A stretch of 64,000 nucleotides of DNA. Source: Balneolaceae bacterium. Its GTDB lineage: Bacteria; Bacteroidota; Rhodothermia; Balneolales; Balneolaceae. The translations under genes were made by a program, and so were the position numbers. Location of the stretch: NCBI GenBank assembly GCA_034521445.1, contig JAXHMM010000006.1, forward strand, positions 248,001 to 312,000, written 5' to 3'. Positions within the stretch are counted from its first letter, which is position 1. Each line of letters starts with the position of its first letter. The notes below the pieces were generated by a model, which saw only the letters and a program-made list of their open reading frames with translations, made no database searches and was not told where the DNA came from. Of this stretch, positions 1 through 64,000 are shown piece after piece.

Positions 1-1
1 G

Positions 2-136
2 AAACGCAACAAAGGCTGGCGCATCGACTATCACATGGGCACGCCCTCCCTGGTGCATGCCGCCCGCGAGGCGTTAATCGAACGGGAGTGGGACCTTTCG
101 GACCACGCGCCCGTCACGGTATCCTACGACCTCTGA
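2..136 (+). CDS. Exodeoxyribonuclease III, C-terminal end (partial)
   Basis: The window opens inside this gene; only the last 44 codons and the stop are present. The visible peptide contains GWRIDYH and ends with SDHAPVTVSYDL. This is the typical C-terminus of the exonuclease III / AP endonuclease fold, in which the Asp-His of SDHAP belongs to the active site and RIDY is the preceding conserved segment. The enzyme would process abasic sites and remove 3' blocking groups in base excision repair in the cytoplasm. The upstream part is outside the window, so start, length and exact subfamily (xth-like) cannot be judged. The family call rests on these two motifs. Confidence 0.8.
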   Translation, partial: KRNKGWRIDYHMGTPSLVHAAREALIEREWDLSDHAPVTVSYDL

Positions 137-199
137 TGCACCGGGCCTTTAGCGTGTCCTCCTTCCATGCATTTATCCAATATGCTTGTATATTTACCG

Positions 200-217
200 T
201 TGAATTTATCTATTCAA
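200..217. promoter_or_regulatory. Perfect inverted repeat, probable MarR operator
   Basis: TTGAAT at 200-205 and ATTCAA at 212-217 form a perfect 6-6-6 palindrome in AT-rich DNA, 24 bases before the ATG of the MarR gene. Winged-helix MarR dimers bind palindromes of about this size that overlap their own promoters. Autoregulation is inferred from position and symmetry. Confidence 0.6.
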
Positions 218-241
218 AGTAGAACCATTTAATATTTAAAT

Positions 242-697
242 ATGTCTACGCATTACCGGGGTTCCGACGAGGAGAAGCGCACCCTGAACGCCTTTATCAA
301 ACTGATGCGCGCCTCCGAATCGGTCAACAATCGCTTGAACCGCCATCTCTCGGAAGCCGACCTCACCGTCAGCCAGTTTGGCGTAATGGAGGCGCTGCTG
401 CACCTGGGGCCCCTGAACCAGAAGTCTTTGGGTGAAAAACTACTCAAGAGCGGGGGCAACATCACCCTGGTGATCGACAACCTGGAGAAGTGCGGCCATG
501 TGAAGCGGAGGCGCGATCCCGACGACCGGCGCTCCATGCTGGTCAGTCTTACCGGGGAGGGCGAGCGTTTCATTCGTGAATTCTTTCCCCGCCACCTGGA
601 GCGCATCATGGAGGAATTCGCCGTACTTAAACCCGGGGAAAAGGAGAAACTGGCGCACATCTGTAAAAAGCTGGGGCTCGGAGGACAGGATTTCTGA
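242..697 (+). CDS. MarR-family transcriptional regulator
   Basis: A 151-residue winged-helix regulator of usual MarR length. The central region (residues about 40-110) has the family pattern: LTVSQFGVMEALLHLGPLNQ leads into the recognition helix (LLKSGGNITLVIDNLEKCG), followed by the beta-hairpin wing with RRRDPDDRRSMLVSLTGEG. Flanking N- and C-terminal helices would form the dimer. Such proteins are cytoplasmic repressors released by small phenolic or oxidising ligands; nothing here identifies the ligand. The gene has no clear Shine-Dalgarno, stands alone, and faces a convergent LolC/E gene six bases away. A palindrome upstream suggests that it regulates itself. Which other gene it controls is not evident. 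Confidence 0.9.
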   Translation: MSTHYRGSDEEKRTLNAFIKLMRASESVNNRLNRHLSEADLTVSQFGVMEALLHLGPLNQKSLGEKLLKSGGNITLVIDNLEKCGHVKRRRDPDDRRSMLVSLTGEGERFIREFFPRHLERIMEEFAVLKPGEKEKLAHICKKLGLGGQDF

Positions 698-703
698 GCG
701 GAT

Positions 704-1930
704 TCACTCGTTGCGAACCGCATCGGCAGGTTCCACCTTCGCGGCCCGCGCGGCAGGATACCAGCTGGCCGCTACACAGAGCATCAGGCTCCCCAGCAGG
801 ATCACCGATACGTCTACCGCGCTGATGCTGGCAGGGTAGGCCTCCAGGATAAAGTCCGAGGAGAGTTTGATCAACCCGTATTCCTTCTGCAGCCAGCTCA
901 GCAGCAGTCCCAGCGCGCCCCCCGCCCCGCAGCCGATGAGCCCTATGTAAAACCCCTGCTTTACGAATATCCGTCGTATGTTACCCGGGGTATGACCTAT
1001 GGTGCGCAGAACACCGATATCTCGGTTTTTCTGAATAACGATCATAGTAAGGGACCCCACAATATTGAGGGCCGCCACCAGCACGATAATCATCAGGATC
1101 AGGTAGGATCCCCATTTTTCCAGGTACATCACGTCGTAGAGCGGCCGCTGAAGGTCGTACCAGGTAGAGAGGGCATAGCCACTGCCCAGACGCCGCTGCA
1201 GCTCCCCTTTTACCTGCTCGGCCTGTTGATGATCATCCAGACGCAGATTTACACCCGTCACCGTGCCTCCGAACTCAAAGAGGCGGCTTGCCGCCTCCAG
1301 GGCGACATAGGCCGGGGCCTGTCCGGCGAGCTGCACGGTGGAATAGGAGCCCCGAACCTCAAATCGGTAGGTGCGTGGAAGGGAAAACTGCGTAAGGGCC
1401 TTGCGCATCCCCTCGGCGCTCAGCAGCGCGACCTCGTCGCCCACGTTGATGCCCAGTTCGGCCATTAGCTGCTCGCTTAGCAAGACCCCCGGCTGACGGT
1501 CTTCTACCGAAAGGTCGTACACCCCGCTGGACAACTGTCCGGCGAGCCCATGGAGCCGCTCAAAAGAGTCGGTCTCGATACCGCGCACCGGCACCACCCG
1601 GTCGCGGCTCCGGTTGTGGGCCAGCAGCGCCTTTCCGTCGATATAGGGACTGTAGATTCGCACTTCAGGTATAGCGGCCAGCTCCTCCCGGAGGGCTGCG
1701 TCGAAACCCATCTCCCGGCCTTCAGCCGATTCGATGCGCAGGTCCGGATCGTTTTCCAGCAGGAAACCCTTGATCACCTCGAAAAACCCGTTGAAAACCG
1801 ACAACACCACGATCAACAGGGCGGTGCCGATGGTCACCCCGATCACGCTGATCCCGGTAAGCGTGGAAATAAGCGAGACATGCTTGCGCGAGAATAGATA
1901 GCGCCGGGCGATAAAGGAGGTGTTCTTCAT
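704..1930 (-). CDS. LolC/LolE-family ABC transporter permease
   Basis: A 408-residue inner-membrane permease of the MacB/FtsX superfamily. The N-terminus (FIARRYLFSRKHVSLISTLTGISVIGV) with one membrane helix at about 20-48 is the LolC/E signature. A large periplasmic domain of about 220 residues follows, then three C-terminal helices from about residue 280 (SYLILMIIVLVAALNIVGSL onward). The usual role is extraction of outer-membrane lipoproteins from the inner membrane together with the ATPase LolD. No ATPase gene is adjacent, so the partner must lie elsewhere. In this phylum a single homodimeric LolC/E type permease is common. Lipoprotein release is therefore the likely but not proven role. 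Confidence 0.85.
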   Translation of the reverse strand: MKNTSFIARRYLFSRKHVSLISTLTGISVIGVTIGTALLIVVLSVFNGFFEVIKGFLLENDPDLRIESAEGREMGFDAALREELAAIPEVRIYSPYIDGKALLAHNRSRDRVVPVRGIETDSFERLHGLAGQLSSGVYDLSVEDRQPGVLLSEQLMAELGINVGDEVALLSAEGMRKALTQFSLPRTYRFEVRGSYSTVQLAGQAPAYVALEAASRLFEFGGTVTGVNLRLDDHQQAEQVKGELQRRLGSGYALSTWYDLQRPLYDVMYLEKWGSYLILMIIVLVAALNIVGSLTMIVIQKNRDIGVLRTIGHTPGNIRRIFVKQGFYIGLIGCGAGGALGLLLSWLQKEYGLIKLSSDFILEAYPASISAVDVSVILLGSLMLCVAASWYPAARAAKVEPADAVRNE

Positions 1931-2091
1931 GGCTTCTAAGTTCGCTATAAATGGTCAAAGGTGAAACTGGCCGGCCTGCGTAAAATCACGTCAGTAGACC
2001 CACAGAAAACATTTTTAAATATGCGCCATCCATATATTTTAAGGCAACGGACCTTGCTTTCTCCAAAAACAAAAAACAAAGGGGTATACCT

Positions 2092-5310
<3,219 letters not shown>

Positions 5311-5330
5311 AAAGGATCTTCAGGCATTCG

Positions 5331-5362
5331 GACAGCTGTCTTCAGCTGTCGGGCTTTTCTTT
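5331..5362 (+). terminator. Rho-independent terminator after the Asp-box protein
   Basis: GACAGCTG and CAGCTGTC pair across a TCTT loop, and CTTTTCTTT follows. The hairpin starts 20 bases after the stop codon at 5310 and overlaps the end of the convergent MscS gene. Confidence 0.7.
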
Positions 5363-6517
5363 GTCGTCCTCCTCTTCCGGATCCCGGGACTGCTCTTCCA
5401 GCATCTCGCGTTCGCGTCGTTTGACCTCATCCCTGCGCTCGCGATCCCTGGGATCCATCTTGCGGTCCTCTTCGGTTGACCGCTGCGCCTTCTCCCGCTT
5501 GGCACGCTCACCGGCGTTCCGATCTTCTTCCTCTCGGTCCAGCTCTTCTCCCCTTGCCCTCTCCTCCGGCTTCGGCATCTCTTCGGAGGTTTTCTCCTCC
5601 ATGTTCTTTGCCTTCGGCAGATCCTGCGAAAGGGGTACCGTGCTGCGCAGGTGCAGGTCGCGCTGCGGAAAGGGAATCTCCACCCCATGCTCCCGGAACT
5701 TGCGGACCACCGCCTGGTTGAGCTCGTTGCGTACCTTCGGATAGTATTTAACGTCGCCGATCCAGGCTCGGAGCTGCATATTCCACGAAGAGTCCCCGAA
5801 TTCCACCAGGTGCACCTCCGGTTCGGGATCGTCCATTACACTTTCGTTATCTTCGGCCACTTCCATCAGGGCCTTCAGTACCTTCTCCAGGTCGGAGCCG
5901 TAGGATACCCCCACATCGATGTCCAGCCTATAGGTGGGATCGCCGTAGGAATAGTTGATAACGTCTTTGGAAACAAACTCCGAGTTGGGGACGATGATGG
6001 AGATGTTGTTGATGGTGCGCACCTTGGTGGAGCGTATGTCGATCTGGGTAATATCTCCCTCAATATTGTTGACGCTGACGCGGTCGCCGACCGCAATGGG
6101 CCGTTCAAAAAGAATAATCAGTCCCGAAATAAAGTTGGAGGTGACATTCTGCAGCCCGAAGCCTATACCCACCGAGAGCAGGCCGAAAACCACTGCCAGA
6201 CTGCTCAGATCTAACCCTATAAACTGCAGGGAAAGAAGAACGCCGACGCTGACGATAACGTACTGGGTGACGCGGGAGAGGGTGTAGCTCATTCCCTTGT
6301 CTATGTTAAAGCGGTCCAGCACTTTCCGGATCAAAACTTTCCGCACGAGGTAAGCAGTCGCTATAGAGAGGCCGATAAACAGTATAAAAACGAAGACATT
6401 GCCTATGGTGATAGGCGTGTCCTTTACCTCAAAAAGGACCACGTTGAAAAACCAGGCCACATATTCCAGAATTTCGCTCCAGCTCATCGACTCCATGCGC
6501 AATAGGAATGGGTGCAT
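5342..6517 (-). CDS. MscS-family mechanosensitive channel with long charged tail
   Basis: An MscS-type channel of 391 residues from the first ATG; a TTG six codons upstream is also possible. Three membrane helices precede the conserved pore region (LAVVFGLLSVGIGFGLQNVTSNFISGLIILFERP), then the beta domain (VGDRVSVNNIEGDITQIDIRSTKVRT) and the alpha/beta cage, ending near residue 290. The last ~95 residues are almost only Glu, Asp, Arg and Lys (for example EELDREEEDR, DPRDRERRDEVKRREREML). They should form a stable charged helix in the cytoplasm, which ordinary MscS proteins lack. The channel would release solutes during hypo-osmotic shock. It is convergent with the Asp-box gene and shares its terminator region. 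Confidence 0.88.
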   Translation of the reverse strand: MHPFLLRMESMSWSEILEYVAWFFNVVLFEVKDTPITIGNVFVFILFIGLSIATAYLVRKVLIRKVLDRFNIDKGMSYTLSRVTQYVIVSVGVLLSLQFIGLDLSSLAVVFGLLSVGIGFGLQNVTSNFISGLIILFERPIAVGDRVSVNNIEGDITQIDIRSTKVRTINNISIIVPNSEFVSKDVINYSYGDPTYRLDIDVGVSYGSDLEKVLKALMEVAEDNESVMDDPEPEVHLVEFGDSSWNMQLRAWIGDVKYYPKVRNELNQAVVRKFREHGVEIPFPQRDLHLRSTVPLSQDLPKAKNMEEKTSEEMPKPEERARGEELDREEEDRNAGERAKREKAQRSTEEDRKMDPRDRERRDEVKRREREMLEEQSRDPEEEDDKEKPDS

Positions 6518-6678
6518 CTTTTCGTGCCGCTGCAACTAACAATAGGAGGGCCTCGCTTAACAAGCAAATGTCATTTACCCGCTTCAGCGAACCGGCTGTA
6601 CCGCTATTCCCATTGAATGTGCCGGGTTATAGCCCTATTTTCAGGGTTCTCAACCCATCCCTCAAACACCAGCAATTC

Positions 6679-7239
6679 ATGCGCATCATCATATTCGGCC
6701 CCCCGGGCGCGGGCAAGGGAACACAGGCCCAACGCATCGAGGAGCACTACGACATTCCCCATTTATCTACGGGCGAGATTTTCCGCACCGCCATACGCAA
6801 TCAGACTTCCCTGGGTAAAAAAGTTCAGTCCATCCTGGAAGCCGGTGAACTGGTGCCGGATGACACAGTGGTAGGACTGGTCGAGGATGAACTTGCCAAG
6901 GAGCGTTACCGGGATGGTTTTATCCTGGACGGCTTCCCCCGCACCGTCCCCCAGGCCCAGGCCTTTGATGAGTTTTTAGAGCAAAAGGGCCGCACACTGG
7001 AAGCTTTCCTGCTGCTGAAGGTGCCCGAGGAGGAGCTCATATCGCGTATTCTGAGCCGTGGAGAGGGACGATCCGATGATACAAAAGAGAAGATAAAGAA
7101 GCGCCTCAGCGTCTACTGGGAGGAGACCCTTCCTGTTCTGACGTACTACCGCAAACAGAATCTGGTCTCCGAAATTGACGGCACAGGCTCTATCGCGGAA
7201 ATCCAACAGCGCATCCGCGAGACGCTGGACGCCTCTTGA
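6679..7239 (+). CDS. adk: Adenylate kinase
   Basis: A 186-residue kinase catalysing ATP + AMP to 2 ADP in the cytoplasm. The P-loop GPPGAGKGT is at residues 7-15, the AMP-binding segment HLSTGEIFR at about 29-37, the lid-proximal DGFPRTVPQAQ at about 81-91, and the C-terminal KIKKRLSVYWEETLPVLTYY follows. The lid between the two halves is short, without the zinc cysteines, so this is a short-lid form. The open frame continues 57 codons upstream, but that part has no family resemblance. MRIIIFGPPGAGKGTQAQ is the canonical N-terminus, so I start there; no Shine-Dalgarno precedes it. The region between it and the divergent mscS gene should hold both promoters. Confidence 0.96.
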   Translation: MRIIIFGPPGAGKGTQAQRIEEHYDIPHLSTGEIFRTAIRNQTSLGKKVQSILEAGELVPDDTVVGLVEDELAKERYRDGFILDGFPRTVPQAQAFDEFLEQKGRTLEAFLLLKVPEEELISRILSRGEGRSDDTKEKIKKRLSVYWEETLPVLTYYRKQNLVSEIDGTGSIAEIQQRIRETLDAS

Positions 7240-7276
7240 CGCCCATTGCCGCGGGAAAGCCTTCTCCGCACCTCTT

Positions 7277-8176
7277 CTATCCCTCCTCTTCCAACACGGC
7301 AAGAATAGCGGGGGTGACATCCGTGATGCGCTCAGCCCGGCGAAAATGGCGGGACCCGGGACCCTGAACGTAAAGAGGCACCAGATTGCAAGTGTGCGTC
7401 TTGACGGAGAGATCTTCCAGATTGCCGTGATCGCTGCACAACACCAGGGTGTGGCCACTCTTTACCCCTTTCAATAGACGCCTGAGAAAACGACCGTAAC
7501 GTTCCAGTATCTCACTGGCTTGCAACCTGCTGCGGCCGTGTCCCGCCTTGTCGGTCAGGTAGTATTCGTAGAGCAGCAGGTCCACCTGGTCCATGCTCTC
7601 CAGAACACGTTCCGCCGCCTCTTCCGGCATAATAACCGGCACCTCCAGTCCCAACTTCTCTCTCCAGGCCCGCTGCGTCAGCCCGGCCGTTACAGCTTTT
7701 CCCAGACGTACCTCCTCTTCCCCATTCAGCTTCAGCCCCGCGGCCCGACTCATCAGCGTAGTGCAGGTCCACCTCCCACGTTGTCGGGAGTGTTGAAAAA
7801 AAATCTCCGGGTAGGCATTGATAAAATGGCATTTCCATCCACGTTCCTGTGCTTTGCAAAAGACACTCCGCTCGCAAAGCATGGGTTTTACACCCGAATG
7901 AGGAAAAGGACCGAAGTGTTTGCCTATGACTTCCGGGGCATTCTCACCGGTAAACAGCGCCGCCTGCCCAGTGCCGCTCTGCGGCAGCCCCTCTACGCCC
8001 AAATTAGCATCTACCGCGCGCAGCAGACGGTATTCCTCCTCATAGTCTGCCCCATCTATCATGGCTCCGCCCCGGGCCATTTCGCTGAACCCCGGCAGAT
8101 CATTCCGGTCAAAAGGATTCTGTTCACCGGAATTTCCCAGCCCGATACCGTCCACAAATAGGAACAGTACACCCAT
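7277..8176 (-). CDS. Alkaline-phosphatase-superfamily metalloenzyme (phosphoglycerate-mutase-like)
   Basis: A 299-residue protein with the metalloenzyme fold shared by alkaline phosphatase, phosphopentomutase and cofactor-independent phosphoglycerate mutase. The first metal aspartate is in [10 protein letters not shown] near the N-terminus. [20 protein letters not shown] carries the probable nucleophile Ser/Thr region, and [23 protein letters not shown] near residue 255 carries the C-terminal metal ligands (DH and H). It is much shorter than real phosphoglycerate mutase (about 510 residues) and lacks the inserted phosphotransferase domain, so it is a relative with unknown substrate. It lies 3 bases after the dtd gene on the same strand, in a likely operon reading away from the presumed origin. 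Confidence 0.8.
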
Positions 8177-8179
8177 TGG

Positions 8180-8620
8180 TCAGCGATCCAAAATTAAGGT
8201 TACCGGGCCATCGTTACTGAGATCAACCTCCATATACGAGCCAAAACGGCCGGCGGCCACAGGACCAGCGAAGTTGTTCTCCAGGTAGTGAAGCATATAG
8301 TCGTAGAGTTCCTCCGCATGTCCGGGATCAGCCGCTTCGCTGTAGCTGGGACGGTTACCCCTGGAGGGGTCACCATAGATGGTAAACTGCGATACGATCA
8401 ACAGTTCCCCTTCCACATCTTCCACAGAGAGATTCATCCTGCCCTCCGGATCATCAAAGATTCTCATCTTTCGTATTTTTTCACAGCACCACTCCACATC
8501 CTCGCGCTTGTCTCCCTTGCGAATACCTACGAGCAGAAGCAGGCCTCTGCCGATGACTCCCAACTTCTCGCTTTCCGAACGAACCGATGCACTGCTGACG
8601 CGCTGGATAACTATTTTCAT
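8180..8620 (-). CDS. dtd: D-aminoacyl-tRNA deacylase
   Basis: A 146-residue cytoplasmic enzyme that hydrolyses D-amino acids from mischarged tRNA. The start MKIVIQRVSSASV is the family N-terminus. LLIVSQFTIYGD (SQFT motif, catalytic Thr) lies at about residues 74-85. The expected Gly-Pro dyad at the C-terminal active-site loop (NDGPVTLILDR) is present. The length matches bacterial Dtd exactly. It leads a two-gene leftward unit with the metalloenzyme gene 3 bases downstream, and its 5' end borders the AT-rich presumed origin region. Confidence 0.95.
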   Translation of the reverse strand: MKIVIQRVSSASVRSESEKLGVIGRGLLLLVGIRKGDKREDVEWCCEKIRKMRIFDDPEGRMNLSVEDVEGELLIVSQFTIYGDPSRGNRPSYSEAADPGHAEELYDYMLHYLENNFAGPVAAGRFGSYMEVDLSNDGPVTLILDR

Positions 8621-9092
8621 GGGTGGATGGGGTTACAAAATTTGTGGATTATTATGTGTATAACTCACTTACCCTTGCTATTTCCTCGAATATGACAAAA
8701 TTTTCCACATCAATTCACATTCAAAACCCGCTATCCACAAGTTTTCAAGAGTCATTACAGCGTGCATAACTAGAAAACAATCCACATTGGACCTTTTTTA
8801 TTTGTGGATATCTCCTTTTTACTTCCCCTAAATACTTGTTTTTTATAGGTCCCTTTATTAACAATTTTATAAACATTTGATTCTCTCCCCGCTTGGGCAT
8901 GTGCATACATTTGTTATCAACTTATCCACGGGACCTACAATGGACTACAAATATTATATATTCTATTGTTATTACCCTTTACCTGTGGATTGTGTGGAGA
9001 AATAGTTTTAAAAAAGCGGGGGCTTCTTTCTATATTTCTATTCGTCCAAAAAACGAAACCACTATTCAATTTTCGCAATAATCCATGAAGCG
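8621..9092. other. oriC: Candidate chromosomal replication origin (oriC)
   Basis: A gene-free, strongly AT-rich gap between divergent genes. It contains many 9-mers close to the DnaA box TTATNCACA. Exact: 8655-8663 (minus strand, TTATACACA). One mismatch: 8643-8651 (minus, TAATCCACA), 8701-8709 (TTTTCCACA), 8731-8739 (CTATCCACA), 8761-8769 (minus, TTATGCACG), 8803-8811 (minus, ATATCCACA) and 8922-8930 (TTATCCACG). Two mismatches: 8778-8786 and 8984-8992. The stretch 8812-8885 is nearly all A/T and could be the unwinding element. On sampled lines G exceeds C on the top strand to the right even inside minus-strand genes, and C exceeds G to the left even inside a plus-strand gene, as expected at an origin. 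dnaA itself is not in the window. Confidence 0.75.
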
Positions 9093-10115
9093 ATGAGCGA
9101 TTCCGATAGATCTCTTAAGAAATCCCTCACCTACAAGGATGCCGGTGTAGACATCGAAGCCGGCGAACGTATGGTGGAGTCCATCAAAGGAGTAGTGCAG
9201 GAGACCCACAACGAATCGGTGCTTCGCAACATAGGGGGATTTGGTGGACTTTTCCGGGCTGATTTTACCGGTATGGACGATCCGGTACTCGTTAGCAGCG
9301 TGGACGGGGTGGGGACCAAGCTGATCGTGGCCTTTCGCTGCGAAATATACCACACGGTAGGGCAGGACCTTGTGAACCACTGCGTGAATGATATCGCCGT
9401 CTGTGGTGCAGAACCTCTTTTTTTTCTGGACTATTTTTCCACGGGAAAACTGGAGGAGCATGTAGGCTACGAAGTGGTACGGGGATTCGCAAAAGCCTGC
9501 AGGGAAAATGGTGTTGCGCTGGTGGGAGGTGAGACTGCCGAGATGCCGGATATCTACGACGAGGGTGAATTTGACCTGGCGGGCACGGTTGTGGGTGTGG
9601 TGGACCGCAGCCGCATCATTACGGGAGAGGAAACCAGGAAGGGTGATCTGCTGCTGGGCTTGGCGAGCTCAGGGCTTCATACCAACGGTTATTCTCTGGC
9701 CCGCAAGGTGCTCTTCCGGGAGTACGCCGTAGATGAATATGTGGAGGAACTGGATGCCACCCTGGGGATATCCATGCTGAGCATACATAAGTCCTACCTT
9801 CCGCACATTCGAAAACTGAAGGAGTTGGAAGGGCTTCGGGCATTTGCTCATATCACCGGCGGAGGTATCGCCGGGAATACGCGCAGGGTACTACCCGGGG
9901 AAAGAAAAGCCGATATAGACTGGGAGGCGTGGGAGCGTCCACCCATTTTCAGGTTGATTCAGCGGTTGGGCAACGTACCGGAACAGGATATGCGCGCCAC
10001 CTTTAATCTTGGCATTGGTCTGGTGGCCGTGGTGGATCCACAGGCCGAGAATGCGGTATACGAGGCGGCAGAGGAGCTGGGCGAGGAGATCATTCCCATC
10101 GGAACCGTCAACTGA
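9093..10115 (+). CDS. purM: Phosphoribosylformylglycinamidine cyclo-ligase
   Basis: A 340-residue PurM (AIR synthetase), the fifth step of de novo purine synthesis: FGAM + ATP to AIR in the cytoplasm. The signatures are YKDAGVDIEAGERMVESIK at the N-terminus, SSVDGVGTKLIVAF (ATP/metal segment), GQDLVNHCVNDIAVCGAEPLFFLDY, ALVGGETAEMPDIY and GLASSGLHTNGYSLAR. The length is that of a monofunctional PurM. It is the first rightward gene after the presumed origin and is followed after 8 bases by an AtuA-related gene, so the two are probably co-transcribed. There is no Shine-Dalgarno; an ATG 9 bases upstream reads straight into a stop. Confidence 0.96.
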   Translation: MSDSDRSLKKSLTYKDAGVDIEAGERMVESIKGVVQETHNESVLRNIGGFGGLFRADFTGMDDPVLVSSVDGVGTKLIVAFRCEIYHTVGQDLVNHCVNDIAVCGAEPLFFLDYFSTGKLEEHVGYEVVRGFAKACRENGVALVGGETAEMPDIYDEGEFDLAGTVVGVVDRSRIITGEETRKGDLLLGLASSGLHTNGYSLARKVLFREYAVDEYVEELDATLGISMLSIHKSYLPHIRKLKELEGLRAFAHITGGGIAGNTRRVLPGERKADIDWEAWERPPIFRLIQRLGNVPEQDMRATFNLGIGLVAVVDPQAENAVYEAAEELGEEIIPIGTVN

Positions 10116-10123
10116 GAAATGAC

Positions 10124-10471
10124 ATGAAAAAAGCGAGACTTATTGACATAGCGCACGGCCGAAGCGGGGACAAGGGAGACGGGAGTAATATTGGTGTTAT
10201 TGCCCGACACCCTGATATCTATCCCTTCCTGGTTAAAGAGCTTACCGCCGAAAGGGTGAAAGAGCACATGAAGCACATCTGCAGGGGCGAGGTGGAGCGC
10301 TATGAGCTGCCCAATATAGGTGCGCTGAATTTTATTCTGTATAACAGCCTGGGCGGCGGTGGTACGGTTTCCCTCAAGCTGGATGCCCAGGGCAAGACCC
10401 ACGCCTCCACCCTTCTCCGGATGGAATTGGAAGTACCCGATCATCTGCTTGAAAAAGCGGGGAAGGACTGA
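10124..10471 (+). CDS. AtuA-related small protein
   Basis: A 115-residue soluble protein matching the C-terminal domain of AtuA-type proteins (acyclic terpene utilisation, formerly DUF1446) when encoded alone. Recognisable are LIDIAHGRSGDKGDGSNIGVIA near the N-terminus, then YELPNIGALNFILYNSLGGGG and a C-terminal LDAQGKTHASTLLRMELEVP. In many bacteria this small partner sits beside a separate AtuA core gene; here none is next to it and purM precedes it by 8 bases instead. The biochemical role of the isolated domain is not established. The family assignment is good, the function open. Confidence 0.78.
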   Translation: MKKARLIDIAHGRSGDKGDGSNIGVIARHPDIYPFLVKELTAERVKEHMKHICRGEVERYELPNIGALNFILYNSLGGGGTVSLKLDAQGKTHASTLLRMELEVPDHLLEKAGKD

Positions 10472-10522
10472 GGCGACCGGCCATCCGGTCAGCGGCGGAG
10501 CCTTTGGCGCAGGAGAAGTAGA

Positions 10523-13435
10523 TCAGAAACGGAAAACCAGGCCGAAACGGTCTCTGGAAGGCTCATAGCCAATACCAAGGCCCACGTCCAGGGAGAGATT
10601 GGAAAGACGGAATTTTGTATGCAGCTCAATTCCCACTACCGACTGCGCTTGGGAAAGTCCACCGTTGGAAGGATCGAAAACCGTATCGCTGAAGGCTGCC
10701 AGATAGATATTTTCAAGGTAGAGAGGAAGTAAAAATCCCCCGTTGTCGGGATAAAAGAGTGGGATGGTATAGCGACTCTCCAGGCTGACCAGGTTGGAGG
10801 CGAGGGGAAGTACAGGATCTGCAAAGGCTTGGGAAACCACGGACTGTGTATCGAATACGGGAGCCGTCTGGGTGAGCAGCTGAATGCCCAGCCGGAGGGA
10901 TTGGTTGAAGCGGCGAAGGGGTGACACCCATGTATTGATGCCGGCGCGCAGTGCGGTTGGACGGTTGAAATTAAGTTGAAACTGCTCGCCCAGGGTGCTG
11001 ATCACCGTATGGTCTCCGGAAAAATAGTGTTCCAGCTGCCCGTATAACTGAACTCCGCTGTTGGGTTGAAGGTCGCGGCTGTTTTGCTGCAGGCGATAGT
11101 TGAGAACGGCGTAAAGTCGGCCGATGGGAATATTGGCAAAGTCAGAAGCGGCGTCACCGGCGTGGTGGAGCTCGAAATAGCGTATTTGTGAGCGTGAAAG
11201 CTCGGGCCGCAGGGTAAGGGAACTGAAAAAGACGTTGTTCTCAAGCGTCCAGCGGAAAGGAAAGGCCAGGGAAAAATCACGCTGCTCACGCACCATGCTA
11301 CGGACTACGGTATCCTGTTGAGTAACAAAGCGGAAGTCGCGATAGGAAGGCGTGCTGGATATACTGGCTTCAAAACCAGGAAAAAAGCGGGAGTTGCGGT
11401 AGGTCAGATCGTACCAGAAACGATCTTGTACCTGGGTCAGGTCCAGACCATAAGACTGCTGCTGGAGCAGATCACTGCTGTGCAGGGAGATGCCGATGCG
11501 GTAGACATCTCGGTTGGAAACTTCTTCCACGTAGGGAAGAAGCAGGCGGGGACGCAGCCATTCCATTCCCACCTTGTAGTCCCCTTCTTCCCAGCCTGTG
11601 GTGTCGGCGGTCGATCCCGCAGGGGGGCGGGTCATGCGTTCTATTACAGAGGGTCCTGCCTGCCATATATCTTCGGGAAGCGTGGGATAACTGGTCCCTG
11701 AACTGCGCTCCATAAGGGCTGGAAGGTGTTCGCTTCCTTCCTGAACAACATAGGCTATACGGTCCCCGGAAGGACTGTAGGAACCCTCGAATACGTTGCT
11801 TCGTGTACTGGTGAGTTGCCGCACCGACGCCCCGTCCAGGCGGTATTCATAAAGCTGCAGGCTGCCGTCACGGTCTGAGCTGAAAAGCAGATATTTGCCG
11901 GAAGGATGCCACTCGGGATCAAATACGGAGCCGTTTTCGAAAGCGATGTCAGGTTGCTTCGGCAGATTGCCGGGGAGATTGGCGGTATCCACAATCCATA
12001 GTCCCTGGACGCCGCGGCGGTTGACGATCAGGGCCAGGCGGTCCGAGCCGACTGGAGATGCAGCTAGGTCTGTCACACGCGCATTACCGATGTCAAGCAG
12101 AGGAGTGGGCTGGCCGCTAGCAGGATCGAAACGAACAAGGCGTGTGGAGCTATCTATGTTCTGCAGCGCATAGATGTCATTTTCTGCAAAGACGGGCGAG
12201 AAGAGGCCGAGGTTTCTGCTGAGGAAGCGGTGTCTGCCGGCGTCTTTCTCCCAGAGGGCAAGGTCGGCGCGGAAAGCATTGTCATAGCGTGCGCTGGGAC
12301 GGTGAACCGCGAAAATAAGCTGTTTGGCATCCGGGGAGAGATCAAAATGATAGTCGGAGACGCTGCCGGTAGTTGTCAGCCTCGTCATATCACCGCTGGA
12401 CAGCCGGTATTGATAGAATCCAGAGCGGCTGTTGTAGGAGGAGAGATGAAAAACCAGGGTGGAGTCGTTTGCCCACTGGGGTTGCCGCGCAGAGATGCCC
12501 CTGTAGGTCAGGCCCGGCAAGATTTCGGGCGTCGTATGCGCGGTTGCGCCGGTGGAGGATGGAGTACTTGACAGGGTGTCATTCCAGGCCTCTTCAAAGC
12601 GGTTATGCAGCCGGGAAGGCCAGAAACCCGTGGTGTGGCGCAGGGCCCAGCCGTAGCCCAGAAAAGGGAAGCGGACATAGAAGTCGAGGGCCCGGCGGGT
12701 GATATCTTCTCCAAATTCCTGATGCAGCCAGGACGTAAAGATGCCGCCTCCTATGTAGTGGCGGTTGTAGGGACGGGTATAGGAAGAGGTTTGTACCATC
12801 TGTCCCATACTCCAGGCAGCTTCTCCCCCGTGGAGGGCGCGGTAGGGACCGGTAAACCAGGCGTAGCCGCCTCTTCCTCCTCCCGGCAGCACCCCGGTAC
12901 TCTCATGGTGCACGGCGATGCCCTCATTGATGCCCGAGGGAATGGCCCCGTGGAAGGAACGTCCCAGGTCGGGGGCAAAAAAACCCACAATGGAGGGAAG
13001 AGTGAATCCCCCCAGATTGCTGTACTGCAGAGCATGAACCAGCTCGTGGGGCACCACCGCCTCCAGCCAGCTGCCCGACCGGGGATTGATGGTCTTGCCG
13101 GCGGCGGGTGCCAGGTCAATTTCAGAGCGGAAATGAAGAGAGGTGACGAACCCGTTGGAGCGGTCGTTGTATCCCCGAAGCACCACGGGGAAGTTGTGAA
13201 GCTCGCCGCCTACCAGCGAACGGACCTCCCCGTACTGCGCCTCCAGCAGTCGTCCCGTGGCAAGGGCGGCTGAGTCCGAACCCGCGGGATAGACGATGCG
13301 GAAGTGGTTGGTGGAGAGCTCCTGCCATGCCTGGTTGGGGGGACGGTATTCCACAGGATAGAACTGGGCCTGTGCTGACATACAAACCGCAAGCAGAAAT
13401 ACACCGGCCAGAAACCATTGTTTCCCGTTACCCAT
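10523..13435 (-). CDS. Peptidase-MA / TolB-propeller / outer-membrane-barrel protein
   Basis: A 970-residue exported protein with a signal peptide (AVCMSAQAQ, cut near 24). The gluzincin-like metallopeptidase domain has HELVH at residues 130-134 and a downstream NEG at 170-172 that could give the third zinc ligand. Residues about 310-640 carry WD40-like/TolB propeller repeats (LSPDAKQLIFA, WHPSGKYLLFSSDRDGSLQLY, YSPSGDRIAYV). The last 300 residues alternate in the manner of a surface-antigen/BamA-type beta-barrel and end in an aromatic residue (VFRF). This architecture would anchor the propeller and protease at the outer membrane. Its start overlaps the end of the upstream transporter gene by 8 bases, so the two are in one operon. 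Substrates unknown. Confidence 0.8.
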   Translation of the reverse strand: MGNGKQWFLAGVFLLAVCMSAQAQFYPVEYRPPNQAWQELSTNHFRIVYPAGSDSAALATGRLLEAQYGEVRSLVGGELHNFPVVLRGYNDRSNGFVTSLHFRSEIDLAPAAGKTINPRSGSWLEAVVPHELVHALQYSNLGGFTLPSIVGFFAPDLGRSFHGAIPSGINEGIAVHHESTGVLPGGGRGGYAWFTGPYRALHGGEAAWSMGQMVQTSSYTRPYNRHYIGGGIFTSWLHQEFGEDITRRALDFYVRFPFLGYGWALRHTTGFWPSRLHNRFEEAWNDTLSSTPSSTGATAHTTPEILPGLTYRGISARQPQWANDSTLVFHLSSYNSRSGFYQYRLSSGDMTRLTTTGSVSDYHFDLSPDAKQLIFAVHRPSARYDNAFRADLALWEKDAGRHRFLSRNLGLFSPVFAENDIYALQNIDSSTRLVRFDPASGQPTPLLDIGNARVTDLAASPVGSDRLALIVNRRGVQGLWIVDTANLPGNLPKQPDIAFENGSVFDPEWHPSGKYLLFSSDRDGSLQLYEYRLDGASVRQLTSTRSNVFEGSYSPSGDRIAYVVQEGSEHLPALMERSSGTSYPTLPEDIWQAGPSVIERMTRPPAGSTADTTGWEEGDYKVGMEWLRPRLLLPYVEEVSNRDVYRIGISLHSSDLLQQQSYGLDLTQVQDRFWYDLTYRNSRFFPGFEASISSTPSYRDFRFVTQQDTVVRSMVREQRDFSLAFPFRWTLENNVFFSSLTLRPELSRSQIRYFELHHAGDAASDFANIPIGRLYAVLNYRLQQNSRDLQPNSGVQLYGQLEHYFSGDHTVISTLGEQFQLNFNRPTALRAGINTWVSPLRRFNQSLRLGIQLLTQTAPVFDTQSVVSQAFADPVLPLASNLVSLESRYTIPLFYPDNGGFLLPLYLENIYLAAFSDTVFDPSNGGLSQAQSVVGIELHTKFRLSNLSLDVGLGIGYEPSRDRFGLVFRF

Positions 13436-14705
13436 AGGTAAGTCTCCAGTATATGAAAAGAAGTGCGAACCCGGTCAGGAAGGCCATGCCTCCCCAGCTT
13501 AGCCACCGGAGCCACGGCCTGGGGACGCAGGCGTCGGGCATGTGGGGTGCGTGAACCAGCCGGTAGTTGATCCAGGCCAGCACCGGCGCGGTGAGAAAGG
13601 AAAGGGTGGTGGCCAGGTCCACCAGCAGTGTAAACTGTTCGCCCATGAACCAGAGTACGCCCAGGCTGAGCAGGGGAACGCCCACCAGCAGGAGTCGGTA
13701 GAGGGGGAGGTTGTCGCGGTCGCGGAAGGTGTCGGGCCACATCACCTCCAGGATACGGCGGGAGACGCGCGGATAGGCGTCGGTAACGGTCAGGGTGGTG
13801 CTGAACATGGTGGTGAAGGCACATATGACAATCACCGGGTAGGCCCAGGCGCCCAGGTTGGTGGTGTAGAGTGAGAGAAGCTGGGAGGCGAAGGCCGTGC
13901 CGCTTGAGGCGTAGTCCTCCCCGCTGCCGTACATGACCAGGGCGCCCAGCAGCAGGAAGCCGAGGGCCAGTACGGCGGCCCCCAGGTAGCCGATGTTGAA
14001 ATCGAGCAGGCTTTCGCGCAGCTTGGGCCTGTAGGAGGTCTGCTTCGCACGCTCGAGCGTCCAGAGCGAATGCCAGGCCGCTGCGTCGATGGGGATGGGC
14101 ATCCAGCCCATCAGGGCGATGAGAAAGGAGATCCCGGCTATGTTCCAGAGGGAGGGAGCCGCTATCGGAGTTGTCGCTGCCTGACCGCCCTGCCACAGGG
14201 CCGCCCCTAGGGCAAGCAGGGTGGAACCGGCGAGAACCACCATGATGAGCTTTACGGAGCCGTCCAGAGCCGAATAGCGCCCCGACAGCAGCAGGACGAT
14301 GCAGATGCCCAGCAGGATAGCGCTCCAAAGCAGGGGAGTAAGGGCCAGGCCGGTCAATTCGGCCGCCAGCACCGCAGCCACGACCGTCACGGCGGCTTGC
14401 ACAGCAAACATGGTACCCAGGGTGAAGAGCGCGAAAATCCAGATGGCCCAACGGCCCAGGCGCCGGTAGCCTTCAATCATGCTCTCGCCGGTGGCAATGG
14501 CGTAGCGGGGCCCGAATTCCAGAAAGGGATATTTGAAAAAATTGGCTAAAACCACCGCCCAGATGAGCGCATAGCCGTAGGTAGCCCCGGCGCGGGTGGA
14601 TTGCACCAGGTGGGAGACGCCGATGGCGGCGGCCGCCATCAGAAGGCCGGGGCCAAGGCTTTGCCTTATCCCCTCCCACCTGTTCTGAGTGCTGTCATTG
14701 TCCAT
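13428..14705 (-). CDS. Nramp-like (SLC11) membrane transporter, divergent metal site
   Basis: A 425-residue protein with about 11 membrane helices and the Nramp framework: GPGLLMAAAAIG at the start of helix 1, then RAGATYGYALIWAVVLANFFKYP, and LMGWMPIPIDAAAWHSLW in helix 6. Canonical members bind metal through DPGN in helix 1 and MPH in helix 6. Here the first is GVSH and the second MPI, so the usual metal ligands are missing. It may carry a different cation, or couple differently, rather than move manganese or iron. It sits upstream of, and overlaps by 8 bases, the peptidase/propeller/barrel gene. Membrane topology and family are clear; substrate is not. Confidence 0.82.
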   Translation of the reverse strand: MDNDSTQNRWEGIRQSLGPGLLMAAAAIGVSHLVQSTRAGATYGYALIWAVVLANFFKYPFLEFGPRYAIATGESMIEGYRRLGRWAIWIFALFTLGTMFAVQAAVTVVAAVLAAELTGLALTPLLWSAILLGICIVLLLSGRYSALDGSVKLIMVVLAGSTLLALGAALWQGGQAATTPIAAPSLWNIAGISFLIALMGWMPIPIDAAAWHSLWTLERAKQTSYRPKLRESLLDFNIGYLGAAVLALGFLLLGALVMYGSGEDYASSGTAFASQLLSLYTTNLGAWAYPVIVICAFTTMFSTTLTVTDAYPRVSRRILEVMWPDTFRDRDNLPLYRLLLVGVPLLSLGVLWFMGEQFTLLVDLATTLSFLTAPVLAWINYRLVHAPHMPDACVPRPWLRWLSWGGMAFLTGFALLFIYWRLTYG

Positions 14706-14863
14706 CGGAGGTCATGATTTAGAACCGGCTCCGGATTATATACACAATTTGGCCGCGAAATTAAACTTGTAAAATAGAGGGTGCAACGGGTGAATCTTCG
14801 GTCCGATCCTATTGTTAACCGATAAACCGATGACGTAAATATCAAGAAGCATAGGAGGATACC

Positions 14864-15997
14864 ATGATTACACGTTCGACCATCCTGGAGCTGATCGAAC
14901 AGGCCCAAAACCCCTCGGTCTCCATATTTCTGCCAACCCATGAGCGGGGTGAGGAGGTGCAGCAGGACCCTATACGACTGAAAAACCAGCTGAAGGAGGC
15001 TGAACAGCAGCTCGTCTCCCTGGATATGGGTGAACGGGACATCAAGGAGCTGTTGAAGCCTGCCCGCGATCTCCTGGACCGTCCCCTCTTCTGGCAGCAT
15101 GGCGACCGCGGACTCGCTATTTTCCTGACGGAGTCCGGCTCCCGGCATTTCAGGGTGCCCCTCGACGTGCCCGAGCAGGTCTATGCGGGATCCCGTTTTA
15201 TGGTCACTCCCCTGCTGCCCATGATCGCCCTGGACGGTTCGTTCTGCGTGCTGGGCATCAGCCAGAAAAAAATCCGCCTGCTGAGAGCCACGCGGGACAA
15301 GGTCCGCACCATCGCCCTGGAGGAGGCGCCCACGAGTATGGAAGAGTTTAAAAAGTACGATCTGGAGGAGAAGAGCCTCTCGTCAGCCTCGGGTCGGGGG
15401 GGACAGAAGTCAATGTTTCACGGGTGGGGGGATGCCTCCGTGGAAAGCCATTACGTTGAGAACTATCTTAAACAGGTCGAGAATGAAGTAACCACACAGA
15501 TGCGTCAGCGCAACGATCCCCTGGTACTGGCCGGGGTTAAGGAGGCTGTGGCCCTCTACCGCAAGGTTAATCACTACAGCCGGGTTATGGACCGCGCCCT
15601 GGAGAACAATCCCGATCCCTGGAGCGATGAGGATCTGCGGGACCGGGCCTGGAAGATTATCAGGGAGTATTTTCTGCAGGACATGTACAACGATCTCTCC
15701 CGGTACAACGACCTGAAGGGAAGCGATCGGCAGTCGGACAACCTGGGCCGCATAGTCGAGTCCTCCCACTATGGGAAGGTTGATACCCTGTTCATCGCGA
15801 AGGGCGAGCAGAGCTGGGGCCGCTTTGACTCCGGACGCGATGTAGTGCACCGTGCCGAAGGTCCGGGTGACGGCGTCTATGACCTGATCAACGAGTCCGC
15901 CATCCAAACCCTTACGCAGGGCGGCGATGTCTACGCACTGGATCGCGGGGAGATGCCCGACGGGGCGTCTGTTGCGGCCATCTACCGCTACGGCTAG
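14864..15997 (+). CDS. Bacterial archaeo-eukaryotic release-factor-like (baeRF) protein
   Basis: A 377-residue soluble protein with the general layout of baeRF family members, which resemble eRF1/aRF1 and are thought to act on ribosomes under stress. The N-terminal part starts [23 protein letters not shown], a common opening in this group. A middle segment [21 protein letters not shown] follows. The C-terminal part [18 protein letters not shown], then [18 protein letters not shown], matches the eRF1 domain-3 type fold. A strong AGGAGG lies 8 bases before the ATG. It is convergent with metK and the stops overlap by four bases. The molecular function is inferred from the family only. Confidence 0.68.
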
Positions 15998-17142
15998 AGC
16001 GCGTTCTCAATCTTGTCGGTATAGTTCAGTTTCTCCCAGGGGAAGTGTTCCCGACCGAAGTGCCCGTAGGCCGCTGTCTCGCGGTAGATGGGCTGCTTCA
16101 GGTTGAAGCGGTCGATGATGCCGGTCGGCGTGCAGTCAAAGGTCTGCTGAATGGCTTGAGCCAGCCGTGTGTCCTCCACCTTCCCGGTACCGTAGGTATT
16201 GACGTTGATGGAGACCGGTTCGGCAATGCCAATAGCGTAGGCGAGTTGAATAAGGCACTCGTTGGCCAGTTCAGCCGCCACCACATTTTTGGCAATATGC
16301 CGGGCGGCGTAGGCAGCGCTGCGATCCACCTTGCTGGGATCCTTGCCCGAAAAGGCTCCGCCCCCGTGTCCCCCTCGTCCCCCGTAGGTGTCAACGATGA
16401 TTTTTCGGCCCGTCAGTCCGGTGTCGCCATGGGGGCCCCCGATGACAAATTTGCCCGTGGGGTTGACGTGGAGGATGGTGTTCGGATCGATGAGGCTGCC
16501 GGGAATTACCTCAGGAATGAGATGCTTCTCCAGGTCCTCCTTGATCCGAGGCTGGTCGGCATCGGCGTCGTGCTGTGTGGAAATTACGATGGTATCGATG
16601 CGTTCCGGCCGTCCCTCACGGTCGTACTCCACGGTCACCTGGCTCTTGCTGTCTGGTCCCAGGTAGGGCATGAGCGCGGTTTTCTTGCGAATGTGGGCCA
16701 GCTTCCGAAGAAGGTCGTGGGCGTACTGCAGCGTCATGGGCATGTAGGTATCGGTCTCCCGGCAGGCATAGCCGAACATCATGCCCTGGTCGCCCGCCCC
16801 CATCTGCTTCTGCTCGCCCTCGTCAACGCCCTGTGCAATGTCGGGGCTCTGCTGGTGGATGGTGGTCAGCACACCACACGATTCCGAATCGAATCGGTAG
16901 GAATTCTTGGTATAGCCGATGTCGCGAATCACCTCCCGCGCGATCTCCTGCACGTCCACGTAGGCTTCGGTGGTCACCTCGCCTGAAATGACGGCCAGCC
17001 CGGTGGTCACCAGGGTCTCTACGGCCACCCGGGAGTCGGCGTCCTGCGAGAGCATGGCGTCGAGGATGGCGTCGGAAATCTGATCGGATACCTTGTCCGG
17101 GTGTCCCTCGGAAACCGATTCGGAGGTGAAGAGTCGTTTCAT
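15994..17142 (-). CDS. metK: S-adenosylmethionine synthetase
   Basis: A 382-residue enzyme making S-adenosylmethionine from methionine and ATP in the cytoplasm. The visible signatures are [25 protein letters not shown] at the N-terminus, [12 protein letters not shown] (substrate loop) at about 115-126, and [28 protein letters not shown] near residue 255 (P-loop-like motif with metal ligands). The length is standard. The 113-base gap to ruvB upstream shows no SAM-responsive riboswitch fold that I can recognise. ruvB lies upstream on the same strand. SAM supply would serve methylation, and QueA elsewhere in the window also uses it. Confidence 0.97.
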
Positions 17143-17255
17143 GGTGCGGTTATGCTCTGTGTGTTTGAAATCAAATGAGCAGAGAAGCTAAGAAAAAAGG
17201 AGAAGAGATCACACCATTCGGCCCGTACCGGGAGGGGGTGCGAAAGTGAGGGTGA

Positions 17256-18269
17256 TCAGCCGAAAAGGTCGTTTTCGTTCTTCTTGGGGTCCACCCCAAG
17301 GTATTCGAATGCCCTGCGGGTAGCTACGCGACCCTTGGGTGTGCGCTGCAGGAAGCCCTCCTTGATGAGGAAGGGTTCGTAGACCTCCTCGATGGTGCCC
17401 TTGTCCTCGCCTACGGCCACGCCCAGTGTGCCCAGACCGACGGGTCCCCCGGCGTAGTTTTCGATGATGGCCTTCAGGATGCGAATGTCCATCTCATCCA
17501 GCCCGTTCTGGTCAACATCCAACGCGTTCAGCGCCTTGTCGGCGATCCCGTCGGTAATGGTGTCCATTTCCTCCACCTGCGCGAAGTCGCGGGTGCGCCG
17601 CAGCAGCTTGTTGACGATGCGGGGCGTGCCCCGGCTGCGACGGGCGATTTCGTGGGCGCCCGTATCGGTGATGCCCATATTGAGAATATGGGCGGTGCGC
17701 AGGGCGATGCGCTGGAGAAGCTCCACGTCGTAGTAGTCCAGGCGCATGTCAATTCCGAAACGCGCTCTCAGAGGAGCCGTAAGTAGCCCCTTGCGGGTGG
17801 TGGCCCCCACCAGGGTGAAGCGGTTCAGCTCGATCTGAATGCTGCGGGCGTTGGGTCCGGAGTCGATGACGATGTCAAGCCTATAATCTTCCATGGCCGA
17901 GTAGAGGTACTCCTCCACGACCGGATTGAGGCGGTGAATTTCGTCGATGAAGATCACGTCGCCTTCCTCAAGGCTGGTGAGCATGCCCGCCAGGTCGCCC
18001 GCTTTCTCCAGTACGGGTCCGGTAGTGGGGCGTATCTGTACGCCCATCTCGTTGGCGATTATATGGGCCAGGGTCGTTTTGCCGAGGCCCGGAGGACCCG
18101 AGAGAATGACGTGGTCAAGGGCCTCCCCGCGTTTGCGGGCCGCTTCGATGAACACAGAGAGGTTGCGAACCGCCTTTCGCTGACCGATGAACTCCTCCAT
18201 GCTGGAGGGCCGTACCGTCCGTTCAAAGGCCTCGTCGTTCTTTTCGGCGTCGAGCAATGGATTCTGCAC
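17256..18269 (-). CDS. ruvB: Holliday junction branch-migration ATPase RuvB
   Basis: The hexameric AAA+ motor that drives Holliday junction migration with RuvA. Walker A is GPPGLGKTT, Walker B IFIDEIHR; the sensor region is [24 protein letters not shown], and the C-terminal winged helix contains [17 protein letters not shown]. The segment [14 protein letters not shown] is the usual N-terminal motif, so the first in-frame ATG (18200) is too late. I start at a GTG giving 337 residues, the normal family length; a TTG at 18314 is also possible. ruvA and ruvC are not neighbours. metK follows on the same strand after 113 bases. Confidence 0.95.
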
Positions 18270-18357
18270 GGCGGTTGGGATGTGGAATGATCGGGTAGTG
18301 CCTGCCGCTGGCAAAGTAACTTATTCTGCAGGAATTTCGAAGGGCGATTGGCCGGAC

Positions 18358-19146
18358 CTAGTCTCCTGAAGGCAGCTGTTCCAGCAGGCGTCGGGCGGGT
18401 CCCTCATAGGGTCCCTGGAGGGAGGCAGCCTGCTCCAGGGCCTCGCGGGCTTCGGCGGTGCGCTCGGTGCGCAGCAAGGTGTTGCCCAGGAACCACCAGG
18501 CTTTTTCCCGAACGAGGGCGGGTCCCTCTTCGTTGGAGGCGGCGGCGTGAAAGGCGCTGTCTGCAGGTGCAAACCGTCCGGCATTATATTCGAGAATGCC
18601 GATATTCAGGTGGGCACGCGCCGCGTCGGCCTCCCCATTTCGGTCCCGCGCCAGGTCGGAGAAAAGACGAAGGGCTTCACCGCGATTGCCCAGCACCAGG
18701 GCATGGTAGCCTGCGTTGAGCAGGGAGTCGGCAGTGCCGAGATCTCCTTCTCCGCGGGTGACCGTGGGAAGGGCAAGCTCGGTGCGTGTGTCAATCTGAG
18801 TCAGTGCCAGCTGCCCGGGCTCGGGCTGCTGCGGAAGTCCCCAATAAAGATAGGCCAGCGTTGCGATCAGCACCGCGGCGGCGGCCGCGACGCGACCCCA
18901 GCGGCCGCTGAGCAGGTGAATGGAGGTGCTTCCGCGGTCTGCGATCTCCCCGTCTCGCCTGTCGCCCTCCACCCTGTTACGGCCGCGGACCAGGTCGCGC
19001 ACGGCCAGTTCGGTTTCCAGGTAGTCAATGTAGTCGGGCTTCTGCAGCAGTTCCGCCCACAGTTCATCCTCCTGATCATCAGAGAGCGTGCCCTTGACGT
19101 AGGCGTCGATTTTGCGGATGAGTGCTATTTCTCTCGATTCATTCAT
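18358..19146 (-). CDS. Single-pass membrane TPR protein, probable anti-sigma-like partner
   Basis: A 262-residue protein from the ATG at 19146. The N-terminal cytoplasmic part of about 80 residues starts MNESREIALIRKIDAYVKG and contains DDQEDELWAELLQ, the style of an anti-sigma domain. One membrane helix follows at about 84-103 (VAAAAAVLIATLAYLYWGL), then a periplasmic part with TPR-like helix pairs (LLNAGYHALVLGNRGEALRLF; AHLNIGILEYNAGRFAPADSAF; AWWFLGNTLLRTERTAEAREAL). It follows an ECF-like sigma gene by 115 bases on the same strand. That order and topology suggest a membrane protein controlling the sigma factor. The sequence has no recognised zinc anti-sigma motif, so the regulatory role is inferred. 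Confidence 0.65.
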   Translation of the reverse strand: MNESREIALIRKIDAYVKGTLSDDQEDELWAELLQKPDYIDYLETELAVRDLVRGRNRVEGDRRDGEIADRGSTSIHLLSGRWGRVAAAAAVLIATLAYLYWGLPQQPEPGQLALTQIDTRTELALPTVTRGEGDLGTADSLLNAGYHALVLGNRGEALRLFSDLARDRNGEADAARAHLNIGILEYNAGRFAPADSAFHAAASNEEGPALVREKAWWFLGNTLLRTERTAEAREALEQAASLQGPYEGPARRLLEQLPSGD

Positions 19147-19261
19147 GGTGTTCGGGAGCTGTGATCTTCGGTACAGGGAGACGGGCAGTCCATGTGTACA
19201 CGATCCCGCCCTCTTTTGGGCCCTATCAATGGTATGACCGTTGCGAAGATCATTCCTTACA

Positions 19262-19807
19262 CTATAATTTACTTTTTTTATCGATACAGCGATTGAGCTG
19301 CTTGATAATGCGGTGTTTCCGTATCCAGGCGTTGTTGACGCTGATCCTAAAGTGATCGGCCACGGTCGGTCCGTCGGTGTCGGGATTCTCGAACCAGTAG
19401 TCGATGAATTCGCGGTATTCCTCCTTAAGTTCGTCCATGCAGCGCTCCAGAATTTCGAAACGTTCCCTGTTTTCCAGCGCGGCCAGCTGCCCGGGAGCAT
19501 GGTATGACGTGTCGGGCACCTCATCGTAGGGCCGCTCGCGCCTGCGGCTTATCATTTTCAGGTACTGGTTGCGGCAGGTGGTGATCAGGTAGGAGAAAAC
19601 CTGTTGCGGGTTGCGGATGCGCCCCTCACGGATGGCGTTGACCGTTACCAGGAGGGACTCCTGCACACAGTCGAGCGCATCTTCCCGCTGGGCGTTCATA
19701 TGCACATAGAGATAGCGAAGCAGGCGCGGACGTATCTCCTGCAGGAGCCTGTTTGTGTTCTCCCGGTCGTTTTCCTCAAGGGCCTGTACGAGTTCCGAGT
19801 AATCCAT
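19262..19807 (-). CDS. ECF-type RNA polymerase sigma factor
   Basis: A 181-residue sigma-70 family protein. Region 2 is LLRYLYVHMNAQREDALDCVQESLLVTV with a downstream FSYLITTCRNQYLKMISRRR segment. Region 4 is in the C-terminal third (ERCMDELKEEYREFIDYWF, then GPTVADHFRISVNNAWIRKHRIIKQL). Region 3 is absent, as in ECF factors. I use the ATG at 19807 (MDYSELVQAL); the frame also allows a TTG 15 codons earlier. The membrane TPR protein downstream is the likely controlling partner. Region 4 is unusual in that it ends with KKSKL close after the recognition helix. Confidence 0.82.
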   Translation of the reverse strand: MDYSELVQALEENDRENTNRLLQEIRPRLLRYLYVHMNAQREDALDCVQESLLVTVNAIREGRIRNPQQVFSYLITTCRNQYLKMISRRRERPYDEVPDTSYHAPGQLAALENRERFEILERCMDELKEEYREFIDYWFENPDTDGPTVADHFRISVNNAWIRKHRIIKQLNRCIDKKSKL

Positions 19808-20003
19808 TTCGCCAATGCGTTGCGGTGCGTCCCCTGTTTTTGGTCCCGACAACTTAAAAAAACTCTAATATATTTAAACAACTATTTGCACACTCTTCCC
19901 CGGCGCGGGGCAGATTCTGCTACTATTAGACTTGATTATTTTGTTACTTTATTGCTGTAAAACGGAGGTGGCATACCCCAAACGTGCATTCCTGGCGCCT
20001 AAC

Positions 20004-20762
20004 ATGTACCGAGTTCGGCTGAAAAATTTTGAGGGTCCCCTGGACCTCCTGCTCTTCTTTATCAAGCGGGACGAGCTTGATATTTACAACATTCCTGTCT
20101 CCTATATTACCGGCGAATTTCTGGATTACATCCGTATGCTGGAAGAGCTGGACCTGGACGTGGCCAGCGAGTTCATCCTCATGGCCAGCATGCTCATGTC
20201 CATCAAGGCCCGGATGATGCTTCCACATGAGGGCGAGGAGGAAGTCATGGACGAGCACGATCCCCGCTACGAGCTTGTCCAGCGGCTGCTGGAGTACAAG
20301 CGCTATAAGGAGATGGGCGGGAAGATGTCCGGCATGGAAGAAGAGGCCAGGAAGGCACATTACCGCGGCTATCACGAAGTGGACCGGGTCGAGAAGCAGG
20401 CCTCGGGAGAGGCGCTGAAGAATGTGACCATGTTCGACCTGATGGCGGCCTTTAACAAGGTGCTCAACGACCTGAAGGAGAAAAAGAGCCTCCACCACGT
20501 GGAAAAGATCGAGGTGACCGTGGAGGAGCAGGCCGAGTGGGTGCTGGAGCACCTGCAGCAGCAGGGACGCACCTCTTTTCTGGACATGGCCCGCAAGCTG
20601 GGTTCGCGAATCTATATTGTGATCACCTTCCTGGCTGTCCTGGAAATGCTCAAGGAGCGCCAGATCAACCTCTACATCGAGGACGAGGATCCCACCCATT
20701 TCTATCTTGACCTGAAACCTGTGGACGAGATCATCGGCTCGGACCAGGGCATTATTTCCTAA
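20004..20762 (+). CDS. scpA: Segregation and condensation protein A
   Basis: A 252-residue kleisin that bridges the SMC heads in the chromosome condensin complex with ScpB. The N-terminus MYRVRLKNFEGPLDLLLFFI with KRDELDIYNIPVSYIT is highly characteristic. ELDLDVASEFILMASMLMSIKARMMLP follows, and the C-terminal winged helix is RTSFLDMARKLGSRIYIVITFLAVLEMLKERQI. The open frame extends 24 codons upstream without family resemblance, so I start at 20004. scpB and smc are not in the window. An M28 peptidase gene begins 15 bases after the stop. Confidence 0.94.
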   Translation: MYRVRLKNFEGPLDLLLFFIKRDELDIYNIPVSYITGEFLDYIRMLEELDLDVASEFILMASMLMSIKARMMLPHEGEEEVMDEHDPRYELVQRLLEYKRYKEMGGKMSGMEEEARKAHYRGYHEVDRVEKQASGEALKNVTMFDLMAAFNKVLNDLKEKKSLHHVEKIEVTVEEQAEWVLEHLQQQGRTSFLDMARKLGSRIYIVITFLAVLEMLKERQINLYIEDEDPTHFYLDLKPVDEIIGSDQGIIS

Positions 20763-20777
20763 ATACTTTTTCCAGCC

Positions 20778-22490
20778 ATGAAATATGCATCCAGATTTAT
20801 CCTTGTTGCCGGAATGGCCCTCGCGCTCGGCGCCTGCAGCACCGGCCGTGAAAGCCTTACCGAACCCCCCTCTACAGACGCCGGACCTACCGAACGGCTG
20901 CTCTCCTACCAGGAGCTGATTACCGAGGAATATCTGCGTCCCCGTCTCACCGCCTTTTCCCACGACTCCATGGAGGGGCGCGAGACCGGCACACGCGGGT
21001 TGCGCATGGCCGCTGACTACCTGGCGCGGGAATACCGCGAACTGGGACTCCAGCCGGTGGGAGATAACAACAGCTATTTCCAGCATTTCGAACTCAACGC
21101 CACCCGCACCGACAGTGCCGTTTATGTAGTTCGCGACACCACAGGGTCCCGCGTGCTGAGCCGCTCCGTGGCGGCACCGGGCTCACGTGCTCGTTTTGTA
21201 CCCGCATTCGGGGGAGGAACCGACGTCAGCGGCGAGGTGGTGTTTGCGGGCTTCGGTGTGAATGATCCCGAACGCGGCGTACAGCATCTGGAGGGGGCGA
21301 GCCTGCAGGATAAGTGGGTGATGGTGTACGAAGACATCCCCGGCGTGGTGGAGGGCGACACCCTCCTCAGCCCCGACATCGATTCGCGCTCCCGCTTCAG
21401 ATCGCTTCTGAACGAGGCCGGGGCCCGGGGCGTCCTGCTCATTCCAGGCATGAGCGCAGCTGAGTTTGAGGAGAGTGCCGCCGAAGAGGCGGTCGGCTAC
21501 GGCGAACCGCAGGGCATGCGCCTGGCCTACCGCGACCGGGGTTCGGAGAACGGCAGCATGGGACCTGCCCTGAATGTCGTCCATCCCGTGCTGGCTGCCG
21601 AGATGTTGGGACTGGAGGGCGAGGGCGCCCTCCGGAGCCATCATGACCGGCTCCTGGAGGAGATCGCCGGGTTCCGCGCCCGTCCGACGGGTTACTCCCT
21701 TGAGCAGAACTTCCATACCAGCACGGTCACCGTCCCTACAAAAAATGTGGCAGCTTTCCTGGAGGGCGGGGACCCTGAGCTGAAGGACGAGGTGGTGGTG
21801 CTCACCTCCCACTACGACCACGTGGGCATCGGGCAGCCGGACGAGAACGGCGACCGTATCTACAACGGGGCCGACGACGACGGCAGCGGTACCATCGGGC
21901 TGCTGAATGTGGCCCGGGCCCTGGCCGAGGCACGCGACGACGGACTGCGCCCGCAGCGAAGCATCCTCTTCCTGAATGTGGCGGGCGAAGAGAAAGGCCT
22001 GCTGGGCTCGCGTTACTACTCCGACCATCCCATCTTTCCCATCGAAAAAACCGTCACCAACCTGAATGTGGATATGATTGGCCGGGTTGACCGCCAGCAG
22101 GAAGAACAGGGCGTCTCCGACTACACCTACATAATTGGGGGACGTATCATCTCATCCGACCTTGCGCGTCTGCTGGAGGAGGCCAACGAGCGATCGGGCA
22201 AGCTGGTGCTCAGCGACCGATACAACGATCTGCGGGACCCCAACCAGTTCTACCGGCGCAGCGACCACTGGAATTTCGGCCGCCTGGGCGTGCCCTTCGT
22301 CTTCTTTTTCACGGGTGTTCATGAAGACTATCACCGGCCCTCCGACGAGGTGCACAAGATCCGCTTCGATATGCTTGTCCGGCGCACACAAACCATCTAT
22401 GCCTCGGCCGTGTTGGTGGCCAACAGCGAAGATCCACCGGTGGTGGACAACCAGGAGTTTATAGAGATTACCAGGACGGAGTCTCGCTAG
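20778..22490 (+). CDS. M28-family zinc aminopeptidase lipoprotein
   Basis: A 570-residue exported peptidase. The N-terminus has a lipobox (LALGACST, Cys near residue 20), so it is anchored to a membrane by lipid. A protease-associated insert of about 130 residues (around GEVVFAGFGVNDPERG) precedes the catalytic core. The zinc ligands are visible: LTSHYDHVG (His), NGADDDGSGTIGLLNVARAL (Asp), NVAGEEKGLLGSRYYSDHP (Glu-Glu), NLNVDMIGR (Asp) and HEDYHRPSDE (His). This set is complete for an active co-catalytic di-zinc aminopeptidase. It trims amino acids from peptides outside the cytoplasm. It follows scpA by 15 bases and may be co-transcribed although functionally unrelated. Confidence 0.9.
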   Translation: MKYASRFILVAGMALALGACSTGRESLTEPPSTDAGPTERLLSYQELITEEYLRPRLTAFSHDSMEGRETGTRGLRMAADYLAREYRELGLQPVGDNNSYFQHFELNATRTDSAVYVVRDTTGSRVLSRSVAAPGSRARFVPAFGGGTDVSGEVVFAGFGVNDPERGVQHLEGASLQDKWVMVYEDIPGVVEGDTLLSPDIDSRSRFRSLLNEAGARGVLLIPGMSAAEFEESAAEEAVGYGEPQGMRLAYRDRGSENGSMGPALNVVHPVLAAEMLGLEGEGALRSHHDRLLEEIAGFRARPTGYSLEQNFHTSTVTVPTKNVAAFLEGGDPELKDEVVVLTSHYDHVGIGQPDENGDRIYNGADDDGSGTIGLLNVARALAEARDDGLRPQRSILFLNVAGEEKGLLGSRYYSDHPIFPIEKTVTNLNVDMIGRVDRQQEEQGVSDYTYIIGGRIISSDLARLLEEANERSGKLVLSDRYNDLRDPNQFYRRSDHWNFGRLGVPFVFFFTGVHEDYHRPSDEVHKIRFDMLVRRTQTIYASAVLVANSEDPPVVDNQEFIEITRTESR

Positions 22491-22498
22491 GGTGGCTG

Positions 22499-25450
22499 CT
22501 ACCGCCCGACCGAGATGAATGGCGCCCAGTGTACGGGATGATTCAGCAGGGGGTGATCGATCATGGCCAGCTTGGTTTGCCGCATGGCCTCCGCAGTGGA
22601 TCCGTAGGGAATGGAACGCTCCCAGCCCGCCCAGCGGCCGAAGCGCATCCACAAGGAATGCTCTTCTTCATTCATCTCCGCCAGGTGGCGGTAAAACAGG
22701 GGCATCATGTATGAGGTGGACCGGTCGCCCACGTTCCAGAGGCTCACTACCACAGTGGGCGCCCCGGCGTAGAAAAAAGAGCGCTGCATGCCCAGGATAC
22801 CCTCGCCGCTGACCAGGGGACCCATGCCCGTGTTGCAGGCACTCAGTACCACCATGCGTGTATTCAGCTGCAGCCGGTAGATTTCCGAGCTGCGCAGCAT
22901 GCCGTCGTTGAGGTCGGCCACCTCAAGATCGCCGGCCGTACCCAGGGCCAGTCCGCTCATGGCCGGCTGCTCTTCGTCGATGCGTCCGTGAGTGGCCAGG
23001 TGGATGTAACGGTAGGAGCTGCCCTCCAGACTGTTTTTAACCGCCTCTTCGTTCACCTCGGAGTTTTTAAGGACGGTACTCCTTGGGAAGCGGCTGGCGA
23101 TGGAATCCACCTCTACCAGTGTGGAGGGAAGGGTGCGGAAGACGCTGCTGTTGGCGATGATATCCTGTCCATTTCCCATGCGGCTGAAGTCGGAACCGGC
23201 CACGGCCAGCAGCTGCATCTCGTTCTCTTCGGGTGGGCTTTCCATCAGCTGCAGGCTGGTGACCGAGGGAATGTACTTGAGGGTGTAATCCTGTATCAGG
23301 TATCGTCCGTTGCGGCGCAGCGCCTCGAAGGGCAGGTAGGCAAGGGCTCCGTCGGGAGCCACCATAAGGTGCTCGTAGGTACCCAGAGTCCGGGCGATGG
23401 GATCGACCAGCAACTCAAGCAGCGGCGATGAGAGGCGCTCCAGTTCTTCGGGCGAGGATTCTGCCAGGATGGCATCCCGGAAGCGCTGCACCAGGCCGGT
23501 AAGCAGCCGGCCGGCCCCCTCCTCCCCGCGGCCCAGGGATACCGTGCGAGCAACGGTTTCGTTCCGGCTGACCAAAAAAACGATCAGCCGGTCATCGGCT
23601 ACGGCGTACTCCAGGATGGCGGTGTTGGGGGGGCACAACGCACGGGCCTCGGCCAGGGTGACCGGTTCGGGCGCGTCAAGCCGGCGGTACTGGGTATAGG
23701 TCTGGGCCAGCTCGTTCTGGTAGGCGGACCAGGCGAACTCCGCCTCGCGGACCAGCCCGCTCAGGGAGTCTGTGGCCGCCTCGCCGGAGGCCGTCTCCCG
23801 CTGCAGGTAGAGCTCTTGCAGCCGATCGAGGTGACGGCTGCGTTCCAGGCGCTCCTCTTCTGGAAGCTGCTCGTCGATGCGCAGGGAGGCCTCACGCAGT
23901 TCGTCCGACAGGGTGCGGGCCTTGGAGGCCTCGACCATGCGGTAGGCTTCGGCTGTTGATCCGCCGTGGTCCAGGCTACGTGCGGCCAGGGTCAGGTAAA
24001 AACCCGTATGCTGCCGGAAATAGTCCTGCCGCATCCGGCTGGCCTGGCCCACCTGCTGCCGGGTACGCTCGATAAGCTCCACCGCCATGCGCCCATAATG
24101 AAGCGTGCTGTCGGAGTTCAGCCGGTCGAAGGCATGGGAAAGCCAGCTGAGGGGATGGATGCTCTCGACGATGGGCAGCTCGCGGCTGATCTGCCAGGCG
24201 TTCCGGAACTGCGTACGGGCCTGCCCGAACTCCTCCCGCTCGAAATGCAGGCGCCCGCGCCAGTAGGCTGCCTCGGACCGAAGCCGGGCGAGTCCTGTAG
24301 TGTCCGCCAGGTAGGCCCCCTCCTCGATGTAGATGGCGGCTGGCTGCAGGTTGCCCTGCTGAATGTTTACCTTGGCGAGGTCCCAGTAGGAACTGGCTAC
24401 CAGGTGCGGGTTTCGGGTCTGCCTCCGAAGCTCAAGGGCCTGCTCATAAAGGGAGGTGGCCTCCTCTCTGCGGTCGGTTTTCCACAGCTCATGGGCCATA
24501 TTCTGGTAGGTTTGCGCGGTGCTGCCCGGGGTGGCCCTGTTATCCACCATTTCCAAGCTCTGCCGGTAGTAATCCAGCGCCCGCTGCGGATTGCCCATGC
24601 GCGAATAGAGCACGCCTATATTGCTGAGCGTGGCGCCGGCGCTGAGGGGCTGGCTACCCCGCCGGTGATAGTCCAGCGCCTTCCGGAAGGCAACCAGCGC
24701 CTGGTCGTAGTTGCCCAGCGTCTGCTGAAGGCTGCCCAGGTTGTTGTAGATAGTGCCCAGCTCGTCTTCATCGGCCCCGTAGGCAAGGCGCAGCTGCAGG
24801 CTGCGGTACAGGTGCTCGGCGGCCCGGTCGTAGAGTCCAAGCTGCCTGTAGGCCATGCCCATGTTGTTGAGCGTGTGGGCTACAAAGGAGGAGTCGTCCC
24901 GCTGTGCGTAGAAAACCAGGGCACGGTTGCCGTATTCGATCGCCTTCCGGTACCTGCCGGTGGTCCGGGATGTGGTGCCGAGGGTATTAAAGACCGAACC
25001 CATCATGGTGCTGTCTCCCGAAGCGACGGCCCTTGACAAGGCATTTTCCAGGTGCTGGAAGGCGGAGTCTGGCTGGTTTGTATTCTTGAAAATCTGCGCC
25101 ATGTTCAGGTGAATGGAAGCCCGGCTGTAGTCGGTATGCAGCCATGCCTCCCGCTCCATCAGGGAGCGGAAATGACGCAGGGCCTGCTCGTATTCGTCTC
25201 TCATGGAGAGCACCTGTCCCAGGTAGATACCCGCCTCGAGCCAGAGAGAGCTGTCCTGACGAGGTTGGTACAGCGCAAAGGCGCGTTCGAGGAGGGGCCG
25301 CGCCATTTCAAGATTTCCCTTTCCGTAATACGTCACCCCGCGTTTGTAGAGGCTGTCGGCGGAGAGTCCCTGCTGGGCCTGAAGGCCGGCCGGGAGCATC
25401 AGAAAGGCAAGCAGAACCAGCGTATGTCTGGTGGAGGATCCCGGTTTCAC
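22499..25450 (-). CDS. Exported TPR-CHAT protein (caspase-like protease)
   Basis: A 983-residue protein starting at a GTG with a signal peptide (LMLPAGLQAQ, cut near 26). Residues about 30-450 are tandem TPR repeats (for example AIYNNLGSLQQTLGNYDQALVAF, TLSNIGVLYSRMGNPQRALDYY). A helical linker follows. The CHAT domain occupies about 620-983: YIHLATHG gives the probable catalytic His821, and VVLSACNTG gives Cys872, followed by GEGILGMQRSFFYAGAPTVVVSLWNV. Both catalytic residues are intact, so an active cysteine protease is expected. Export makes the periplasm its likely place. A 37-residue Pro/Asp-rich peptide gene starts divergently 158 bases away. Substrate unknown. Confidence 0.88.
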   Translation of the reverse strand: MKPGSSTRHTLVLLAFLMLPAGLQAQQGLSADSLYKRGVTYYGKGNLEMARPLLERAFALYQPRQDSSLWLEAGIYLGQVLSMRDEYEQALRHFRSLMEREAWLHTDYSRASIHLNMAQIFKNTNQPDSAFQHLENALSRAVASGDSTMMGSVFNTLGTTSRTTGRYRKAIEYGNRALVFYAQRDDSSFVAHTLNNMGMAYRQLGLYDRAAEHLYRSLQLRLAYGADEDELGTIYNNLGSLQQTLGNYDQALVAFRKALDYHRRGSQPLSAGATLSNIGVLYSRMGNPQRALDYYRQSLEMVDNRATPGSTAQTYQNMAHELWKTDRREEATSLYEQALELRRQTRNPHLVASSYWDLAKVNIQQGNLQPAAIYIEEGAYLADTTGLARLRSEAAYWRGRLHFEREEFGQARTQFRNAWQISRELPIVESIHPLSWLSHAFDRLNSDSTLHYGRMAVELIERTRQQVGQASRMRQDYFRQHTGFYLTLAARSLDHGGSTAEAYRMVEASKARTLSDELREASLRIDEQLPEEERLERSRHLDRLQELYLQRETASGEAATDSLSGLVREAEFAWSAYQNELAQTYTQYRRLDAPEPVTLAEARALCPPNTAILEYAVADDRLIVFLVSRNETVARTVSLGRGEEGAGRLLTGLVQRFRDAILAESSPEELERLSSPLLELLVDPIARTLGTYEHLMVAPDGALAYLPFEALRRNGRYLIQDYTLKYIPSVTSLQLMESPPEENEMQLLAVAGSDFSRMGNGQDIIANSSVFRTLPSTLVEVDSIASRFPRSTVLKNSEVNEEAVKNSLEGSSYRYIHLATHGRIDEEQPAMSGLALGTAGDLEVADLNDGMLRSSEIYRLQLNTRMVVLSACNTGMGPLVSGEGILGMQRSFFYAGAPTVVVSLWNVGDRSTSYMMPLFYRHLAEMNEEEHSLWMRFGRWAGWERSIPYGSTAEAMRQTKLAMIDHPLLNHPVHWAPFISVGR

Positions 25451-25607
25451 GTTATATAATGTCCTTTATACTTTGTAAAGAAGATGCAAAAATTTTTGGC
25501 GGCGCGCATATTCTTCTATAATAATGGTCCTACATGCCACGGCTTGCCTTGGCGAAATCGCAAACCAATCCGTTGATATGCTTTCAGAAATGACAGGAGA
25601 ACAGAAA

Positions 25608-25721
25608 ATGCCCGGAATTCGCCTCATGGACAACGGCGACGATCCGCCGCCTCCGCCCCCGCCGCCCGATGATGACGATGATGAAACGGGTTCTGGAGAT
25701 GGCAGCAGCACCGGTGGCTGA
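25608..25721 (+). CDS. Small Pro/Asp/Gly-rich peptide, unknown
   Basis: A 37-codon reading frame with an AGGAGA 7 bases before its ATG, one of the better ribosome sites in this window. The peptide starts MPGIRLMDNGDD, then has eight consecutive prolines, five aspartates and a Gly/Ser-rich tail ending STGG. An upstream in-frame ATG (25524) would make 65 residues but lacks the ribosome site. No signal peptide or membrane helix is apparent, and I recognise no family. The gene is divergent from the CHAT protease and convergent with ftsY. It might be a substrate or signal peptide for that protease, but that is only a guess from position. It could also be a chance frame. Confidence 0.5.
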   Translation: MPGIRLMDNGDDPPPPPPPPDDDDDETGSGDGSSTGG

Positions 25722-25736
25722 GACGGTTCGGCTGCA

Positions 25737-26702
25737 CTAGCCGGGCTCATGCTCTCCGAAGAGGGAGTTAACGAAGAGCTCACGGTCGAAGATCTGCAGA
25801 TCTTCGAGCTGCTCGCCCACCCCAATGTACTTTACGGGCACCTCCAATTCGTTGGAGACACCGATCACGATACCGCCCTTGGCTGTGCCGTCCAGCTTGG
25901 TGAGCACCAGTCCGGTGATATCCACAAAATCGGTGAAGGCCCGGGCTTGCTGCATGGCGTTCTGCCCGGTGGAGGCGTCCAGCACCAGCAGCACTTCGTG
26001 GGGTGCGCCTTCCACCACCTTGCCCATCACCCGCTTGATCTTGGCCAGCTCGTCCATGAGTGACTTCTTGTTGTGCAGGCGTCCGGCGGTATCCACAATG
26101 GCCACGTCGGCCTCGCGCGACCGGGCGGCGGCTACCGAGTCGTAGGCGACGGCGGCGGGGTCGGCGTTCTGTCCCTGCTCGATGAGAGGCACGCCTGCGC
26201 GCTCGCTCCAGATACGCAGCTGGTCCACCGCTGCGGCGCGAAAGGTATCGGCGGCACCCAGCATCACCTTCTTGCCGGCTGCACTGTAGAGGTGGGCGAG
26301 CTTGCCGATGGTAGTGGTCTTGCCCACCCCGTTTACGCCCACCACCATAATCACGTGAGGCGTGGAAGGGAAATCGGCGTCGAAGGCCGCAGGCATATCG
26401 GTGGACTGCTCCCTGAGCAGGGCAATGATCTCCTCACGCAGGATGCGCTGGAGCTCCCCGCTGCCGGTGTATTTGTCGCGTGCCACACGCGCCTCTATGC
26501 GGTCGATGATCTGCACCGTGGTGTTCACGCCCACATCGGAGGTGATCAGCACCTCCTCGAGCTCGTCCAGTACAGCCGCGTCGACGGTGTCCTTGCCGGC
26601 GATGGCGCGTCCCAGCTTCTCCAGCAGGCCGGTACGGCTTTTTTCGGTGCCCTTATCCACTTTTTCCTTTTTGCGAAGGCCTATTTTCTCAAGCAGTCCC
26701 AT
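25737..26702 (-). CDS. ftsY: Signal recognition particle receptor FtsY
   Basis: A 321-residue SRP-type GTPase that docks ribosome-SRP complexes at the inner membrane. The N domain (residues 1-100) contains [19 protein letters not shown]. The G domain has [15 protein letters not shown] (P-loop), [40 protein letters not shown] and [14 protein letters not shown] near the C-terminus. The acidic A domain seen in enterobacterial FtsY is missing, as in many bacteria. The gene upstream on the same strand is a CDP-alcohol phosphatidyltransferase, 14 bases away. Confidence 0.96.
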
Positions 26703-26716
26703 ACGGTGCGGTTCGG

Positions 26717-27325
26717 TTAATTGAAAGAGGCGCCCTCCATGAGCTCTCGGAATCGGTGAAAATAATCAATGAAGGAGAAAATCATAAGTGCGACGGCCGA
26801 TCCCATGAAGAAAAGCTGCACGGTGGTTATCTCTGGCAGGAAGACGGCGCTCAGCCAGTAGGCGGCCAGGGCGTTGACGCTTACCTTGCCCGAAATGACT
26901 GCCATGGGCAGCTTGTTGCGATGCCTGCGAATCCACAGTGAGCCCGTCATAATGAGGGCGTCACGGACCACTACCGCCCCGAAAAACCACGCGGGGATGA
27001 TGCCTGCCCATGTCGTATAGGCGAAAAGTACGAAGGCGCAGGTCTTGTCGGCTATGGGGTCCAGGGCCTTGCCCAGTTCGGAGACGGTGCCGGTACGGCG
27101 GGCCAGCCACCCGTCCAGGTAGTCCGAGAGTATGCCGTAGATCACCAGTGCAACCAACAGGGTATCGACCTCCCCGCCCGAGCTGTGATAGAGCCAGAGG
27201 ATGGGGAAGGAGATCAGGAAGCGGGAGAAGGAGACCAGGTTGGACCAGGTGAAGATCCGATGGCTTACAGGCACCCCGTCAGCCGCCGAACCGCCGTATT
27301 CGGGTCCCGGCGCGGCGCCTATCAT
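26717..27325 (-). CDS. CDP-alcohol phosphatidyltransferase (PgsA-like)
   Basis: A 202-residue inner-membrane enzyme with about six helices. It carries the family motif D-G-x2-A-R-x8-G-x3-D-x3-D in full: YLDGWLARRTGTVSELGKALDPIAD at about residues 73-96. It transfers a phosphatidyl group from CDP-diacylglycerol to an alcohol; the closest role would be phosphatidylglycerophosphate synthesis, though other alcohols are possible. The start at 27325 shares four bases (ATGA) with the stop of the small gene upstream, showing translational coupling. ftsY follows after 14 bases. The open frame also runs far upstream of this start, but there it is a shadow of the preceding genes. Confidence 0.86.
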   Translation of the reverse strand: MIGAAPGPEYGGSAADGVPVSHRIFTWSNLVSFSRFLISFPILWLYHSSGGEVDTLLVALVIYGILSDYLDGWLARRTGTVSELGKALDPIADKTCAFVLFAYTTWAGIIPAWFFGAVVVRDALIMTGSLWIRRHRNKLPMAVISGKVSVNALAAYWLSAVFLPEITTVQLFFMGSAVALMIFSFIDYFHRFRELMEGASFN

Positions 27326-27609
27326 GTGATGATCCCCTCTTCCACCGCCAGCTCGTACAGCGAACGGTGCAGGTCGGCGTCGGCAATGTCGCCGCGGTGG
27401 ATAAGTTCCTCCACCTCGTCTCCGCGCAACAGCAGGATGCAGCCCTCGGCGTCGAGAACCTCGTCGAACTTGCGGGGATCGGCATTGGAGAGCCGCTCCA
27501 GGTCGATGCCTTCGGGGCTTTTTTTCAGGTTGACCAGGCAGTAGAAGTTGTCGCTTTCCTCTTCTCCGAATCCGAAGATTTCCAGTTTGGTGTCGTCTTT
27601 GTCGAGCAT
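27322..27609 (-). CDS. Small acidic protein, unknown
   Basis: A 95-residue soluble protein that I do not recognise. It starts MLDKDDTKLEIFGFGEEESD and has a predicted alpha/beta character with many acidic residues (EVLDAEGCILLLRGDEVEELIHRGD). No signal peptide or membrane helix. Its stop overlaps the start of the CDP-alcohol phosphatidyltransferase by four bases, and it begins 23 bases after the HTH protein gene. It therefore looks like the middle gene of an operon HTH protein - this gene - phosphatidyltransferase - ftsY. One cysteine only; no metal or catalytic motif seen. Confidence 0.7.
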   Translation of the reverse strand: MLDKDDTKLEIFGFGEEESDNFYCLVNLKKSPEGIDLERLSNADPRKFDEVLDAEGCILLLRGDEVEELIHRGDIADADLHRSLYELAVEEGIIT

Positions 27610-27632
27610 CGGTTGTTATGCCTTGATGGGTG

Positions 27633-28043
27633 CTATGCCTTGTGCCGCTCCAGGAAGTCACGCGCCTTCACCAGCTCCACCACCTCGTCGCTTTCACGGT
27701 CGATGACGGCTACCTGGAAGAGGCTGATGATGGCCTGCTCCTCGATGCATGAAAGCGCTTCCTCCACGCTGCCGCATGCCATCTGCTCGCTGACCAGGTC
27801 GTTCACGCCTTTGACCACGTAGCGGAAAGATCGTCGGCCCGGCGGTGAGGAGTGTCCCCTGGAAGCGGGCCCGTCGAAGTAGTCGCGTAGGGCCTCTTCG
27901 GTGACGTACCACTGTACGCCCAGCTTGCGTCCCCGGATGCGTCCCTCGCGCAGATAGGCGCGGATGGTCATCTTGCTGAGATCCAGCCGCTCGTGGAGGT
28001 CATCCACCGAATACAAGGTCAGATTTCCGACCTGTTTGGGCAT
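27633..28043 (-). CDS. Helix-turn-helix (MerR/excisionase-type) protein
   Basis: A 136-residue protein from the ATG at 28043; a start 11 codons earlier is possible. Residues about 8-60 form a HTH_17-type winged helix: LTLYSVDDLHERLDLSKMTIRAYLREGRIRGRKLGVQWYVTEEALRDYF. The C-terminal half (VVKGVNDLVSEQMACGSVEEALSCIEEQ, then LFQVAVIDRESDEVVELVKARDFLE) is unrecognised and may be a dimer or ligand domain. The first gene of the likely operon ending in ftsY. TTACTT repeats spaced 10 and 11 bases apart lie upstream (28132-28158) and could be its operator. Confidence 0.75.
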   Translation of the reverse strand: MPKQVGNLTLYSVDDLHERLDLSKMTIRAYLREGRIRGRKLGVQWYVTEEALRDYFDGPASRGHSSPPGRRSFRYVVKGVNDLVSEQMACGSVEEALSCIEEQAIISLFQVAVIDRESDEVVELVKARDFLERHKA

Positions 28044-28131
28044 ATCGTGCACAGGCTCTGGATTAACGGGCCGCATCCGACCCTGTTTCCGGGAAACACA
28101 AAGTTAACAATAAGTACCTATTGAATGCAAT

Positions 28132-28158
28132 TTACTTGTTGTTACTTATACATTACTT
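28132..28158. promoter_or_regulatory. TTACTT direct repeats at helical spacing
   Basis: TTACTT occurs at 28132-28137, 28142-28147 and 28153-28158, with starts 10 and 11 bases apart. That places the three copies on the same face of DNA. They lie in the AT-rich part of the gap before the HTH gene, about 90 bases from its start. Regulatory use is inferred. Confidence 0.4.
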
Positions 28159-28232
28159 GGGTATTGACTGCCCATTGCCGGTTTTTCTTGTTTCGTATGG
28201 GCTGCGCGCCGTATATTGTAAACAGTTGATTG

Positions 28233-28261
28233 AAAAAGGGCTCCGTGAAGACGGGGCCTTT
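28233..28261. other. Strong hairpin with flanking A- and T-runs
   Basis: GGCTCCGT pairs with ACGGGGCC around a GAAG loop, extended by AAA/TTT with one bulged G (11 pairs including one T-G wobble). Read leftward it is followed by five T residues like a rho-independent terminator; read rightward the T-run is only three. No leftward gene ends here. The gap between the HTH and histidine kinase genes (28077-28385) holds otherwise only the TTACTT repeats. A small RNA end or an attenuator for the kinase gene are possible. Confidence 0.4.
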
Positions 28262-28385
28262 GCTGTTTCAGGCCCCTCTTTCGGTATCCCTTCATCCTCC
28301 CCCCCGAATTGCCTACCTTCACTTGCTGAAGCCGTCTCCGAACAACGGAGGCGGAATGTGATACCGGAAGTAGTTCGCCACGGCC

Positions 28386-29726
28386 ATGTTCAAGGAGATA
28401 TACCGTTTTCTGCGTCACGTACGCATGGGCTATCTGCTTTTCACCTCCCTGCTGGTGCTGGGCGTGGTATTCGGCGGTTCGGAAATCGTCTATCAGGTCT
28501 TCCTGGACGACACCTCCCCGGATACGTTGCGCTGGCTTTATTTCAGCCGCGGCGTGGTGGCCTCCCTCACCCTGATGGTGTGGGCGGCGTGGACCGTATA
28601 CAGTTACCGGGAGCTCTACGAGGAGGAGCTGGCCTCCACCGAGAGCCGCTACCGGGACATTATCGAGCATTCGGCCGACGCTATTCTCTCCCTGGACGAC
28701 GACGGGCGCATCAACAGCTGGAACCAGGGGGCCAGGGAGATCTTCGGATGGACTCGGGAGGAGATGATCGGACGGCCCGTTACCACCATGGTACCGGAGG
28801 ATCTGATCGAGAAGCGCGAGATGGAGTGCATCGCATTCGGCATGCGCTACCGCGGCTACGTACGCAACTACGAGACTGAGCGTCTGAACAGGGAGGGTAA
28901 ACGCGTGCTGGTAAACCTCACCGAATCCTTTATACGCGACCGTAAGGGGGAGATCGTCGGACGTTCGCAGATATTGCGCGACCTGACCGAGCTCAAGATC
29001 AAAGAGCAGCAGATCCAGCATTCCGAGCGGCTGGCTACGGTGGGACACATGGCCGCGGGAGTGGCCCACGAAGTGGGCAACCCGCTGACCGCCATCTCCT
29101 CGCTGGTGCAGCTCTGCCAGCGGAAAACCCAGGAGCCCTTCGTGCAGGAACAGCTGGCCAAGGTGCGTTCGCATATCCAGCGCATCACCAAGATCGTGCG
29201 CGACCTGGTTGACTTTTCGCGCCCCTCCTCCCTGGAAGCCCGAAGGGTTCAGGTGAACACCCTCATCGAGTCGTCAGTGGGACTGATGCGGCACGATGCC
29301 CGGTGCCGAGATGTGGATTTTGAACTGGATCTCTCCCCGGAACTCCCTCCTATCATCTGCGTGCCGGACCAGCTCCAACAGGTCTTCGTCAATCTGCTGC
29401 TGAACGCCGTTGACGCCATGGAGGGGAGAGAGGAACCGCGCGTGGAAATCGCCACCCGTGTCACCGAAGACCATATCGAGCTTTCCGTTCGCGACAATGG
29501 GAAGGGCATCCCGGAAGAGCAGCAGCCGCGTATTTTTGAACCCTTTTTCACCACCAAGGAGGTGGGACGCGGCACGGGCTTGGGTTTATCGGTGAGCCAT
29601 GGTATCATCACCAGGATGGACGGAGCCATTGTGGTGGACTCCACGCCGGGGGAGGGCGCCCTTTTCACCATCAGACTGCCAATCAACGACACGCAGCATG
29701 AACCGACGGATACTCATAGCGGATGA
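28386..29726 (+). CDS. NtrB-like PAS sensor histidine kinase
   Basis: A 446-residue membrane kinase. Two helices at about 17-38 and 56-73 bracket a very short external loop. A PAS domain covers about 85-205 (YRDIIEHSADAILSLDDDGRINSWNQGAREIFGW). The HisKA segment has VAHEVGNPLTAISS with His228, and the ATPase domain has LLLNAVDAMEG (N box), VRDNGKGIPEE and GRGTGLGLSVSHGI (G boxes). The C-terminus overlaps the downstream response regulator by 29 bases, so the two are translationally coupled. Kinases of this build partner NtrC-type activators. Stimulus unknown; the short periplasmic loop argues for membrane or cytoplasmic sensing. Confidence 0.92.
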   Translation: MFKEIYRFLRHVRMGYLLFTSLLVLGVVFGGSEIVYQVFLDDTSPDTLRWLYFSRGVVASLTLMVWAAWTVYSYRELYEEELASTESRYRDIIEHSADAILSLDDDGRINSWNQGAREIFGWTREEMIGRPVTTMVPEDLIEKREMECIAFGMRYRGYVRNYETERLNREGKRVLVNLTESFIRDRKGEIVGRSQILRDLTELKIKEQQIQHSERLATVGHMAAGVAHEVGNPLTAISSLVQLCQRKTQEPFVQEQLAKVRSHIQRITKIVRDLVDFSRPSSLEARRVQVNTLIESSVGLMRHDARCRDVDFELDLSPELPPIICVPDQLQQVFVNLLLNAVDAMEGREEPRVEIATRVTEDHIELSVRDNGKGIPEEQQPRIFEPFFTTKEVGRGTGLGLSVSHGIITRMDGAIVVDSTPGEGALFTIRLPINDTQHEPTDTHSG

Positions 29727-31047
29727 CGAGACCGAGATCCGGGAGAGTCTCTCCCTGCTGCTGGAGGAGGAGGGCTACCGCTGCACCACGGCCGCCGACG
29801 GTACAGAGGCCAAGAAGGCAATTGACGAGCATTCCTTCGACATTCTCATCTGCGATCTAAAGATGCCCGGGGCCGGCGGCATCGAGGTGCTGGAATACCT
29901 TATCACCCACGCCTCGGAGACCCTCGCCATCATCATCACCGCCCATGCCACGGTCGATACCGCTATCCAGGCTCTTCGGAAAGGAGCTTCCGACTACATT
30001 CTCAAGCCTCTTGATTTTGAGGAGGTGCTGATCCGCATCCGCAACCTGCTGCAGCAGCGCGACCTGCTGCAGCAGAACAAGTACCTGCGCGAGCAGATCG
30101 ACCAGGAGTATAATTTCAACCATATCATCGGTGAAAGCGAGGCCATGAAAAAGGTGTACCGCATGGTGGAGCGCGTCAGCGGCGCCACCACCAACGTGCT
30201 GGTCACCGGACCCAGCGGCACCGGCAAGGAGCTGGTGGCGCGTGCCATCCACTTTCACGGGCCCCGTTCCGGACAGCCCTTTATCGCCATCAACTGCGGC
30301 GCCATTCCGGAAAACCTGGTGGAATCGGAGCTATTCGGACACATGAAAGGGGCTTTCACCGGGGCTGAATCCGACAAGGAGGGCGTTTTCCAGGTGGCCC
30401 ACCGGGGGACGGTGTTCCTGGACGAGGTGGCCGAAATCCCCCTTAACCTGCAGGTCAACCTGCTGCGGGTCATCCAGGAGAGGGAAGTGAAACCGGTGGG
30501 CTCTAACCATCCCGTTTCCTTCGACGCGCGCATTATAGCCGCTACCAACCGCAACCTGCAGAAGGAGGTGGATGAGGGACGCTTCCGCGAGGACCTCTAC
30601 TACCGGCTTAATGTGGTGGAAATCCCGCTTCCGACCCTCTCAGAACGCCAGGAGGATATTCCCCTGCTGGCGCACCATTTTCTGAAAAAGTATTCCGACG
30701 AGCTCAAGCGGGACATCAAAGGTATCGACAGCCGCGCCATGGGGGCGCTTATATCGCACGCATGGCGGGGACAGGTGCGGGAGCTGGAGAACATCATCGA
30801 GCGGGCGGTACTGCTGGGAGAGGGCGACTACATCGGTCTGGAGGATCTTCCCCGCTCGCTGCGTGAAAGTGAGGATGGGGCGGAACAGGTGGACGAGGCC
30901 TCCCTGGACCAGGCGGTTCAGGCTTTTGAGAAGCACCATATTCAGCGCGTGCTCAACCGCACCGGCGGCAACAAGTCGGAGGCGGCGCGCCTGCTCGAGA
31001 TTGATCCCTCCACCCTCTACCGGAAAATGGAGCGGATGGGGCTCTAG
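29698..31047 (+). CDS. NtrC-family sigma-54 activator, response regulator
   Basis: A 449-residue regulator in three parts. The receiver at 1-115 has DDE at 9-11, phosphoryl acceptor Asp53 (ICDLKMPG), Thr81 region (IIITAH) and Lys103 (ILKPLDFEE). The AAA+ domain at about 140-370 has Walker A GPSGTGKE (171-178), the sigma-54 contact loop GAFTGA (218-223), and Walker B GTVFLDEVAEI. The Fis-type DNA-binding helix-turn-helix is at the end (NKSEAARLLEIDPSTLYRKMERM). It is complete and should activate sigma-54 promoters from distant enhancer sites. Three such promoters and two pairs of dyad sites lie within 4.3 kb downstream. The ATG at 29698 gives the canonical receiver start. Convergent with yceI; stops overlap. 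Confidence 0.95.
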   Translation: MNRRILIADDETEIRESLSLLLEEEGYRCTTAADGTEAKKAIDEHSFDILICDLKMPGAGGIEVLEYLITHASETLAIIITAHATVDTAIQALRKGASDYILKPLDFEEVLIRIRNLLQQRDLLQQNKYLREQIDQEYNFNHIIGESEAMKKVYRMVERVSGATTNVLVTGPSGTGKELVARAIHFHGPRSGQPFIAINCGAIPENLVESELFGHMKGAFTGAESDKEGVFQVAHRGTVFLDEVAEIPLNLQVNLLRVIQEREVKPVGSNHPVSFDARIIAATNRNLQKEVDEGRFREDLYYRLNVVEIPLPTLSERQEDIPLLAHHFLKKYSDELKRDIKGIDSRAMGALISHAWRGQVRELENIIERAVLLGEGDYIGLEDLPRSLRESEDGAEQVDEASLDQAVQAFEKHHIQRVLNRTGGNKSEAARLLEIDPSTLYRKMERMGL

Positions 31048-31733
31048 CCCTCCCCTTCACGCAGGCGGACCGTCAGGTTGAAGTGGACTGTCAGGCGTTT
31101 GTCGGCGCGGATGAGTCCCATTAATGCCGAAGGCGGGGTGATCCCGAAGGTATCCATGTGCAACTCACGGGAGCCCTTCACGCGGAAGCGGTTCTCATCG
31201 AGCTGCAGGCCGCGGACCGTGGTCTCGGTGGTGTCGCTCATGCCCGCGATGGTAAGCACCCCGCGGGCTCGAATGGAAAACCAGGTGCCCTCGCCCTCCC
31301 CGGCCGGAGATTCCGTCCCGACGCTCAGCGTATCGGCCACATCTGCCTCCAGCAACCGGTAGCGAATGAGTGGGAACCGCTCGGACTTGAGGGCTTCGTA
31401 CATATCGCGGTTCATGGCCTTCTTGCCACATTGCAGGGTGCGTACGGGAACGCTGACCGTGATCTCTACGTCTTCTTCCCCGCCGGCGCCTTCCTGCAGG
31501 TTCACGGTGGCTTCGCCCGAGAGCCGCTGCGCGCGGCAGGTGTAGTCCACCACGCTGGCCGACCCTTCGATCCAGACGGCGCCACCCTCTTCAATCTCGA
31601 TATTCCCCGACGCACCAAGCCCTGACTGTTGCGCGTGAACAGGCAGGGCGTATGCGAGTGCCGGGATCAGAAGGGCCAGGAGCAGTCTCCGGGTCCATTG
31701 CCTCTCCCGCGGATGGTCGGGTTGGCGGGACAT
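31044..31733 (-). CDS. Exported YceI-family protein (second gene)
   Basis: A 229-residue protein with a basic N-terminus (MSRQPDHPRERQWTRRLLLALLIPALAYA) and a signal peptide ending in VHAQQ. The mature part has the YceI lipocalin-like pattern, though diverged: GSASVVDYTCRAQRLSGEATV, the family turn GKKAMNRDMYEALKSERFPLIRYRL, then GVLTIAGMSDTTETTVRG, and an ending on ALMGLIRADKRLTVHFNLTVRL. YceI proteins bind isoprenoid or other amphiphilic molecules in the periplasm. It follows the first yceI gene by 5 bases and will be co-transcribed with it from the sigma-54 promoter. Its stop overlaps that of the NtrC-type gene by four bases. Confidence 0.85.
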   Translation of the reverse strand: MSRQPDHPRERQWTRRLLLALLIPALAYALPVHAQQSGLGASGNIEIEEGGAVWIEGSASVVDYTCRAQRLSGEATVNLQEGAGGEEDVEITVSVPVRTLQCGKKAMNRDMYEALKSERFPLIRYRLLEADVADTLSVGTESPAGEGEGTWFSIRARGVLTIAGMSDTTETTVRGLQLDENRFRVKGSRELHMDTFGITPPSALMGLIRADKRLTVHFNLTVRLREGEG

Positions 31734-31738
31734 GGCGC

Positions 31739-32311
31739 CTATCCGTTGCTGACGCGCAGGTTGAAGGTGATGGTGACCTCTTCGCCGCTGCGTATGGTAC
31801 CCAGCATGGCGGTGGGAGGACTCACCTCGAAGTCATTCATGTTCATGGTGTAGCTGCCTTCGAAGAGCCAGCCGTTCGCGTTTTGCTGTCCGCTCACCTG
31901 GAGGGTGACCGAGCGGGTTACGCCTGCTATTTGCAGGTCGCCGGTCACGTCCATCGTAACGGTGTTGCCGGAACCTCCGGTTTGCGCCGCATCCGTCAGG
32001 GTGAAACGGATCTGCGGGTGGTCGCCCCTCTTGAGGGCGTCGTAGATTTTACGGTTCATGGCTCCCTTGCCGCTTTCAATGGATGTGACGGGTACGGCAA
32101 AAGAGAGGCTGGTCACAGGCACCTCCGCGGCAGGATCCAGCGCCAGGGAGCCGTTTACCTCCTGTACCTCGCACTCCCAGTCATGGATGGTGGAGGTCCC
32201 GGAAATCTTCATCCAGCTCGATTCGCCGGATACCAGGTTGCGGTTCTGGGCCTCTGCGGAGGAGGCTATGGCTGTCATGAAGGCGATAAAGAAAAGGATG
32301 ATGTTTTTCAT
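31739..32311 (-). CDS. Exported YceI-family protein (first gene)
   Basis: A 190-residue exported protein. I take the ATG at 32311 (MKNIILFFIAFM) because it starts a clean signal peptide (ending SSAEAQN); the frame also reads 21 codons further, across the promoter. The YceI barrel is clear: SSWMKISGTSTIHDWECEVQEVNGSL, GKGAMNRKIYDALKRGDHPQIRFTLTDA, GDLQIAGVTRSVTLQVSG and MLGTIRSGEEVTITFNLRVSNG. It has a standard length and probably binds a hydrophobic ligand in the periplasm. A near-consensus sigma-54 promoter ends 43 bases before the start, and the second yceI follows after 5 bases. Confidence 0.9.
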   Translation of the reverse strand: MKNIILFFIAFMTAIASSAEAQNRNLVSGESSWMKISGTSTIHDWECEVQEVNGSLALDPAAEVPVTSLSFAVPVTSIESGKGAMNRKIYDALKRGDHPQIRFTLTDAAQTGGSGNTVTMDVTGDLQIAGVTRSVTLQVSGQQNANGWLFEGSYTMNMNDFEVSPPTAMLGTIRSGEEVTITFNLRVSNG

Positions 32312-32353
32312 AGGGGGACTCGGTTCATTCATGGATGCTTTGTCCCATGTACG

Positions 32354-32370
32354 TGCAATCTCCGTTCCAA
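32354..32370 (-). promoter_or_regulatory. Sigma-54 promoter of the yceI pair
   Basis: On the minus strand the sequence is TTGGAACGGAGATTGCA. Against YTGGCACGRNNNTTGCW there is one mismatch, and the GG and GC elements are exactly 10 bases apart as required. Transcription would start near 32343, giving a leader of about 30 bases before the ATG at 32311. Confidence 0.85.
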
Positions 32371-32496
32371 ACATCGCAATTATGACAATAAATATGCAAT
32401 GTCCCCGGCCATAGACCTTAAATAGCCCGGACGGTGCTCTGGGAGGGTGATTGGCGAATAGACTATTTCAGGATAGGGCCGGCCCCGTCGCACCTT

Positions 32497-32547
32497 TCGT
32501 GCAGATACGCAAGCGGGCGGGCGTCCGGGTCGTGCAGAGGTGCAAGA
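32497..32547. promoter_or_regulatory. Pair of dyad enhancer sites, 33 bp apart
   Basis: Site one (32497-32514) is TCGTGCA-GATA-CGCAAGC; site two (32530-32547) is TCGTGCA-GAGG-TGCAAGA. Each is an inverted repeat with 7-base arms, and the starts are 33 bases apart, three helical turns. They lie between two divergent sigma-54 promoters, about 165 and 198 bases upstream of the yceI start point and about 140 and 108 bases upstream of the receiver start point. They are probable binding sites of the NtrC-type regulator. The remaining gap 32371-32691 shows no gene. Confidence 0.72.
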
Positions 32548-32618
32548 CCCGTCCCGGTGTGCAGGCGGCATACCCGCCGCCGCAGGCCGCAGACCTCTTT
32601 TTCCGGTTGCCGCACACT

Positions 32619-32635
32619 TTGGTACTCTCCTTGCA
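32619..32635 (+). promoter_or_regulatory. Sigma-54 promoter of the receiver gene
   Basis: TTGGTACTCTCCTTGCA has the invariant GG and GC 10 bases apart and three mismatches to YTGGCACGRNNNTTGCW. The start point would fall near 32646, about 46 bases before the GTG of the receiver gene. Confidence 0.75.
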
Positions 32636-32691
32636 TATAGTGGGGTGGAACCCGCGCTCCTTGCGGGACAACGCCATTCCAATTTTGAACT

Positions 32692-33063
32692 GTGATCATC
32701 AACCCACGCGCCATACTGATCGTCGAAAAGGAGCCCGTCATGCGGGAATCCCTATCGCTGATCCTGGAAGACGAAGGCTACCGCAGCCTGCCTGCGGCGG
32801 ACGCCGGCGAGGCGATGGAGCATCTCGACCGCGAGCAGGTAGACCTGGTACTTCTTGACCTGGCGACGGGTCATGCGTGCCCGGAATCCCTGTTCCGGAA
32901 ACTGCGCCGCCGGCGCCCGGAACTGCCTGTACTCCTGGTCAGCCAGTACGACGACCATGAGGTCCTGGTTCCGCTGATGCGTATGGGCGCCGCAGGTTAC
33001 CTCTTCAAGCCCCTTGACTTCGAAGAGCTCATTGATCTCCTTCCCTCCTACCTGGCGCGCTAA
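32692..33063 (+). CDS. Stand-alone receiver-domain protein, partly degenerate
   Basis: A 123-residue protein consisting only of a response-regulator receiver domain, started at a GTG. It closely resembles the receiver of the NtrC-type neighbour: RESLSLILEDEGYRSLPAADAGEAM here against RESLSLLLEEEGYRCTTAADGTEAK there, and both end with KPLDFEE. The acceptor Asp (LLDLATG) and the Lys (LFKP) are kept, but the acidic pair DDE is replaced by EKE and the Thr is Ser. It has no output domain. It sits under its own sigma-54 promoter, so it could accept or divert phosphate, or bind the kinase, giving feedback on the system. Confidence 0.85.
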   Translation: MIINPRAILIVEKEPVMRESLSLILEDEGYRSLPAADAGEAMEHLDREQVDLVLLDLATGHACPESLFRKLRRRRPELPVLLVSQYDDHEVLVPLMRMGAAGYLFKPLDFEELIDLLPSYLAR

Positions 33064-33187
33064 ATCTTCCCCTGCCTCTGCAACCCCTTCATCATCCCAA
33101 AGCTAAAGACCGCCCATAAACTTTAATATTAAATATTCATTGTTATACTATAGCCGAACCAGGAATAACGGAAGATCTGTATTTCCT

Positions 33188-33538
33188 ATGAAGGTACTAA
33201 CGAGCACCGTGGCACGCGTACTCTTTGCCCTGCCTTTTGGGGTTTTCGGCATTAACCATCTGATGAACGCGGGCAGCATGGCCGGCTATGTGCCCATTCC
33301 CGGCGGCGCCTTCTGGGTCTACCTGACGGGCGTCGCCCACCTGCTGGCCTGCGCCGCACTTCTGGTCCGTCAGAAGGTGCGCCTGGCCGGGCTTCTGCTG
33401 GGACTGATGCTGCTTATCTTCGCCCTCTCCATCCATCTTCCGGCGGTCATAGGCGGTAACATGGGCTCCCTGCCCAGTCTGCTCAAGGACCTGTCCCTGG
33501 CGGGTGCAGCCTGGATTTATGGCGGGACAGGCATCTGA
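33188..33538 (+). CDS. DoxX-family membrane protein
   Basis: A 116-residue protein with four membrane helices. The N-terminus VARVLFALPFGVFGINHLMNAG is the DoxX pattern of a helix followed by a short loop with a conserved His-Leu. YVPIPGGAFWVYLTGVAHLLACAALLV and GLLLGLMLLIFALSIHLPAV follow. I choose the ATG at 33188; the frame has 16 further codons upstream without a membrane segment. DoxX relatives are often encoded with redox or quinone-linked proteins, but function is not fixed. It lies 124 bases after the receiver gene and ends before a terminator. A second DoxX gene is paired with another yceI at 52 kb. Confidence 0.8.
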   Translation: MKVLTSTVARVLFALPFGVFGINHLMNAGSMAGYVPIPGGAFWVYLTGVAHLLACAALLVRQKVRLAGLLLGLMLLIFALSIHLPAVIGGNMGSLPSLLKDLSLAGAAWIYGGTGI

Positions 33539-33599
33539 GATGAAAGGAATACCGTCTTCTTCCGATGAGTAAGCCCTTACACTGAATGTACTTGACTCG

Positions 33600-33637
33600 G
33601 GCCTGCCGGCCACCGCACCGGCGGGCCTATTTTATAT
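33600..33637 (+). terminator. Terminator after the DoxX gene
   Basis: GGCCTGCCGG (33600-33609) pairs with CCGGCGGGCC (33618-33627), with one T-G pair and an 8-base loop. TATTTTATA follows. It lies about 60 bases after the DoxX stop. Confidence 0.65.
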
Positions 33638-33691
33638 AGATGAGGCCTTCACAGATACAGCTGAAGCGGAGGTTTCGGAGGGTGGTGGGAA

Positions 33692-33730
33692 TAAAAAAAA
33701 GGTGCCGCATGTTCAGATGCGGCACCTTTG
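33692..33730 (-). terminator. Strong terminator of the outer-membrane barrel gene
   Basis: GGTGCCGCAT (33701-33710) pairs perfectly with ATGCGGCACC (33717-33726) around GTTCAG. Read on the minus strand it ends in eight T residues. It lies 50 bases after the stop of the leftward barrel gene. Confidence 0.85.
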
Positions 33731-33776
33731 ATTATTCGAACGTTGGGATGGTGGTTACCTCCCAGGATGCGTTGCT

Positions 33777-35057
33777 CTAGAAGCTGATGACGGCTTCCAT
33801 CATGATTCCGTTAAACTCGGCGCCGTCGTACTTGCTGCCGGACATGAAGCCGTTCCACTCCTGGCTGACGTACTCGACCTTGGCCAATACGTTTTTGGTC
33901 AGGAACCAGCCGCCCCCGATGTTATAGCGGGTGATGTCGAAGGAGCCGTCGGTCATGTTCTCGCCTTCAACCATGTTCCAGCGGAAGCCCAGGTAGACGT
34001 CTTCGGCGGAGCCGAAGCGGTAGAGCAGTTCTGCGCCGTACTGGTTGTATGAGCGGCTGTCTGATTCGGTGTTTGATTTACCGGTGGCGTTCTCGTAAAG
34101 CCCGTAGAACTCCAGTCCCCCGTACTTCACGAAGGGATTGACCATGACGGAGGTCATTTCGCCGTAGCCCGCAGGATCCGTGCGGCCGGGAGTGAAGCTG
34201 GGCGCGAAGCGTCCGCTTCGGAATCCGTCGTCCAGCACGTTGTAGTAGCGCGATCCCGCGCGGTCGCCCGAGTAGAGGTAGATGGAGGGCGACTGTCCCG
34301 TAGTATAAACCGAGCCGCTCAGGCGAAAACGGAAATCGTCGCTGAACTGGTTGTCGTAGGCCAGTTTGCCCAACACGGAGGCGTGGGTCTTGTACGTGCC
34401 CTCCAGGGTGCTCTGGTTGAGCTTGCCGTTGGTCAGCCCGAACATGGCCATCCAGGGACCGTCGTAGTAGTAGAGCTCCCCGCCCACCTCGGTGGTGAAG
34501 GAGTCCATGATGTAGTTGCCCACAAAGGGGTTGTGGATGGCCGACCCGTTGTCGGAGCGGCGGAAGTGGTTGTCGCCGTAGTTGTTCTCCATGTGGCCGA
34601 TCTTGATGCGCACGTGGTCCATGACGCCGGAGAGCAGACCCTCCTGAATGAAGTCCAGGCGGTCGACCTGCATGTATCCGCTCTTGACATAGGCCTCGGT
34701 GTGGTGCTGTGAGGTCAGGTAGGTGCGCAGGTGCATGCGGAGCCCCTCGCCCAGGGCCACGTCCAGGTCAAGGTTGGAGGTGGCCAGGTTGAAGTTCGAC
34801 TCCAATCCGGGAAGCGTGCCGAGCATGTTGTCGTGACGCAGTCCCTGGAACTGCAGGGCGTTGGAACCGCCTATGCGAACTACGACTCCGTCGAAGCCGA
34901 TATTGGTCGTGAAGGGTGCCTCAAATTCGTTGAGTCCCCGCTGGTCGGGGGCGGTGAAGTATTGGAGATCCCGGTCGAAAACTTGACCGAAAGCACTTCC
35001 CGCCGTCACGAAGAGGGCCAGAAGCAGCGTTGAGATGATTGGTTTGAGAAGTTTCAT
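33777..35057 (-). CDS. Outer-membrane beta-barrel (porin-like) protein
   Basis: A 426-residue exported protein. The ATG at 35057 starts a typical signal peptide (MKLLKPIISTLLLALFVTAGSAFGQ). The mature part alternates polar and hydrophobic residues in many short amphipathic strands (FRLSGSVYTTGQ, LEFYGLYENATGK, AELLYRFGSAEDVYLGFRWN, VLAKVEYVSQEWNG) and ends with a terminal Phe (MEAVISF), the classic outer-membrane barrel signature. It resembles phosphate-selective-porin-like or other 16-18-strand porins, but I cannot name a substrate. A sigma-54 type promoter and a pair of enhancer dyads lie upstream, tying it to the NtrC-type regulator. A strong terminator follows. Confidence 0.78.
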   Translation of the reverse strand: MKLLKPIISTLLLALFVTAGSAFGQVFDRDLQYFTAPDQRGLNEFEAPFTTNIGFDGVVVRIGGSNALQFQGLRHDNMLGTLPGLESNFNLATSNLDLDVALGEGLRMHLRTYLTSQHHTEAYVKSGYMQVDRLDFIQEGLLSGVMDHVRIKIGHMENNYGDNHFRRSDNGSAIHNPFVGNYIMDSFTTEVGGELYYYDGPWMAMFGLTNGKLNQSTLEGTYKTHASVLGKLAYDNQFSDDFRFRLSGSVYTTGQSPSIYLYSGDRAGSRYYNVLDDGFRSGRFAPSFTPGRTDPAGYGEMTSVMVNPFVKYGGLEFYGLYENATGKSNTESDSRSYNQYGAELLYRFGSAEDVYLGFRWNMVEGENMTDGSFDITRYNIGGGWFLTKNVLAKVEYVSQEWNGFMSGSKYDGAEFNGIMMEAVISF

Positions 35058-35165
35058 GATGAAGCCTCGTGGTTTTTGGTTTGAATAATGGGATGTGACT
35101 GTTTCGTCAAGTTCGTTTCGCATCCTCCTGCCCGGTGTGGCCGGGTGGGTTTCATGCATGTGAGA

Positions 35166-35182
35166 TACAAGGACCGTACCAA
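35166..35182 (-). promoter_or_regulatory. Probable sigma-54 promoter of the barrel gene
   Basis: On the minus strand: TTGGTACGGTCCTTGTA. It has two mismatches to YTGGCACGRNNNTTGCW, but one is in the highly conserved GC (here GT), so it may be weak. It is very like the receiver promoter (TTGGTAC, then TCCTTG). The leader would be about 95 bases. Confidence 0.55.
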
Positions 35183-35329
35183 AGTTCTGTCCGCATGCCA
35201 TATCTGCGAGAAAGTTGCGTCATCCTGGCCCAAGGCGCTCTAACCGGGGAAGTTATTATTAAAAATGACCAAATAAAGGCGCCGATTCAAGCGAAGGGCT
35301 GTAATAGCCGCGGCTGGTACTTCAGCCGC

Positions 35330-35380
35330 CTATGCAGGCGTGCAAGAAGGTCTGCAGGCCAATCGTGCAGGACTGCAAGA
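35330..35380. promoter_or_regulatory. Second pair of dyad enhancer sites, 33 bp apart
   Basis: Site one (35330-35347) is CTATGCA-GGCG-TGCAAGA; site two (35363-35380) is TCGTGCA-GGAC-TGCAAGA. The starts are again 33 bases apart, as in the pair at 32497. They lie about 185 and 220 bases upstream of the predicted barrel-gene start point and just after the end of the RND pump gene. The gap 35058-35410 also has a hairpin at 35310-35329 without a T-run, and no gene. Confidence 0.7.
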
Positions 35381-35410
35381 AGGATAAGAGCGGATCTCGG
35401 GAAGTCGCCG

Positions 35411-38400
35411 TCAGGCCGACTCCACCGCCGGCTTGCCGCGCTGCAAGATGGAGGGCATCAGTGCCCGCGCCTTCCGGAGCAGCCCGTCTGTGGTAATGTA
35501 GACCACCGGGATGAAGACCAGGGTCACCAGCGTGGATGCCGTAAGCCCTCCGATCACTACGCGCGCCAGGGCCGCCTGTATCTCCGCGCCGGCGCCCAGG
35601 CCGAAGGAGAGGGGCAGCAGTCCCAGCACGGTGGTAAGAGTGGTCATCAGGATGGGACGCAGGCGCAGGCGCCCGCTTACGATTACCGCCTCCCGCACGC
35701 CCATGCCGCGCTCGCGACGCATCAGATTGATGTAGTCGATCAGAACGATGGCGTTGTTGACCACGATACCGATGAGCATTACGATGCCCATCAGGCTCTG
35801 CATGTTGAGAGTAGTGCCGGTGAGCAGCAGGACGGGCACCACGCCTATGATGGCCAAAGGCACGGCGAACATGACGATAAGCGGGTCAAAGAAGCGTTCG
35901 AACTGGGCCGCCATCACCATGTAGATCAGCACCAGGGCCATGAGCACCGAAAGCTGGAAGTCGGCCGCGGCCTTCTCCTGCTCCTCGTACTCCCCTCCGT
36001 AGACGATGGAGAAGCCCTCGGGCAGCTCCAATGCGCCCAGCCTGGCCTGTATCTTCTCCACGGCCGTGCCCAGGGGCACGCCGCTCTCCAGGTTGGCGGT
36101 GATGAAGGAGACGCGCTGGCTGTTGATGCGGCTGATGGCCGTCGGCCCGCGGCCCATCTCCTGGGTTACTACGGCCGAGACGGGCAGAACCTGTCCATCG
36201 GGCGTGCGGATAGAGATATTCTCCAGGTCGGTGGCGCTTAGCCGGTCCTGCGGCTGCAGGCGTACATTGATGGGGTATTCGTCGCCGGCCATGCGGTAGA
36301 CACCTGCCCGGCTGCCCCCGATATTGGTCTGGATGACCCGCGCCACGTCGTTTACCGAGAGACCCAGATCGGCGATTTTCTCACGATCAAAAATGAGGTT
36401 CTGCTCCGGGCGCCCCTCGCGGCGATCGATGCGTACGCCGGATACCTCGGGAATTTCCTCCATAAGCAGGCGTATCTGCTGGGAGATACGTGCGGCCTGT
36501 TCCAGGTTGTAGCCCCGGAGCTGCACTTCCACCGCCTCGCCCCCGCCCGATCCGAAAAGCCGGCGAAGGATCCAGAGTCCCGACTGCGCACTCACGCGTA
36601 TGTCGCCGCCTGGGATGAGCCCCTGCAGGTTTTCGCGCAGTTCGTCGGCGATGGCTGAGGTGCTGCGCGAGCGCTTTCCGGCACTCACCATCGCGATTTC
36701 CACCTCCGCGTTGCCATTGCGCACCTCGGTGGTCAGGTGCTCCACGTCCTCCATCGGGAGGTTGGCGCGCACGATTTTTTCAAGTTCGAGGAGATATTCG
36801 TTCTGTACGGCGATATTGGTGCCCTGGGCCATCTGCAGGTTGACGCTGATCTCGTCGGCGTCCGACTGAGGGGCCAGCTCCATGGGGATGGTGCGGAATG
36901 CCAGAAAAGAACCGGCGACCAGTACGGCGGTGACGCCGAAGACCCAGGCGCGGCGGTCCAGCACCTTCTCGATAAGACGGCTGTACTGATCTTCCAGACG
37001 CCGGAAATAGCGCTGGAAACGACCTTTTTTGGCGCCGTCCCCCTCACCTTCCGGACGCACCGTCAGGAAGCGGCTGCAGAGCATGGGCACGAGCGTGAGG
37101 GCCACGAAGAGCGAGCATAGCAGGGCAAAGACCACCACCAGGGCCAGCTGCTGGAAGATCATGCCCGAAATGGTCTGCATGAAGACGACCGGCAGGAAGA
37201 TCACCGAAGTGGTGAGGGTGGAGGCCACGATGGCCCCGGCTACCTCGCGGGTACCCACCAGGGCGCTGCTTTCAAGATCTTTGCCCTCCTCCTCACGCAA
37301 TCGAATAATGTTTTCCAGCACCACGATGGCGTTGTCCACAATCAGCCCCACCCCCAGGGCCAGTCCCCCGAAACTCATCTGGTTAAGTGTCAGGTCGTTG
37401 AAATAGAGCAGCCCGAAGGTAGCGATGATGGAGATGGGGATGGAGACGGCGATGATGAAGGTGGAGGAGCCGTTGCGCAGGAAGAGGTAGAGGATGAACA
37501 CGGCCAGCAGGGAGCCCCACAGGGCGGAGTTCTGCACGTTGTCGATCGAAGCCTGGATGAACTCGCTCTGGTCGGTGGTGATGAAAAGCTCCATGTCGTC
37601 GCGCTCGCCGTTGATGCGGTCGATCTCGCTGCGGATTTCCTCGGCCACGGCCACGGTGTTGGCGCCCGACTGCTTCTGGATGCCGAAGCGCACCATGGGC
37701 TTGCCGTCGATATTGACGATACGGCTCACGTCCTCGTAGCCCCAGTCCACCTGCGCTACATCGCGCACGCGGATGGGCTTGCCCTCCACGACGGATACGA
37801 TGGTATTGCGGATCTGGTCAAGGTCCTCAAACTCGCCCAGGGTGCGTACGTAGAGTTGCTGCATGCCGGAGTTGACGTTGCCTCCCGGCAGGTTGACGTT
37901 TTCGCTGGCGATGGCCTGCTGCACCTGCGTCGAGGATAGCCCGCTGGCGATGAGCCGGTCCCTTTTCAGCTCTACGTGAACCTCGCGGTAGACACCGCCC
38001 CAGACGCCGATGGAGCCCACACCCGAAATCTGCTCGAAACGCTTGGTTACCTCCCGTTCGAGCACCTGGGTGAGTTTCTGCAGGTCCATGTCAGAGTTGG
38101 CCCCCACGATGACGATGGGGAAGTTGTTGGGATCGAATTTCCAGATCTGCGGCGGCTCGGCTTCCGGCGGCAGGTCGTCGCGCACCCGGTCGAGGACGGC
38201 GCGCACCTCGTTGGCCGCCACGTCCAGGTCGGAGCCTTGGGTGAACTCCAGGGTGACGCGGCTGCTTCCCTCGTCGGAACTCGAGCGCACCCGCTCCACA
38301 CCGGGGATGCCGGCGATGGCATTCTCGATGCGCTGGGTGATGATCTTCTCCATCTCCTCGGGACCCACGTTCGAGTAGCTGGTGGATATGGTCAGCTGAG

Positions 38401-38527
38401 GGTATTCGATGGGCGGGAGCAGGTCCACCGGCAGGTAGCGGAAGGACATCACGCCCAGTACGATGACGATCAGGAATACCATCGTGGTGGCGATGGGACG
38501 TTTTACGGCGGTATTGGTAAGGGCCAT
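35411..38527 (-). CDS. RND-family efflux permease (HAE1/AcrB type)
   Basis: A 1038-residue inner-membrane pump of full AcrB length. It starts MALTNTAVKRPIATTMVFLIVIV (helix 1), followed by the large periplasmic domain (LPPIEYPQLTISTSYSNVGPEEME). The helix-4 proton relay is GLALGVGLIVDNAIVVLENI, with one Asp, as in HAE1 relatives that lack the Asp-Asp pair. GIVMLIGIVVNNAIVLIDYINLMRRERG follows in the second half. Driven by protons, it expels hydrophobic drugs, detergents or lipids across both membranes. The adaptor gene lies 18 bases upstream on the same strand; an outer-membrane channel gene of TolC type is not present here. Confidence 0.95.
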   Translation of the reverse strand: MALTNTAVKRPIATTMVFLIVIVLGVMSFRYLPVDLLPPIEYPQLTISTSYSNVGPEEMEKIITQRIENAIAGIPGVERVRSSSDEGSSRVTLEFTQGSDLDVAANEVRAVLDRVRDDLPPEAEPPQIWKFDPNNFPIVIVGANSDMDLQKLTQVLEREVTKRFEQISGVGSIGVWGGVYREVHVELKRDRLIASGLSSTQVQQAIASENVNLPGGNVNSGMQQLYVRTLGEFEDLDQIRNTIVSVVEGKPIRVRDVAQVDWGYEDVSRIVNIDGKPMVRFGIQKQSGANTVAVAEEIRSEIDRINGERDDMELFITTDQSEFIQASIDNVQNSALWGSLLAVFILYLFLRNGSSTFIIAVSIPISIIATFGLLYFNDLTLNQMSFGGLALGVGLIVDNAIVVLENIIRLREEEGKDLESSALVGTREVAGAIVASTLTTSVIFLPVVFMQTISGMIFQQLALVVVFALLCSLFVALTLVPMLCSRFLTVRPEGEGDGAKKGRFQRYFRRLEDQYSRLIEKVLDRRAWVFGVTAVLVAGSFLAFRTIPMELAPQSDADEISVNLQMAQGTNIAVQNEYLLELEKIVRANLPMEDVEHLTTEVRNGNAEVEIAMVSAGKRSRSTSAIADELRENLQGLIPGGDIRVSAQSGLWILRRLFGSGGGEAVEVQLRGYNLEQAARISQQIRLLMEEIPEVSGVRIDRREGRPEQNLIFDREKIADLGLSVNDVARVIQTNIGGSRAGVYRMAGDEYPINVRLQPQDRLSATDLENISIRTPDGQVLPVSAVVTQEMGRGPTAISRINSQRVSFITANLESGVPLGTAVEKIQARLGALELPEGFSIVYGGEYEEQEKAAADFQLSVLMALVLIYMVMAAQFERFFDPLIVMFAVPLAIIGVVPVLLLTGTTLNMQSLMGIVMLIGIVVNNAIVLIDYINLMRRERGMGVREAVIVSGRLRLRPILMTTLTTVLGLLPLSFGLGAGAEIQAALARVVIGGLTASTLVTLVFIPVVYITTDGLLRKARALMPSILQRGKPAVESA

Positions 38528-38545
38528 AGCGGTGGAGACGTGAGG

Positions 38546-39883
38546 TTACAGGGTGGAGTTGGCCTGGTCGACGGAATCGCCGGCCTGCCGCTGTTCGCGA
38601 AGCACGCGGTTCAACAGGTCCTGCTGCTGCAGTCCCTGCAGGGCCAGAATGCGCTCCCAGGTGACGGTACGTACGCGGGCTGTGCCCCGCCCCCCGTAGA
38701 GCAGGTCCTGCCCGACGGTCACCACCCAGCTGCCGGGATCGATACCGGAGATGCCGACTTCCATGCGGCCGCGGGCGATAATCTCCACAGGTTGGAAGGT
38801 CACGTCCACGGGTTCGGTCAGCGGCGGCGGGCTGTTGGGGTCGTAGTCCTCCACAGGCTCGACCTCCGAGCCCAGGGAACGTGCCACGAAGACGCCGTTC
38901 TCCCCGGTGTTGGGATCGGAAAAGAGGGCGCTGGTGGGGATCAGGGTGGCCTGCCGGCTCTCCCCGTAGAGGATATCCACAGGCACAAACATGCCCGGCC
39001 GGAACCTGCCCTGCTGGTTGGCAAGGTCGATCTCAGCCTCGGTGCTCCGGGTGACGGGGTGCAGGAAGGGGGAGATGCGCGAGAGGGAGGCCGTGACGGA
39101 CTGCAGGTTTTCACCCTCGCCGGTGTATATGCGGGCGGTCTGACCCGTTTCGATCTCCTCGAGCATGTTTTCGGTGAGCACCACCTCCACACGCAGGCGG
39201 CTCAGGTCGCCTATAATGAAAAGCTGTGTGCCGCTGCTCACCTGCATGCCCACCTCGGCGTTACGCTGTCCCAGCGTGCCGCTGACAGGCGCGCGGACCA
39301 CCGTACGGGCTAGCACCTCCTGCTGCTCGGCGAGGGAGGACTGCGCCTGTTCCAGCTGGGCCTGAGTCAGATCCACGTCGGCTTCGGCAGAGGCCATCTG
39401 GGCCTGGAGAGTTTCCAGTTCGAGCTGGCTGCTCAGGTTTTCGTCGGCCAGGGCTTTGACGCGCCGGTACTGGGCCTCCAGCTCCTGAAGGCGTGCTTCG
39501 GCCTGCTTGAGCCGGGCTTGGGCGATACGCAATCCTGACCGGGCCTGCTCGACCTGCTCGCGGTACTGGGAGTCATCGAGGCGGACGAGGGGATCGCCCT
39601 CACGGACGCTCTCTCCGTTCTGAACCAGCACCTCGGCGATGCGGCCGTTGATCTCGGGGTAGAGGACCACCTGGTTGTTGGCGATGACCGTGCCGCTGAG
39701 CCGCTCGGAGAGGGGCAGGGAGCCGTATCGGGCCTGTACGGCCTCAACGGCGGGAATGACGTTGGAGGCGGCCATGGCGGCGGAATTCTGGGAGGTCTCT
39801 TCGCCTCCGCCTGCGCAGGAAACAAGAAAGGCCAGCGCCACCGGCAGCGTCCATAAATAGCGAAATTTCGGGAAGGCTGTCAT
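38546..39883 (-). CDS. RND efflux periplasmic adaptor lipoprotein
   Basis: A 445-residue membrane-fusion protein from the ATG at 39883, with lipobox LAFLVSCAGGG. The biotinyl-lipoyl halves flank a coiled coil: LYPEINGRIAEVLVQNGESVREGDPLVRLDD, then a helical hairpin of about 90 residues (ARLKQAEARLQELEAQYRRVKALADENLSSQLELE), then RAPVSGTLGQRNAEVGMQVSSG. Beta-barrel and membrane-proximal domains follow. An acidic/proline insert (PVEDYDPNSPPPLTEPVDV) near residue 335 is unusual. The protein links the RND pump to an outer-membrane channel. Divergent from an ECF sigma gene; the shared gap should hold both promoters. Confidence 0.93.
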   Translation of the reverse strand: MTAFPKFRYLWTLPVALAFLVSCAGGGEETSQNSAAMAASNVIPAVEAVQARYGSLPLSERLSGTVIANNQVVLYPEINGRIAEVLVQNGESVREGDPLVRLDDSQYREQVEQARSGLRIAQARLKQAEARLQELEAQYRRVKALADENLSSQLELETLQAQMASAEADVDLTQAQLEQAQSSLAEQQEVLARTVVRAPVSGTLGQRNAEVGMQVSSGTQLFIIGDLSRLRVEVVLTENMLEEIETGQTARIYTGEGENLQSVTASLSRISPFLHPVTRSTEAEIDLANQQGRFRPGMFVPVDILYGESRQATLIPTSALFSDPNTGENGVFVARSLGSEVEPVEDYDPNSPPPLTEPVDVTFQPVEIIARGRMEVGISGIDPGSWVVTVGQDLLYGGRGTARVRTVTWERILALQGLQQQDLLNRVLREQRQAGDSVDQANSTL

Positions 39884-40059
39884 AGAAAATAGATTGATGG
39901 AAGGGGGTTCAGGGGAATATCGCAGGTGGTGAAAAAAGGGTAACACCCAAGTTCGCCAAATTCGCTTCCATCCGCTTGTTAAATGATTTAAAAAGGGATG
40001 GATGATTGAAAAAAAATATTCGCACCACCCGGCAATCCGGTACGTACCAAAGGGGTGTA

Positions 40060-40617
40060 ATGAAACCGCCGACCAATCGTCTATACCACAGCATGACAAA
40101 GACGGAATTCCAGAATTTGGTCATTCCCTCCAGGGACAAGCTGTACCGGGTGGCCCTTTCGCTGCTGCGCGACCGTCAGGATGCGGAAGACGCCCTGCAG
40201 GAGGTCTACCTGAAGCTCTGGAGGATGAGGAGAAAGCTGGCCGCCTACAACAGCGTGGAGGCGCTGGCGGTGACCATGATCAAAAACCTCTGCCTGGACC
40301 AGCTGCGATCCTACCGGAACCGCAAGCAGGACGGGCGGGAGCTTGAAACCATGAGCCTGTCCAGCGCAACGCGCTCTCCTGAGCGCAGCGTCGAGATCAG
40401 CGAGTCGTTGGAAACCATTCACCGGCTGGTGGGGGAGCTGCCCGACCGGCAGCGCATGATCCTTCACCTACGCGACATCGAGCACTACGAATACGAAGAG
40501 ATTGCCGATATGACCGGACTGACGGTCAACAACATACGGGTGACCCTCTCCCGCGCCCGGAAAAGCGTGAGGGAAGCCTGGCAAAACCATCAGAATTATG
40601 AGCACAGAACGAATTAA
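40060..40617 (+). CDS. ECF-type RNA polymerase sigma factor
   Basis: A 185-residue ECF sigma factor. Region 2 is LYRVALSLLRDRQDAEDALQEVYLKLWRM with AVTMIKNLCLDQLRSYRNRK. Region 4 is LPDRQRMILHLRDIEHYEYEEIADMTGLTVNNIRVTLSRARKSVRE, a complete recognition helix. The ATG at 40060 has AGGGG 4 bases before it; the ATG at 40093 (MTKTEFQNLVIP) looks more like family starts and may be the true one. The next gene, a membrane protein with HEAT-like repeats, overlaps by 20 bases and is the probable anti-sigma factor. Two DUF4097 genes follow and probably belong to the regulon. Confidence 0.93.
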   Translation: MKPPTNRLYHSMTKTEFQNLVIPSRDKLYRVALSLLRDRQDAEDALQEVYLKLWRMRRKLAAYNSVEALAVTMIKNLCLDQLRSYRNRKQDGRELETMSLSSATRSPERSVEISESLETIHRLVGELPDRQRMILHLRDIEHYEYEEIADMTGLTVNNIRVTLSRARKSVREAWQNHQNYEHRTN

Positions 40618-41404
40618 ACAGTTGCTGGATAAATACGCCGAGGGTGAAAGCACCCTTGAGGAGGAGCGCGAGCTGCGCGGGCTTCTGGCCCGCGAGGACC
40701 TGCCCGGTGAGCTGCGTGCCTGGCGCGACCTCTTCGATTATTACGGGGAGGCGGGCCGCGCGGTCCGCGAACCTTCCCTGGATCCCCTCGCCCGCATCGA
40801 TTTCGGTGAGGAGGGGTGCGAAACGGCGGGGATCTCCTTTCTACCCGGCCTTACGGAGCACGGGCTGCGCCGCAGCCTGAGGGCTGCCGCGGCTGTCATA
40901 CTCCTGCTTGCGGGCTTTGCCGGGGGGCTGCTGGTGAACCGGACGGGTGCCCCCGAGCTGACGGCCCTGCAGAAGGAGGTAAGCCAGATGAAAGAGGTGC
41001 TGGTCTACGGCTCCCCGCAGCAGACTTCCGCCAGCGAACGTATATCGGCCATCAATTTCTCCACACGGCTGCCCGCCGAGGGCGGGAATCTGGACCCGGA
41101 AATCCGGGACATTCTTGTCTGGGTGATGAACAGCGACCAGAGCGTGAATGTGCGCCTGGAAGCCGCCGAGGCGCTGAACCGCTACCGCGGGCAGCCCGAG
41201 GTGCGCCGGTCCCTGGTCAACACCCTCTCCCGGCAGGAGTCGCCGGTCATGCAGCTCACGCTCATTGACATGCTGGTGGAGATGAACGCCACCGGTGCCA
41301 TCAACGAAATGCAGAAACTGCTCATGAAAGCGGACACCCGCGAAATGGTGCGGCCCGAACTGGAGGCCGCCATCGCCACCCTGAAGGGCGGCGACGGGGT
41401 CTGA
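40598..41404 (+). CDS. Probable anti-sigma factor with HEAT-like repeats
   Basis: A 268-residue single-pass membrane protein. The cytoplasmic N-terminus (MSTERIKQLLDKYAEGESTLEEERELRGLLA) resembles anti-sigma domains of this phylum. The helix RSLRAAAAVILLLAGFAGGLLVN lies at about 91-113, and a short coiled coil (LQKEVSQMKEVL) follows. The periplasmic part shows HEAT-type helix pairs (NVRLEAAEALNRYRGQPEVRRSLVNTL; VMQLTLIDMLVEMNATGAINEMQKLL). The start lies inside the sigma gene, a 20-base overlap that couples their translation. Its role, holding the sigma factor until an envelope signal, is inferred from order and topology. Confidence 0.78.
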   Translation: MSTERIKQLLDKYAEGESTLEEERELRGLLAREDLPGELRAWRDLFDYYGEAGRAVREPSLDPLARIDFGEEGCETAGISFLPGLTEHGLRRSLRAAAAVILLLAGFAGGLLVNRTGAPELTALQKEVSQMKEVLVYGSPQQTSASERISAINFSTRLPAEGGNLDPEIRDILVWVMNSDQSVNVRLEAAEALNRYRGQPEVRRSLVNTLSRQESPVMQLTLIDMLVEMNATGAINEMQKLLMKADTREMVRPELEAAIATLKGGDGV

Positions 41405-41475
41405 ACATTTTTTCCCGCCCAAAGCGGGGCCACCCGGATGAATATGACAACACAAAACAAAGACCAGATACAGCC

Positions 41476-42267
41476 ATGAAAACCACAGCACGCCTTATTC
41501 TCTTCCTGGCCATGGGCCTGGGGGCTCTCATCCCCGCCCGGGCGCAGGAGTACACCCACGACCTGGGCAACGACACCAACCTGGCCATCGAGTTCGCCGT
41601 CTCGCAGAGCGACGTGGTCATCGAAGGCCACGACAGCGACCAGGTGGTCATCCGCAACCTTGACTACGACGCCCCGCCTGAGCGCGCCCAGGGCCTGCAG
41701 GCCATCTACGGCGGGGCCGAAGACAACACCGGTATCGGACTGTCGGTGAGCCGCGAGGGCAATACCCTTAAAATCACCCAGGCCAGCCGTGACGGCGGCG
41801 ACTATCGCCTGATGATCCCCAACCGGGTACGCATCATGATCGAAGAGGTGAACTGGGGCGGAGGCGACGTGGAGATACGCAACCACGACGGGGAGATAGA
41901 AATCGCCTCCAAATCGGGCGACATGACCCTCACCAACGTCACCGGTCCCATTACCGCCAACAGCACCAGCGGCGACCTGGAGATCGTCTTCCGTGAGCTG
42001 AGCCAGCGCAACCCCACCTCCATCTCGCTGGTCAGCGGCTTCATCGACGTGACCCTGCCGCCATCTTCGCCCGCCAACTTCCACCTGAGCTCCGTCTCCG
42101 GGGAGATCTACACCAACCTGGACCTGCAGGTGGAGGGCGAAGAGGGCGAGGAGGGCATGCGCCTCTTCGGCACACGCAATATGAAGGCCACCCTGGGCGG
42201 TGGAGGGGTGGAAGTGGGTCTCAAAAGTATCAGCGGCGATATCTATCTGCGCGGAGCCGGGCAGTAG
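41476..42267 (+). CDS. Exported DUF4097 beta-solenoid protein (first)
   Basis: A 263-residue exported protein with signal peptide (ALIPARAQE). The mature part is DUF4097-like: short repeating strands of the form GDVEIRNHDGEIEIASKSGDMTLTNVTGPITANSTSGDLEIVF and SVSGEIYTNLDLQV, ending in SGDIYLRGAGQ. These build a right-handed solenoid, the same fold found in DUF4097 and DUF2807 adhesin-like proteins. Role unknown, probably in the envelope. It follows the anti-sigma gene by 71 bases on the same strand and is followed by a paralogue. Confidence 0.8.
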   Translation: MKTTARLILFLAMGLGALIPARAQEYTHDLGNDTNLAIEFAVSQSDVVIEGHDSDQVVIRNLDYDAPPERAQGLQAIYGGAEDNTGIGLSVSREGNTLKITQASRDGGDYRLMIPNRVRIMIEEVNWGGGDVEIRNHDGEIEIASKSGDMTLTNVTGPITANSTSGDLEIVFRELSQRNPTSISLVSGFIDVTLPPSSPANFHLSSVSGEIYTNLDLQVEGEEGEEGMRLFGTRNMKATLGGGGVEVGLKSISGDIYLRGAGQ

Positions 42268-42354
42268 GCCCGACGCGCCCACACTACCGGGAATGGCCCG
42301 TCCCCTTCCGGGGAGGGCCCAACCGGTGTTCATCTCCATTCAACCTATGGACTT

Positions 42355-43071
42355 ATGACTGCACCGAAATACTACCTGGCGCTGCTCCTGTTCTGCCTGG
42401 CGGTCCTTCCCGCCTCGGCGCAGCAGCGCACCGTGGAACGAACCTTTGCAATGGATGCCGGCGAGGAAGTCCGGCTGGAACTGAAATTCGGCAACGAGAT
42501 TACGGTACGCGCCTGGGACCGCGACGAGGTCTCCTTCACGGCCACCGTGGAGATCAACGGGGGACGCCTTAACGAGGCGCTGCTGCTGGATTTTGACGAG
42601 GAGGGCGAAGGGCTGCGCATCGATTCCCGCTACGACAACGAACTGCTGCGGCAGGGCCACCGCGGCGACTGTCCCGACCGCGGATACACCACCTACAACT
42701 GGAGTGACAACAGGGAGGATGCCTGGGTCTGCAGCAGGATCAGCTACGTGGTGCATGTGCCGCGCGACGCCCCGATCATTATCGATACCATCAGCGGGGA
42801 TATCCTCATGGAGGGGGTGCGCGGTCCCATCGAGGCGAAGTCGATCAGCGGCTTTGTAGACCTTAGCTGGCCCGAGCAGCAGGCCGCACAGCTCTCGCTG
42901 AAAACGATCAGCGGAGAGGCCTATACCGACCTGGAGTCCCTCACCTACCTGAACCGCAAGGACCGTCCGCCGCTCGTGGGCTACGAGCTGAAGGCGCGCA
43001 TCGGGAGCAGCGGCCCCGCGGTGCGGCTGGAGTCGGTCAGCGGGGACATTTTTCTGCGGCGCGCATCCTAG
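42355..43071 (+). CDS. Exported DUF4097-like protein (second)
   Basis: A 238-residue paralogue of the gene before it, with signal peptide ending LPASAQQ. It starts with FAMDAGEEVRLELKFGNEITVRAWDRDEVSFTATVEING and later has the stacked turns ISGDILMEGVRGPIEAKSISGFVDLSW and TISGEAYTDLE, ending in SVSGDIFLRRAS. Two cysteines near the middle (GDCPDRGY, WVCSRIS) could form a disulphide in the periplasm. It is 87 bases after the first DUF4097 gene, so it probably completes an operon: sigma, anti-sigma, two solenoid proteins. Convergent with slipin, 10 bases away. Confidence 0.78.
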   Translation: MTAPKYYLALLLFCLAVLPASAQQRTVERTFAMDAGEEVRLELKFGNEITVRAWDRDEVSFTATVEINGGRLNEALLLDFDEEGEGLRIDSRYDNELLRQGHRGDCPDRGYTTYNWSDNREDAWVCSRISYVVHVPRDAPIIIDTISGDILMEGVRGPIEAKSISGFVDLSWPEQQAAQLSLKTISGEAYTDLESLTYLNRKDRPPLVGYELKARIGSSGPAVRLESVSGDIFLRRAS

Positions 43072-43081
43072 GCGGCGATCG

Positions 43082-43918
43082 CTACTCCTCCGAGCCGCCG
43101 CTCAGGGGACCGGATCCGGTCACGCCGCCCGACCCGCCGGAGATGCCCTCCGACATCCTCTTGAAGGCGTCCATGAACTCCAGGGGAAGCGGCATAAACA
43201 CGAAGGATGTGTTCTCCTCGGCTACTTCGTTCATGGTCTGGAGGAAACGAAGCTGCAGGGCGGCGGGAGCCGTCTGCATCATCTTGGCGGCCTCCACCAG
43301 CTGCTCGGCGGCCTGGAACTCCCCTTGGGCGTTGATCACCTTGGCGCGGCGGTCCCGTTCGGTCTCGGCCTGTCGGGCCATGGCACGCTTCATGTTTTCG
43401 GGAAGCACCACGTCGCGCACCTCCACCGACACCACCTTGATGCCCCAGGGATCGGTCTGCCGGTCGATGATCTCCTGTATGTTCTTGTTCACCTTTTCCC
43501 GGTTTGCAAGCAGCTCATCCAGCTCCACCTGTCCCACGATACTGCGCAGTGTGGTCTGGGCCAGCATGGAGGTGGCGTGGATATAGCGCTCAACCTGGAT
43601 GACGGCCTTTTCGGTATCCACCACCCGGAAAAAGGTGATGGCATCGACGTTCACCGTCACATTGTCCTTGGTGATGACCTCCTGCTTGTCTACGTTGATG
43701 GTCAGCACACGCAGGTCCACCCGCTCAATTTTGTCGATGAAGGGAATGAGCAGGATCAGGCCGGGTCCCTTGACTTTAAGAAATTTTCCAAGCCTGAAAA
43801 CTACGGCTCGTTCGTACTCCCTGAGGATCTTCAGCATCTGCGGCATCAGGATGGCCAGCAGCACGGCGATGGTGATAATCCATGTCAGGGCGTTAATTAA
43901 ATCTCCGCTAGGTTCCAT
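43082..43918 (-). CDS. Slipin (SPFH/stomatin-family membrane scaffold)
   Basis: A 278-residue membrane scaffold protein. One N-terminal membrane hairpin (ALTWIITIAVLLAILMPQML), then the SPFH domain: REYERAVVFRLGKFLKVKGPGLILLIPFIDKIERVDLRV, KDNVTVNVDAITFFRVVD, and WGIKVVSVEVRDVVLPENMKRAMARQAETERDRRAKVI. The C-terminal helix oligomerises, and a Gly/Ser-rich tail ends the protein. Slipins stabilise lipid microdomains and are cleaved by NfeD-type proteases. The NfeD gene lies upstream on the same strand, 37 bases away, the standard pair. Confidence 0.93.
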   Translation of the reverse strand: MEPSGDLINALTWIITIAVLLAILMPQMLKILREYERAVVFRLGKFLKVKGPGLILLIPFIDKIERVDLRVLTINVDKQEVITKDNVTVNVDAITFFRVVDTEKAVIQVERYIHATSMLAQTTLRSIVGQVELDELLANREKVNKNIQEIIDRQTDPWGIKVVSVEVRDVVLPENMKRAMARQAETERDRRAKVINAQGEFQAAEQLVEAAKMMQTAPAALQLRFLQTMNEVAEENTSFVFMPLPLEFMDAFKRMSEGISGGSGGVTGSGPLSGGSEE

Positions 43919-43955
43919 AATAACGGGTTCTTGGGTTGGTGTTTAACAATAGGGT

Positions 43956-45332
43956 TCAGGTACGTTCCTTCTCAGGTTCTCCGGCGGAGTGATCCCCGGC
44001 GATCTGCGCCGAACGGGGACGCGCCACTTTCAGCGTGAGTCCGCGGATCTCGGTCACGACACAGCGCTCGCCCTCGGCCAGCTCATCCTCGCTGACGGCG
44101 TTCCAGTATTCTCCTTTCAGGAAGACGCGTCCCTTTCCGCTGGTAATGGCGTCGGACACCTCGGCGGGAGCGCCAATCATCGACTCCCTGCCGGTGCGGT
44201 CGGGACTGAACTGTATGCGAAGCCCCTCCCCGACGATCCAGACAAAAAAGAGGGTGGTGAGGATGGTGGCGGGTATGAGCCATCCCCAGGAGAGCTCCAT
44301 GGAGGCGGGCAGGTCCTGGAAGAGCATGAGCGCACCCAGGAAGAAGGATACGGCGCCGCCCCCGATCAGCAGCCCGAAGGCGGGGGTAAAGGACTCAGCT
44401 ACGAAGAGCACCACCGCCAGGGCGATGAGGGCGTAACCCGCGACGTTGATGGGCATGGCCGAGGAGGCGTAGAGCACCAGGATAAGGGCGATGACCCCCG
44501 CCATGCCCGGTACGATGGCGCCGGGATTGGTTACCTCGCCCACGATGCCGTAGATGGCGATCATGGTGAGGATGAGCATGACTTCGGGGCGCAGGATAAA
44601 GCCGAGCAGGTTTTCGGCCAGGTTGGTGGGGATTTCGGTGATCCGTGCGTCGGCGGTCTCCAGGGTGTCGCCCGCCACTACGCGGCCGTCGATCAGGTCG
44701 AGCAGCTCGCGTCGGTCGGCCGCGATGAGATCCACCACGTTGCGTTCTACGGCCTCTTCGGCGGTGATGGACTCCCCGCTGCGCACCGCGGAAATGGCCC
44801 ACTCGGCATTGCGGTCTCGCCGGTTTGCGATGGACTCGATATAGCTTTCCGAGTAGTTGAAAATCTTTTTCTGCATCACCGTATCGGTCTGGGCGGCGCC
44901 CCCGCCCGGACCCGACTGCACCGGGGAGGCCGCCCCGATGTTGGTGGCCGGCGCCATGGCGGCGATGTGTGCGGCCATGGTGATGAAGGTACCTGCGCTG
45001 GCAGCCGAAGCCCCTTCCGGCGAGACGTAGACCACGACCGGTAGATCCCCGGAGTCCAGGAAGGCCTGAACGATATCCTTGGTCGACTCAAGCAGCCCGC
45101 CGGGCGTGTCCAACTCCACCACCAGGCACTGGGCCCCCGCCTGCCGGGCCTCCGAAATCCCCCGTGTGATGTAATTGACGGCGGTAGGGGAGATGGTGCC
45201 GTCTACGCGTATCACGGTGACGAGGGGCTCCCCGCGGTCCGCGGCGGTGCTGTCGGGCTGGGCCGCCGCGGGTGACGCGAACCAGGCCGCGCCCAGCAGC
45301 GCCAGGCATCCTATGAGAAATCGCGTGTTCAT
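43956..45332 (-). CDS. NfeD-family membrane serine protease
   Basis: A 458-residue protein of the long NfeD class (signal peptide ending SPAAAQP). The N-terminal ClpP-like protease domain contains VVYVSPEGASAASAGTFITMAAHIAAMAPATNIGAASPV with the catalytic Ser, and a Lys is expected about 50 residues on (QKKIFNYSESYIESI). Four to six membrane helices follow (VMLILTMIAIYGIVGEV). The C-terminal OB-fold is VFLKGEYWNAVSEDELAEGERCVVTEIRGLTLKV. It cuts slipin near its C-terminus and lies just upstream of the slipin gene. Its role is in membrane quality control. Confidence 0.92.
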   Translation of the reverse strand: MNTRFLIGCLALLGAAWFASPAAAQPDSTAADRGEPLVTVIRVDGTISPTAVNYITRGISEARQAGAQCLVVELDTPGGLLESTKDIVQAFLDSGDLPVVVYVSPEGASAASAGTFITMAAHIAAMAPATNIGAASPVQSGPGGGAAQTDTVMQKKIFNYSESYIESIANRRDRNAEWAISAVRSGESITAEEAVERNVVDLIAADRRELLDLIDGRVVAGDTLETADARITEIPTNLAENLLGFILRPEVMLILTMIAIYGIVGEVTNPGAIVPGMAGVIALILVLYASSAMPINVAGYALIALAVVLFVAESFTPAFGLLIGGGAVSFFLGALMLFQDLPASMELSWGWLIPATILTTLFFVWIVGEGLRIQFSPDRTGRESMIGAPAEVSDAITSGKGRVFLKGEYWNAVSEDELAEGERCVVTEIRGLTLKVARPRSAQIAGDHSAGEPEKERT

Positions 45333-45433
45333 GAGAGGTAGGGTGTATGGGTCTTTAATAAAGGCCTTTCCGCCCGCATTGCCAAGCCCGGGCGATGAGA
45401 GCGGCGTATGTCCGGTCCCACTATGATAAACCC

Positions 45434-46888
45434 CTATAACTCCGCTACCATTTCCTCCTTCAGGGCGCGCGTAGTCTCCTGCAGAATTTCAAGGGTGCGG
45501 CGCAGCGTGTCGTGGTGGGTGCGGTAGTGCAGCACGGCCATGCGCAGCCATACCGATCCCTCCATCCGGGTGGAGGAGAGAAACACGCGGCCGTCGGCGT
45601 GGAGGCGGTCCACCAGCCGGCGGTTGGCCTCGTCGGGATCGAGGCCTTCGGGTGTCCAGCGGAAGAGGGAGACCGAGAGCTGCGGTTCGGGTCCGGTCTC
45701 CATCTCCTGCCAGCCGCCGATCTCACGGTGAAACCAGCGGGCCAGCAGCAGTTTTTCCTCCAGGGCGGCGCGAAATGGAGCGGTGCCCAGCAGCTGCAGG
45801 GGCAGCCACAGCCTCAGTCCCCGGAAATGGCGGGAGAGCTCGGGCGAGAGATCGGCCGGGGAGAGCTCGTCGGTCTTCTTGAGGGTATCGCGCATATAGG
45901 AGGCACTCATATGCTGCGACTCGTAGAGGGTGCGGGAATCGCGCACAAGCAGCGCGCCGGAACCGTAGGGCAGAAAGAGTCCCTTGTGGGGATCAATGAT
46001 CACCGAATCCGCGGAAGCGATGCCGCGCATGGCTTCCCGGCCGTAATCGGTTAGCAGGAAGGCACCCCCGTAGGCGGCGTCCACATGGAACCAGAGCCCC
46101 TGGTCGTCCGCCACCCCGGCCAGCGCCTCCAAGGGGTCCACCGCCCCCAGGTCGGTGGTGCCGGCGGAGGCGAATATCATCAGGGGCCGCAACCCCTCGT
46201 CCCGGTCATCCGCTACTTGCCTGCGAAGGGCGTCGGGCCGCATCCGAAAGCGCGCGTCCATGGGGACCTCGCGTACGGTGCATTCGCCCAGACCGGCAAA
46301 GCGGATGGCCTTCAGGGCGCAGTGATGCACCTGGCGGGTGGTATAAATGACCGCGCGGGGGAAATCCCCGGCCTGCAGCCCGGCGTGGTCGCGGGCCGCC
46401 ACCAGGGCGATGAGGTTGGCCACTGATCCTCCGGACGTGAGATTGCCCCCGGCCCCCTCGGGGTAGCCTATCAGGTCGCAGAGCCAGCGCAGGCACTGGT
46501 TCTCCATGCGCACGGCTCCCGGCGAGGAGAAGAAGACGCCGGCGTAGCGGTTGGTGACGGCCGCCAGGAAGTCGCCCAGGGCCGAGGCGTAGAGTCCCCC
46601 GCCCGGAATATACCCCATGTGTCCCCCGGAAGCGGGATTCAGCCCGGGACGGTTGACCTCGCGGTCGATCAGCTCCAGCAGCCGGTCCATACCGGTACCC
46701 TGCTCCGTAATGGGCAGCTCCAGCAGGCCGGTCCCGTCCCCTTCCTCCTCGAAGGCCTTGCGCTCCGGCAGGCGGTCCAGCCAGTCTCCTGCATAGGAGG
46801 TCACGGCTTCGGTCCACTTCCGGCGCTGCTCCGGGGCGCATTCGAGTGGTGAGGCTTCATGCTGGAGCTGGCGTATGCGTTCTTCCAT
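45434..46888 (-). CDS. PLP-dependent group II amino-acid decarboxylase
   Basis: A 484-residue cytoplasmic enzyme related to aromatic-L-amino-acid and tyrosine decarboxylases. The PLP features are there: GGSVANLIALVAARDHAG (phosphate and ring contacts), ASAGTTDLGAVDP, WFHVDAAYGGAFLL (Asp to the pyridine nitrogen, Ala under the ring), and SVIIDPHKGLFLPYGSGALLVRD with the Schiff-base Lys. A helical N-terminus (REVNRPGLNPASGGHMGYIPGG) is conserved in this group. Substrate not determined: aromatic amino acid or related. It seems to be a single gene; the rhodanese gene lies 119 bases upstream on the same strand. Confidence 0.9.
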   Translation of the reverse strand: MEERIRQLQHEASPLECAPEQRRKWTEAVTSYAGDWLDRLPERKAFEEEGDGTGLLELPITEQGTGMDRLLELIDREVNRPGLNPASGGHMGYIPGGGLYASALGDFLAAVTNRYAGVFFSSPGAVRMENQCLRWLCDLIGYPEGAGGNLTSGGSVANLIALVAARDHAGLQAGDFPRAVIYTTRQVHHCALKAIRFAGLGECTVREVPMDARFRMRPDALRRQVADDRDEGLRPLMIFASAGTTDLGAVDPLEALAGVADDQGLWFHVDAAYGGAFLLTDYGREAMRGIASADSVIIDPHKGLFLPYGSGALLVRDSRTLYESQHMSASYMRDTLKKTDELSPADLSPELSRHFRGLRLWLPLQLLGTAPFRAALEEKLLLARWFHREIGGWQEMETGPEPQLSVSLFRWTPEGLDPDEANRRLVDRLHADGRVFLSSTRMEGSVWLRMAVLHYRTHHDTLRRTLEILQETTRALKEEMVAEL

Positions 46889-47007
46889 GGCGGGAGGTCG
46901 GCTGCGGTTGGGGGGGGCGAAAGGTAAGGCGCGCTGTCCAGAGAGACCAACCTCGTACAGCCGGTCCCGGCAGGCACAAGGCCTCAGCAGTGGTTATGAG
47001 ACGTTGT

Positions 47008-47355
47008 CTAGCCGGCTTCACTACCGTCAAGGGGAAGTCCGGCGCTGCGCCATCCGGCGAGACCCTCCTCAAAGTCCCATACCCGTGTGTAGCCCATGTC
47101 GATGAGGGCTTCCGCGGCCTGGAGGGAAGCCTCGCAGTCGGCGTTGGCGCAGTAGACCACAATGGGCTGCTTCTTGTCCGGCGCCAGCCGCGTGATCTCT
47201 TCAATGTCGTCGGTCGGAACGTTCACCGACCCCGGGATGCGTTTGGCCTTGTAGGCCTCGCGCCCCAGCGTATTGATCAGTATCGGCCGGTTCCGGTTGT
47301 CTCCCAGCAATTCGTTCAGTTCGTCCGCTTCGATGTGTTCTACGGTATCGACCAT
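47008..47355 (-). CDS. Single-domain rhodanese-like sulfurtransferase
   Basis: A 115-residue soluble rhodanese domain from the ATG at 47355 (MVDTVEHIEADELNELLGD). It has LINTLGREAYKAKRIPGSVNVP and the active-site loop VVYCANADCEAS with Cys at the P-loop-like position and a second Cys at the end of the loop. It ends DFEEGLAGWRSAGLPL, the usual C-terminus. It would carry a persulphide for sulphur transfer, or simply detoxify. The frame extends far upstream, but that part is noise. Divergent from htpX. Confidence 0.88.
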   Translation of the reverse strand: MVDTVEHIEADELNELLGDNRNRPILINTLGREAYKAKRIPGSVNVPTDDIEEITRLAPDKKQPIVVYCANADCEASLQAAEALIDMGYTRVWDFEEGLAGWRSAGLPLDGSEAG

Positions 47356-47542
47356 AAGACGAGTTTTTTGGAGTTGAAAAGTGTTCCCGCATGGTCCTGT
47401 TAAACAGGCGGGCGAATGGTTACATTCCAGGCCTCCGGGACAAAACTTTACCCCGGCTTTGTACGTTATACAGGCAGGGCGCAGCGGGACGGAACAGCCG
47501 CGGCGCCGCGCAATATTCTCAAAACCAACCCATCTCCTACCG

Positions 47543-48415
47543 ATGAACAGGAATTCCCTGAGAACCGTATTTCTGATGACCCTCGTGGCCGTGCTCTTCA
47601 TGCTGGTCGGCCAGATCCTTGGAGGGTCCACCGGACTGATTATGGCTTTTGTGCTGGCCATGGGCATGAACTTTTTCAGTTACTGGAAATCGGACAAGAT
47701 GGTGCTGCGCATGTACAAGGCGGAGGAGGCCGACCGCAGCAAACATGCCGATCTATACCGCATGGTGGAGGAACTCTGCACGCAGGCGGACCTTCCAATA
47801 CCTACACTCTACGTGATTCCCCAGCGCCAGCCCAACGCCTTTGCCACGGGACGCAATCCCGAACATTCGGCGATAGCGGTAACGCAGGGTATCCTGGAGG
47901 CGCTCGACCGCGAACAGCTTCGCGGGGTGATCGCCCATGAGCTGGCTCATATCAAGAACCGCGATATCCTGATCCAGACCATGGTGACTACGGTGGTGAG
48001 CGCCCTCACTATGCTGGCGCAGATGGCCTATTTCATACCATTGGGCGGCAGCAGCGACCGCGGATCCAATCCCCTGGTAGCTCTGCTGGTGCTGATAACC
48101 GCCCCCATCGCAGCGACCATGCTGCAGGCGGCGATCAGCCGCACACGCGAGTACGAGGCCGACCGGGTGGGAGCTGAAATCTGTGGCAAACCGCAGAGTC
48201 TGGCCTCGGCGCTGGAGCGTATCGAAGATGCGGCCCGGCAGATCCCCATGAAGGTGTCCGACACCGCCATGCGCTCCACCTCCCATATGTTTCCCGTAAA
48301 CCCCTTCAGCGGCAAAGGTATCATGAGCCTGTTCTCCTCTCACCCGCCCACGGAGGAACGGGTGGAAGCTCTCCGGGAGTTTGCCCGCACCGGGATCTAT
48401 CCCACCGGCGGCTAG
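47543..48415 (+). CDS. htpX: Membrane zinc metalloprotease HtpX
   Basis: A 290-residue inner-membrane protease for quality control of membrane proteins. Two N-terminal helices (VFLMTLVAVLFMLVGQIL; GLIMAFVLAMGMNFFSYW), then PIPTLYVIPQRQPNAFATGRNPEHSAIAVTQGIL. The zinc motif is VIAHELAHIKNRD (HExxH), two more helices follow, and the third ligand Glu lies in REYEADRVGAEI. The end is HPPTEERVEALREFA, typical of HtpX. I take the ATG at 47543 as start, since the 54 codons before are not HtpX-like. Divergent from the rhodanese gene. Confidence 0.95.
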   Translation: MNRNSLRTVFLMTLVAVLFMLVGQILGGSTGLIMAFVLAMGMNFFSYWKSDKMVLRMYKAEEADRSKHADLYRMVEELCTQADLPIPTLYVIPQRQPNAFATGRNPEHSAIAVTQGILEALDREQLRGVIAHELAHIKNRDILIQTMVTTVVSALTMLAQMAYFIPLGGSSDRGSNPLVALLVLITAPIAATMLQAAISRTREYEADRVGAEICGKPQSLASALERIEDAARQIPMKVSDTAMRSTSHMFPVNPFSGKGIMSLFSSHPPTEERVEALREFARTGIYPTGG

Positions 48416-48434
48416 TTTCGACAGACCGCGGATT

Positions 48435-48638
48435 TCAGTTTTCTGCGGAGGTCGACAATCCCTGGGCGGGCGGGGTGAAGCGAACCACGGTGTTGTCCAC
48501 CGGCTCGATGCTTTTCAGGTATACGTAGATAGCTCCCAGATCCTCCTCGTTCATGCCGGCATACATCTGCCAGGGCATGATGGTGTTGAATTCCCCCTCC
48601 TCAACCCTTGGAAGGGAGTCGACAGGCAGGTCGTACCG
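48435..48638 (-). pseudogene. Truncated c-type cytochrome, C-terminal remnant
   Basis: A 67-codon reading frame without a proper start, directly following the stop of the small gene at 48639 and in the same phase. It reads RYDLPVDSLPRVEEGEFN, then IMPWQMYAGMNEEDL (axial-Met-type motif) and GAIYVYLKSIEPVDN, as in mono- and dihaem cytochrome c C-termini of this phylum. The haem site CxxCH and all upstream sequence are missing; the preceding gene is unrelated. This is best read as a leftover of a deleted cytochrome gene. Confidence 0.72.
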
Positions 48639-48851
48639 TTATTTTTCTCCTTCCTGGTATTGCTCCTTGTAGGCACTGGTGATACGCTGGTTCATGTGTC
48701 GCTTGTAGTTGCGGTACTCGTACTTCTTTACGGTGAATTCGGAGCGGAAGGTACCGTCATTGCAGGTTACCCGCAGCTTTTCGGGATGGTCGGTCTCCTC
48801 GATGGTTACCTGGATGGAACCCAGCTTGTAGGAATCGATTTCGGAAGCCAT
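48639..48851 (-). CDS. Small protein, unknown
   Basis: A 70-residue protein from the ATG at 48851 (MASEIDSYKLGSIQVTIEE). It is mainly polar and beta-rich at first (PEKLRVTCNDGTFRSEFTVKKYEYR), then basic and helical (NYKRHMNQRITSAYKEQYQEGEK). No signal peptide, membrane helix or metal motif; I do not recognise a family. Its stop is followed, in frame, by a cytochrome c remnant. It lies between htpX and the histidine kinase gene. Confidence 0.55.
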   Translation of the reverse strand: MASEIDSYKLGSIQVTIEETDHPEKLRVTCNDGTFRSEFTVKKYEYRNYKRHMNQRITSAYKEQYQEGEK

Positions 48852-49038
48852 GGGGCTGCGGATGCGGTGAGTGTTTAAGACCACCCAAGATAAGGACTGC
48901 CCGCGACGAATTGAACCGGTACTCGCCCGGCTTTCATTTCCGGCACAGGCGGTGCTGCGGGGTACGTGAGATGATGGGTAAATGTCCATAATTCTTTGTA
49001 TAGTAGGCCTTTGCAACGATAGACCTTACCATTTCTGT

Positions 49039-50214
49039 ATGAGCGACAAACCTCGTATGACGGATGCTGCGACCAAGGCGAAGGCGGCCCTGCGGGTGAT
49101 CGCAGGAACGCCGGCCGGGGAGGTGGCCGCCGAACTGGATGTTGAGCCCGGGAGGGTGGAGCGCTGGGTGGAAAAGTTGCGCCGGGACGCGCCCGCAACC
49201 TTTGAGGGGAATACATCCGATGCATACCGATCCCTTCTAGACTCCATCACGCGCAACGTACAGGAGGCCGTACTGCGCAGCACGCCGGAAGAAGGCCTGA
49301 TCTACGTCAACGACGCCTTCCTGAAGATGTTCGGGTACCAATCGAAGGAGGAGGTCCTGAACACGCAGCCCGAAAAGTTCTACGCTGAGAGCGAGGAGCG
49401 CTGGGACCTGGTCAAGGAGATGCGCGAAAAGGGGCGCATCAGCAACGCGGAGGTGCGTTTTCGGCGCCGGGACGGCAGCGAATTCTGGGGCCTGGAAAAC
49501 TCCATCCTGGTGGAGGTCGACGGACGCATCTACATCGACGGTATCGTACACGACATCACCGAGCGCAAGCGTTTTGAGAAACGAATCCAGGAGTCGCTAA
49601 GGGAAAAAGACGTCATGCTGGGCGAAATCCACCACCGGGTGAAAAACAACCTTGCCGTTATTTCGGGGCTGCTCTACCTGCAGGAGGAGCGCTCCGGCGA
49701 CCGCACGGCAAGCAACCTGCTGCGGCAGAGCAGGAGCCGCATCAATTCCATGGGTATCGTACATGAGATGCTCTACAAGAACCGCACCTTTTCCAGCATC
49801 GACCCTGTAGAGTGCGTGGAGGAGCTGGTGGCGTACATCCGGTCGGACCTGGATCTTGTCGGAAAGGGGATGCAGGTGAAGGTGGAGGGCGGAGACATGC
49901 AGCTGGATATGAATACGGCGGTGCCCTTCGCGCTTATCCTGCATGAACTGGTGAGCAACGCCTTCAAATACGCTTCCCGTGGAGAGGACGAAGAGCCTGG
50001 CCTGCTGGAAATAAGTTTTTCTAAGGAAGGAGACCACTACCGCATGGTGATAGGCGACAACGGGCCCGGCATCCCCGACGGGGTGCTGGACAACCTGGAG
50101 CATGCGTGCTCCCTCGGGCTGTTCCTGGTTCATACCCTTGTAAACCAGCTCAACGGCGACATGGATGTGGAAGTGGACGAGGGCACGCGTTTCACCATCA
50201 CTTTTCCCGGCTGA
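49039..50214 (+). CDS. PAS histidine kinase (HisKA_2) with N-terminal helix-turn-helix
   Basis: A 391-residue soluble kinase from the ATG at 49039. Residues about 12-48 (TKAKAALRVIAGTPAGEVAAELDVEPGRVERWVEKLRRD) look like the helix-turn-helix of IS3-type OrfA transposases and related short DNA-binding domains. A PAS domain follows (YRSLLDSITRNVQEAVL to DGIVHDITERKRFEK, about 63-180). HisKA_2 comes next (GEIHHRVKNNLAVISGLLYLQ, His198/199), then a HATPase_c domain (LILHELVSNAFKYAS, IGDNGPGIPDG). There is no membrane segment. Kinases of this class usually serve general stress or light signalling. No response regulator is adjacent. Confidence 0.88.
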   Translation: MSDKPRMTDAATKAKAALRVIAGTPAGEVAAELDVEPGRVERWVEKLRRDAPATFEGNTSDAYRSLLDSITRNVQEAVLRSTPEEGLIYVNDAFLKMFGYQSKEEVLNTQPEKFYAESEERWDLVKEMREKGRISNAEVRFRRRDGSEFWGLENSILVEVDGRIYIDGIVHDITERKRFEKRIQESLREKDVMLGEIHHRVKNNLAVISGLLYLQEERSGDRTASNLLRQSRSRINSMGIVHEMLYKNRTFSSIDPVECVEELVAYIRSDLDLVGKGMQVKVEGGDMQLDMNTAVPFALILHELVSNAFKYASRGEDEEPGLLEISFSKEGDHYRMVIGDNGPGIPDGVLDNLEHACSLGLFLVHTLVNQLNGDMDVEVDEGTRFTITFPG

Positions 50215-50242
50215 ACGAAGCCGTCCTGCGTGGCCACACGGC

Positions 50243-51130
50243 TCAGTCGCCCGGGTCGGACGGCGTGGGCCGCGGCCGGCCCGCCTCTTCCGCATCATTG
50301 CCCTGCGGCTGCACCAGCTGGATGGGGAGCGCCCGGGTGGCCGCCCCGCTGTAGAGGGAGACGTGGGGGAAGGGAATTTCAATGCCCTCCTCGTCAAAGC
50401 GTGCCTTCACCTCTTCCTGTATGCTGTTTCTCAGCAGCAGGTAATCCTCGCTCGGCGCCCAAACCCGCAGGAACAGGTCGATGGAGGAGGCGCCGAAGGT
50501 GTCGAAGAGGATGTGGGGTTCGGGTTCGCTCAGGGCGAAGTCATTTTTCTCCGCCACATCCATGAGCACATCGCGCACCCGCCCTATGTCTTCCTTATAG
50601 GCCACCGACACCTTGGCGCTGAAGCGCCGGATGGGAAAACGGGTCAGGTTGATCACCTCGGTCTTGATAATGGTTTCGTTGGGAATGCGAACAAACTGGT
50701 TGTCGAAGGTGCGGAGTTTCACCGAGAGCACGTCGATGGAGAGCACGATTCCCGTCTGATTGTTGACCGTTATGATATCGTCCACCTTGAAAGGCTGTTC
50801 GGCGATGAGAAACATCCCGCTGATGATGTTGGAAACGCTGGTCTGCGAGGCGAAACCCAGCGCAATGCCCACGATGCCCGCGGCGCCCAGCATGGGCGCC
50901 AGGCTGATACCCAGCTGACTCATGACAGTTATTGCGATGAGGGTGAGTCCGGTATACCAGACCACCTTGCCGGCCAGCATGCCGTAGTGGGGGGAGTACT
51001 TACGGGAGCAGAAGGCGCGGGCCGATCGGCGAATCAGGGCCAGCGCCGGCAGGCTGACCGCCAGTAGCAGGGCTAGTCGGGCCAGAAGGGCCAGGAAATC
51101 CGGTGATATAAGGTAGTCAAAGGTATCCAT
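50243..51130 (-). CDS. MscS-family small-conductance mechanosensitive channel
   Basis: A 295-residue channel with three membrane helices. The pore helix is in APMLGAAGIVGIALGFASQTSVSNIISGMFLIAEQP, then the beta domain KVDDIITVNNQTGIVLSIDVLSVKLRTFDNQFVRIPNE, and the alpha/beta cage to about residue 270. The tail is short and Pro-rich, unlike the other MscS in this window. It opens under membrane tension to release solutes. A DUF432 gene lies 8 bases upstream on the same strand. Confidence 0.92.
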   Translation of the reverse strand: MDTFDYLISPDFLALLARLALLLAVSLPALALIRRSARAFCSRKYSPHYGMLAGKVVWYTGLTLIAITVMSQLGISLAPMLGAAGIVGIALGFASQTSVSNIISGMFLIAEQPFKVDDIITVNNQTGIVLSIDVLSVKLRTFDNQFVRIPNETIIKTEVINLTRFPIRRFSAKVSVAYKEDIGRVRDVLMDVAEKNDFALSEPEPHILFDTFGASSIDLFLRVWAPSEDYLLLRNSIQEEVKARFDEEGIEIPFPHVSLYSGAATRALPIQLVQPQGNDAEEAGRPRPTPSDPGD

Positions 51131-51138
51131 GGAGGGCG

Positions 51139-51921
51139 TTATCTTCCGAAGTAGGTATTGTGGTCGATGATTTTCCTGAAGGTGCGTGTTGCCAGACTGC
51201 GCTGCACCGGTCTACGGGGCTCGGCGAGCAGAACGCCCTTCGGCATGTCTTCCGGCAGGCGGCCCGACACCACGATGTCGCTGTTAAGCTCGGCTCCCTG
51301 GTAGCTGATCCGGGCCTCGTCGGACCAAAGCTGTCCGTCCATGTCGAAGATCTTGAGACGTTCCACCCGGAAGCAGATTTTATCGAAGTCCAGATCCTCC
51401 TCGGCTCCGTTAGAGATGCGAATGGGACAGTTGGCCACGTGAGGCTTGAACCGCACCTCCTCCAGGCTGCGTCGCGCCAGCGTGGTGGACCAATAGCAGA
51501 GTTCCCCCTCCAGCGGGGTGCCGAACCACGTTTTGGAAAGTCGAATTGTCGGCAGCTCGATCAGCTGGTGCCCTCCGGCTCCCAGCGTAATGCGCACCCA
51601 GACGGGAATGCGGGTATAGATTTCGATCGTGGTTCCGGGCGTGATTTTGAGAGGGTATTCCGAGGCCACCACTACCGGCAGATCGGGAAAGGCGGGGGAG
51701 AGGTGCAGGGTCCGGGAAGGCGCGGAGACCGCCCAGCGCGACCATTCCAGGTCGTCAGGGGGCTCGCCGTTCTCCGGCAGGGCGGCATCGCCCTCGTAGC
51801 GATGGTCAATCCAGATTTCGTCCTTCCGTCGCTGGTACCATATATGGAGGTTTCCGATGGAGAGGTGGCGCACCTTGCGGTCCTCCTCCAGCGGCAGTTC
51901 GCCCCAGAATGAATTAGACAT
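51139..51921 (-). CDS. DUF432 protein, partner of MscS
   Basis: A 260-residue protein from the ATG at 51921 (MSNSFWGELPLEEDRKVRHLSIGNLHIWY). It is beta-rich, with the DUF432 features VVASEYPLKITPGTTIEIYTRIPVWVRI, LSKTWFGTPLEGELCYWSTTLARRSLEEV and HVANCPIRISNGAEEDLDFDKICFRVERLKIF. DUF432 genes are known next to MscS genes in archaea and bacteria, as here (stop 8 bases before the channel start). No signal peptide or membrane helix, so probably a cytoplasmic partner or regulator of the channel. Biochemical role undescribed as far as I know. Confidence 0.82.
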   Translation of the reverse strand: MSNSFWGELPLEEDRKVRHLSIGNLHIWYQRRKDEIWIDHRYEGDAALPENGEPPDDLEWSRWAVSAPSRTLHLSPAFPDLPVVVASEYPLKITPGTTIEIYTRIPVWVRITLGAGGHQLIELPTIRLSKTWFGTPLEGELCYWSTTLARRSLEEVRFKPHVANCPIRISNGAEEDLDFDKICFRVERLKIFDMDGQLWSDEARISYQGAELNSDIVVSGRLPEDMPKGVLLAEPRRPVQRSLATRTFRKIIDHNTYFGR

Positions 51922-52028
51922 ACGGCCTGTTGGTATCTGTGTTTCCGTGTCAAGGGAAAATAAGAGGTTGCCGTCCAAAAGTACATGTCCTCCGCCCGCG
52001 GCCGTGTGGGCGGCCGGTCACACCAATA

Positions 52029-52064
52029 AAAATGGCTGCCCGTGCGTCACCCGGGCAGCCATTT
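52029..52064 (-). terminator. Strong terminator of the third yceI gene
   Basis: AATGGCTGCCCG (52031-52042) pairs with CGGGCAGCCATT (52052-52063), 12 perfect pairs. On the minus strand TTTTATT follows. It lies 22 bases after the yceI stop. Confidence 0.85.
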
Positions 52065-52085
52065 CAGGGATCATGAATGGGCGGT

Positions 52086-52631
52086 TCAGCCTTGTATAAA
52101 CTGAACGTTCAGTATCAGTTTTACCTTGTCGCCGACCACCACGTTGCCCGCTTCGGTCACGGCGTCCCATTGTAGGCCGTAGTCCTTGCGGTTCAGGGTA
52201 CCGGAGAGTTCAAATCCGGCCTTGGTGTTGCCGTAGGGGTCCTCTACTGTTCCTCCATGGTTCACGTCCAGGGTGATTTCGTTGGTGGTTCCCCGGATGG
52301 TAAGGTCGCCTGTCAGGCGGTATTCATTCTCGCCCGTATTCTCCATGGAGGTGGAGCGAAAGGTCAGTTTCGGATGCTCTTCAGCGTTGAAAAAGTCGTC
52401 CGACTTAAGGTGCTGGTCGCGGTCCTCGTTGCCGGTGTCCACGCTGTCGACGTCGGCCTCGAAGTATACCTCGGCATTTTCGAAGCTGTCTTCGGACGAT
52501 TCGGCCTCGGCGTCGAATGAGGTAAACTTGCCGGTGACTGTTGAGATCACCAAGTGCTTGACCTTGAACTGAATTTCGGAATGGGACTGGTCAATCTTCC
52601 ACTTTGTCTGGGTGTCGGTTGCGGTATCCAT
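52086..52631 (-). CDS. YceI-family protein without signal peptide
   Basis: A 181-residue YceI protein from the ATG at 52631. It has the full barrel pattern: KWKIDQSHSEIQFKVKHLVISTVTGKFTSFDAEA, RDQHLKSDDFFNAEEHPKLTFRST, LTGDLTIRGTTNEITLDVNHGG, FELSGTLNRKDYGLQWD and VVVGDKVKLILNVQFIQG. This is closer to classic YceI than the two exported paralogues at 31-32 kb. No signal peptide is visible, so it is probably cytoplasmic. It would bind an isoprenoid-like ligand. Divergent from a DoxX gene 217 bases away; a strong terminator follows. Confidence 0.92.
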   Translation of the reverse strand: MDTATDTQTKWKIDQSHSEIQFKVKHLVISTVTGKFTSFDAEAESSEDSFENAEVYFEADVDSVDTGNEDRDQHLKSDDFFNAEEHPKLTFRSTSMENTGENEYRLTGDLTIRGTTNEITLDVNHGGTVEDPYGNTKAGFELSGTLNRKDYGLQWDAVTEAGNVVVGDKVKLILNVQFIQG

Positions 52632-52848
52632 GATGTAAAGTTTTTGGGATTGAATGTTCAATTGTTTAATGTTGAATCAATTATAAGAACAGCACGTTCC
52701 CCACGCCAATAGAATGTTCCTATGGGCGTCATTGCCGCCGGCTATGCCGGATCCCGCCTGCGCTTTTGTAAAAAAAGGTAAGCTGCGGAATGGTAGGGGG
52801 GCGGTTTGCATGTTCTGCTAGCGAATAACCCCAAACAAACCAACTGCC

Positions 52849-53271
52849 ATGCTTGACAAGCTGCGTTCTCTCAAACCCGACGCCATCGTAAGCCTCGATA
52901 CCGCCCTACTCTTGCTGCGTGTGGGTGCAGGTATTCTGATCTTTACCCACGGCTATGGAAAACTCTCCGGCGTGCTGGAAGGCAATATGGGATTCATGGA
53001 TCCCATTGGCCTGGGCGCGGGACTTTCCAAGGTGCTGGTGGCCTTTGCCGAGGGCATCTGTTCCCTGCTCATAGCGGTGGGCCTGTGGACCCGCCTGGCT
53101 GCCATTCCGCTGGTCATCAACACGGCGGTCATCACCTTCATCGTGCACTGGGAGGACGGATGGGGACGGATGGAGCTGCCGCTCTTCTTCCTGATCGTAT
53201 TTACGTTCCTGCTGTTTACGGGAGGCGGCTCCTATTCACTGGACGGCATGATGTCGCGGGAAAAGAGCTAG
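52849..53271 (+). CDS. DoxX-family membrane protein
   Basis: A 140-residue protein with four membrane helices: SLDTALLLLRVGAGILIFTHGYGKLSG (first helix with the DoxX His-Gly-Tyr-Lys motif), FAEGICSLLIAVGLWTRLAAIPL, NTAVITFIVHWEDGW and LPLFFLIVFTFLLFTGGGSYSLDG. This is a typical DoxX member, clearer than that at 33 kb. Function not settled; many are linked to redox or quinone-dependent enzymes. Divergent from a yceI gene, echoing the yceI/doxX arrangement at 31-33 kb. Confidence 0.87.
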   Translation: MLDKLRSLKPDAIVSLDTALLLLRVGAGILIFTHGYGKLSGVLEGNMGFMDPIGLGAGLSKVLVAFAEGICSLLIAVGLWTRLAAIPLVINTAVITFIVHWEDGWGRMELPLFFLIVFTFLLFTGGGSYSLDGMMSREKS

Positions 53272-53281
53272 CGGGGAAGGC

Positions 53282-53449
53282 TCATACCCGCTTGTAGCTG
53301 GTACAGCTGCCGTTTTCCTTGCCGTCTTTCTCACACTCCTCGCGGGTTTCGAAGCCCTGGGAGGAGTGATCCTCGATGTCGCCGTTCTTGCTTGTCAGGC
53401 GCCATCTCCATTCGTCTTTCATATCCTTGTAAATCTCGCACTTGGGCAT
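53282..53449 (-). CDS. Small DUF1508 (YegP-like) protein
   Basis: A 55-residue protein read on the minus strand, with AAGGAG 8 bases before the ATG. It starts MPKCEIYKDMKDEWRWRL, then TSKNGDIEDHSSQGFETREE. This is the DUF1508/YegP repeat: a short beta-beta-beta-alpha unit with the signature EWRWRL-x-x-x-NG. Members are small, single or double repeats, of unknown cellular role, sometimes stress-associated. Two Cys near the C-terminus (EECEKD, GSCTSY) and one near the start are extra. Convergent with the DoxX gene, 10 bases from its stop. Confidence 0.85.
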   Translation of the reverse strand: MPKCEIYKDMKDEWRWRLTSKNGDIEDHSSQGFETREECEKDGKENGSCTSYKRV

Positions 53450-53646
53450 CGGTATACTCCTTAATTCGTGTTTCTGGGATCTTCTGCGGATGATTCGGTC
53501 TGCAGGCCTTAAAATAACACGAAATTGGACCTAACAAAATGTTTGCCCTCCTTATTGCAGGGCGTCATGGTGCCCGCAGGTTGGGCAAAATTGGTAAAAG
53601 ATGCTACCTTGCCAAGGTCAATCGGATCATAAAAAGGGGATACAGG

Positions 53647-53871
53647 ATGGATTGGACAGGCTTTGTGAAACCATGGACGGGCAAGGGAATGCTGGGCGCG
53701 CTCTGCCTGGCGATGGCGGCACTTCTGGCGGGATGCGGGGGCGAGGGGTCCCCGCGGGCCGACCTGGTGGTGCTCTCGCGAGATATTTCTCAGATCGATC
53801 CGGCCGAACTTCCCGATACGGAGGCCGTTACCACTATCGTGGGCGGGAAAGTGGTTTACGAGCGGAAGTGA
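53647..53871 (+). pseudogene. Amidohydrolase with large internal deletion
   Basis: A 74-codon frame from the ATG at 53647. Residues 1-30 form a lipoprotein signal peptide (LCLAMAALLAGCGGEG, lipobox LAGC). Residues 35 to the end (ADLVVLSRDISQIDPAELPD, TTIVGGKVVYERK) match the last segment of YtcJ-type amidohydrolases, which normally follows some 500 residues of metal-dependent catalytic domain. That domain is absent: the signal peptide is joined in frame to the C-terminal tail. It is probably a relic produced by internal deletion. A short lipoprotein may still be made but cannot be an amidohydrolase. Confidence 0.75.
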
Positions 53872-53915
53872 CCGCTTGTGGACGAAAAGCTGATTTCGGA
53901 GCAGGGAAGTATTTC

Positions 53916-55298
53916 CTAAAAGTCGCGCAGGATTCCGCCGTAGGGACTGAAGATACCGTCACCGTTACCACGCGAACCCCAGTTCAAGCCGGTGATGGTA
54001 CCGCTATCGCCTTTCCAGTCGAATACCGGGCTCCCGCTGTCTCCTCCGTTGGAGTTGTAGTTCGCGCTGTACTGGCACCGGTAGCGCAGGATGTTGCCGT
54101 TCACCTGGACCCTGCCCCCACTGGGGTCGTTTACCGTGGTATTGTAGCAGGTCCGGTTCACATCTCCGTAGGTCCACCCAGTGGTGCGCCCGATTTTATC
54201 CACGATCTCACCGGAGACCGGGTGTCTCTGGGCCCCCTGCACATCCAGGGTGGGATTGCCGTGATCGATTTGCAGGGTGGAGGAGCCTGAGGAACCGAAG
54301 TTCCAGCCATCCGGGCGGGCGATGGCACTCATGGCGCTGGAACCTCCCGTAAGTTCGATGAAGGCGGCATCGCTCTGGCGGCAGGCTGAGTTGTTGAAAA
54401 AGCCGCATGTTTGATAGTTGGGGTCGGTGTGTTCGGAGCCTATGGTCGTACCGCCGATAGGGTTGGCAAAGGACTTGCTTGTGATGCTTCCCCGGTTGGG
54501 TGTGCAGTGCGAGTTGGTCAGGTATCCCACGTCGCCGTCATAACCGATCATGATTCCGATGGTGCAGGTGCTCCAGGTAGTACCCGATATATTGTAGCCG
54601 TGTTCGATGCCTCCCCGAATGGGACTGAAGCTGCCTCGCAATCCGTGGCCCTGTGCTTCAGGCCGCTCTTCTTCCACGAGGAGGACGGCTTCCCTCGGGA
54701 TTTCCTCCTCTTCGATGATGCCTTCTACATCGGAGGAGGCCTCCATGCTCGTAAGCCCCACCACCAGCCGGTTCTCGGCCTCATCCAGGTCGGTGAAGAC
54801 TACCTCTTTAACCTCAAAGACCCGCTGCAGGCCCTCGTACCAGGCGGTCAGGTTTTCCATGCGGTAGGCGGCTTCTCTGAACTTCAGTTCCGTGCCGGTG
54901 AGCTCGCGGTGCTCGCTGTCGCCGCGCTGCAGTATATCATCGCCGAAAACCTCTTTCAGGGTGTTCTCGACGCTGGAGGAATCCCAGTCGGACGCAGGGG
55001 CAGCCATGGAAACGGTGGGGCGGCCGTCTTCGTCAAGATAGAAGCCCGCGAAGCCGGGCACCTGTTCCGCTACAGACCCGAACTTCTCGTTCAGGGTCGG
55101 CGGGGCTTCCTGGTTCAGCGAAAGCAGGTCTTCCCCGTCCTCCTCTTCTTCGTTCTGTTCCTCGATAAGTTCGCAGGAGGCCAGTGCGGTAAACAGGACC
55201 AGCAGGAGTACCCCCCTACCGGCCACACGCGTCATCAGGTTCCAGGCATCCGTTGTACCATCTATTCCAAGCATGAATCCTGTGAAAGGAGTGCTCAT
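53916..55298 (-). CDS. Chymotrypsin-like serine protease lipoprotein
   Basis: A 460-residue protein starting at 55298, where AGGAGGG stands 8 bases before the ATG. The signal peptide is long (42 residues) with lipobox TALASC (Cys42), then a very acidic linker (EEQNEEEEDGED). Residues about 60-215 are a propeptide-like region of alpha-lytic protease type. The protease domain has His264 (TNSHCT), Asp310 (QSDAAFIEL) and Ser421 (NGGDSGSPVF). Several cysteines would form disulphides. It is a secreted or surface-anchored S1-family protease with an intact triad. An outer-membrane beta-barrel gene lies upstream on the same strand. Confidence 0.88.
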   Translation of the reverse strand: MSTPFTGFMLGIDGTTDAWNLMTRVAGRGVLLLVLFTALASCELIEEQNEEEEDGEDLLSLNQEAPPTLNEKFGSVAEQVPGFAGFYLDEDGRPTVSMAAPASDWDSSSVENTLKEVFGDDILQRGDSEHRELTGTELKFREAAYRMENLTAWYEGLQRVFEVKEVVFTDLDEAENRLVVGLTSMEASSDVEGIIEEEEIPREAVLLVEEERPEAQGHGLRGSFSPIRGGIEHGYNISGTTWSTCTIGIMIGYDGDVGYLTNSHCTPNRGSITSKSFANPIGGTTIGSEHTDPNYQTCGFFNNSACRQSDAAFIELTGGSSAMSAIARPDGWNFGSSGSSTLQIDHGNPTLDVQGAQRHPVSGEIVDKIGRTTGWTYGDVNRTCYNTTVNDPSGGRVQVNGNILRYRCQYSANYNSNGGDSGSPVFDWKGDSGTITGLNWGSRGNGDGIFSPYGGILRDF

Positions 55299-55443
55299 GA
55301 TCTCGATCCCTCCTGATTTGAATTTGCCTTGGGTATTTTTGTCAAACAGGTATTTCGATGAAATAGCCCATACAAGGTGTAAAAAGAGAGGGGAGTGTGT
55401 CAAACCTGTGTAAAACCGGGCTTTCACACCCGGGGGTGTCTCC

Positions 55444-56103
55444 TTAGAACAGCGGTATGCCCACCGTGACGGTCAGGAAGGCGCTGTGTCCGATGTCGGC
55501 GTCGTCAGCCACGTTGGCTAGGTAGTCCAGCAGCTCCACGCCCAGAAAATAGCCGCTCTCATGGAGCTGTACGTCAAGACCCAGTCCCGTCTGCACGGCC
55601 AGCTCCCAGTCGCTGCTGATGGCGGCCGACTGGCTGCCGTAGTAGGCCAGCTTGTGGGCGCCGACTCCGGCGATCAGGTAAGGCTGTACGACGATGCCGG
55701 AGAGAGGACGCACCACCAGGTCGGCGGTGATCGCAGTATAGGAAATATCGGCTTTGGTCGAACCCGTAAAGGTGGGGATGGTCGTCTTTCTGCGGTAGAT
55801 GCCCGTCAGGCGCCCGTTGAGGACCCGCTCCCGCGATTCGTACCCCAGGCTGAGTCCCCCGCTGATCGAGGTGGGTCCTCCCTGGAAGACCTCGCCCACT
55901 TGGGTGAAGATATCTCCAAAGCCGGCAACCCCGGGCACCGATACGCCGGCCCTCGGAATGAGGGTGAGAGTGACATCGTCACTGTCGCCCTGTCCCTGCA
56001 TCTGGGCTTGTGCCGGCAGGGCAGTCAGCGCCAGGACAAGGAGCAGGCTGAACGTTTGAAGGATGATGGAGCGGTACTTGCGGTCGTCAGTTGTAATCGT
56101 CAT
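55444..56103 (-). CDS. Outer-membrane beta-barrel protein (8-strand type)
   Basis: A 219-residue exported protein with signal peptide ending ALPAQAQ. The mature part of about 180 residues alternates in strands: VTLTLIPRAGVSVPGVAGFGD, GGLSLGYESRERVLNGRLTGIYRRK, ISYTAITADLVVRPLSGIVVQPYLIAGVGAHKL and AFLTVTVGIPLF with the final Phe. This is the size of OmpA- or OmpX-type 8-strand barrels. Function unknown. It is followed, after 145 bases on the same strand, by the serine protease lipoprotein, which may share its transcript. Confidence 0.78.
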   Translation of the reverse strand: MTITTDDRKYRSIILQTFSLLLVLALTALPAQAQMQGQGDSDDVTLTLIPRAGVSVPGVAGFGDIFTQVGEVFQGGPTSISGGLSLGYESRERVLNGRLTGIYRRKTTIPTFTGSTKADISYTAITADLVVRPLSGIVVQPYLIAGVGAHKLAYYGSQSAAISSDWELAVQTGLGLDVQLHESGYFLGVELLDYLANVADDADIGHSAFLTVTVGIPLF

Positions 56104-56268
56104 AGGATATTCACTCTCGTTCCCTAAGGTATTTTAAATGCTCTATTTAAGGTCTCTACAGAAAACATGGAATGCAAGTTGGAGGAATACAGCGGGGAGG
56201 CCGTGAGGGGAGATGCACGCCGGGCGGGGGCGGATCGTGTGCCGGGTAGGGGGGGCAGATGAATTAAG

Positions 56269-56342
<74 letters not shown>

Positions 56343-56434
56343 AGTGAGAATCTAAATATCCCGCTCTGCCCCGTAAAAGACAAGCCCGCCCCCTTTCTTT
56401 TCACACCCCGGCGCATGGCTGCCCCCGTCTTTGC

Positions 56435-57448
56435 CTAGGCCGGTGCCGCCTGCATGTCCCCCTCGGCGGCCTCCTGGCTGTCCAGGTTCTCCACCTCGTC
56501 GACCTGGTCCAGCTTAAGGTAATTCAGCAGCTCCTCCCGCAGGTCCTCGCTGATGCTGTCGGGATGGGTGATCTTGGCGTAGAAGATGGTGAAATAGATC
56601 ACCTTGATACAGGTGACCGTGCGCTCGAAGAGGTTGTTGAAGATTTTGCCGAAGTAGAGAGCGATTACCAGGGGGATGGGGGTTAAGGTGATGGGAGTAC
56701 CTTCAAAAGGTATCTCGTACGAAGGGAACAGGCCGGTCCCGAAATATCCCGCCAGGGCCGCGATTACGAAGAGTCCGGTGTACACCGGGACCGTCACACG
56801 CCTGATCACACTGCCCAGGAAGTCGATGCCGAAGACGCCCACCAGGCTTTCGGGCACCTGGTCTTTCAGTTTTTTCATCTTTTCGATGCCCGGCTTGATA
56901 TCGTGGCCGTCCACGGCCACCGACGGCAGAAGGTAGTGGTTGACCAGGTCCCATACCTCTCTCAGGCCCGTGATAAAGAGGTTGATCAGCCAGTTGACCA
57001 CTCCTCCCTCCTTGCTTTTCGCCCTGCGCAATACGGCCATGCCGATGTCGAGCCATGCCAGGATACGGATCTGTCCCTTGAGTCCCTTGCTCGCCCTCGT
57101 GGCGCCCGCATAGTCAGGGTCGTTGCCGGTGATGGTCTCGTTCACGGTCCAGCTCAGCCGGATCTCCTGCTTGTTGTGGTAGAAGTGCTTGTAGAGGAAG
57201 AGAAGGACGGCCAGCACGAGGGCCCACGCCTCCCCGGGAAGTTCGTACCACCATCCCATGGCCCCGTAGAAAAAGGTGGTCACCATGATGAAATGGTATA
57301 TGGCCATGCGGGTGAAGGGTACGACAATGTCGCGGTCCCTTCCGATGACGGTGAACGTGTTCTTGACCAGGTTCCCCACGGCCGAAAGCCGGTCCTGGAA
57401 AGGCAGTGAATCAAACGACTGGCTGGCTTTGTCGAAATCAAATCCCAT
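56435..57448 (-). CDS. Multi-pass membrane protein, unknown
   Basis: A 337-residue protein that I do not recognise. A soluble N-terminal part ([21 protein letters not shown]) is followed by at least four hydrophobic segments: [58 protein letters not shown] and [23 protein letters not shown] charged central loop ([20 protein letters not shown]) lies between. The C-terminus is acidic. No catalytic or transport motif is visible. Downstream of it on the minus strand is tRNA-Arg. A neighbour on the opposite strand is the dienelactone hydrolase gene. Confidence 0.65.
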
Positions 57449-57617
57449 ACATACCCCTTGGTTTTCTCACAATTACGTTGGAAGACGCATCCCTGTTGGT
57501 CCCGGGTATGGGATCTGAAAAGGCATCAAACGTTTCATCTTGTTTTTTGGTTGTTTGAACCCGGAACGATGATACCCTGGCTTGCTGTAACTGCATCTAA
57601 AAAATAGGATTGAGACC

Positions 57618-58478
57618 ATGAAGTCAATTTTTAAGAATATACTTGTTCTCGCAACCGTCCTGCTGCTGGCCGCCTGTTCGTCGGGCAGTGGCGACGAGTA
57701 CGTGGACCGCATGGAGGATGAGCACGCCGGCGACCAGCCGGTGTCCAACACCGAAGCCTTTCCCCAGGAACATCCCGTGGATACCATGAGCGTGCCCTAT
57801 GCCCTGATCAACGGGGAAGAGGTAACCGGTTACATGGCCCGCCCGGAGGTGTCCCGCAACTACCCGCAGGGCGTCATCGTCATCCATGAATGGTGGGGGC
57901 TGAATGAGAACGTCAAGATGATGACCCGCAGGCTGGCCGGACAGGGCTACACCGCACTGGCGGTGGACCTCTACCACGGCAAGGTGGCCACCTCGCCCGA
58001 CAGCGCCGGCGCCTACGCCCGTGAGGCGCGGTCCAATGAGAGCCGCAGCATCCGACACCTTGAGCAGGCCTACCAGTACCTGACCCAGCGATTTGACGTC
58101 AAAAACGTGGGTATCATCGGCTGGTGTTTCGGGGGAGGCTACTCGCTGCAGGCATCCCTCGCCATGCCGGAGCAGATCGATGCGACGGTGATCTACTACG
58201 GCAGCCTGGTCACCGATCCTTCCGAGCTGGAGACTCTTCAGATGCCCATTCTGGGCATATTCGGAGCGGAGGACAGCGGCATTCCGCCCTCCGAGGTGAA
58301 CGAATTCCGGGACGTGCTGGACTCCCTCGGCAAGGAGCACTCCATCCACATCTACGACGGGGCGGGGCACGCCTTCGCCAACCCCTCCGGCACGCGCTTT
58401 AACGAGGAGGCGGCCACCGATGCCTGGCAGAAAACCGTGTCCTTCTTCGAAGAGCACCTGAAGACCGGCAGAGAATAG
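57618..58478 (+). CDS. Dienelactone-hydrolase-family lipoprotein
   Basis: A 286-residue lipoprotein (lipobox LLLAACSS, Cys near 20) with the alpha/beta-hydrolase fold of dienelactone hydrolase. The DLH features are GVIVIHEWWGLNENVKMMTRRLAGQGYTALAVDLYHGK, the nucleophile elbow GWCFGGGYS with Cys instead of Ser, GIFGAEDSGIPP (Asp) and YDGAGHAFANP (His). The triad Cys-Asp-His is complete. Its likely substrate is an ester or lactone outside the cytoplasm. A flavin reductase gene follows after 56 bases on the same strand, and a small gene after that. Confidence 0.87.
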   Translation: MKSIFKNILVLATVLLLAACSSGSGDEYVDRMEDEHAGDQPVSNTEAFPQEHPVDTMSVPYALINGEEVTGYMARPEVSRNYPQGVIVIHEWWGLNENVKMMTRRLAGQGYTALAVDLYHGKVATSPDSAGAYAREARSNESRSIRHLEQAYQYLTQRFDVKNVGIIGWCFGGGYSLQASLAMPEQIDATVIYYGSLVTDPSELETLQMPILGIFGAEDSGIPPSEVNEFRDVLDSLGKEHSIHIYDGAGHAFANPSGTRFNEEAATDAWQKTVSFFEEHLKTGRE

Positions 58479-58534
58479 TCTGTCCGCCTGATACCCAACC
58501 GACTAAGCATCCAGACCCAGACCCAAGCGATTCC

Positions 58535-59200
58535 ATGGCATATTCCGTACGCATCACCGACATCAAGCAGCTGACCCACGACGTAAGGCAGTTACGGTTT
58601 GAAAAGCCCGACGGCTACGTCTTCGAACCCGGCCAGGCCACGGAGGTCGCCATCGACCGGGACGGCTGGAGGGAGAAGAAGCGTCCCTTCACCTTTACCT
58701 CGCTGAACGACGATTCCTACCTGGAGTTCACCATCAAGATCTACCCGGACCACCACGGGGTCACCGAGCAGATCGGCGAGCTGGAAGAAGGCGACTCTTT
58801 TCTGATCGACGACCCCTGGGGCACCATCCAATACAAGGGGCCGGGCGTCTTCCTGGCCGGCGGCGCGGGGGTTACGCCCTTCATCGCCATCCTGCGCAGC
58901 CTGCGCGAGAAGGGCGATCTGGAGGGCAACAGGCTTATCTTCTCCAACAAAACCGAAAAGGATATTATCCTGCGGGGGGAGTTTCATGAAATGCTGGGCG
59001 ACGACTTTGTCAATGTGATCACCCACGAGGAGACGCAGCGCTATCACCACGGCCTCATCGACAAGGACTTCCTGTCCGGGCAGATCGACGACGTCGAGCA
59101 GCCCTTCTACGTCTGCGGCCCCAAGCCCTTCAACGAGGCCATGATGGGCTACCTTAAGGAGCTGGGCGCCGATCCCGACGCGCTGGTCTTCGAAGAGTAG
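58535..59200 (+). CDS. FAD-binding ferredoxin-reductase-family oxidoreductase
   Basis: A 221-residue soluble flavoprotein. The FAD-binding barrel has GYVFEPGQATEVAI and KRPFTFTSLNDDSYLEFTIKIYPDHHGVT (RxFS/T-type motif for FAD). The NAD(P)-binding half has FLAGGAGVTPFIAILRSLREKG and YVCGPKPFNEAMMGYLKELG near the C-terminus. There is no ferredoxin or globin domain, so it is a bare reductase which passes electrons from NAD(P)H to an unknown acceptor. It follows the dienelactone hydrolase gene by 56 bases, and probably shares its promoter. Confidence 0.88.
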   Translation: MAYSVRITDIKQLTHDVRQLRFEKPDGYVFEPGQATEVAIDRDGWREKKRPFTFTSLNDDSYLEFTIKIYPDHHGVTEQIGELEEGDSFLIDDPWGTIQYKGPGVFLAGGAGVTPFIAILRSLREKGDLEGNRLIFSNKTEKDIILRGEFHEMLGDDFVNVITHEETQRYHHGLIDKDFLSGQIDDVEQPFYVCGPKPFNEAMMGYLKELGADPDALVFEE

Positions 59201-59293
59201 GCAGTGGACCGCACTTTGTATTTCGGTCATGGATTGATAGCTTAGCGTACTTTGTTCAAGCAGTGAATTGAAAGCAAAAACAAGCCTTTACAC

Positions 59294-59683
59294 ATGAAAT
59301 TAGTCGACCCGTCCGGAAACGAAGTGACAAGCAAGGAGAACCAGGATGCCAAGGAGCTGGAGAAGCAGCTCTCCAAAAAACTGGAGAACATGCTGGAGCC
59401 CATCATGAACAAGATCAAGCTGAGCGGCGCCCAGGTGCCCCAGCAGCAGCTCATGCAGCTCAGTTCCGCCGCCCACCAGATGCTCTTCAACCGCATGCTC
59501 TACAACCTGATGATCAAGGTGGGTGTGGAGAGTGTGGACGACCTGCTCACCGAAGACGATCTTGAGGAGCTCAAGACCGAGCTCAGCAATCAGGTGAAGA
59601 TGGTGGACAGCGACGAGATGCAGGAGCAGATGCGCAATCAGCAACCGCAGGGTCCCCAGAATCCACAGGGCGGCAACAGCTAG
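59294..59683 (+). CDS. Small helical protein, unknown
   Basis: A 129-residue soluble protein which I do not recognise. It is mostly helical with coiled-coil character (NQDAKELEKQLSKKLENMLEP), then a Gln/Met-rich segment (VPQQQLMQLSSAAHQMLFNRML) and an acidic region (VDDLLTEDDLEELKTELS), ending in a Pro/Gln tail (QQPQGPQNPQGGNS). No signal peptide, no membrane helix. It is the third gene in a rightward run after the hydrolase and reductase and is convergent with queA, 27 bases away. Confidence 0.6.
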   Translation: MKLVDPSGNEVTSKENQDAKELEKQLSKKLENMLEPIMNKIKLSGAQVPQQQLMQLSSAAHQMLFNRMLYNLMIKVGVESVDDLLTEDDLEELKTELSNQVKMVDSDEMQEQMRNQQPQGPQNPQGGNS

Positions 59684-59710
59684 ACTGCGACGAACCGCCT
59701 GCAGGCGCCT

Positions 59711-60721
59711 CTATCTTATAAGCATGGCGTCTCCGAAAGAGTAGAAGCGGTAGCGCTCCTCCATGGCGTGCCGGTAGATGCGGTGCATCTCCTCCAGGCC
59801 GGTCATGGCAGCCACCAGCATGAGCAGCGTGCTCTTGGGCAGGTGGAAGTTGGTGATCAGCGCGTCCACCGCCCGGAATTCGTAGCCCGGACGGATGAAG
59901 ATGTCGGTGGAGGAGCGGCAGGCCTCGAAACGCTCCCGCACCCCCGCCTCCGCCTCCAGCACCCGTACGGAGGTGGTGCCCACCGCGGTCAGGTGGCCGG
60001 CGCGGTTCAGTTCCCGGGCGGCCCTCTCGTTGATTTCGTACTCTTCGCCGTGCATGGTGTGCTCCTCGATGGCGTCCGCCTTTACGGGCGCGAAGGTGCC
60101 CAGTCCCACATGTAGGGTCACCTCGGTCCACGTCCATCCTCTATCCTTCAGCGAACGCAGCAGTTCCGGGGTGAAGTGCAGGCCCGCCGTGGGAGCCGCC
60201 TTGCTGGCGCCAGACTTCCGCGAGCGAGCGTAGACGGTCTGGTACTCCTCCGATAGGCTCTCGTCCTGCTCGATGTACGGCGGGAAGGGCGTACGGCGGT
60301 GGGGAGCGTAGGAGGCGTCTCCCGCCGCGGGTGTCATGCGCAGGGTACGGATGCCCTCCCCGTCCACCTCCAGCACCTCGGCCTCTTTTCCCTCCCCCAG
60401 GTCCACCGTTCTGCCCTCACGGAACTTGCGCCCGGGCCGCACCAGGGCACGCACGCGTCCTTCCTGCAGCTCTTCCAGAATGAAGATCTCCATGGAACCA
60501 CCCTCGAACAGCAGCCGGCAGGGCTCCACGCGACTGTTGTTGGCCACCAGGGTGGTGGCCGGGTGCAGGTGGTCGGCAATGTTGTAGAAGCGGTCGTCTG
60601 TGATGGAGCCGCTTTCGCGGTCGTAGACCAGCAGGCGGGCGTGGTCTCGCGGGCTGGACGGCTGCTGGGCGATGAGCTCCTCGGGAAGCTCGTAGTTGAA
60701 GTCGGACAGGTTGTACGGCAT
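59711..60721 (-). CDS. queA: S-adenosylmethionine:tRNA ribosyltransferase-isomerase
   Basis: A 336-residue cytoplasmic enzyme that transfers the ribosyl part of SAM to preQ1 in tRNA, giving epoxyqueuosine. The start MPYNLSDFNYELPEELIAQ (ATG at 60721; a TTG lies three codons earlier) and the motifs DHARLLVYDR, ASKAAPTAGLHFTPELL, WTEVTLHVGLGTFAPV and NFHLPKSTLLMLVAA are those of QueA. Length standard. dinB lies 45 bases upstream on the same strand. The later enzyme QueG/QueH and tgt are not in the window. Confidence 0.96.
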   Translation of the reverse strand: MPYNLSDFNYELPEELIAQQPSSPRDHARLLVYDRESGSITDDRFYNIADHLHPATTLVANNSRVEPCRLLFEGGSMEIFILEELQEGRVRALVRPGRKFREGRTVDLGEGKEAEVLEVDGEGIRTLRMTPAAGDASYAPHRRTPFPPYIEQDESLSEEYQTVYARSRKSGASKAAPTAGLHFTPELLRSLKDRGWTWTEVTLHVGLGTFAPVKADAIEEHTMHGEEYEINERAARELNRAGHLTAVGTTSVRVLEAEAGVRERFEACRSSTDIFIRPGYEFRAVDALITNFHLPKSTLLMLVAAMTGLEEMHRIYRHAMEERYRFYSFGDAMLIR

Positions 60722-60766
60722 AGGAAGCAAGATCGAGAAATTAACGGAAGGTGTGAAGGCGGCGCG

Positions 60767-61855
60767 TTACTCCTCCCCGAAGGGAATCTCCAGCTGCTCG
60801 AAGTGCCCGCGCTCGTTGAGGTTCAGGTTGGACAGGGTAATGCCGAGCAGGCGTACCTTGCGCCGTCCCACCTCGGTCTCCTCCAGCAGGCCAACGGCCG
60901 TTGCGGCGATGTCCTCCGCCCCGTCGATATACTGGTGAAAGGAGGTGCTGCGGGTCACCGTTTCGAAGTCGGCGTAGCGCACCTTCAGGGTAACCGTCTT
61001 GCCGGCGGCCTTCTTCTTGCGCATGCTGCCGGATACCTTGCCGGCCAGCTCGCGCAGGAAGTCACGGATCCAGTCCAGGTCGTCCACATCCTCCGAAAAG
61101 GTGCGTTCCTTGCCGATGGACTTTCGGATGCGGTGGGCCTTTACCTCCCTGGAGTCGATGCCGCGCACGATGCGGTAGTAGAAGCGCCCGGTTTTCCCGA
61201 ACTGCTCCACCAGGTCGATCTCCGACCACGCTTTCAGCTCCTTCCCGGTGCGGATGCCCAGGGAGTGCATCTTCGACTCGGTGGCTTCGCCGATGCCGTG
61301 GAAGGCTCCGATCTCCAGCTCCTCCAGGAAGGCCTCGGCCTCCTCAGGCAGGATGACCGAAAGCCCGTCGGGCTTGTCGAGATCCGAGGCGATCTTGGAC
61401 AGGAACTTGTTGTAGGACACCCCTGCGGAGGCGGACAGGGAAGTCTCTTCCCTGATTTCCCTGCGGATGCGGCGCGCGATGAGGGTGGCAGAAGGCCGCC
61501 CGATGTGGTTGCGGGTGACGTCCAGGTAGGCCTCGTCCAGCGACAGCGGCTCCACCTTGTCGGTGTAGCGGAAGAAGATCTCACGAATCTGTTCGGAGAC
61601 CTGGCGGTAGACCTCGAAGCGGGGCCTGACGAAAATGGCATGGGGACAGAGCCGGGCGGCCCGCGCCGCCGGCATAGCCGAGTGCACTCCGAATCTGCGC
61701 ACTTCGTAACTGGCGGCGGCCACCACCCCGCGCCCTTCGGGCGAGCCCCCCACGATCAGCGGCTTGCCCCGGTATTCGGGGAAGTCCCGCTGCTCCACGG
61801 AGGCGTAGAAGGCGTCCATGTCGATATGGATGATTTTGCGGTCGTCTTCAGGCAT
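60767..61855 (-). CDS. dinB: DNA polymerase IV
   Basis: A 362-residue Y-family translesion polymerase. The first catalytic block IIHIDMDAFYASVEQRD (Asp12) and the second SLDEAYLDVT, with Asp and Glu, are both complete. Finger and thumb segments SASAGVSYNKFLSKIASDLDKPDG and IGEATESKMHSLGIRTGKEL are present. The little finger domain ends near EIPF. No C-terminal clamp-binding peptide of the usual QL-type is obvious beyond LEIPFGEE. It replicates past damaged bases. It lies upstream of queA on the same strand and is divergent from a small membrane protein. Confidence 0.95.
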   Translation of the reverse strand: MPEDDRKIIHIDMDAFYASVEQRDFPEYRGKPLIVGGSPEGRGVVAAASYEVRRFGVHSAMPAARAARLCPHAIFVRPRFEVYRQVSEQIREIFFRYTDKVEPLSLDEAYLDVTRNHIGRPSATLIARRIRREIREETSLSASAGVSYNKFLSKIASDLDKPDGLSVILPEEAEAFLEELEIGAFHGIGEATESKMHSLGIRTGKELKAWSEIDLVEQFGKTGRFYYRIVRGIDSREVKAHRIRKSIGKERTFSEDVDDLDWIRDFLRELAGKVSGSMRKKKAAGKTVTLKVRYADFETVTRSTSFHQYIDGAEDIAATAVGLLEETEVGRRKVRLLGITLSNLNLNERGHFEQLEIPFGEE

Positions 61856-61971
61856 GGGTCGTCCGGGTCACGGGCAGGCCGGCCGCCGGGGCAATCCACA
61901 TTCCATGTTTCCCAGCTTCTGCCTATTTTAGGGGCGGCACGGCACCCTGAAATATAACCATTGTTACAGGT

Positions 61972-62247
61972 ATGGAAGAACTAAACGGCACCTCGATTTT
62001 CTGGCTCATCGCACTCGGCCTGCTGATAGGCGGACTGACCAAGCTTGTCCTGGGCAACAAGGGCGTGGGACTGGTACCCAACGTGGCGGGCGGCGCCGTA
62101 GGCTCTGTGGTGGTGGGCGGTATAGGGCTCGCCCTTCAGCTTCCGGGCACGCTGCTCTTCGCGCTGCTGGGAAGCATTTCCATCCTCTTCCTGGCCAACG
62201 TATTCTACCTGCAGGAGGATCACGGGCACAACGAAGCGCACCCCTGA
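61972..62247 (+). CDS. Small GlsB/YeaQ-like membrane protein
   Basis: A 91-residue protein with three hydrophobic helices: IFWLIALGLLIGGLTKLVLG, LVPNVAGGAVGSVVVGGIGLAL and TLLFALLGSISILFLANVFYL. The Gly-rich pattern and size resemble the GlsB/YeaQ/YmgE (transglycosylase-associated) family. A His-rich C-terminal tail (DHGHNEAHP) is extra and could bind metal. Function of the family is unknown, often stress-induced. A terminator lies about 75 bases after the stop. Confidence 0.65.
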   Translation: MEELNGTSIFWLIALGLLIGGLTKLVLGNKGVGLVPNVAGGAVGSVVVGGIGLALQLPGTLLFALLGSISILFLANVFYLQEDHGHNEAHP

Positions 62248-62323
62248 AGGCCCGTTTCAGGGAGCACTGGCATCTTTTGCGATTTTGTGTAACTTGGTGC
62301 CAGGGATGGTGATGAGTTGTATA

Positions 62324-62373
62324 CCAGGCGCTTTCAGCCCGGTTTTACCGGGATGAGGCGGCCTGGTTTTTTT
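62324..62373 (+). terminator. Branched terminator after the small membrane protein
   Basis: CCAGGC (62324-62329) pairs with GCCTGG (62361-62366), enclosing a second hairpin CCCGG-TTTTA-CCGGG. Seven T residues follow. Confidence 0.6.
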
Positions 62374-62469
62374 ATGCGGTGCAACAACGCCCCCTCCTGC
62401 ATCGTGCAACCGCATGAACTCCCTCCAATCAAAAGCTTCACGGTGTCCTCCGACGCATCCCACGATCGG

Positions 62470-63228
62470 ATGAGCTTCCAGGAGCTCAGGGAACTCAACG
62501 AGCAGCTGGACCGCCAGCTCAGGGAGGGGCCCGCCTCCTCCGGCCCGGCCTCCGCCACGCCGGAGAAGAGCCGGTCGCGCAGCGGACGCAGATCCTGGGG
62601 TCCCGGCCGTATCCTGGGCACCATATTGCTACTGGCCGCGGCCATCGTGCTGCCCTTCGTGGTGCTGGTCCGCGTGTCCACGTGGACCTACGCGGCATGG
62701 GAGCTTAACGGTTGGCTGGCGCTGGGTGCAGGAGTGGCCGGAACGGTGGTCCTGCTTCTGGCCTACCTGCTCTACGCCTCCCTGCGCTTTCGAAGCGGCG
62801 CGTGGCGGCACCGCTACCTGGTGCGCGGTTCCGCGGTTCTGGTGGTGGCCTACTGCGTCTATGCGCTGATCTACATCTCCAGCCTGAACACCAAGACGGA
62901 GAATGTGCGCACCTACTACCGTACTCTGCACCCCGTCATGCGCGTGGCGGTCACCACGGTCTCCCTGGCCGACGACCGGCTGCTGCTCACCGACATCGGG
63001 CGCACGCCGGAAGACTACCGGGCCATGGGGCTTACGCCCCGCCAGCAGTCCATGCACTACGTGCAGGAGAGCGGCTATGTGCATGCGGTGGACCTGCGCA
63101 CCATCGGCCGGGCGGAGTGGAAGAATTTCACTTTGAAATGGCTGTTCGAGGGACTTGGATTCGAGACCCTGCGGCATACCGGCACGGCCGACCACCTGCA
63201 CGTATATCTGCCGTTGAATGATTCGTAA
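62470..63228 (+). CDS. Membrane protein with M15-like zinc-peptidase domain
   Basis: A 252-residue protein from the ATG at 62470. The N-terminus is cytoplasmic and helical (MSFQELRELNEQLDRQLREG). Three hydrophobic segments follow: ILGTILLLAAAIVLPFVVLV, WLALGAGVAGTVVLLLAYLLYASL and GSAVLVVAYCVYALIYI. The outside C-terminal domain of about 110 residues resembles the hedgehog/D-Ala-D-Ala peptidase fold: SMHYVQESGYVHAVDLR with His196 and Asp208, then DHLHV with His242/His244. Such proteins cut peptidoglycan side chains. The family match is by motif only, so the enzyme activity is unproven. Confidence 0.55.
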   Translation: MSFQELRELNEQLDRQLREGPASSGPASATPEKSRSRSGRRSWGPGRILGTILLLAAAIVLPFVVLVRVSTWTYAAWELNGWLALGAGVAGTVVLLLAYLLYASLRFRSGAWRHRYLVRGSAVLVVAYCVYALIYISSLNTKTENVRTYYRTLHPVMRVAVTTVSLADDRLLLTDIGRTPEDYRAMGLTPRQQSMHYVQESGYVHAVDLRTIGRAEWKNFTLKWLFEGLGFETLRHTGTADHLHVYLPLNDS

Positions 63229-63324
63229 TTCTACTTTAGCTTCACCCTTCGTTTGCCTGTTCACCTTCAATCACACCACCCGGCGCCGGACCCTTTCCAG
63301 CCCGGTAAAACGGACACCTGACGT

Positions 63325-63843
63325 ATGGCGGACCAAGCAGCGTATTCCCTGTGGCTGAGACCTTTCGGCGACATCGCCTTCAGCCTGGAACAGCACATAA
63401 AGAAACTCAGCAAGAAGTACGACACCCCGCAATTCAAGCCGCACGTCACCCTGCTGGGAAGCGTAAAAAAGGGGCGGACCGAGCTGGTGCAGCTGACCGA
63501 CACGCTGGCCCGCTCCACAGCCCCCTTCGAAATACTGTTGACAACCGCGGCTTACAACAACACCTTTTACCAGTCGCTCTACGTAAAGGTGGATCCCGGC
63601 GACGAGCTGATGGCCGCCCGGCGGCGTGCCGAAAAGCTCTTCGGCCTGGAGGCGGCCGAACCCTACCACCCCCACCTGAGTCTCCTCTACGGCGACCTCG
63701 ACCGCGAGGAAAAAGAGCGCATACTCAACGTGATGGGACGTGAGTTTCACCTCCGTTTCTCCATCAGCAGCCTGCTGCTGATCCGCACCGACGGCCTGCC
63801 CCGCGACTGGGAGCACATCCATACGGCCGAATTCGGCGGCTAG
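63325..63843 (+). CDS. 2H phosphoesterase (cyclic phosphodiesterase-like)
   Basis: A 172-residue soluble protein with the two-histidine phosphoesterase fold. Both motifs are present: FKPHVTLLGS (His40, Thr42) and YHPHLSLLYG (His117, Ser119). The N-terminus AYSLWLRPFGDIAFSLEQHIKKLS resembles plant-type cyclic phosphodiesterases, which open ADP-ribose 1'',2''-cyclic phosphate or 2',3'-cyclic nucleotides. RNA ligation is another function in the superfamily. Substrate unknown. The last complete gene in the window; the 157 bases after it show no gene. Confidence 0.88.
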   Translation: MADQAAYSLWLRPFGDIAFSLEQHIKKLSKKYDTPQFKPHVTLLGSVKKGRTELVQLTDTLARSTAPFEILLTTAAYNNTFYQSLYVKVDPGDELMAARRRAEKLFGLEAAEPYHPHLSLLYGDLDREEKERILNVMGREFHLRFSISSLLLIRTDGLPRDWEHIHTAEFGG

Positions 63844-64000
63844 CCCCTCATCCCTTTCTCAGAAGTCCGCACGGGTGATGGCGCAACATCCTCGCACCGC
63901 TTTTCACGGCTACTTTATCTGTTGACACTCTCCCATAATATTGCGATTGTTTCAAAGCTCTTACACACCCCCCGCTGATGGCGGGTGCGTTGAATGCCAG

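Follow-up and report, generated by a model that had tools for sequence, protein, structure and literature searches.

This Balneolales bacterium very probably begins chromosome replication in the intergenic region between dtd and purM, which, judging from its sequence, would be a DnaA-type origin (oriC) opened at about 8935-8984. The gap occupies 8621-9092 of the window, the 64,000-nucleotide stretch analysed here (G000:C6:248001-312000), which belongs to a 3.2 Mb genome in 18 contigs, among them C5, C6 and C7. An earlier note on this DNA had described an AT-rich gap of about 470 bases between divergent genes, and such a gap is indeed present (472 bp, 65% AT, with dtd on the minus strand and purM on the plus strand). 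The same note had proposed the gap as a candidate oriC, to be checked by GC skew, by a search for DnaA boxes and DnaA-trios, and by conservation in relatives. That reading is now supported by a skew minimum at the gap, by boxes that keep their register among relatives, by a trio-like block, and by a switch in strand composition in the relatives themselves. The sole match in an Rfam scan was a tRNA. The features are as follows.

8180-8620, minus strand: dtd, D-aminoacyl-tRNA deacylase, left neighbour (PF02580, E 2e-54)
8621-9092, no strand: predicted oriC, the dtd-purM intergenic region (from the box cluster versus shuffles, the skew minimum at 9134 and in-register conservation)
8643-8663, minus strand: DnaA box pair TAATCCACA (8643-8651) and TTATACACA (8655-8663), 12 bp apart; at most two mismatches in 23/25 and 24/25 relatives
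8701-8709, plus strand: DnaA box TTTTCCACA; at most two mismatches in 16/25 relatives
8731-8739, plus strand: DnaA box CTATCCACA; at most two mismatches in 22/25 relatives
8761-8769, minus strand: weak DnaA-box-like site TTATGCACG; at most two mismatches in only 8/25 relatives
8803-8811, minus strand: DnaA box ATATCCACA; at most two mismatches in 21/25 relatives
8855-8875, plus strand: degenerate DnaA box pair TTATTAACA (8855-8863) and TTATAAACA (8867-8875), in the AT stretch 8812-8885
8914-8930, plus strand: overlapping tandem DnaA boxes TTATCAACT (8914-8922) and TTATCCACG (8922-8930), proposed filament platform; at most two mismatches in 25/25 and 24/25 relatives
8935-8947, plus strand: DnaA-trio-like block CTACAATGGACTA, 4 bases past the box; degenerate in the window
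8935-8984, no strand: proposed DNA unwinding element; includes 8945-8974, the 30-mer of lowest stability in the gap
8984-8992, minus strand: DnaA-box-like site CAATCCACA, far side of the unwinding element; at most one mismatch in 24/25 relatives
8993-9001, minus strand: DnaA box TTCTCCACA; common only to the closest relatives (4/23)
9093-10115, plus strand: purM, AIR synthase, right neighbour (PF00586 and PF02769)

DnaA boxes in the dtd-purM gap

Seven sites in the gap lie one mismatch from the consensus box TTATCCACA, and seven more carry two mismatches. When the gap is shuffled with its dinucleotides preserved, sites with at most one mismatch number 0.23 on average and never more than three (5,000 shuffles), so the observed seven exceed chance, as expected of a DnaA-dependent bacterial oriC. 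The whole window holds 19 such sites against 7.3 expected, the seven in the gap included. Furthermore, the gap is the densest box cluster in the 600 kb scanned (C6:1-400000 and C5:410001-610000); elsewhere in these segments there are at most four boxes per 470-bp stretch. The earlier note had counted one exact and six single-mismatch boxes. No site in the gap is an exact copy of TTATCCACA; the one called exact, TTATACACA at 8655-8663, is so only under TTATNCACA. This lack of an exact TTATCCACA in the gap counts against the origin reading.

Conservation of the array among relatives

The relatives that carry names are Gracilimonas mengyeensis, G. amylolytica and one Balneolaceae MAG, which places the bacterium in Balneolales. 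The purM gene was searched for in 58 relatives, and the comparison was limited to loci with enough flank. Nearly all of these loci keep the arrangement of a reverse dtd, an AT-rich gap and purM, with 3-12 boxes of at most one mismatch. A gene of the DinB superfamily separates the gap from purM in many relatives (for example, at L045 2505-3086); it is absent from the window.

Twelve box sites of the window were scored in an alignment of 26 gaps (the window and 25 relatives). Ten of the twelve positions lie within two mismatches of the consensus in at least 64% of the relatives, and nine do so in at least 84%; at non-box alignment positions, a mean of 0.6% of relatives come this close. The boxes at 8855 and 8867, which have two mismatches each in the window, have at most two in 24/25 and 23/25 relatives, several of them being exact. 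Thus, position and box layout are conserved in register, as expected of a DnaA-dependent bacterial oriC. In one relative (G035), dtd and purM are on different contigs: no boxes accompany purM, but three remain beside dtd, as far from it as usual, up to the point where its contig ends. The boxes have therefore stayed with dtd, which argues that it is dtd, not purM, to which the array is tied.

A DnaA-trio-like block and the likely site of opening

In the basal unwinding system (BUS) of Bacillus subtilis, the DnaA-trio is 3'-GAT-5', the rule being at least three consecutive trios with a box within 16 bp; deviant trios are expected (PMC8287927). The block found here consists of CTA, the complement of this trio (PMC8287927). 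In 25/26 sequences, a CTA lies 4 or 5 bases beyond the overlapping pair TTATCAACT/TTATCCACG, and further CTA or TTA triplets usually come after it. Over the 26 sequences, the 22 bases after the box contain 77 CTA triplets, compared with a shuffle mean of 16.7 and maximum of 29. The relatives share with B. subtilis the tandem boxes, the short spacer, the CTA trios and the unstable DNA.

The window's own copy of the block adjoins the box pair but is degenerate. The pair ends at 8930 and the first CTA is at 8935, well within the 16 bp allowed between tandem boxes and trios; a second CTA follows at 8945, ten bases on, with CAATGGA between them. At least three consecutive trios occur in 11/25 relatives, whereas the window has only these two separated triplets and a run of one, with trios taken as 3'-NAN-5'. 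With fewer than three consecutive trios, the window is not classed as a BUS, although it may work like one, and a block as degenerate as this counts against the origin reading.

The earlier note had also singled out a long AT stretch at 8812-8885. This stretch is real, and no 50-mer in the gap is less stable than the one it contains at 8829-8878. Among 30-mers, however, stability is lowest at 8945-8974, and relatives on average are also least stable at the corresponding place. Opening is therefore assigned to 8935-8984, where paired boxes, a 4-base spacer, a CTA block and the least stable 30-mer occur together as in B. subtilis; this is the likely site rather than 8812-8885. The latter stretch, with its conserved but degenerate box pair, is a second candidate for unwinding.

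Taken together, these features suggest a model. DnaA would bind boxes on both strands, about twelve in all and most of them short of the consensus, and a DnaA-ATP filament would run from the overlapping pair at 8914-8930 across the CTA-type trio block onto one strand. The filament would then open the unstable segment at about 8935-8984, whose far side would be bounded by the box at 8984-8992. Helicase would be loaded at the opened segment, and two forks would depart in opposite directions. The array, its in-register conservation, the skew switch and the order of box pair, spacer, CTA block and unstable DNA are computed directly; DnaA binding, filament formation, melting, helicase loading and use as the sole origin are inferred by analogy with B. 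subtilis.

GC skew and alternatives to an origin in the gap

The cumulative GC-skew curve, which covers 400 kb of C6 (C6:1-400000) within about 1 Mb sampled from the genome, reaches its minimum at C6:257134, or window position 9134, and rises afterwards. Samples farther along C6, at 450, 550, 650 and 727 kb, are all positive. Thus, over this 400 kb, the minimum falls at the gap as had been predicted, and as expected of a DnaA-dependent bacterial oriC; the switch in strand composition that the earlier note placed here is real.

A switch at or near the same gap is also seen in three single-contig relatives, each with dnaA located elsewhere, which supports the proposal of an origin in the gap. 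In G033, samples up to about 280 kb have negative skew; those between 320 kb and about 2.06 Mb are mostly positive, with a single negative one at 1.31 Mb, and those farther on are negative. Its box cluster (320.2 kb) and local cumulative minimum (283.0 kb) are 37 kb apart, a separation that counts against the reading. In G043, the cluster (269.7 kb) and local minimum (267.8 kb) are close; its distant skew samples are irregular, which again counts against. In G069, skew is -0.09 immediately to the left of dtd and +0.05 immediately to the right.

Box clusters also occur elsewhere in the genome. The dnaA gene lies on C5 at 510.7 kb; domains I and III-IV of its product match the DnaA structure 8btg, and the box-reading domain contains GGRDHSTVIHA, as expected of an intact initiator. 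Upstream of dnaA (L001 761-1030) are four boxes, three exact and one near; two of the exact boxes are 98 bp apart, and a similar pair spaced by 98-99 bp is found in G033, G043 and G069. These boxes probably serve dnaA self-regulation. On C7, four exact TTATCCACA boxes fall within 150 bp (C7:68160-68310, L206), flanked by a heavy-metal P-type ATPase gene on one side and a small ORF on the other; the perfect inverted repeat GACTTATCCACA-TCGGC-TGTGGATAAGTC is made up of two of these boxes. As a rival origin, this site was rejected, since C7 skew drifts negative with no switch there and the 35-base C7 element was not found among the 58 relatives. It could be a DnaA-titrating or DARS-like site.

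Given such clusters, the dtd-purM gap might itself be no origin but a region where DnaA is bound for control or titration (datA- or DARS-like, or one through which DnaA controls dtd and purM). Boxes alone would suffice for that role, and those upstream of dnaA and on C7 lie where skew does not switch. The gap cluster, however, sits at the skew minimum, and in relatives its boxes have an ordered arrangement next to a trio block and unstable DNA, so this explanation is very improbable.

Another possibility is that replication begins at dnaA, as in many bacteria, and that the switch at the gap reflects a rearrangement. The origin proposed here does not adjoin dnaA, the one being on C6 and the other on C5, and the upstream boxes, three of them exact, would suit such a view. 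However, skew stays negative throughout 200 kb around dnaA on C5, and in relatives with dnaA at another locus the switch falls together with the gap array. Without a switch at dnaA, this proposal is rejected as having scarcely any chance of being correct.

Finally, gene orientation affects skew in this genome. From hand counts on four lines of sequence, the earlier note had argued that the opposite sign would be expected from gene direction alone, and hence that replication direction was the simpler explanation. The argument fails: third-position GC skew of plus-strand genes is negative on both sides of the gap (-0.19 left, -0.11 right), and minus-strand genes give a positive plus-strand skew on both sides. 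Third positions of coding strands are thus C-rich here, so that gene direction alone yields the sign that was counted, and the four lines are confounded. The conclusion nevertheless survives a control for gene strand. With the gene-strand mean subtracted, third-position skew differs by 0.071 between the right and left of the gap (210 genes, called simply as longest ORFs with a minimum of 150 codons; 0/20,000 permutations). The replication component is therefore real, beyond gene strand. Consequently, the notion that the switch reflects only gene orientation and the boxes an AT-rich coincidence, for all that gene strand does drive third-position skew with the sign of the hand counts, is already contradicted by the difference between sides within each orientation, the box excess and the in-register conservation, and is wholly improbable.

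Comparison with other origins

In kind, a DnaA-dependent oriC unlinked from dnaA is known; the interest lies in its place at dtd across the Balneolales sampled and in the degenerate trio block. Like the DnaA-dependent origins of Ori-Finder/DoriC, the gap is an AT-rich intergenic cluster of DnaA boxes at a GC-skew minimum; it differs in lying between dtd and purM, not beside dnaA, and in its want of an exact consensus box. In Rhodothermia outside the order (sister families), several genomes likewise have boxes, upstream of dnaA, and G060 has a clear skew switch. However, 14 of these genomes do not have purM beside dtd and have no more than one box within 1 kb upstream of dtd. In G060, the 20-kb sample at dnaA and the sample at 200 kb have skews of opposite sign, and dtd lies within the negative-skew arm. 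As predicted from these sequences, then, the dtd site is common across the order sampled and is not used in the sister groups examined. In one genus outside the order (G102 and G113), a second strong DnaA-family match besides dnaA is present (G102:C1:611580, L204; G113:C1:206270, L205; E about 1e-61), with several near-consensus boxes nearby.

A broader proposal joins two parts: that an order-wide Balneolales origin is fixed at dtd, unlinked from dnaA and absent from that place in sister families, and that this species melts its origin through a trio block that departs from the rule, its CTA triplets at 8935 and 8945 not being consecutive. The two together are put forward tentatively, with doubt slightly outweighing belief. 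If true, the deviant block would let one judge from a natural case how much of the trio sequence DnaA requires, the window species being a case of a decayed trio element. The literature searched, with prediction databases such as DoriC outside that search, yielded no origin study for Balneolales and no report of a dtd-purM origin, and nothing relevant on Balneolales, Salinibacter or purM-linked origins. The present analysis provides a precise, testable origin for the order, together with a naturally occurring alignment of a single origin, where roughly ten box positions hold register as the box sequences drift. Such an origin is useful when growth rates are estimated from read coverage, and when the first position of a genome record is chosen.

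Within the gap, toward its purM end, TATATTTC (9033-9040) lies within a TATATTT motif that is strongly conserved in relatives. The promoter -10 element of Bacteroidota is TAnnTTTG, which this motif resembles, and it is probably part of a promoter on the purM side.

Follow-up and report, generated by a model that had tools for sequence, protein, structure and literature searches.

The window, a stretch of 64,000 nucleotides of Balneolaceae DNA, contains a gene for a predicted TPR-CHAT protease, which we refer to as CHAT1, and a small frame for a leaderless peptide that diverges from it (Table 1).

Table 1. Features of the peptide-CHAT1 locus, in window positions
Feature	Coordinates	Strand	Remarks
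M28 peptidase	20778..22490	+	Tail to tail with CHAT1
TPR-CHAT protease (CHAT1)	22499..25450	-	983 aa, GTG start
CHAT domain, residues 673-982	22505..23434	-	His821 at 22988-22990, Cys872 at 22835-22837
TPR superhelix, about residues 31-466	24053..25360	-	Eleven helix pairs
Putative signal peptide, about residues 1-25	25376..25450	-	Judged from sequence; helix 8-26 has low confidence in the structural model
Divergent intergenic region between peptide and CHAT1 starts	25451..25607		157 bp, genes head to head
Shine-Dalgarno sequence AGGAGA	25595..25600	+	7 bases ahead of the peptide ATG
Leaderless peptide gene, 37 aa	25608..25721	+	Positional family at 41/41 CHAT1 loci
ftsY-like gene (SRP54 GTPase domain)	25737..26702	-	Convergent with the peptide gene; conserved neighbor

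The peptide frame opens with an ATG at 25608 and its stop codon ends at 25721. Its product, MPGIRLMDNGDDPPPPPPPPDDDDDETGSGDGSSTGG, has a short hydrophobic N terminus (MPGIRLMDNGDD) followed by a run of eight prolines, an acidic run, and a Gly/Ser tail. A first-pass annotation of this DNA had reported the frame, its length, and its AGGAGA ribosome-binding site, all of which we confirmed on the sequence; the eight prolines and five aspartates that it gave are correct as run lengths, whereas the totals are 9 of each. Synonymous codons are mixed in both runs (CCG CCG CCT CCG CCC CCG CCG CCC for proline and GAT GAT GAC GAT GAT for aspartate), so neither is a simple repetition of one triplet. By itself, an open frame of this length (37 codons) is no more than chance would produce. 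Relatives in genus g7 carry aatCAGGAGatcattATG at the Shine-Dalgarno position.

By its domain score, His and Cys residues, and modeled fold, CHAT1 is a TPR-CHAT (separase-like, clan CD) protease of predicted activity. The CHAT family PF12770 is matched at 217 bits (cut-off 24), and His817, His821, and Cys872 are invariant in all 41 CHAT1 orthologs described below, in agreement with the earlier report of an intact His/Cys pair; the choice of the catalytic histidine between His817 and His821 is our assumption. The N terminus has a hydrophobic stretch followed by AQ|Q, and a crude signal-peptidase pattern is present in 37/41 orthologs, so that the described head-to-head arrangement with an exported TPR-CHAT protein also stands as far as a signal peptide can be called from sequence. 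The predicted structure (pLDDT 81) has Csx29 as its closest solved fold (7y9x_B; Z 28.9, rmsd 8.2, 578 residues aligned) and also matches the separase-securin structures 7nj1 (Z 22.1, rmsd 14.9, 768 aligned) and 5u1s (Z 22.4, rmsd 12.4, 676 aligned), as well as the peptide-binding TPRs of LGN, KLC, PlcR, and Rap. In several of the TPR repeats, one helix-A position is most often asparagine (156, 196, 277, 317), a feature of peptide-binding TPRs.

Distribution and conservation of the peptide family

CHAT1 orthologs, defined at E<=1e-80, were found in 41 of 92 Balneolaceae genomes, and in all 41 a divergent frame for a peptide of 28 to 49 residues lies upstream, as the first-pass annotation had proposed to look for. 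Family members share a layout of a hydrophobic N terminus, often with the pattern Phi-x-x-P-D (Phi, hydrophobic), followed by an acidic, Pro- and Gly-containing tail. A profile of the 41 peptides (A2) picked up 32 of 128 genomes of the order at E<=0.01, and every one of the 32 has CHAT1; the top match of the family scan in a genome lacking CHAT1 had an E value of 0.03 and fell within a 993-residue frame. At the level of the class, a further profile (A3) yielded 27 hits at E<=0.02, spread over 26 of 244 genomes, each at a CHAT1 locus, and none distant from any CHAT1 at that threshold. With profiles built after leaving out one genus at a time, 31 of the 44 peptides still came first against 3418 decoys; the window peptide, that of G051, both of G124, all three of genus g11, and three of genus g4 were not recognized. 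Scans of the 41 peptides against Pfam and NCBIfam returned no family (best chance matches, one member each, E=0.015 and E=0.39), and the open-licence PMC literature yielded nothing on such a CHAT-paired peptide. These peptides escape annotation because their small size and low complexity put them beyond the reach of profile libraries; position alone revealed them.

The peptide tracks CHAT1 in unusual contexts. In a second family, genome G124 carries a pair of full CHAT1-type genes at separate loci, neither of which contains ftsY, and a divergent peptide frame of its own accompanies each copy; in a third family, G051 has a 47-residue peptide at the matching position and G053 shows a peptide start ahead of a masked stretch; and in G017 the peptide lies beside CHAT1 although ftsY is not the neighbor. 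In the genomes with tandem CHAT2 genes (G006, G011, and G024), the peptide goes with CHAT1 and none is present at CHAT2, and CHAT2 paralogs at the ftsY locus likewise have no peptide alongside. Nor was a peptide seen beside any of 19 aligned non-CHAT1 CHAT genes (G053 and the second CHAT gene of the window genome not counted; the G035 locus begins at a contig end). All 19 retain the dyad, and most have an N terminus that looks exported by eye, which indicates that export of a CHAT protein does not as a rule call for such an inhibitor. Loss of the dyad in peptide-less CHATs is ruled out, as His and Cys are present in 21/21 aligned proteins with G053 and the second window-genome CHAT included. 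No peptide was found in G042 or at any of the five class-level CHAT relatives (G158, G208, G216, G222, and G230). Among 59 CHAT loci (L111 to L169) scanned with a strict filter on composition and Shine-Dalgarno sequence, those outside Balneolaceae gave no such divergent upstream peptide; this negative is weak, since of the 7 CHAT1 loci from Balneolaceae that the set contains, the filter caught just 3.

The peptides also bear the marks of coding sequence. A tail with a DEGP fraction of at least 0.4 occurs at 41/41 loci versus 0.33 loci expected from dinucleotide shuffles, and the same threshold is reached by 3/98 other intergenic gaps and 1/41 opposite strands. In the 16 closest of 820 peptide pairs, pN was below pS in every case, indicating purifying selection in close relatives and answering the call of the first-pass annotation for a comparison of synonymous and nonsynonymous changes. 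Conservation peaks where the hydrophobic N terminus gives way to the acidic tail; the tail itself is conserved in composition alone, without a conserved sequence. The motif [LIMVF]P[DE] occurs in 17/41 peptides versus a shuffle mean of 4.5 and maximum of 12, a significance that is overstated because the peptide rows are related and the motif is short; the other 24, that of the window included, lack it. The best 11-residue hydrophobicity averages -0.09 in the peptides versus 2.73 in CHAT1 N termini, and by this sequence measure the peptides are leaderless. The peptide is thus almost certainly a genuine small-protein gene family.

Expression signals and the standing of the gene

Between the peptide and CHAT1 starts, a single weak sigma-70-like match was found at 25496-25525 on the plus strand, and a Shine-Dalgarno sequence is conserved upstream of many of the 41 peptides. 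An AT-rich element (TTGCA, about 10 bases, AATATATTGTTTTTT) is conserved upstream of the peptide in several genera. The Bacteroidota-type -7 box has the consensus TAnnTTTG, and we rejected it as the promoter element of the peptide gene (1/41 loci versus 3.7 expected). Downstream, a terminator-like hairpin follows the peptide stop at 33 of 39 tested loci, versus 8.3 in mononucleotide shuffles. The gene beyond is convergent at 17/17 mapped CHAT1 loci (13 ftsY, 3 CHAT2, and 1 other), and likewise in the window and at both G124 loci.

These observations bear on three explanations in which the peptide would have no dealings with CHAT1. The runs of proline and aspartate in the window and in relatives of g6 and g11 could suggest a leader peptide or ribosome-stalling upstream frame that regulates the following gene; however, that gene is convergent wherever it was mapped, long proline runs are missing from most relatives, and a hairpin usually follows the stop. 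We consequently reject a leader peptide or operon partner, and consider regulation of this kind highly improbable. Equally remote is the idea that the window frame is a chance artifact, whatever its relatives show. The window copy is the least typical member of the family: a profile built without it fails to recognize it, pattern and hairpin scans found neither a Phi-P-D motif nor a terminator-like site, and the genome is the only one of its genus examined. Its standing as a gene rests on position, composition, and ribosome-binding site. Nevertheless, its position, orientation, length range, Shine-Dalgarno sequence, and tail composition match those of 40 other CHAT1 loci, its runs are in mixed codons, and its segment DNGDDPPPP resembles DNGNDPPPP of the G080 peptide. 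An unrelated small protein that merely sits in the gap between ftsY and CHAT would fit a neighborhood that is conserved in itself, yet the peptide follows CHAT1 rather than ftsY (G017 and both G124 loci) and is missing where ftsY adjoins CHAT2, which makes this explanation distinctly unlikely. The proposal of the first-pass annotation, a genuine peptide gene that pairs with CHAT, is well supported by its presence at all 41 CHAT1 loci, its duplication together with CHAT1 in G124, and its absence beside CHAT paralogs at the ftsY locus.

Possible roles of the peptide

The peptide gene and CHAT1 have remained paired in dozens of species and have been duplicated together, which makes it probable that the peptide is a dedicated CHAT1 partner. 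CHAT proteases are bacterial relatives of separase and caspases, very few of which have a known physiological partner, and a strictly co-inherited, co-duplicated peptide of about 36 residues is a specific partner candidate for this exported clade. In the reading that we prefer, to which we assign a probability of roughly 40%, an independently transcribed peptide gene and one clade of exported TPR-CHAT proteases would form a two-gene unit, with the peptide acting as pseudosubstrate inhibitor and folding partner of CHAT1. The product would be a leaderless, disordered peptide in which a hydrophobic motif (typically Phi-x-x-Pro-Asp) precedes the acidic, Pro- and Gly-containing tail. It would bind CHAT1 with the motif laid into the TPR superhelix, the catalytic groove, or both, most likely inhibiting as a pseudosubstrate while helping the protease to fold, such that CHAT1 stays off in the cytosol until exported. 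The logic would be that of securin on separase (the same fold with a disordered partner) and of staphostatins on secreted cysteine proteases. An electrostatic version, in which a basic CHAT1 receives the acidic tail, is not supported by net charges: the TPR part of CHAT1 orthologs spans -34 to +24, so that a simple charge match with the tail fails.

That the peptide inhibits CHAT1, rather than serving as its substrate or ligand, is a tentative assignment that we hold at somewhat under even odds. Because CHAT1, unlike the peptide, bears a Sec signal, a simple protease-substrate pair is less straightforward, and an inhibitor is at least as likely as a substrate, activator, or signal. As a dedicated substrate, the peptide would be cut by CHAT1, probably close to the Phi-P-D boundary, and one product (the acidic tail or the N-terminal piece) would act as a signal or effector. 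The conservation of that boundary would suit such a role, but a proline directly after a hydrophobic residue makes a poor site for most proteases, the tail is conserved in composition and not in sequence, and with a Sec signal on the enzyme alone, encounters would be confined to the cytosol prior to export or to the aftermath of lysis. A precedent exists in CHAT proteases that act on dedicated neighbors, such as Csx29 on Csx30 in the account of PMC10028731; on balance, we consider a substrate unlikely. We give the same low weight to an activating ligand or alarm signal that passes from the cytosol (released by lysis, for instance) to a periplasmic TPR-CHAT protein of the same or neighboring cells, docks in the TPR groove, and turns the protease on. 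Peptide receptors (LGN, KLC, PlcR-PapR, and Rap) among the best TPR structural matches, the recurrent helix-A asparagine, and a leaderless, soluble, disordered product with separate expression signals, as would suit a stored signal, speak for it; against it, no export or uptake route was identified, and such asparagines are frequent in TPR_12-type repeats generally. A more elaborate, quite improbable version is a two-compartment alarm, in which every cell would hold the leaderless peptide in its cytosol and the exported periplasmic TPR-CHAT receptor-protease would be switched on by lysis of kin (or off, if the peptide is an inhibitor), each CHAT1 reading its own fast-diverging peptide.

Comparison with known systems

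The inhibitor reading raises the question of whether securin-type disordered pseudosubstrate partners exist in bacteria. Like CHAT1, separase combines a TPR-like helical part with a caspase-fold domain, and its disordered partner securin carries a pseudosubstrate of the hydrophobic-Pro kind along with a docking motif of the LPE/LPD type (PMC6858450 and PMC10317155); the former paper gives the pseudosubstrate EIEKFFP and the docking motif LPE for human securin, and LPD for yeast Scc1. The peptide motif resembles securin over a short stretch, and the likeness may reflect convergence or chance. Securin is much longer and shares the compartment of separase, whereas the pair described here consists of an exported protease and a peptide of 28 to 49 residues.

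RRNPP systems (Rap-Phr and PlcR-PapR) pair a TPR protein with an adjacent short-peptide gene, and their TPR folds match CHAT1. Their peptide is secreted and their TPR protein stays in the cytosol; in the CHAT1 pair this is reversed, with the signal peptide on the TPR-CHAT protein and none on the peptide. Staphostatins, of about 100 residues, are folded, lipocalin-like, and co-transcribed with their protease, while the CHAT1 peptides have a low-complexity tail, are disordered, and are encoded divergently, mostly with their own terminator; CHAT1 also belongs to another protease clan than Staphopain. What the Staphopain-staphostatin and SpeB-Spi pairs share with CHAT1, according to PMC2873492, is an exported cysteine protease whose small, adjacently encoded inhibitor guards the cell.

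Craspase, of type III-E CRISPR, offers the closest solved fold, Csx29, together with a dedicated protein partner encoded nearby. CHAT1 differs in having a signal peptide, and Csx30 is a larger, folded substrate of 565 residues as described in PMC10028731. HetF of Anabaena is a membrane-associated CHAT-TPR protein, but it has an N-terminal CHAT domain and a transmembrane segment, and the text of PMC8406250 available to us describes no small divergent peptide for it. Pfam scans of ten neighbors in the window and nine at L047 found no Cas gene, as would mark a CRISPR/Craspase locus with its Cas7-11 (gRAMP), and no modifying enzymes of the kind that would accompany a RiPP precursor. The ftsY-like gene is not thought to be part of the peptide-CHAT1 pair. 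On the other side of CHAT1, a frame similar in size and orientation to the M28 peptidase also adjoins CHAT2 loci.

Conservation of a small frame divergent from CHAT1

A search with the exported TPR-CHAT protease of the window recovered orthologs of its clade (CHAT1) at E ≤ 1e-80 in 41 of 92 family genomes, or 38 of 66 when only good-quality genomes were counted. The first-pass annotation had proposed a short peptide gene beside this protease and named conservation in relatives as a check; we found one divergent ATG frame upstream of CHAT1 at 41/41 loci, encoding 28 to 49 aa that begin with a hydrophobic segment and continue as an acidic, Pro- or Gly-rich one. This count is partly the product of a directed search, because several loci missed by the first automated filter were recovered only by reading frames by eye (L013, L068, L075, and L085). 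Under a rule fixed for all sequences (ATG frame of 27 to 55 aa, tail DEGP ≥0.4), a frame was present at 41/41 real loci, against a dinucleotide-shuffle expectation of 0.33, 1/41 on the opposite strand, and 3/98 in other intergenic gaps on either strand. With DEGP ≥0.5, the corresponding values were 36/41, 0.01, 1/41, and 0/98.

The suggested synonymous-to-nonsynonymous comparison, run on relatives, also favored a coding frame in them: each of the 16 closest among 820 pairs had a lower pN than pS (pS, 0.27 to 0.86; pN, 0.10 to 0.29), with changes mostly at third codon positions; these pairs are non-independent, were aligned as proteins, and do not include the window. Many peptide loci have a good Shine-Dalgarno sequence (SD), with the string aatCAGGAGatcattATG recurrent across genus g7, and the SD is weak at most loci of genus g4. 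A terminator-like hairpin follows the peptide at 33/39 loci (8.3 expected from mononucleotide shuffles). In genera g4, g17, and g6 (e.g., L012, L078, and L016), a conserved, partly palindromic AT-rich element lies roughly 35 to 60 bases 5' of the ATG; it reads TTGCA, about 10 bases, then AATATATTGTTTTTT, and is a candidate promoter or operator.

Letter-for-letter likeness among the peptides is little, and none of the 41 matched Pfam or NCBIfam. The motif Phi-P-D (strictly, [LIMVF]P[DE]) occurs in 17/41 (shuffle mean, 4.5). Against 3,418 decoy frames, leave-one-genus-out profiles ranked 31/44 peptides first and 34/44 in the top five; recognition failed for those of the window and G051, both from G124, all three from g11, and three from g4.

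Because the window peptide failed this test, its assignment rests on position, size, composition, ribosome-binding site (RBS), and local likeness to the G080 peptide (DNGDDPPPP versus DNGNDPPPP). It is the weakest member of the set, lacking Phi-P-D and, by the test used for relatives, a terminator-like hairpin after its stop. Re-reading the window confirmed both frame and RBS and showed the gene to lie head-to-head with an exported TPR-CHAT neighbor (CHAT domain well above cut-off, signal peptide present). The eight prolines and five aspartates reported earlier hold as run lengths; the totals are nine of each. The window genome groups with Balneolaceae: relatives of its CHAT carry the names Fodinibius, Aliifodinibius, Gracilimonas, and Balneola in the genome collection.

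Coordinates of the peptide gene, its neighbors, and related features
Feature	Location	Strand	Remark
Peptide, 37 aa	window, 25608-25721	+	AGGAGA 7 bases before ATG
CHAT1	window, 22499-25450	-	divergent from peptide
ftsY	window, 25737-26702	-	flanks peptide's other side, convergent
Masked bases, L048 (G053)	1250-1297		interrupt probable peptide gene just past DPDTEE
L002 locus (window genome), with second CHAT protein	C5:400770-404597		CHAT protein has C-terminal transmembrane segment

Pairing with CHAT1

At 17 mapped CHAT1 loci, the gene downstream of the peptide is always convergent and is ftsY at 13, the TPR-CHAT paralog CHAT2 at 3, and another gene at 1. No such peptide was found at CHAT2 genes or genus g24 CHATs, though these adjoin ftsY themselves. 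In the CHAT tree, all 41 peptide-bearing CHAT1 rows form one group (SH-aLRT, 99), and the peptide label needs two changes over 61 rows, the second being G053, which sits on a long branch whose placement is unsure.

A class-wide CHAT1 profile search covered 244 genomes, and looking at the expected positions added peptides in further families. G124, from another family, carries a full CHAT1-type gene on each of two contigs; ftsY adjoins neither gene, and each has its own divergent peptide bearing a P-D motif. A third copy is truncated by the end of its contig. Within a third family, the corresponding position in G051 encodes a 47-aa peptide, and G053 matches over its first 23 codons, up to where masked bases begin, and has conserved bases upstream. 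Collectively, these data make a dedicated peptide-CHAT1 partnership likely.

At L034, L035, and L036 (G006, G011, and G024), CHAT2 (~1,030 aa) lies between ftsY and CHAT1 with its His/Cys dyad kept, and no peptide of its own was found.

Candidate roles of the peptide

A structure model of the window CHAT1 (18-row alignment; pLDDT, 81) has eleven helix pairs in its TPR part and a caspase-fold C terminus, matching Csx29 best and separase next. The TPR part matches LGN, KLC, PlcR, and Rap, and by sequence the same kinds of peptide-binding TPRs; such predicted fold matches are no proof of function. Compartments decide much about mechanism: CHAT1 carries a signal peptide and the peptide none (best 11-residue hydrophobicity: mean, 2.73, lowest, 2.00 for CHAT1 N termini; mean, -0.09, highest, 1.92 for peptides).

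As a small, leaderless partner to an exported cysteine protease, the peptide is reminiscent of staphostatin logic (PMC2873492) and, as a disordered partner to a separase-like one, of securin. In securin, the scissile-bond position of the pseudosubstrate is taken by a hydrophobic residue and Pro, and an LPE docking motif is present as well (PMC6858450, PMC10317155). Phi-P-D would suit either site, pseudosubstrate or docking, by an analogy built on a short motif missing from the window copy. Because of the leaderless partner and these analogies, inhibition of CHAT1 is our best single guess within a likely partnership; the peptide acting instead as a CHAT1 substrate or ligand comes close behind. 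Several points count against the proposed reading: there are CHAT paralogs that keep the dyad intact yet have no peptide, consistent positive charge was not found on CHAT1, the gene arrangement is divergent, not operonic, and the window copy is the weakest of the peptides.

A 31-aa Asp/Glu/Gly/Pro frame with an SD lies 3' of, and convergent with, a CHAT gene on an Acidobacteriota contig (L122); GC-rich DNA could produce such a frame by chance. Among the fold matches of the CHAT1 model is the anti-sigma factor DdvA (Z, 20.9; rmsd, 9.6; 583 aligned). The L002 CHAT has as its neighbor a minus-strand protein of 243 aa with a single transmembrane segment; the start of this protein looks anti-sigma-factor-like by eye.
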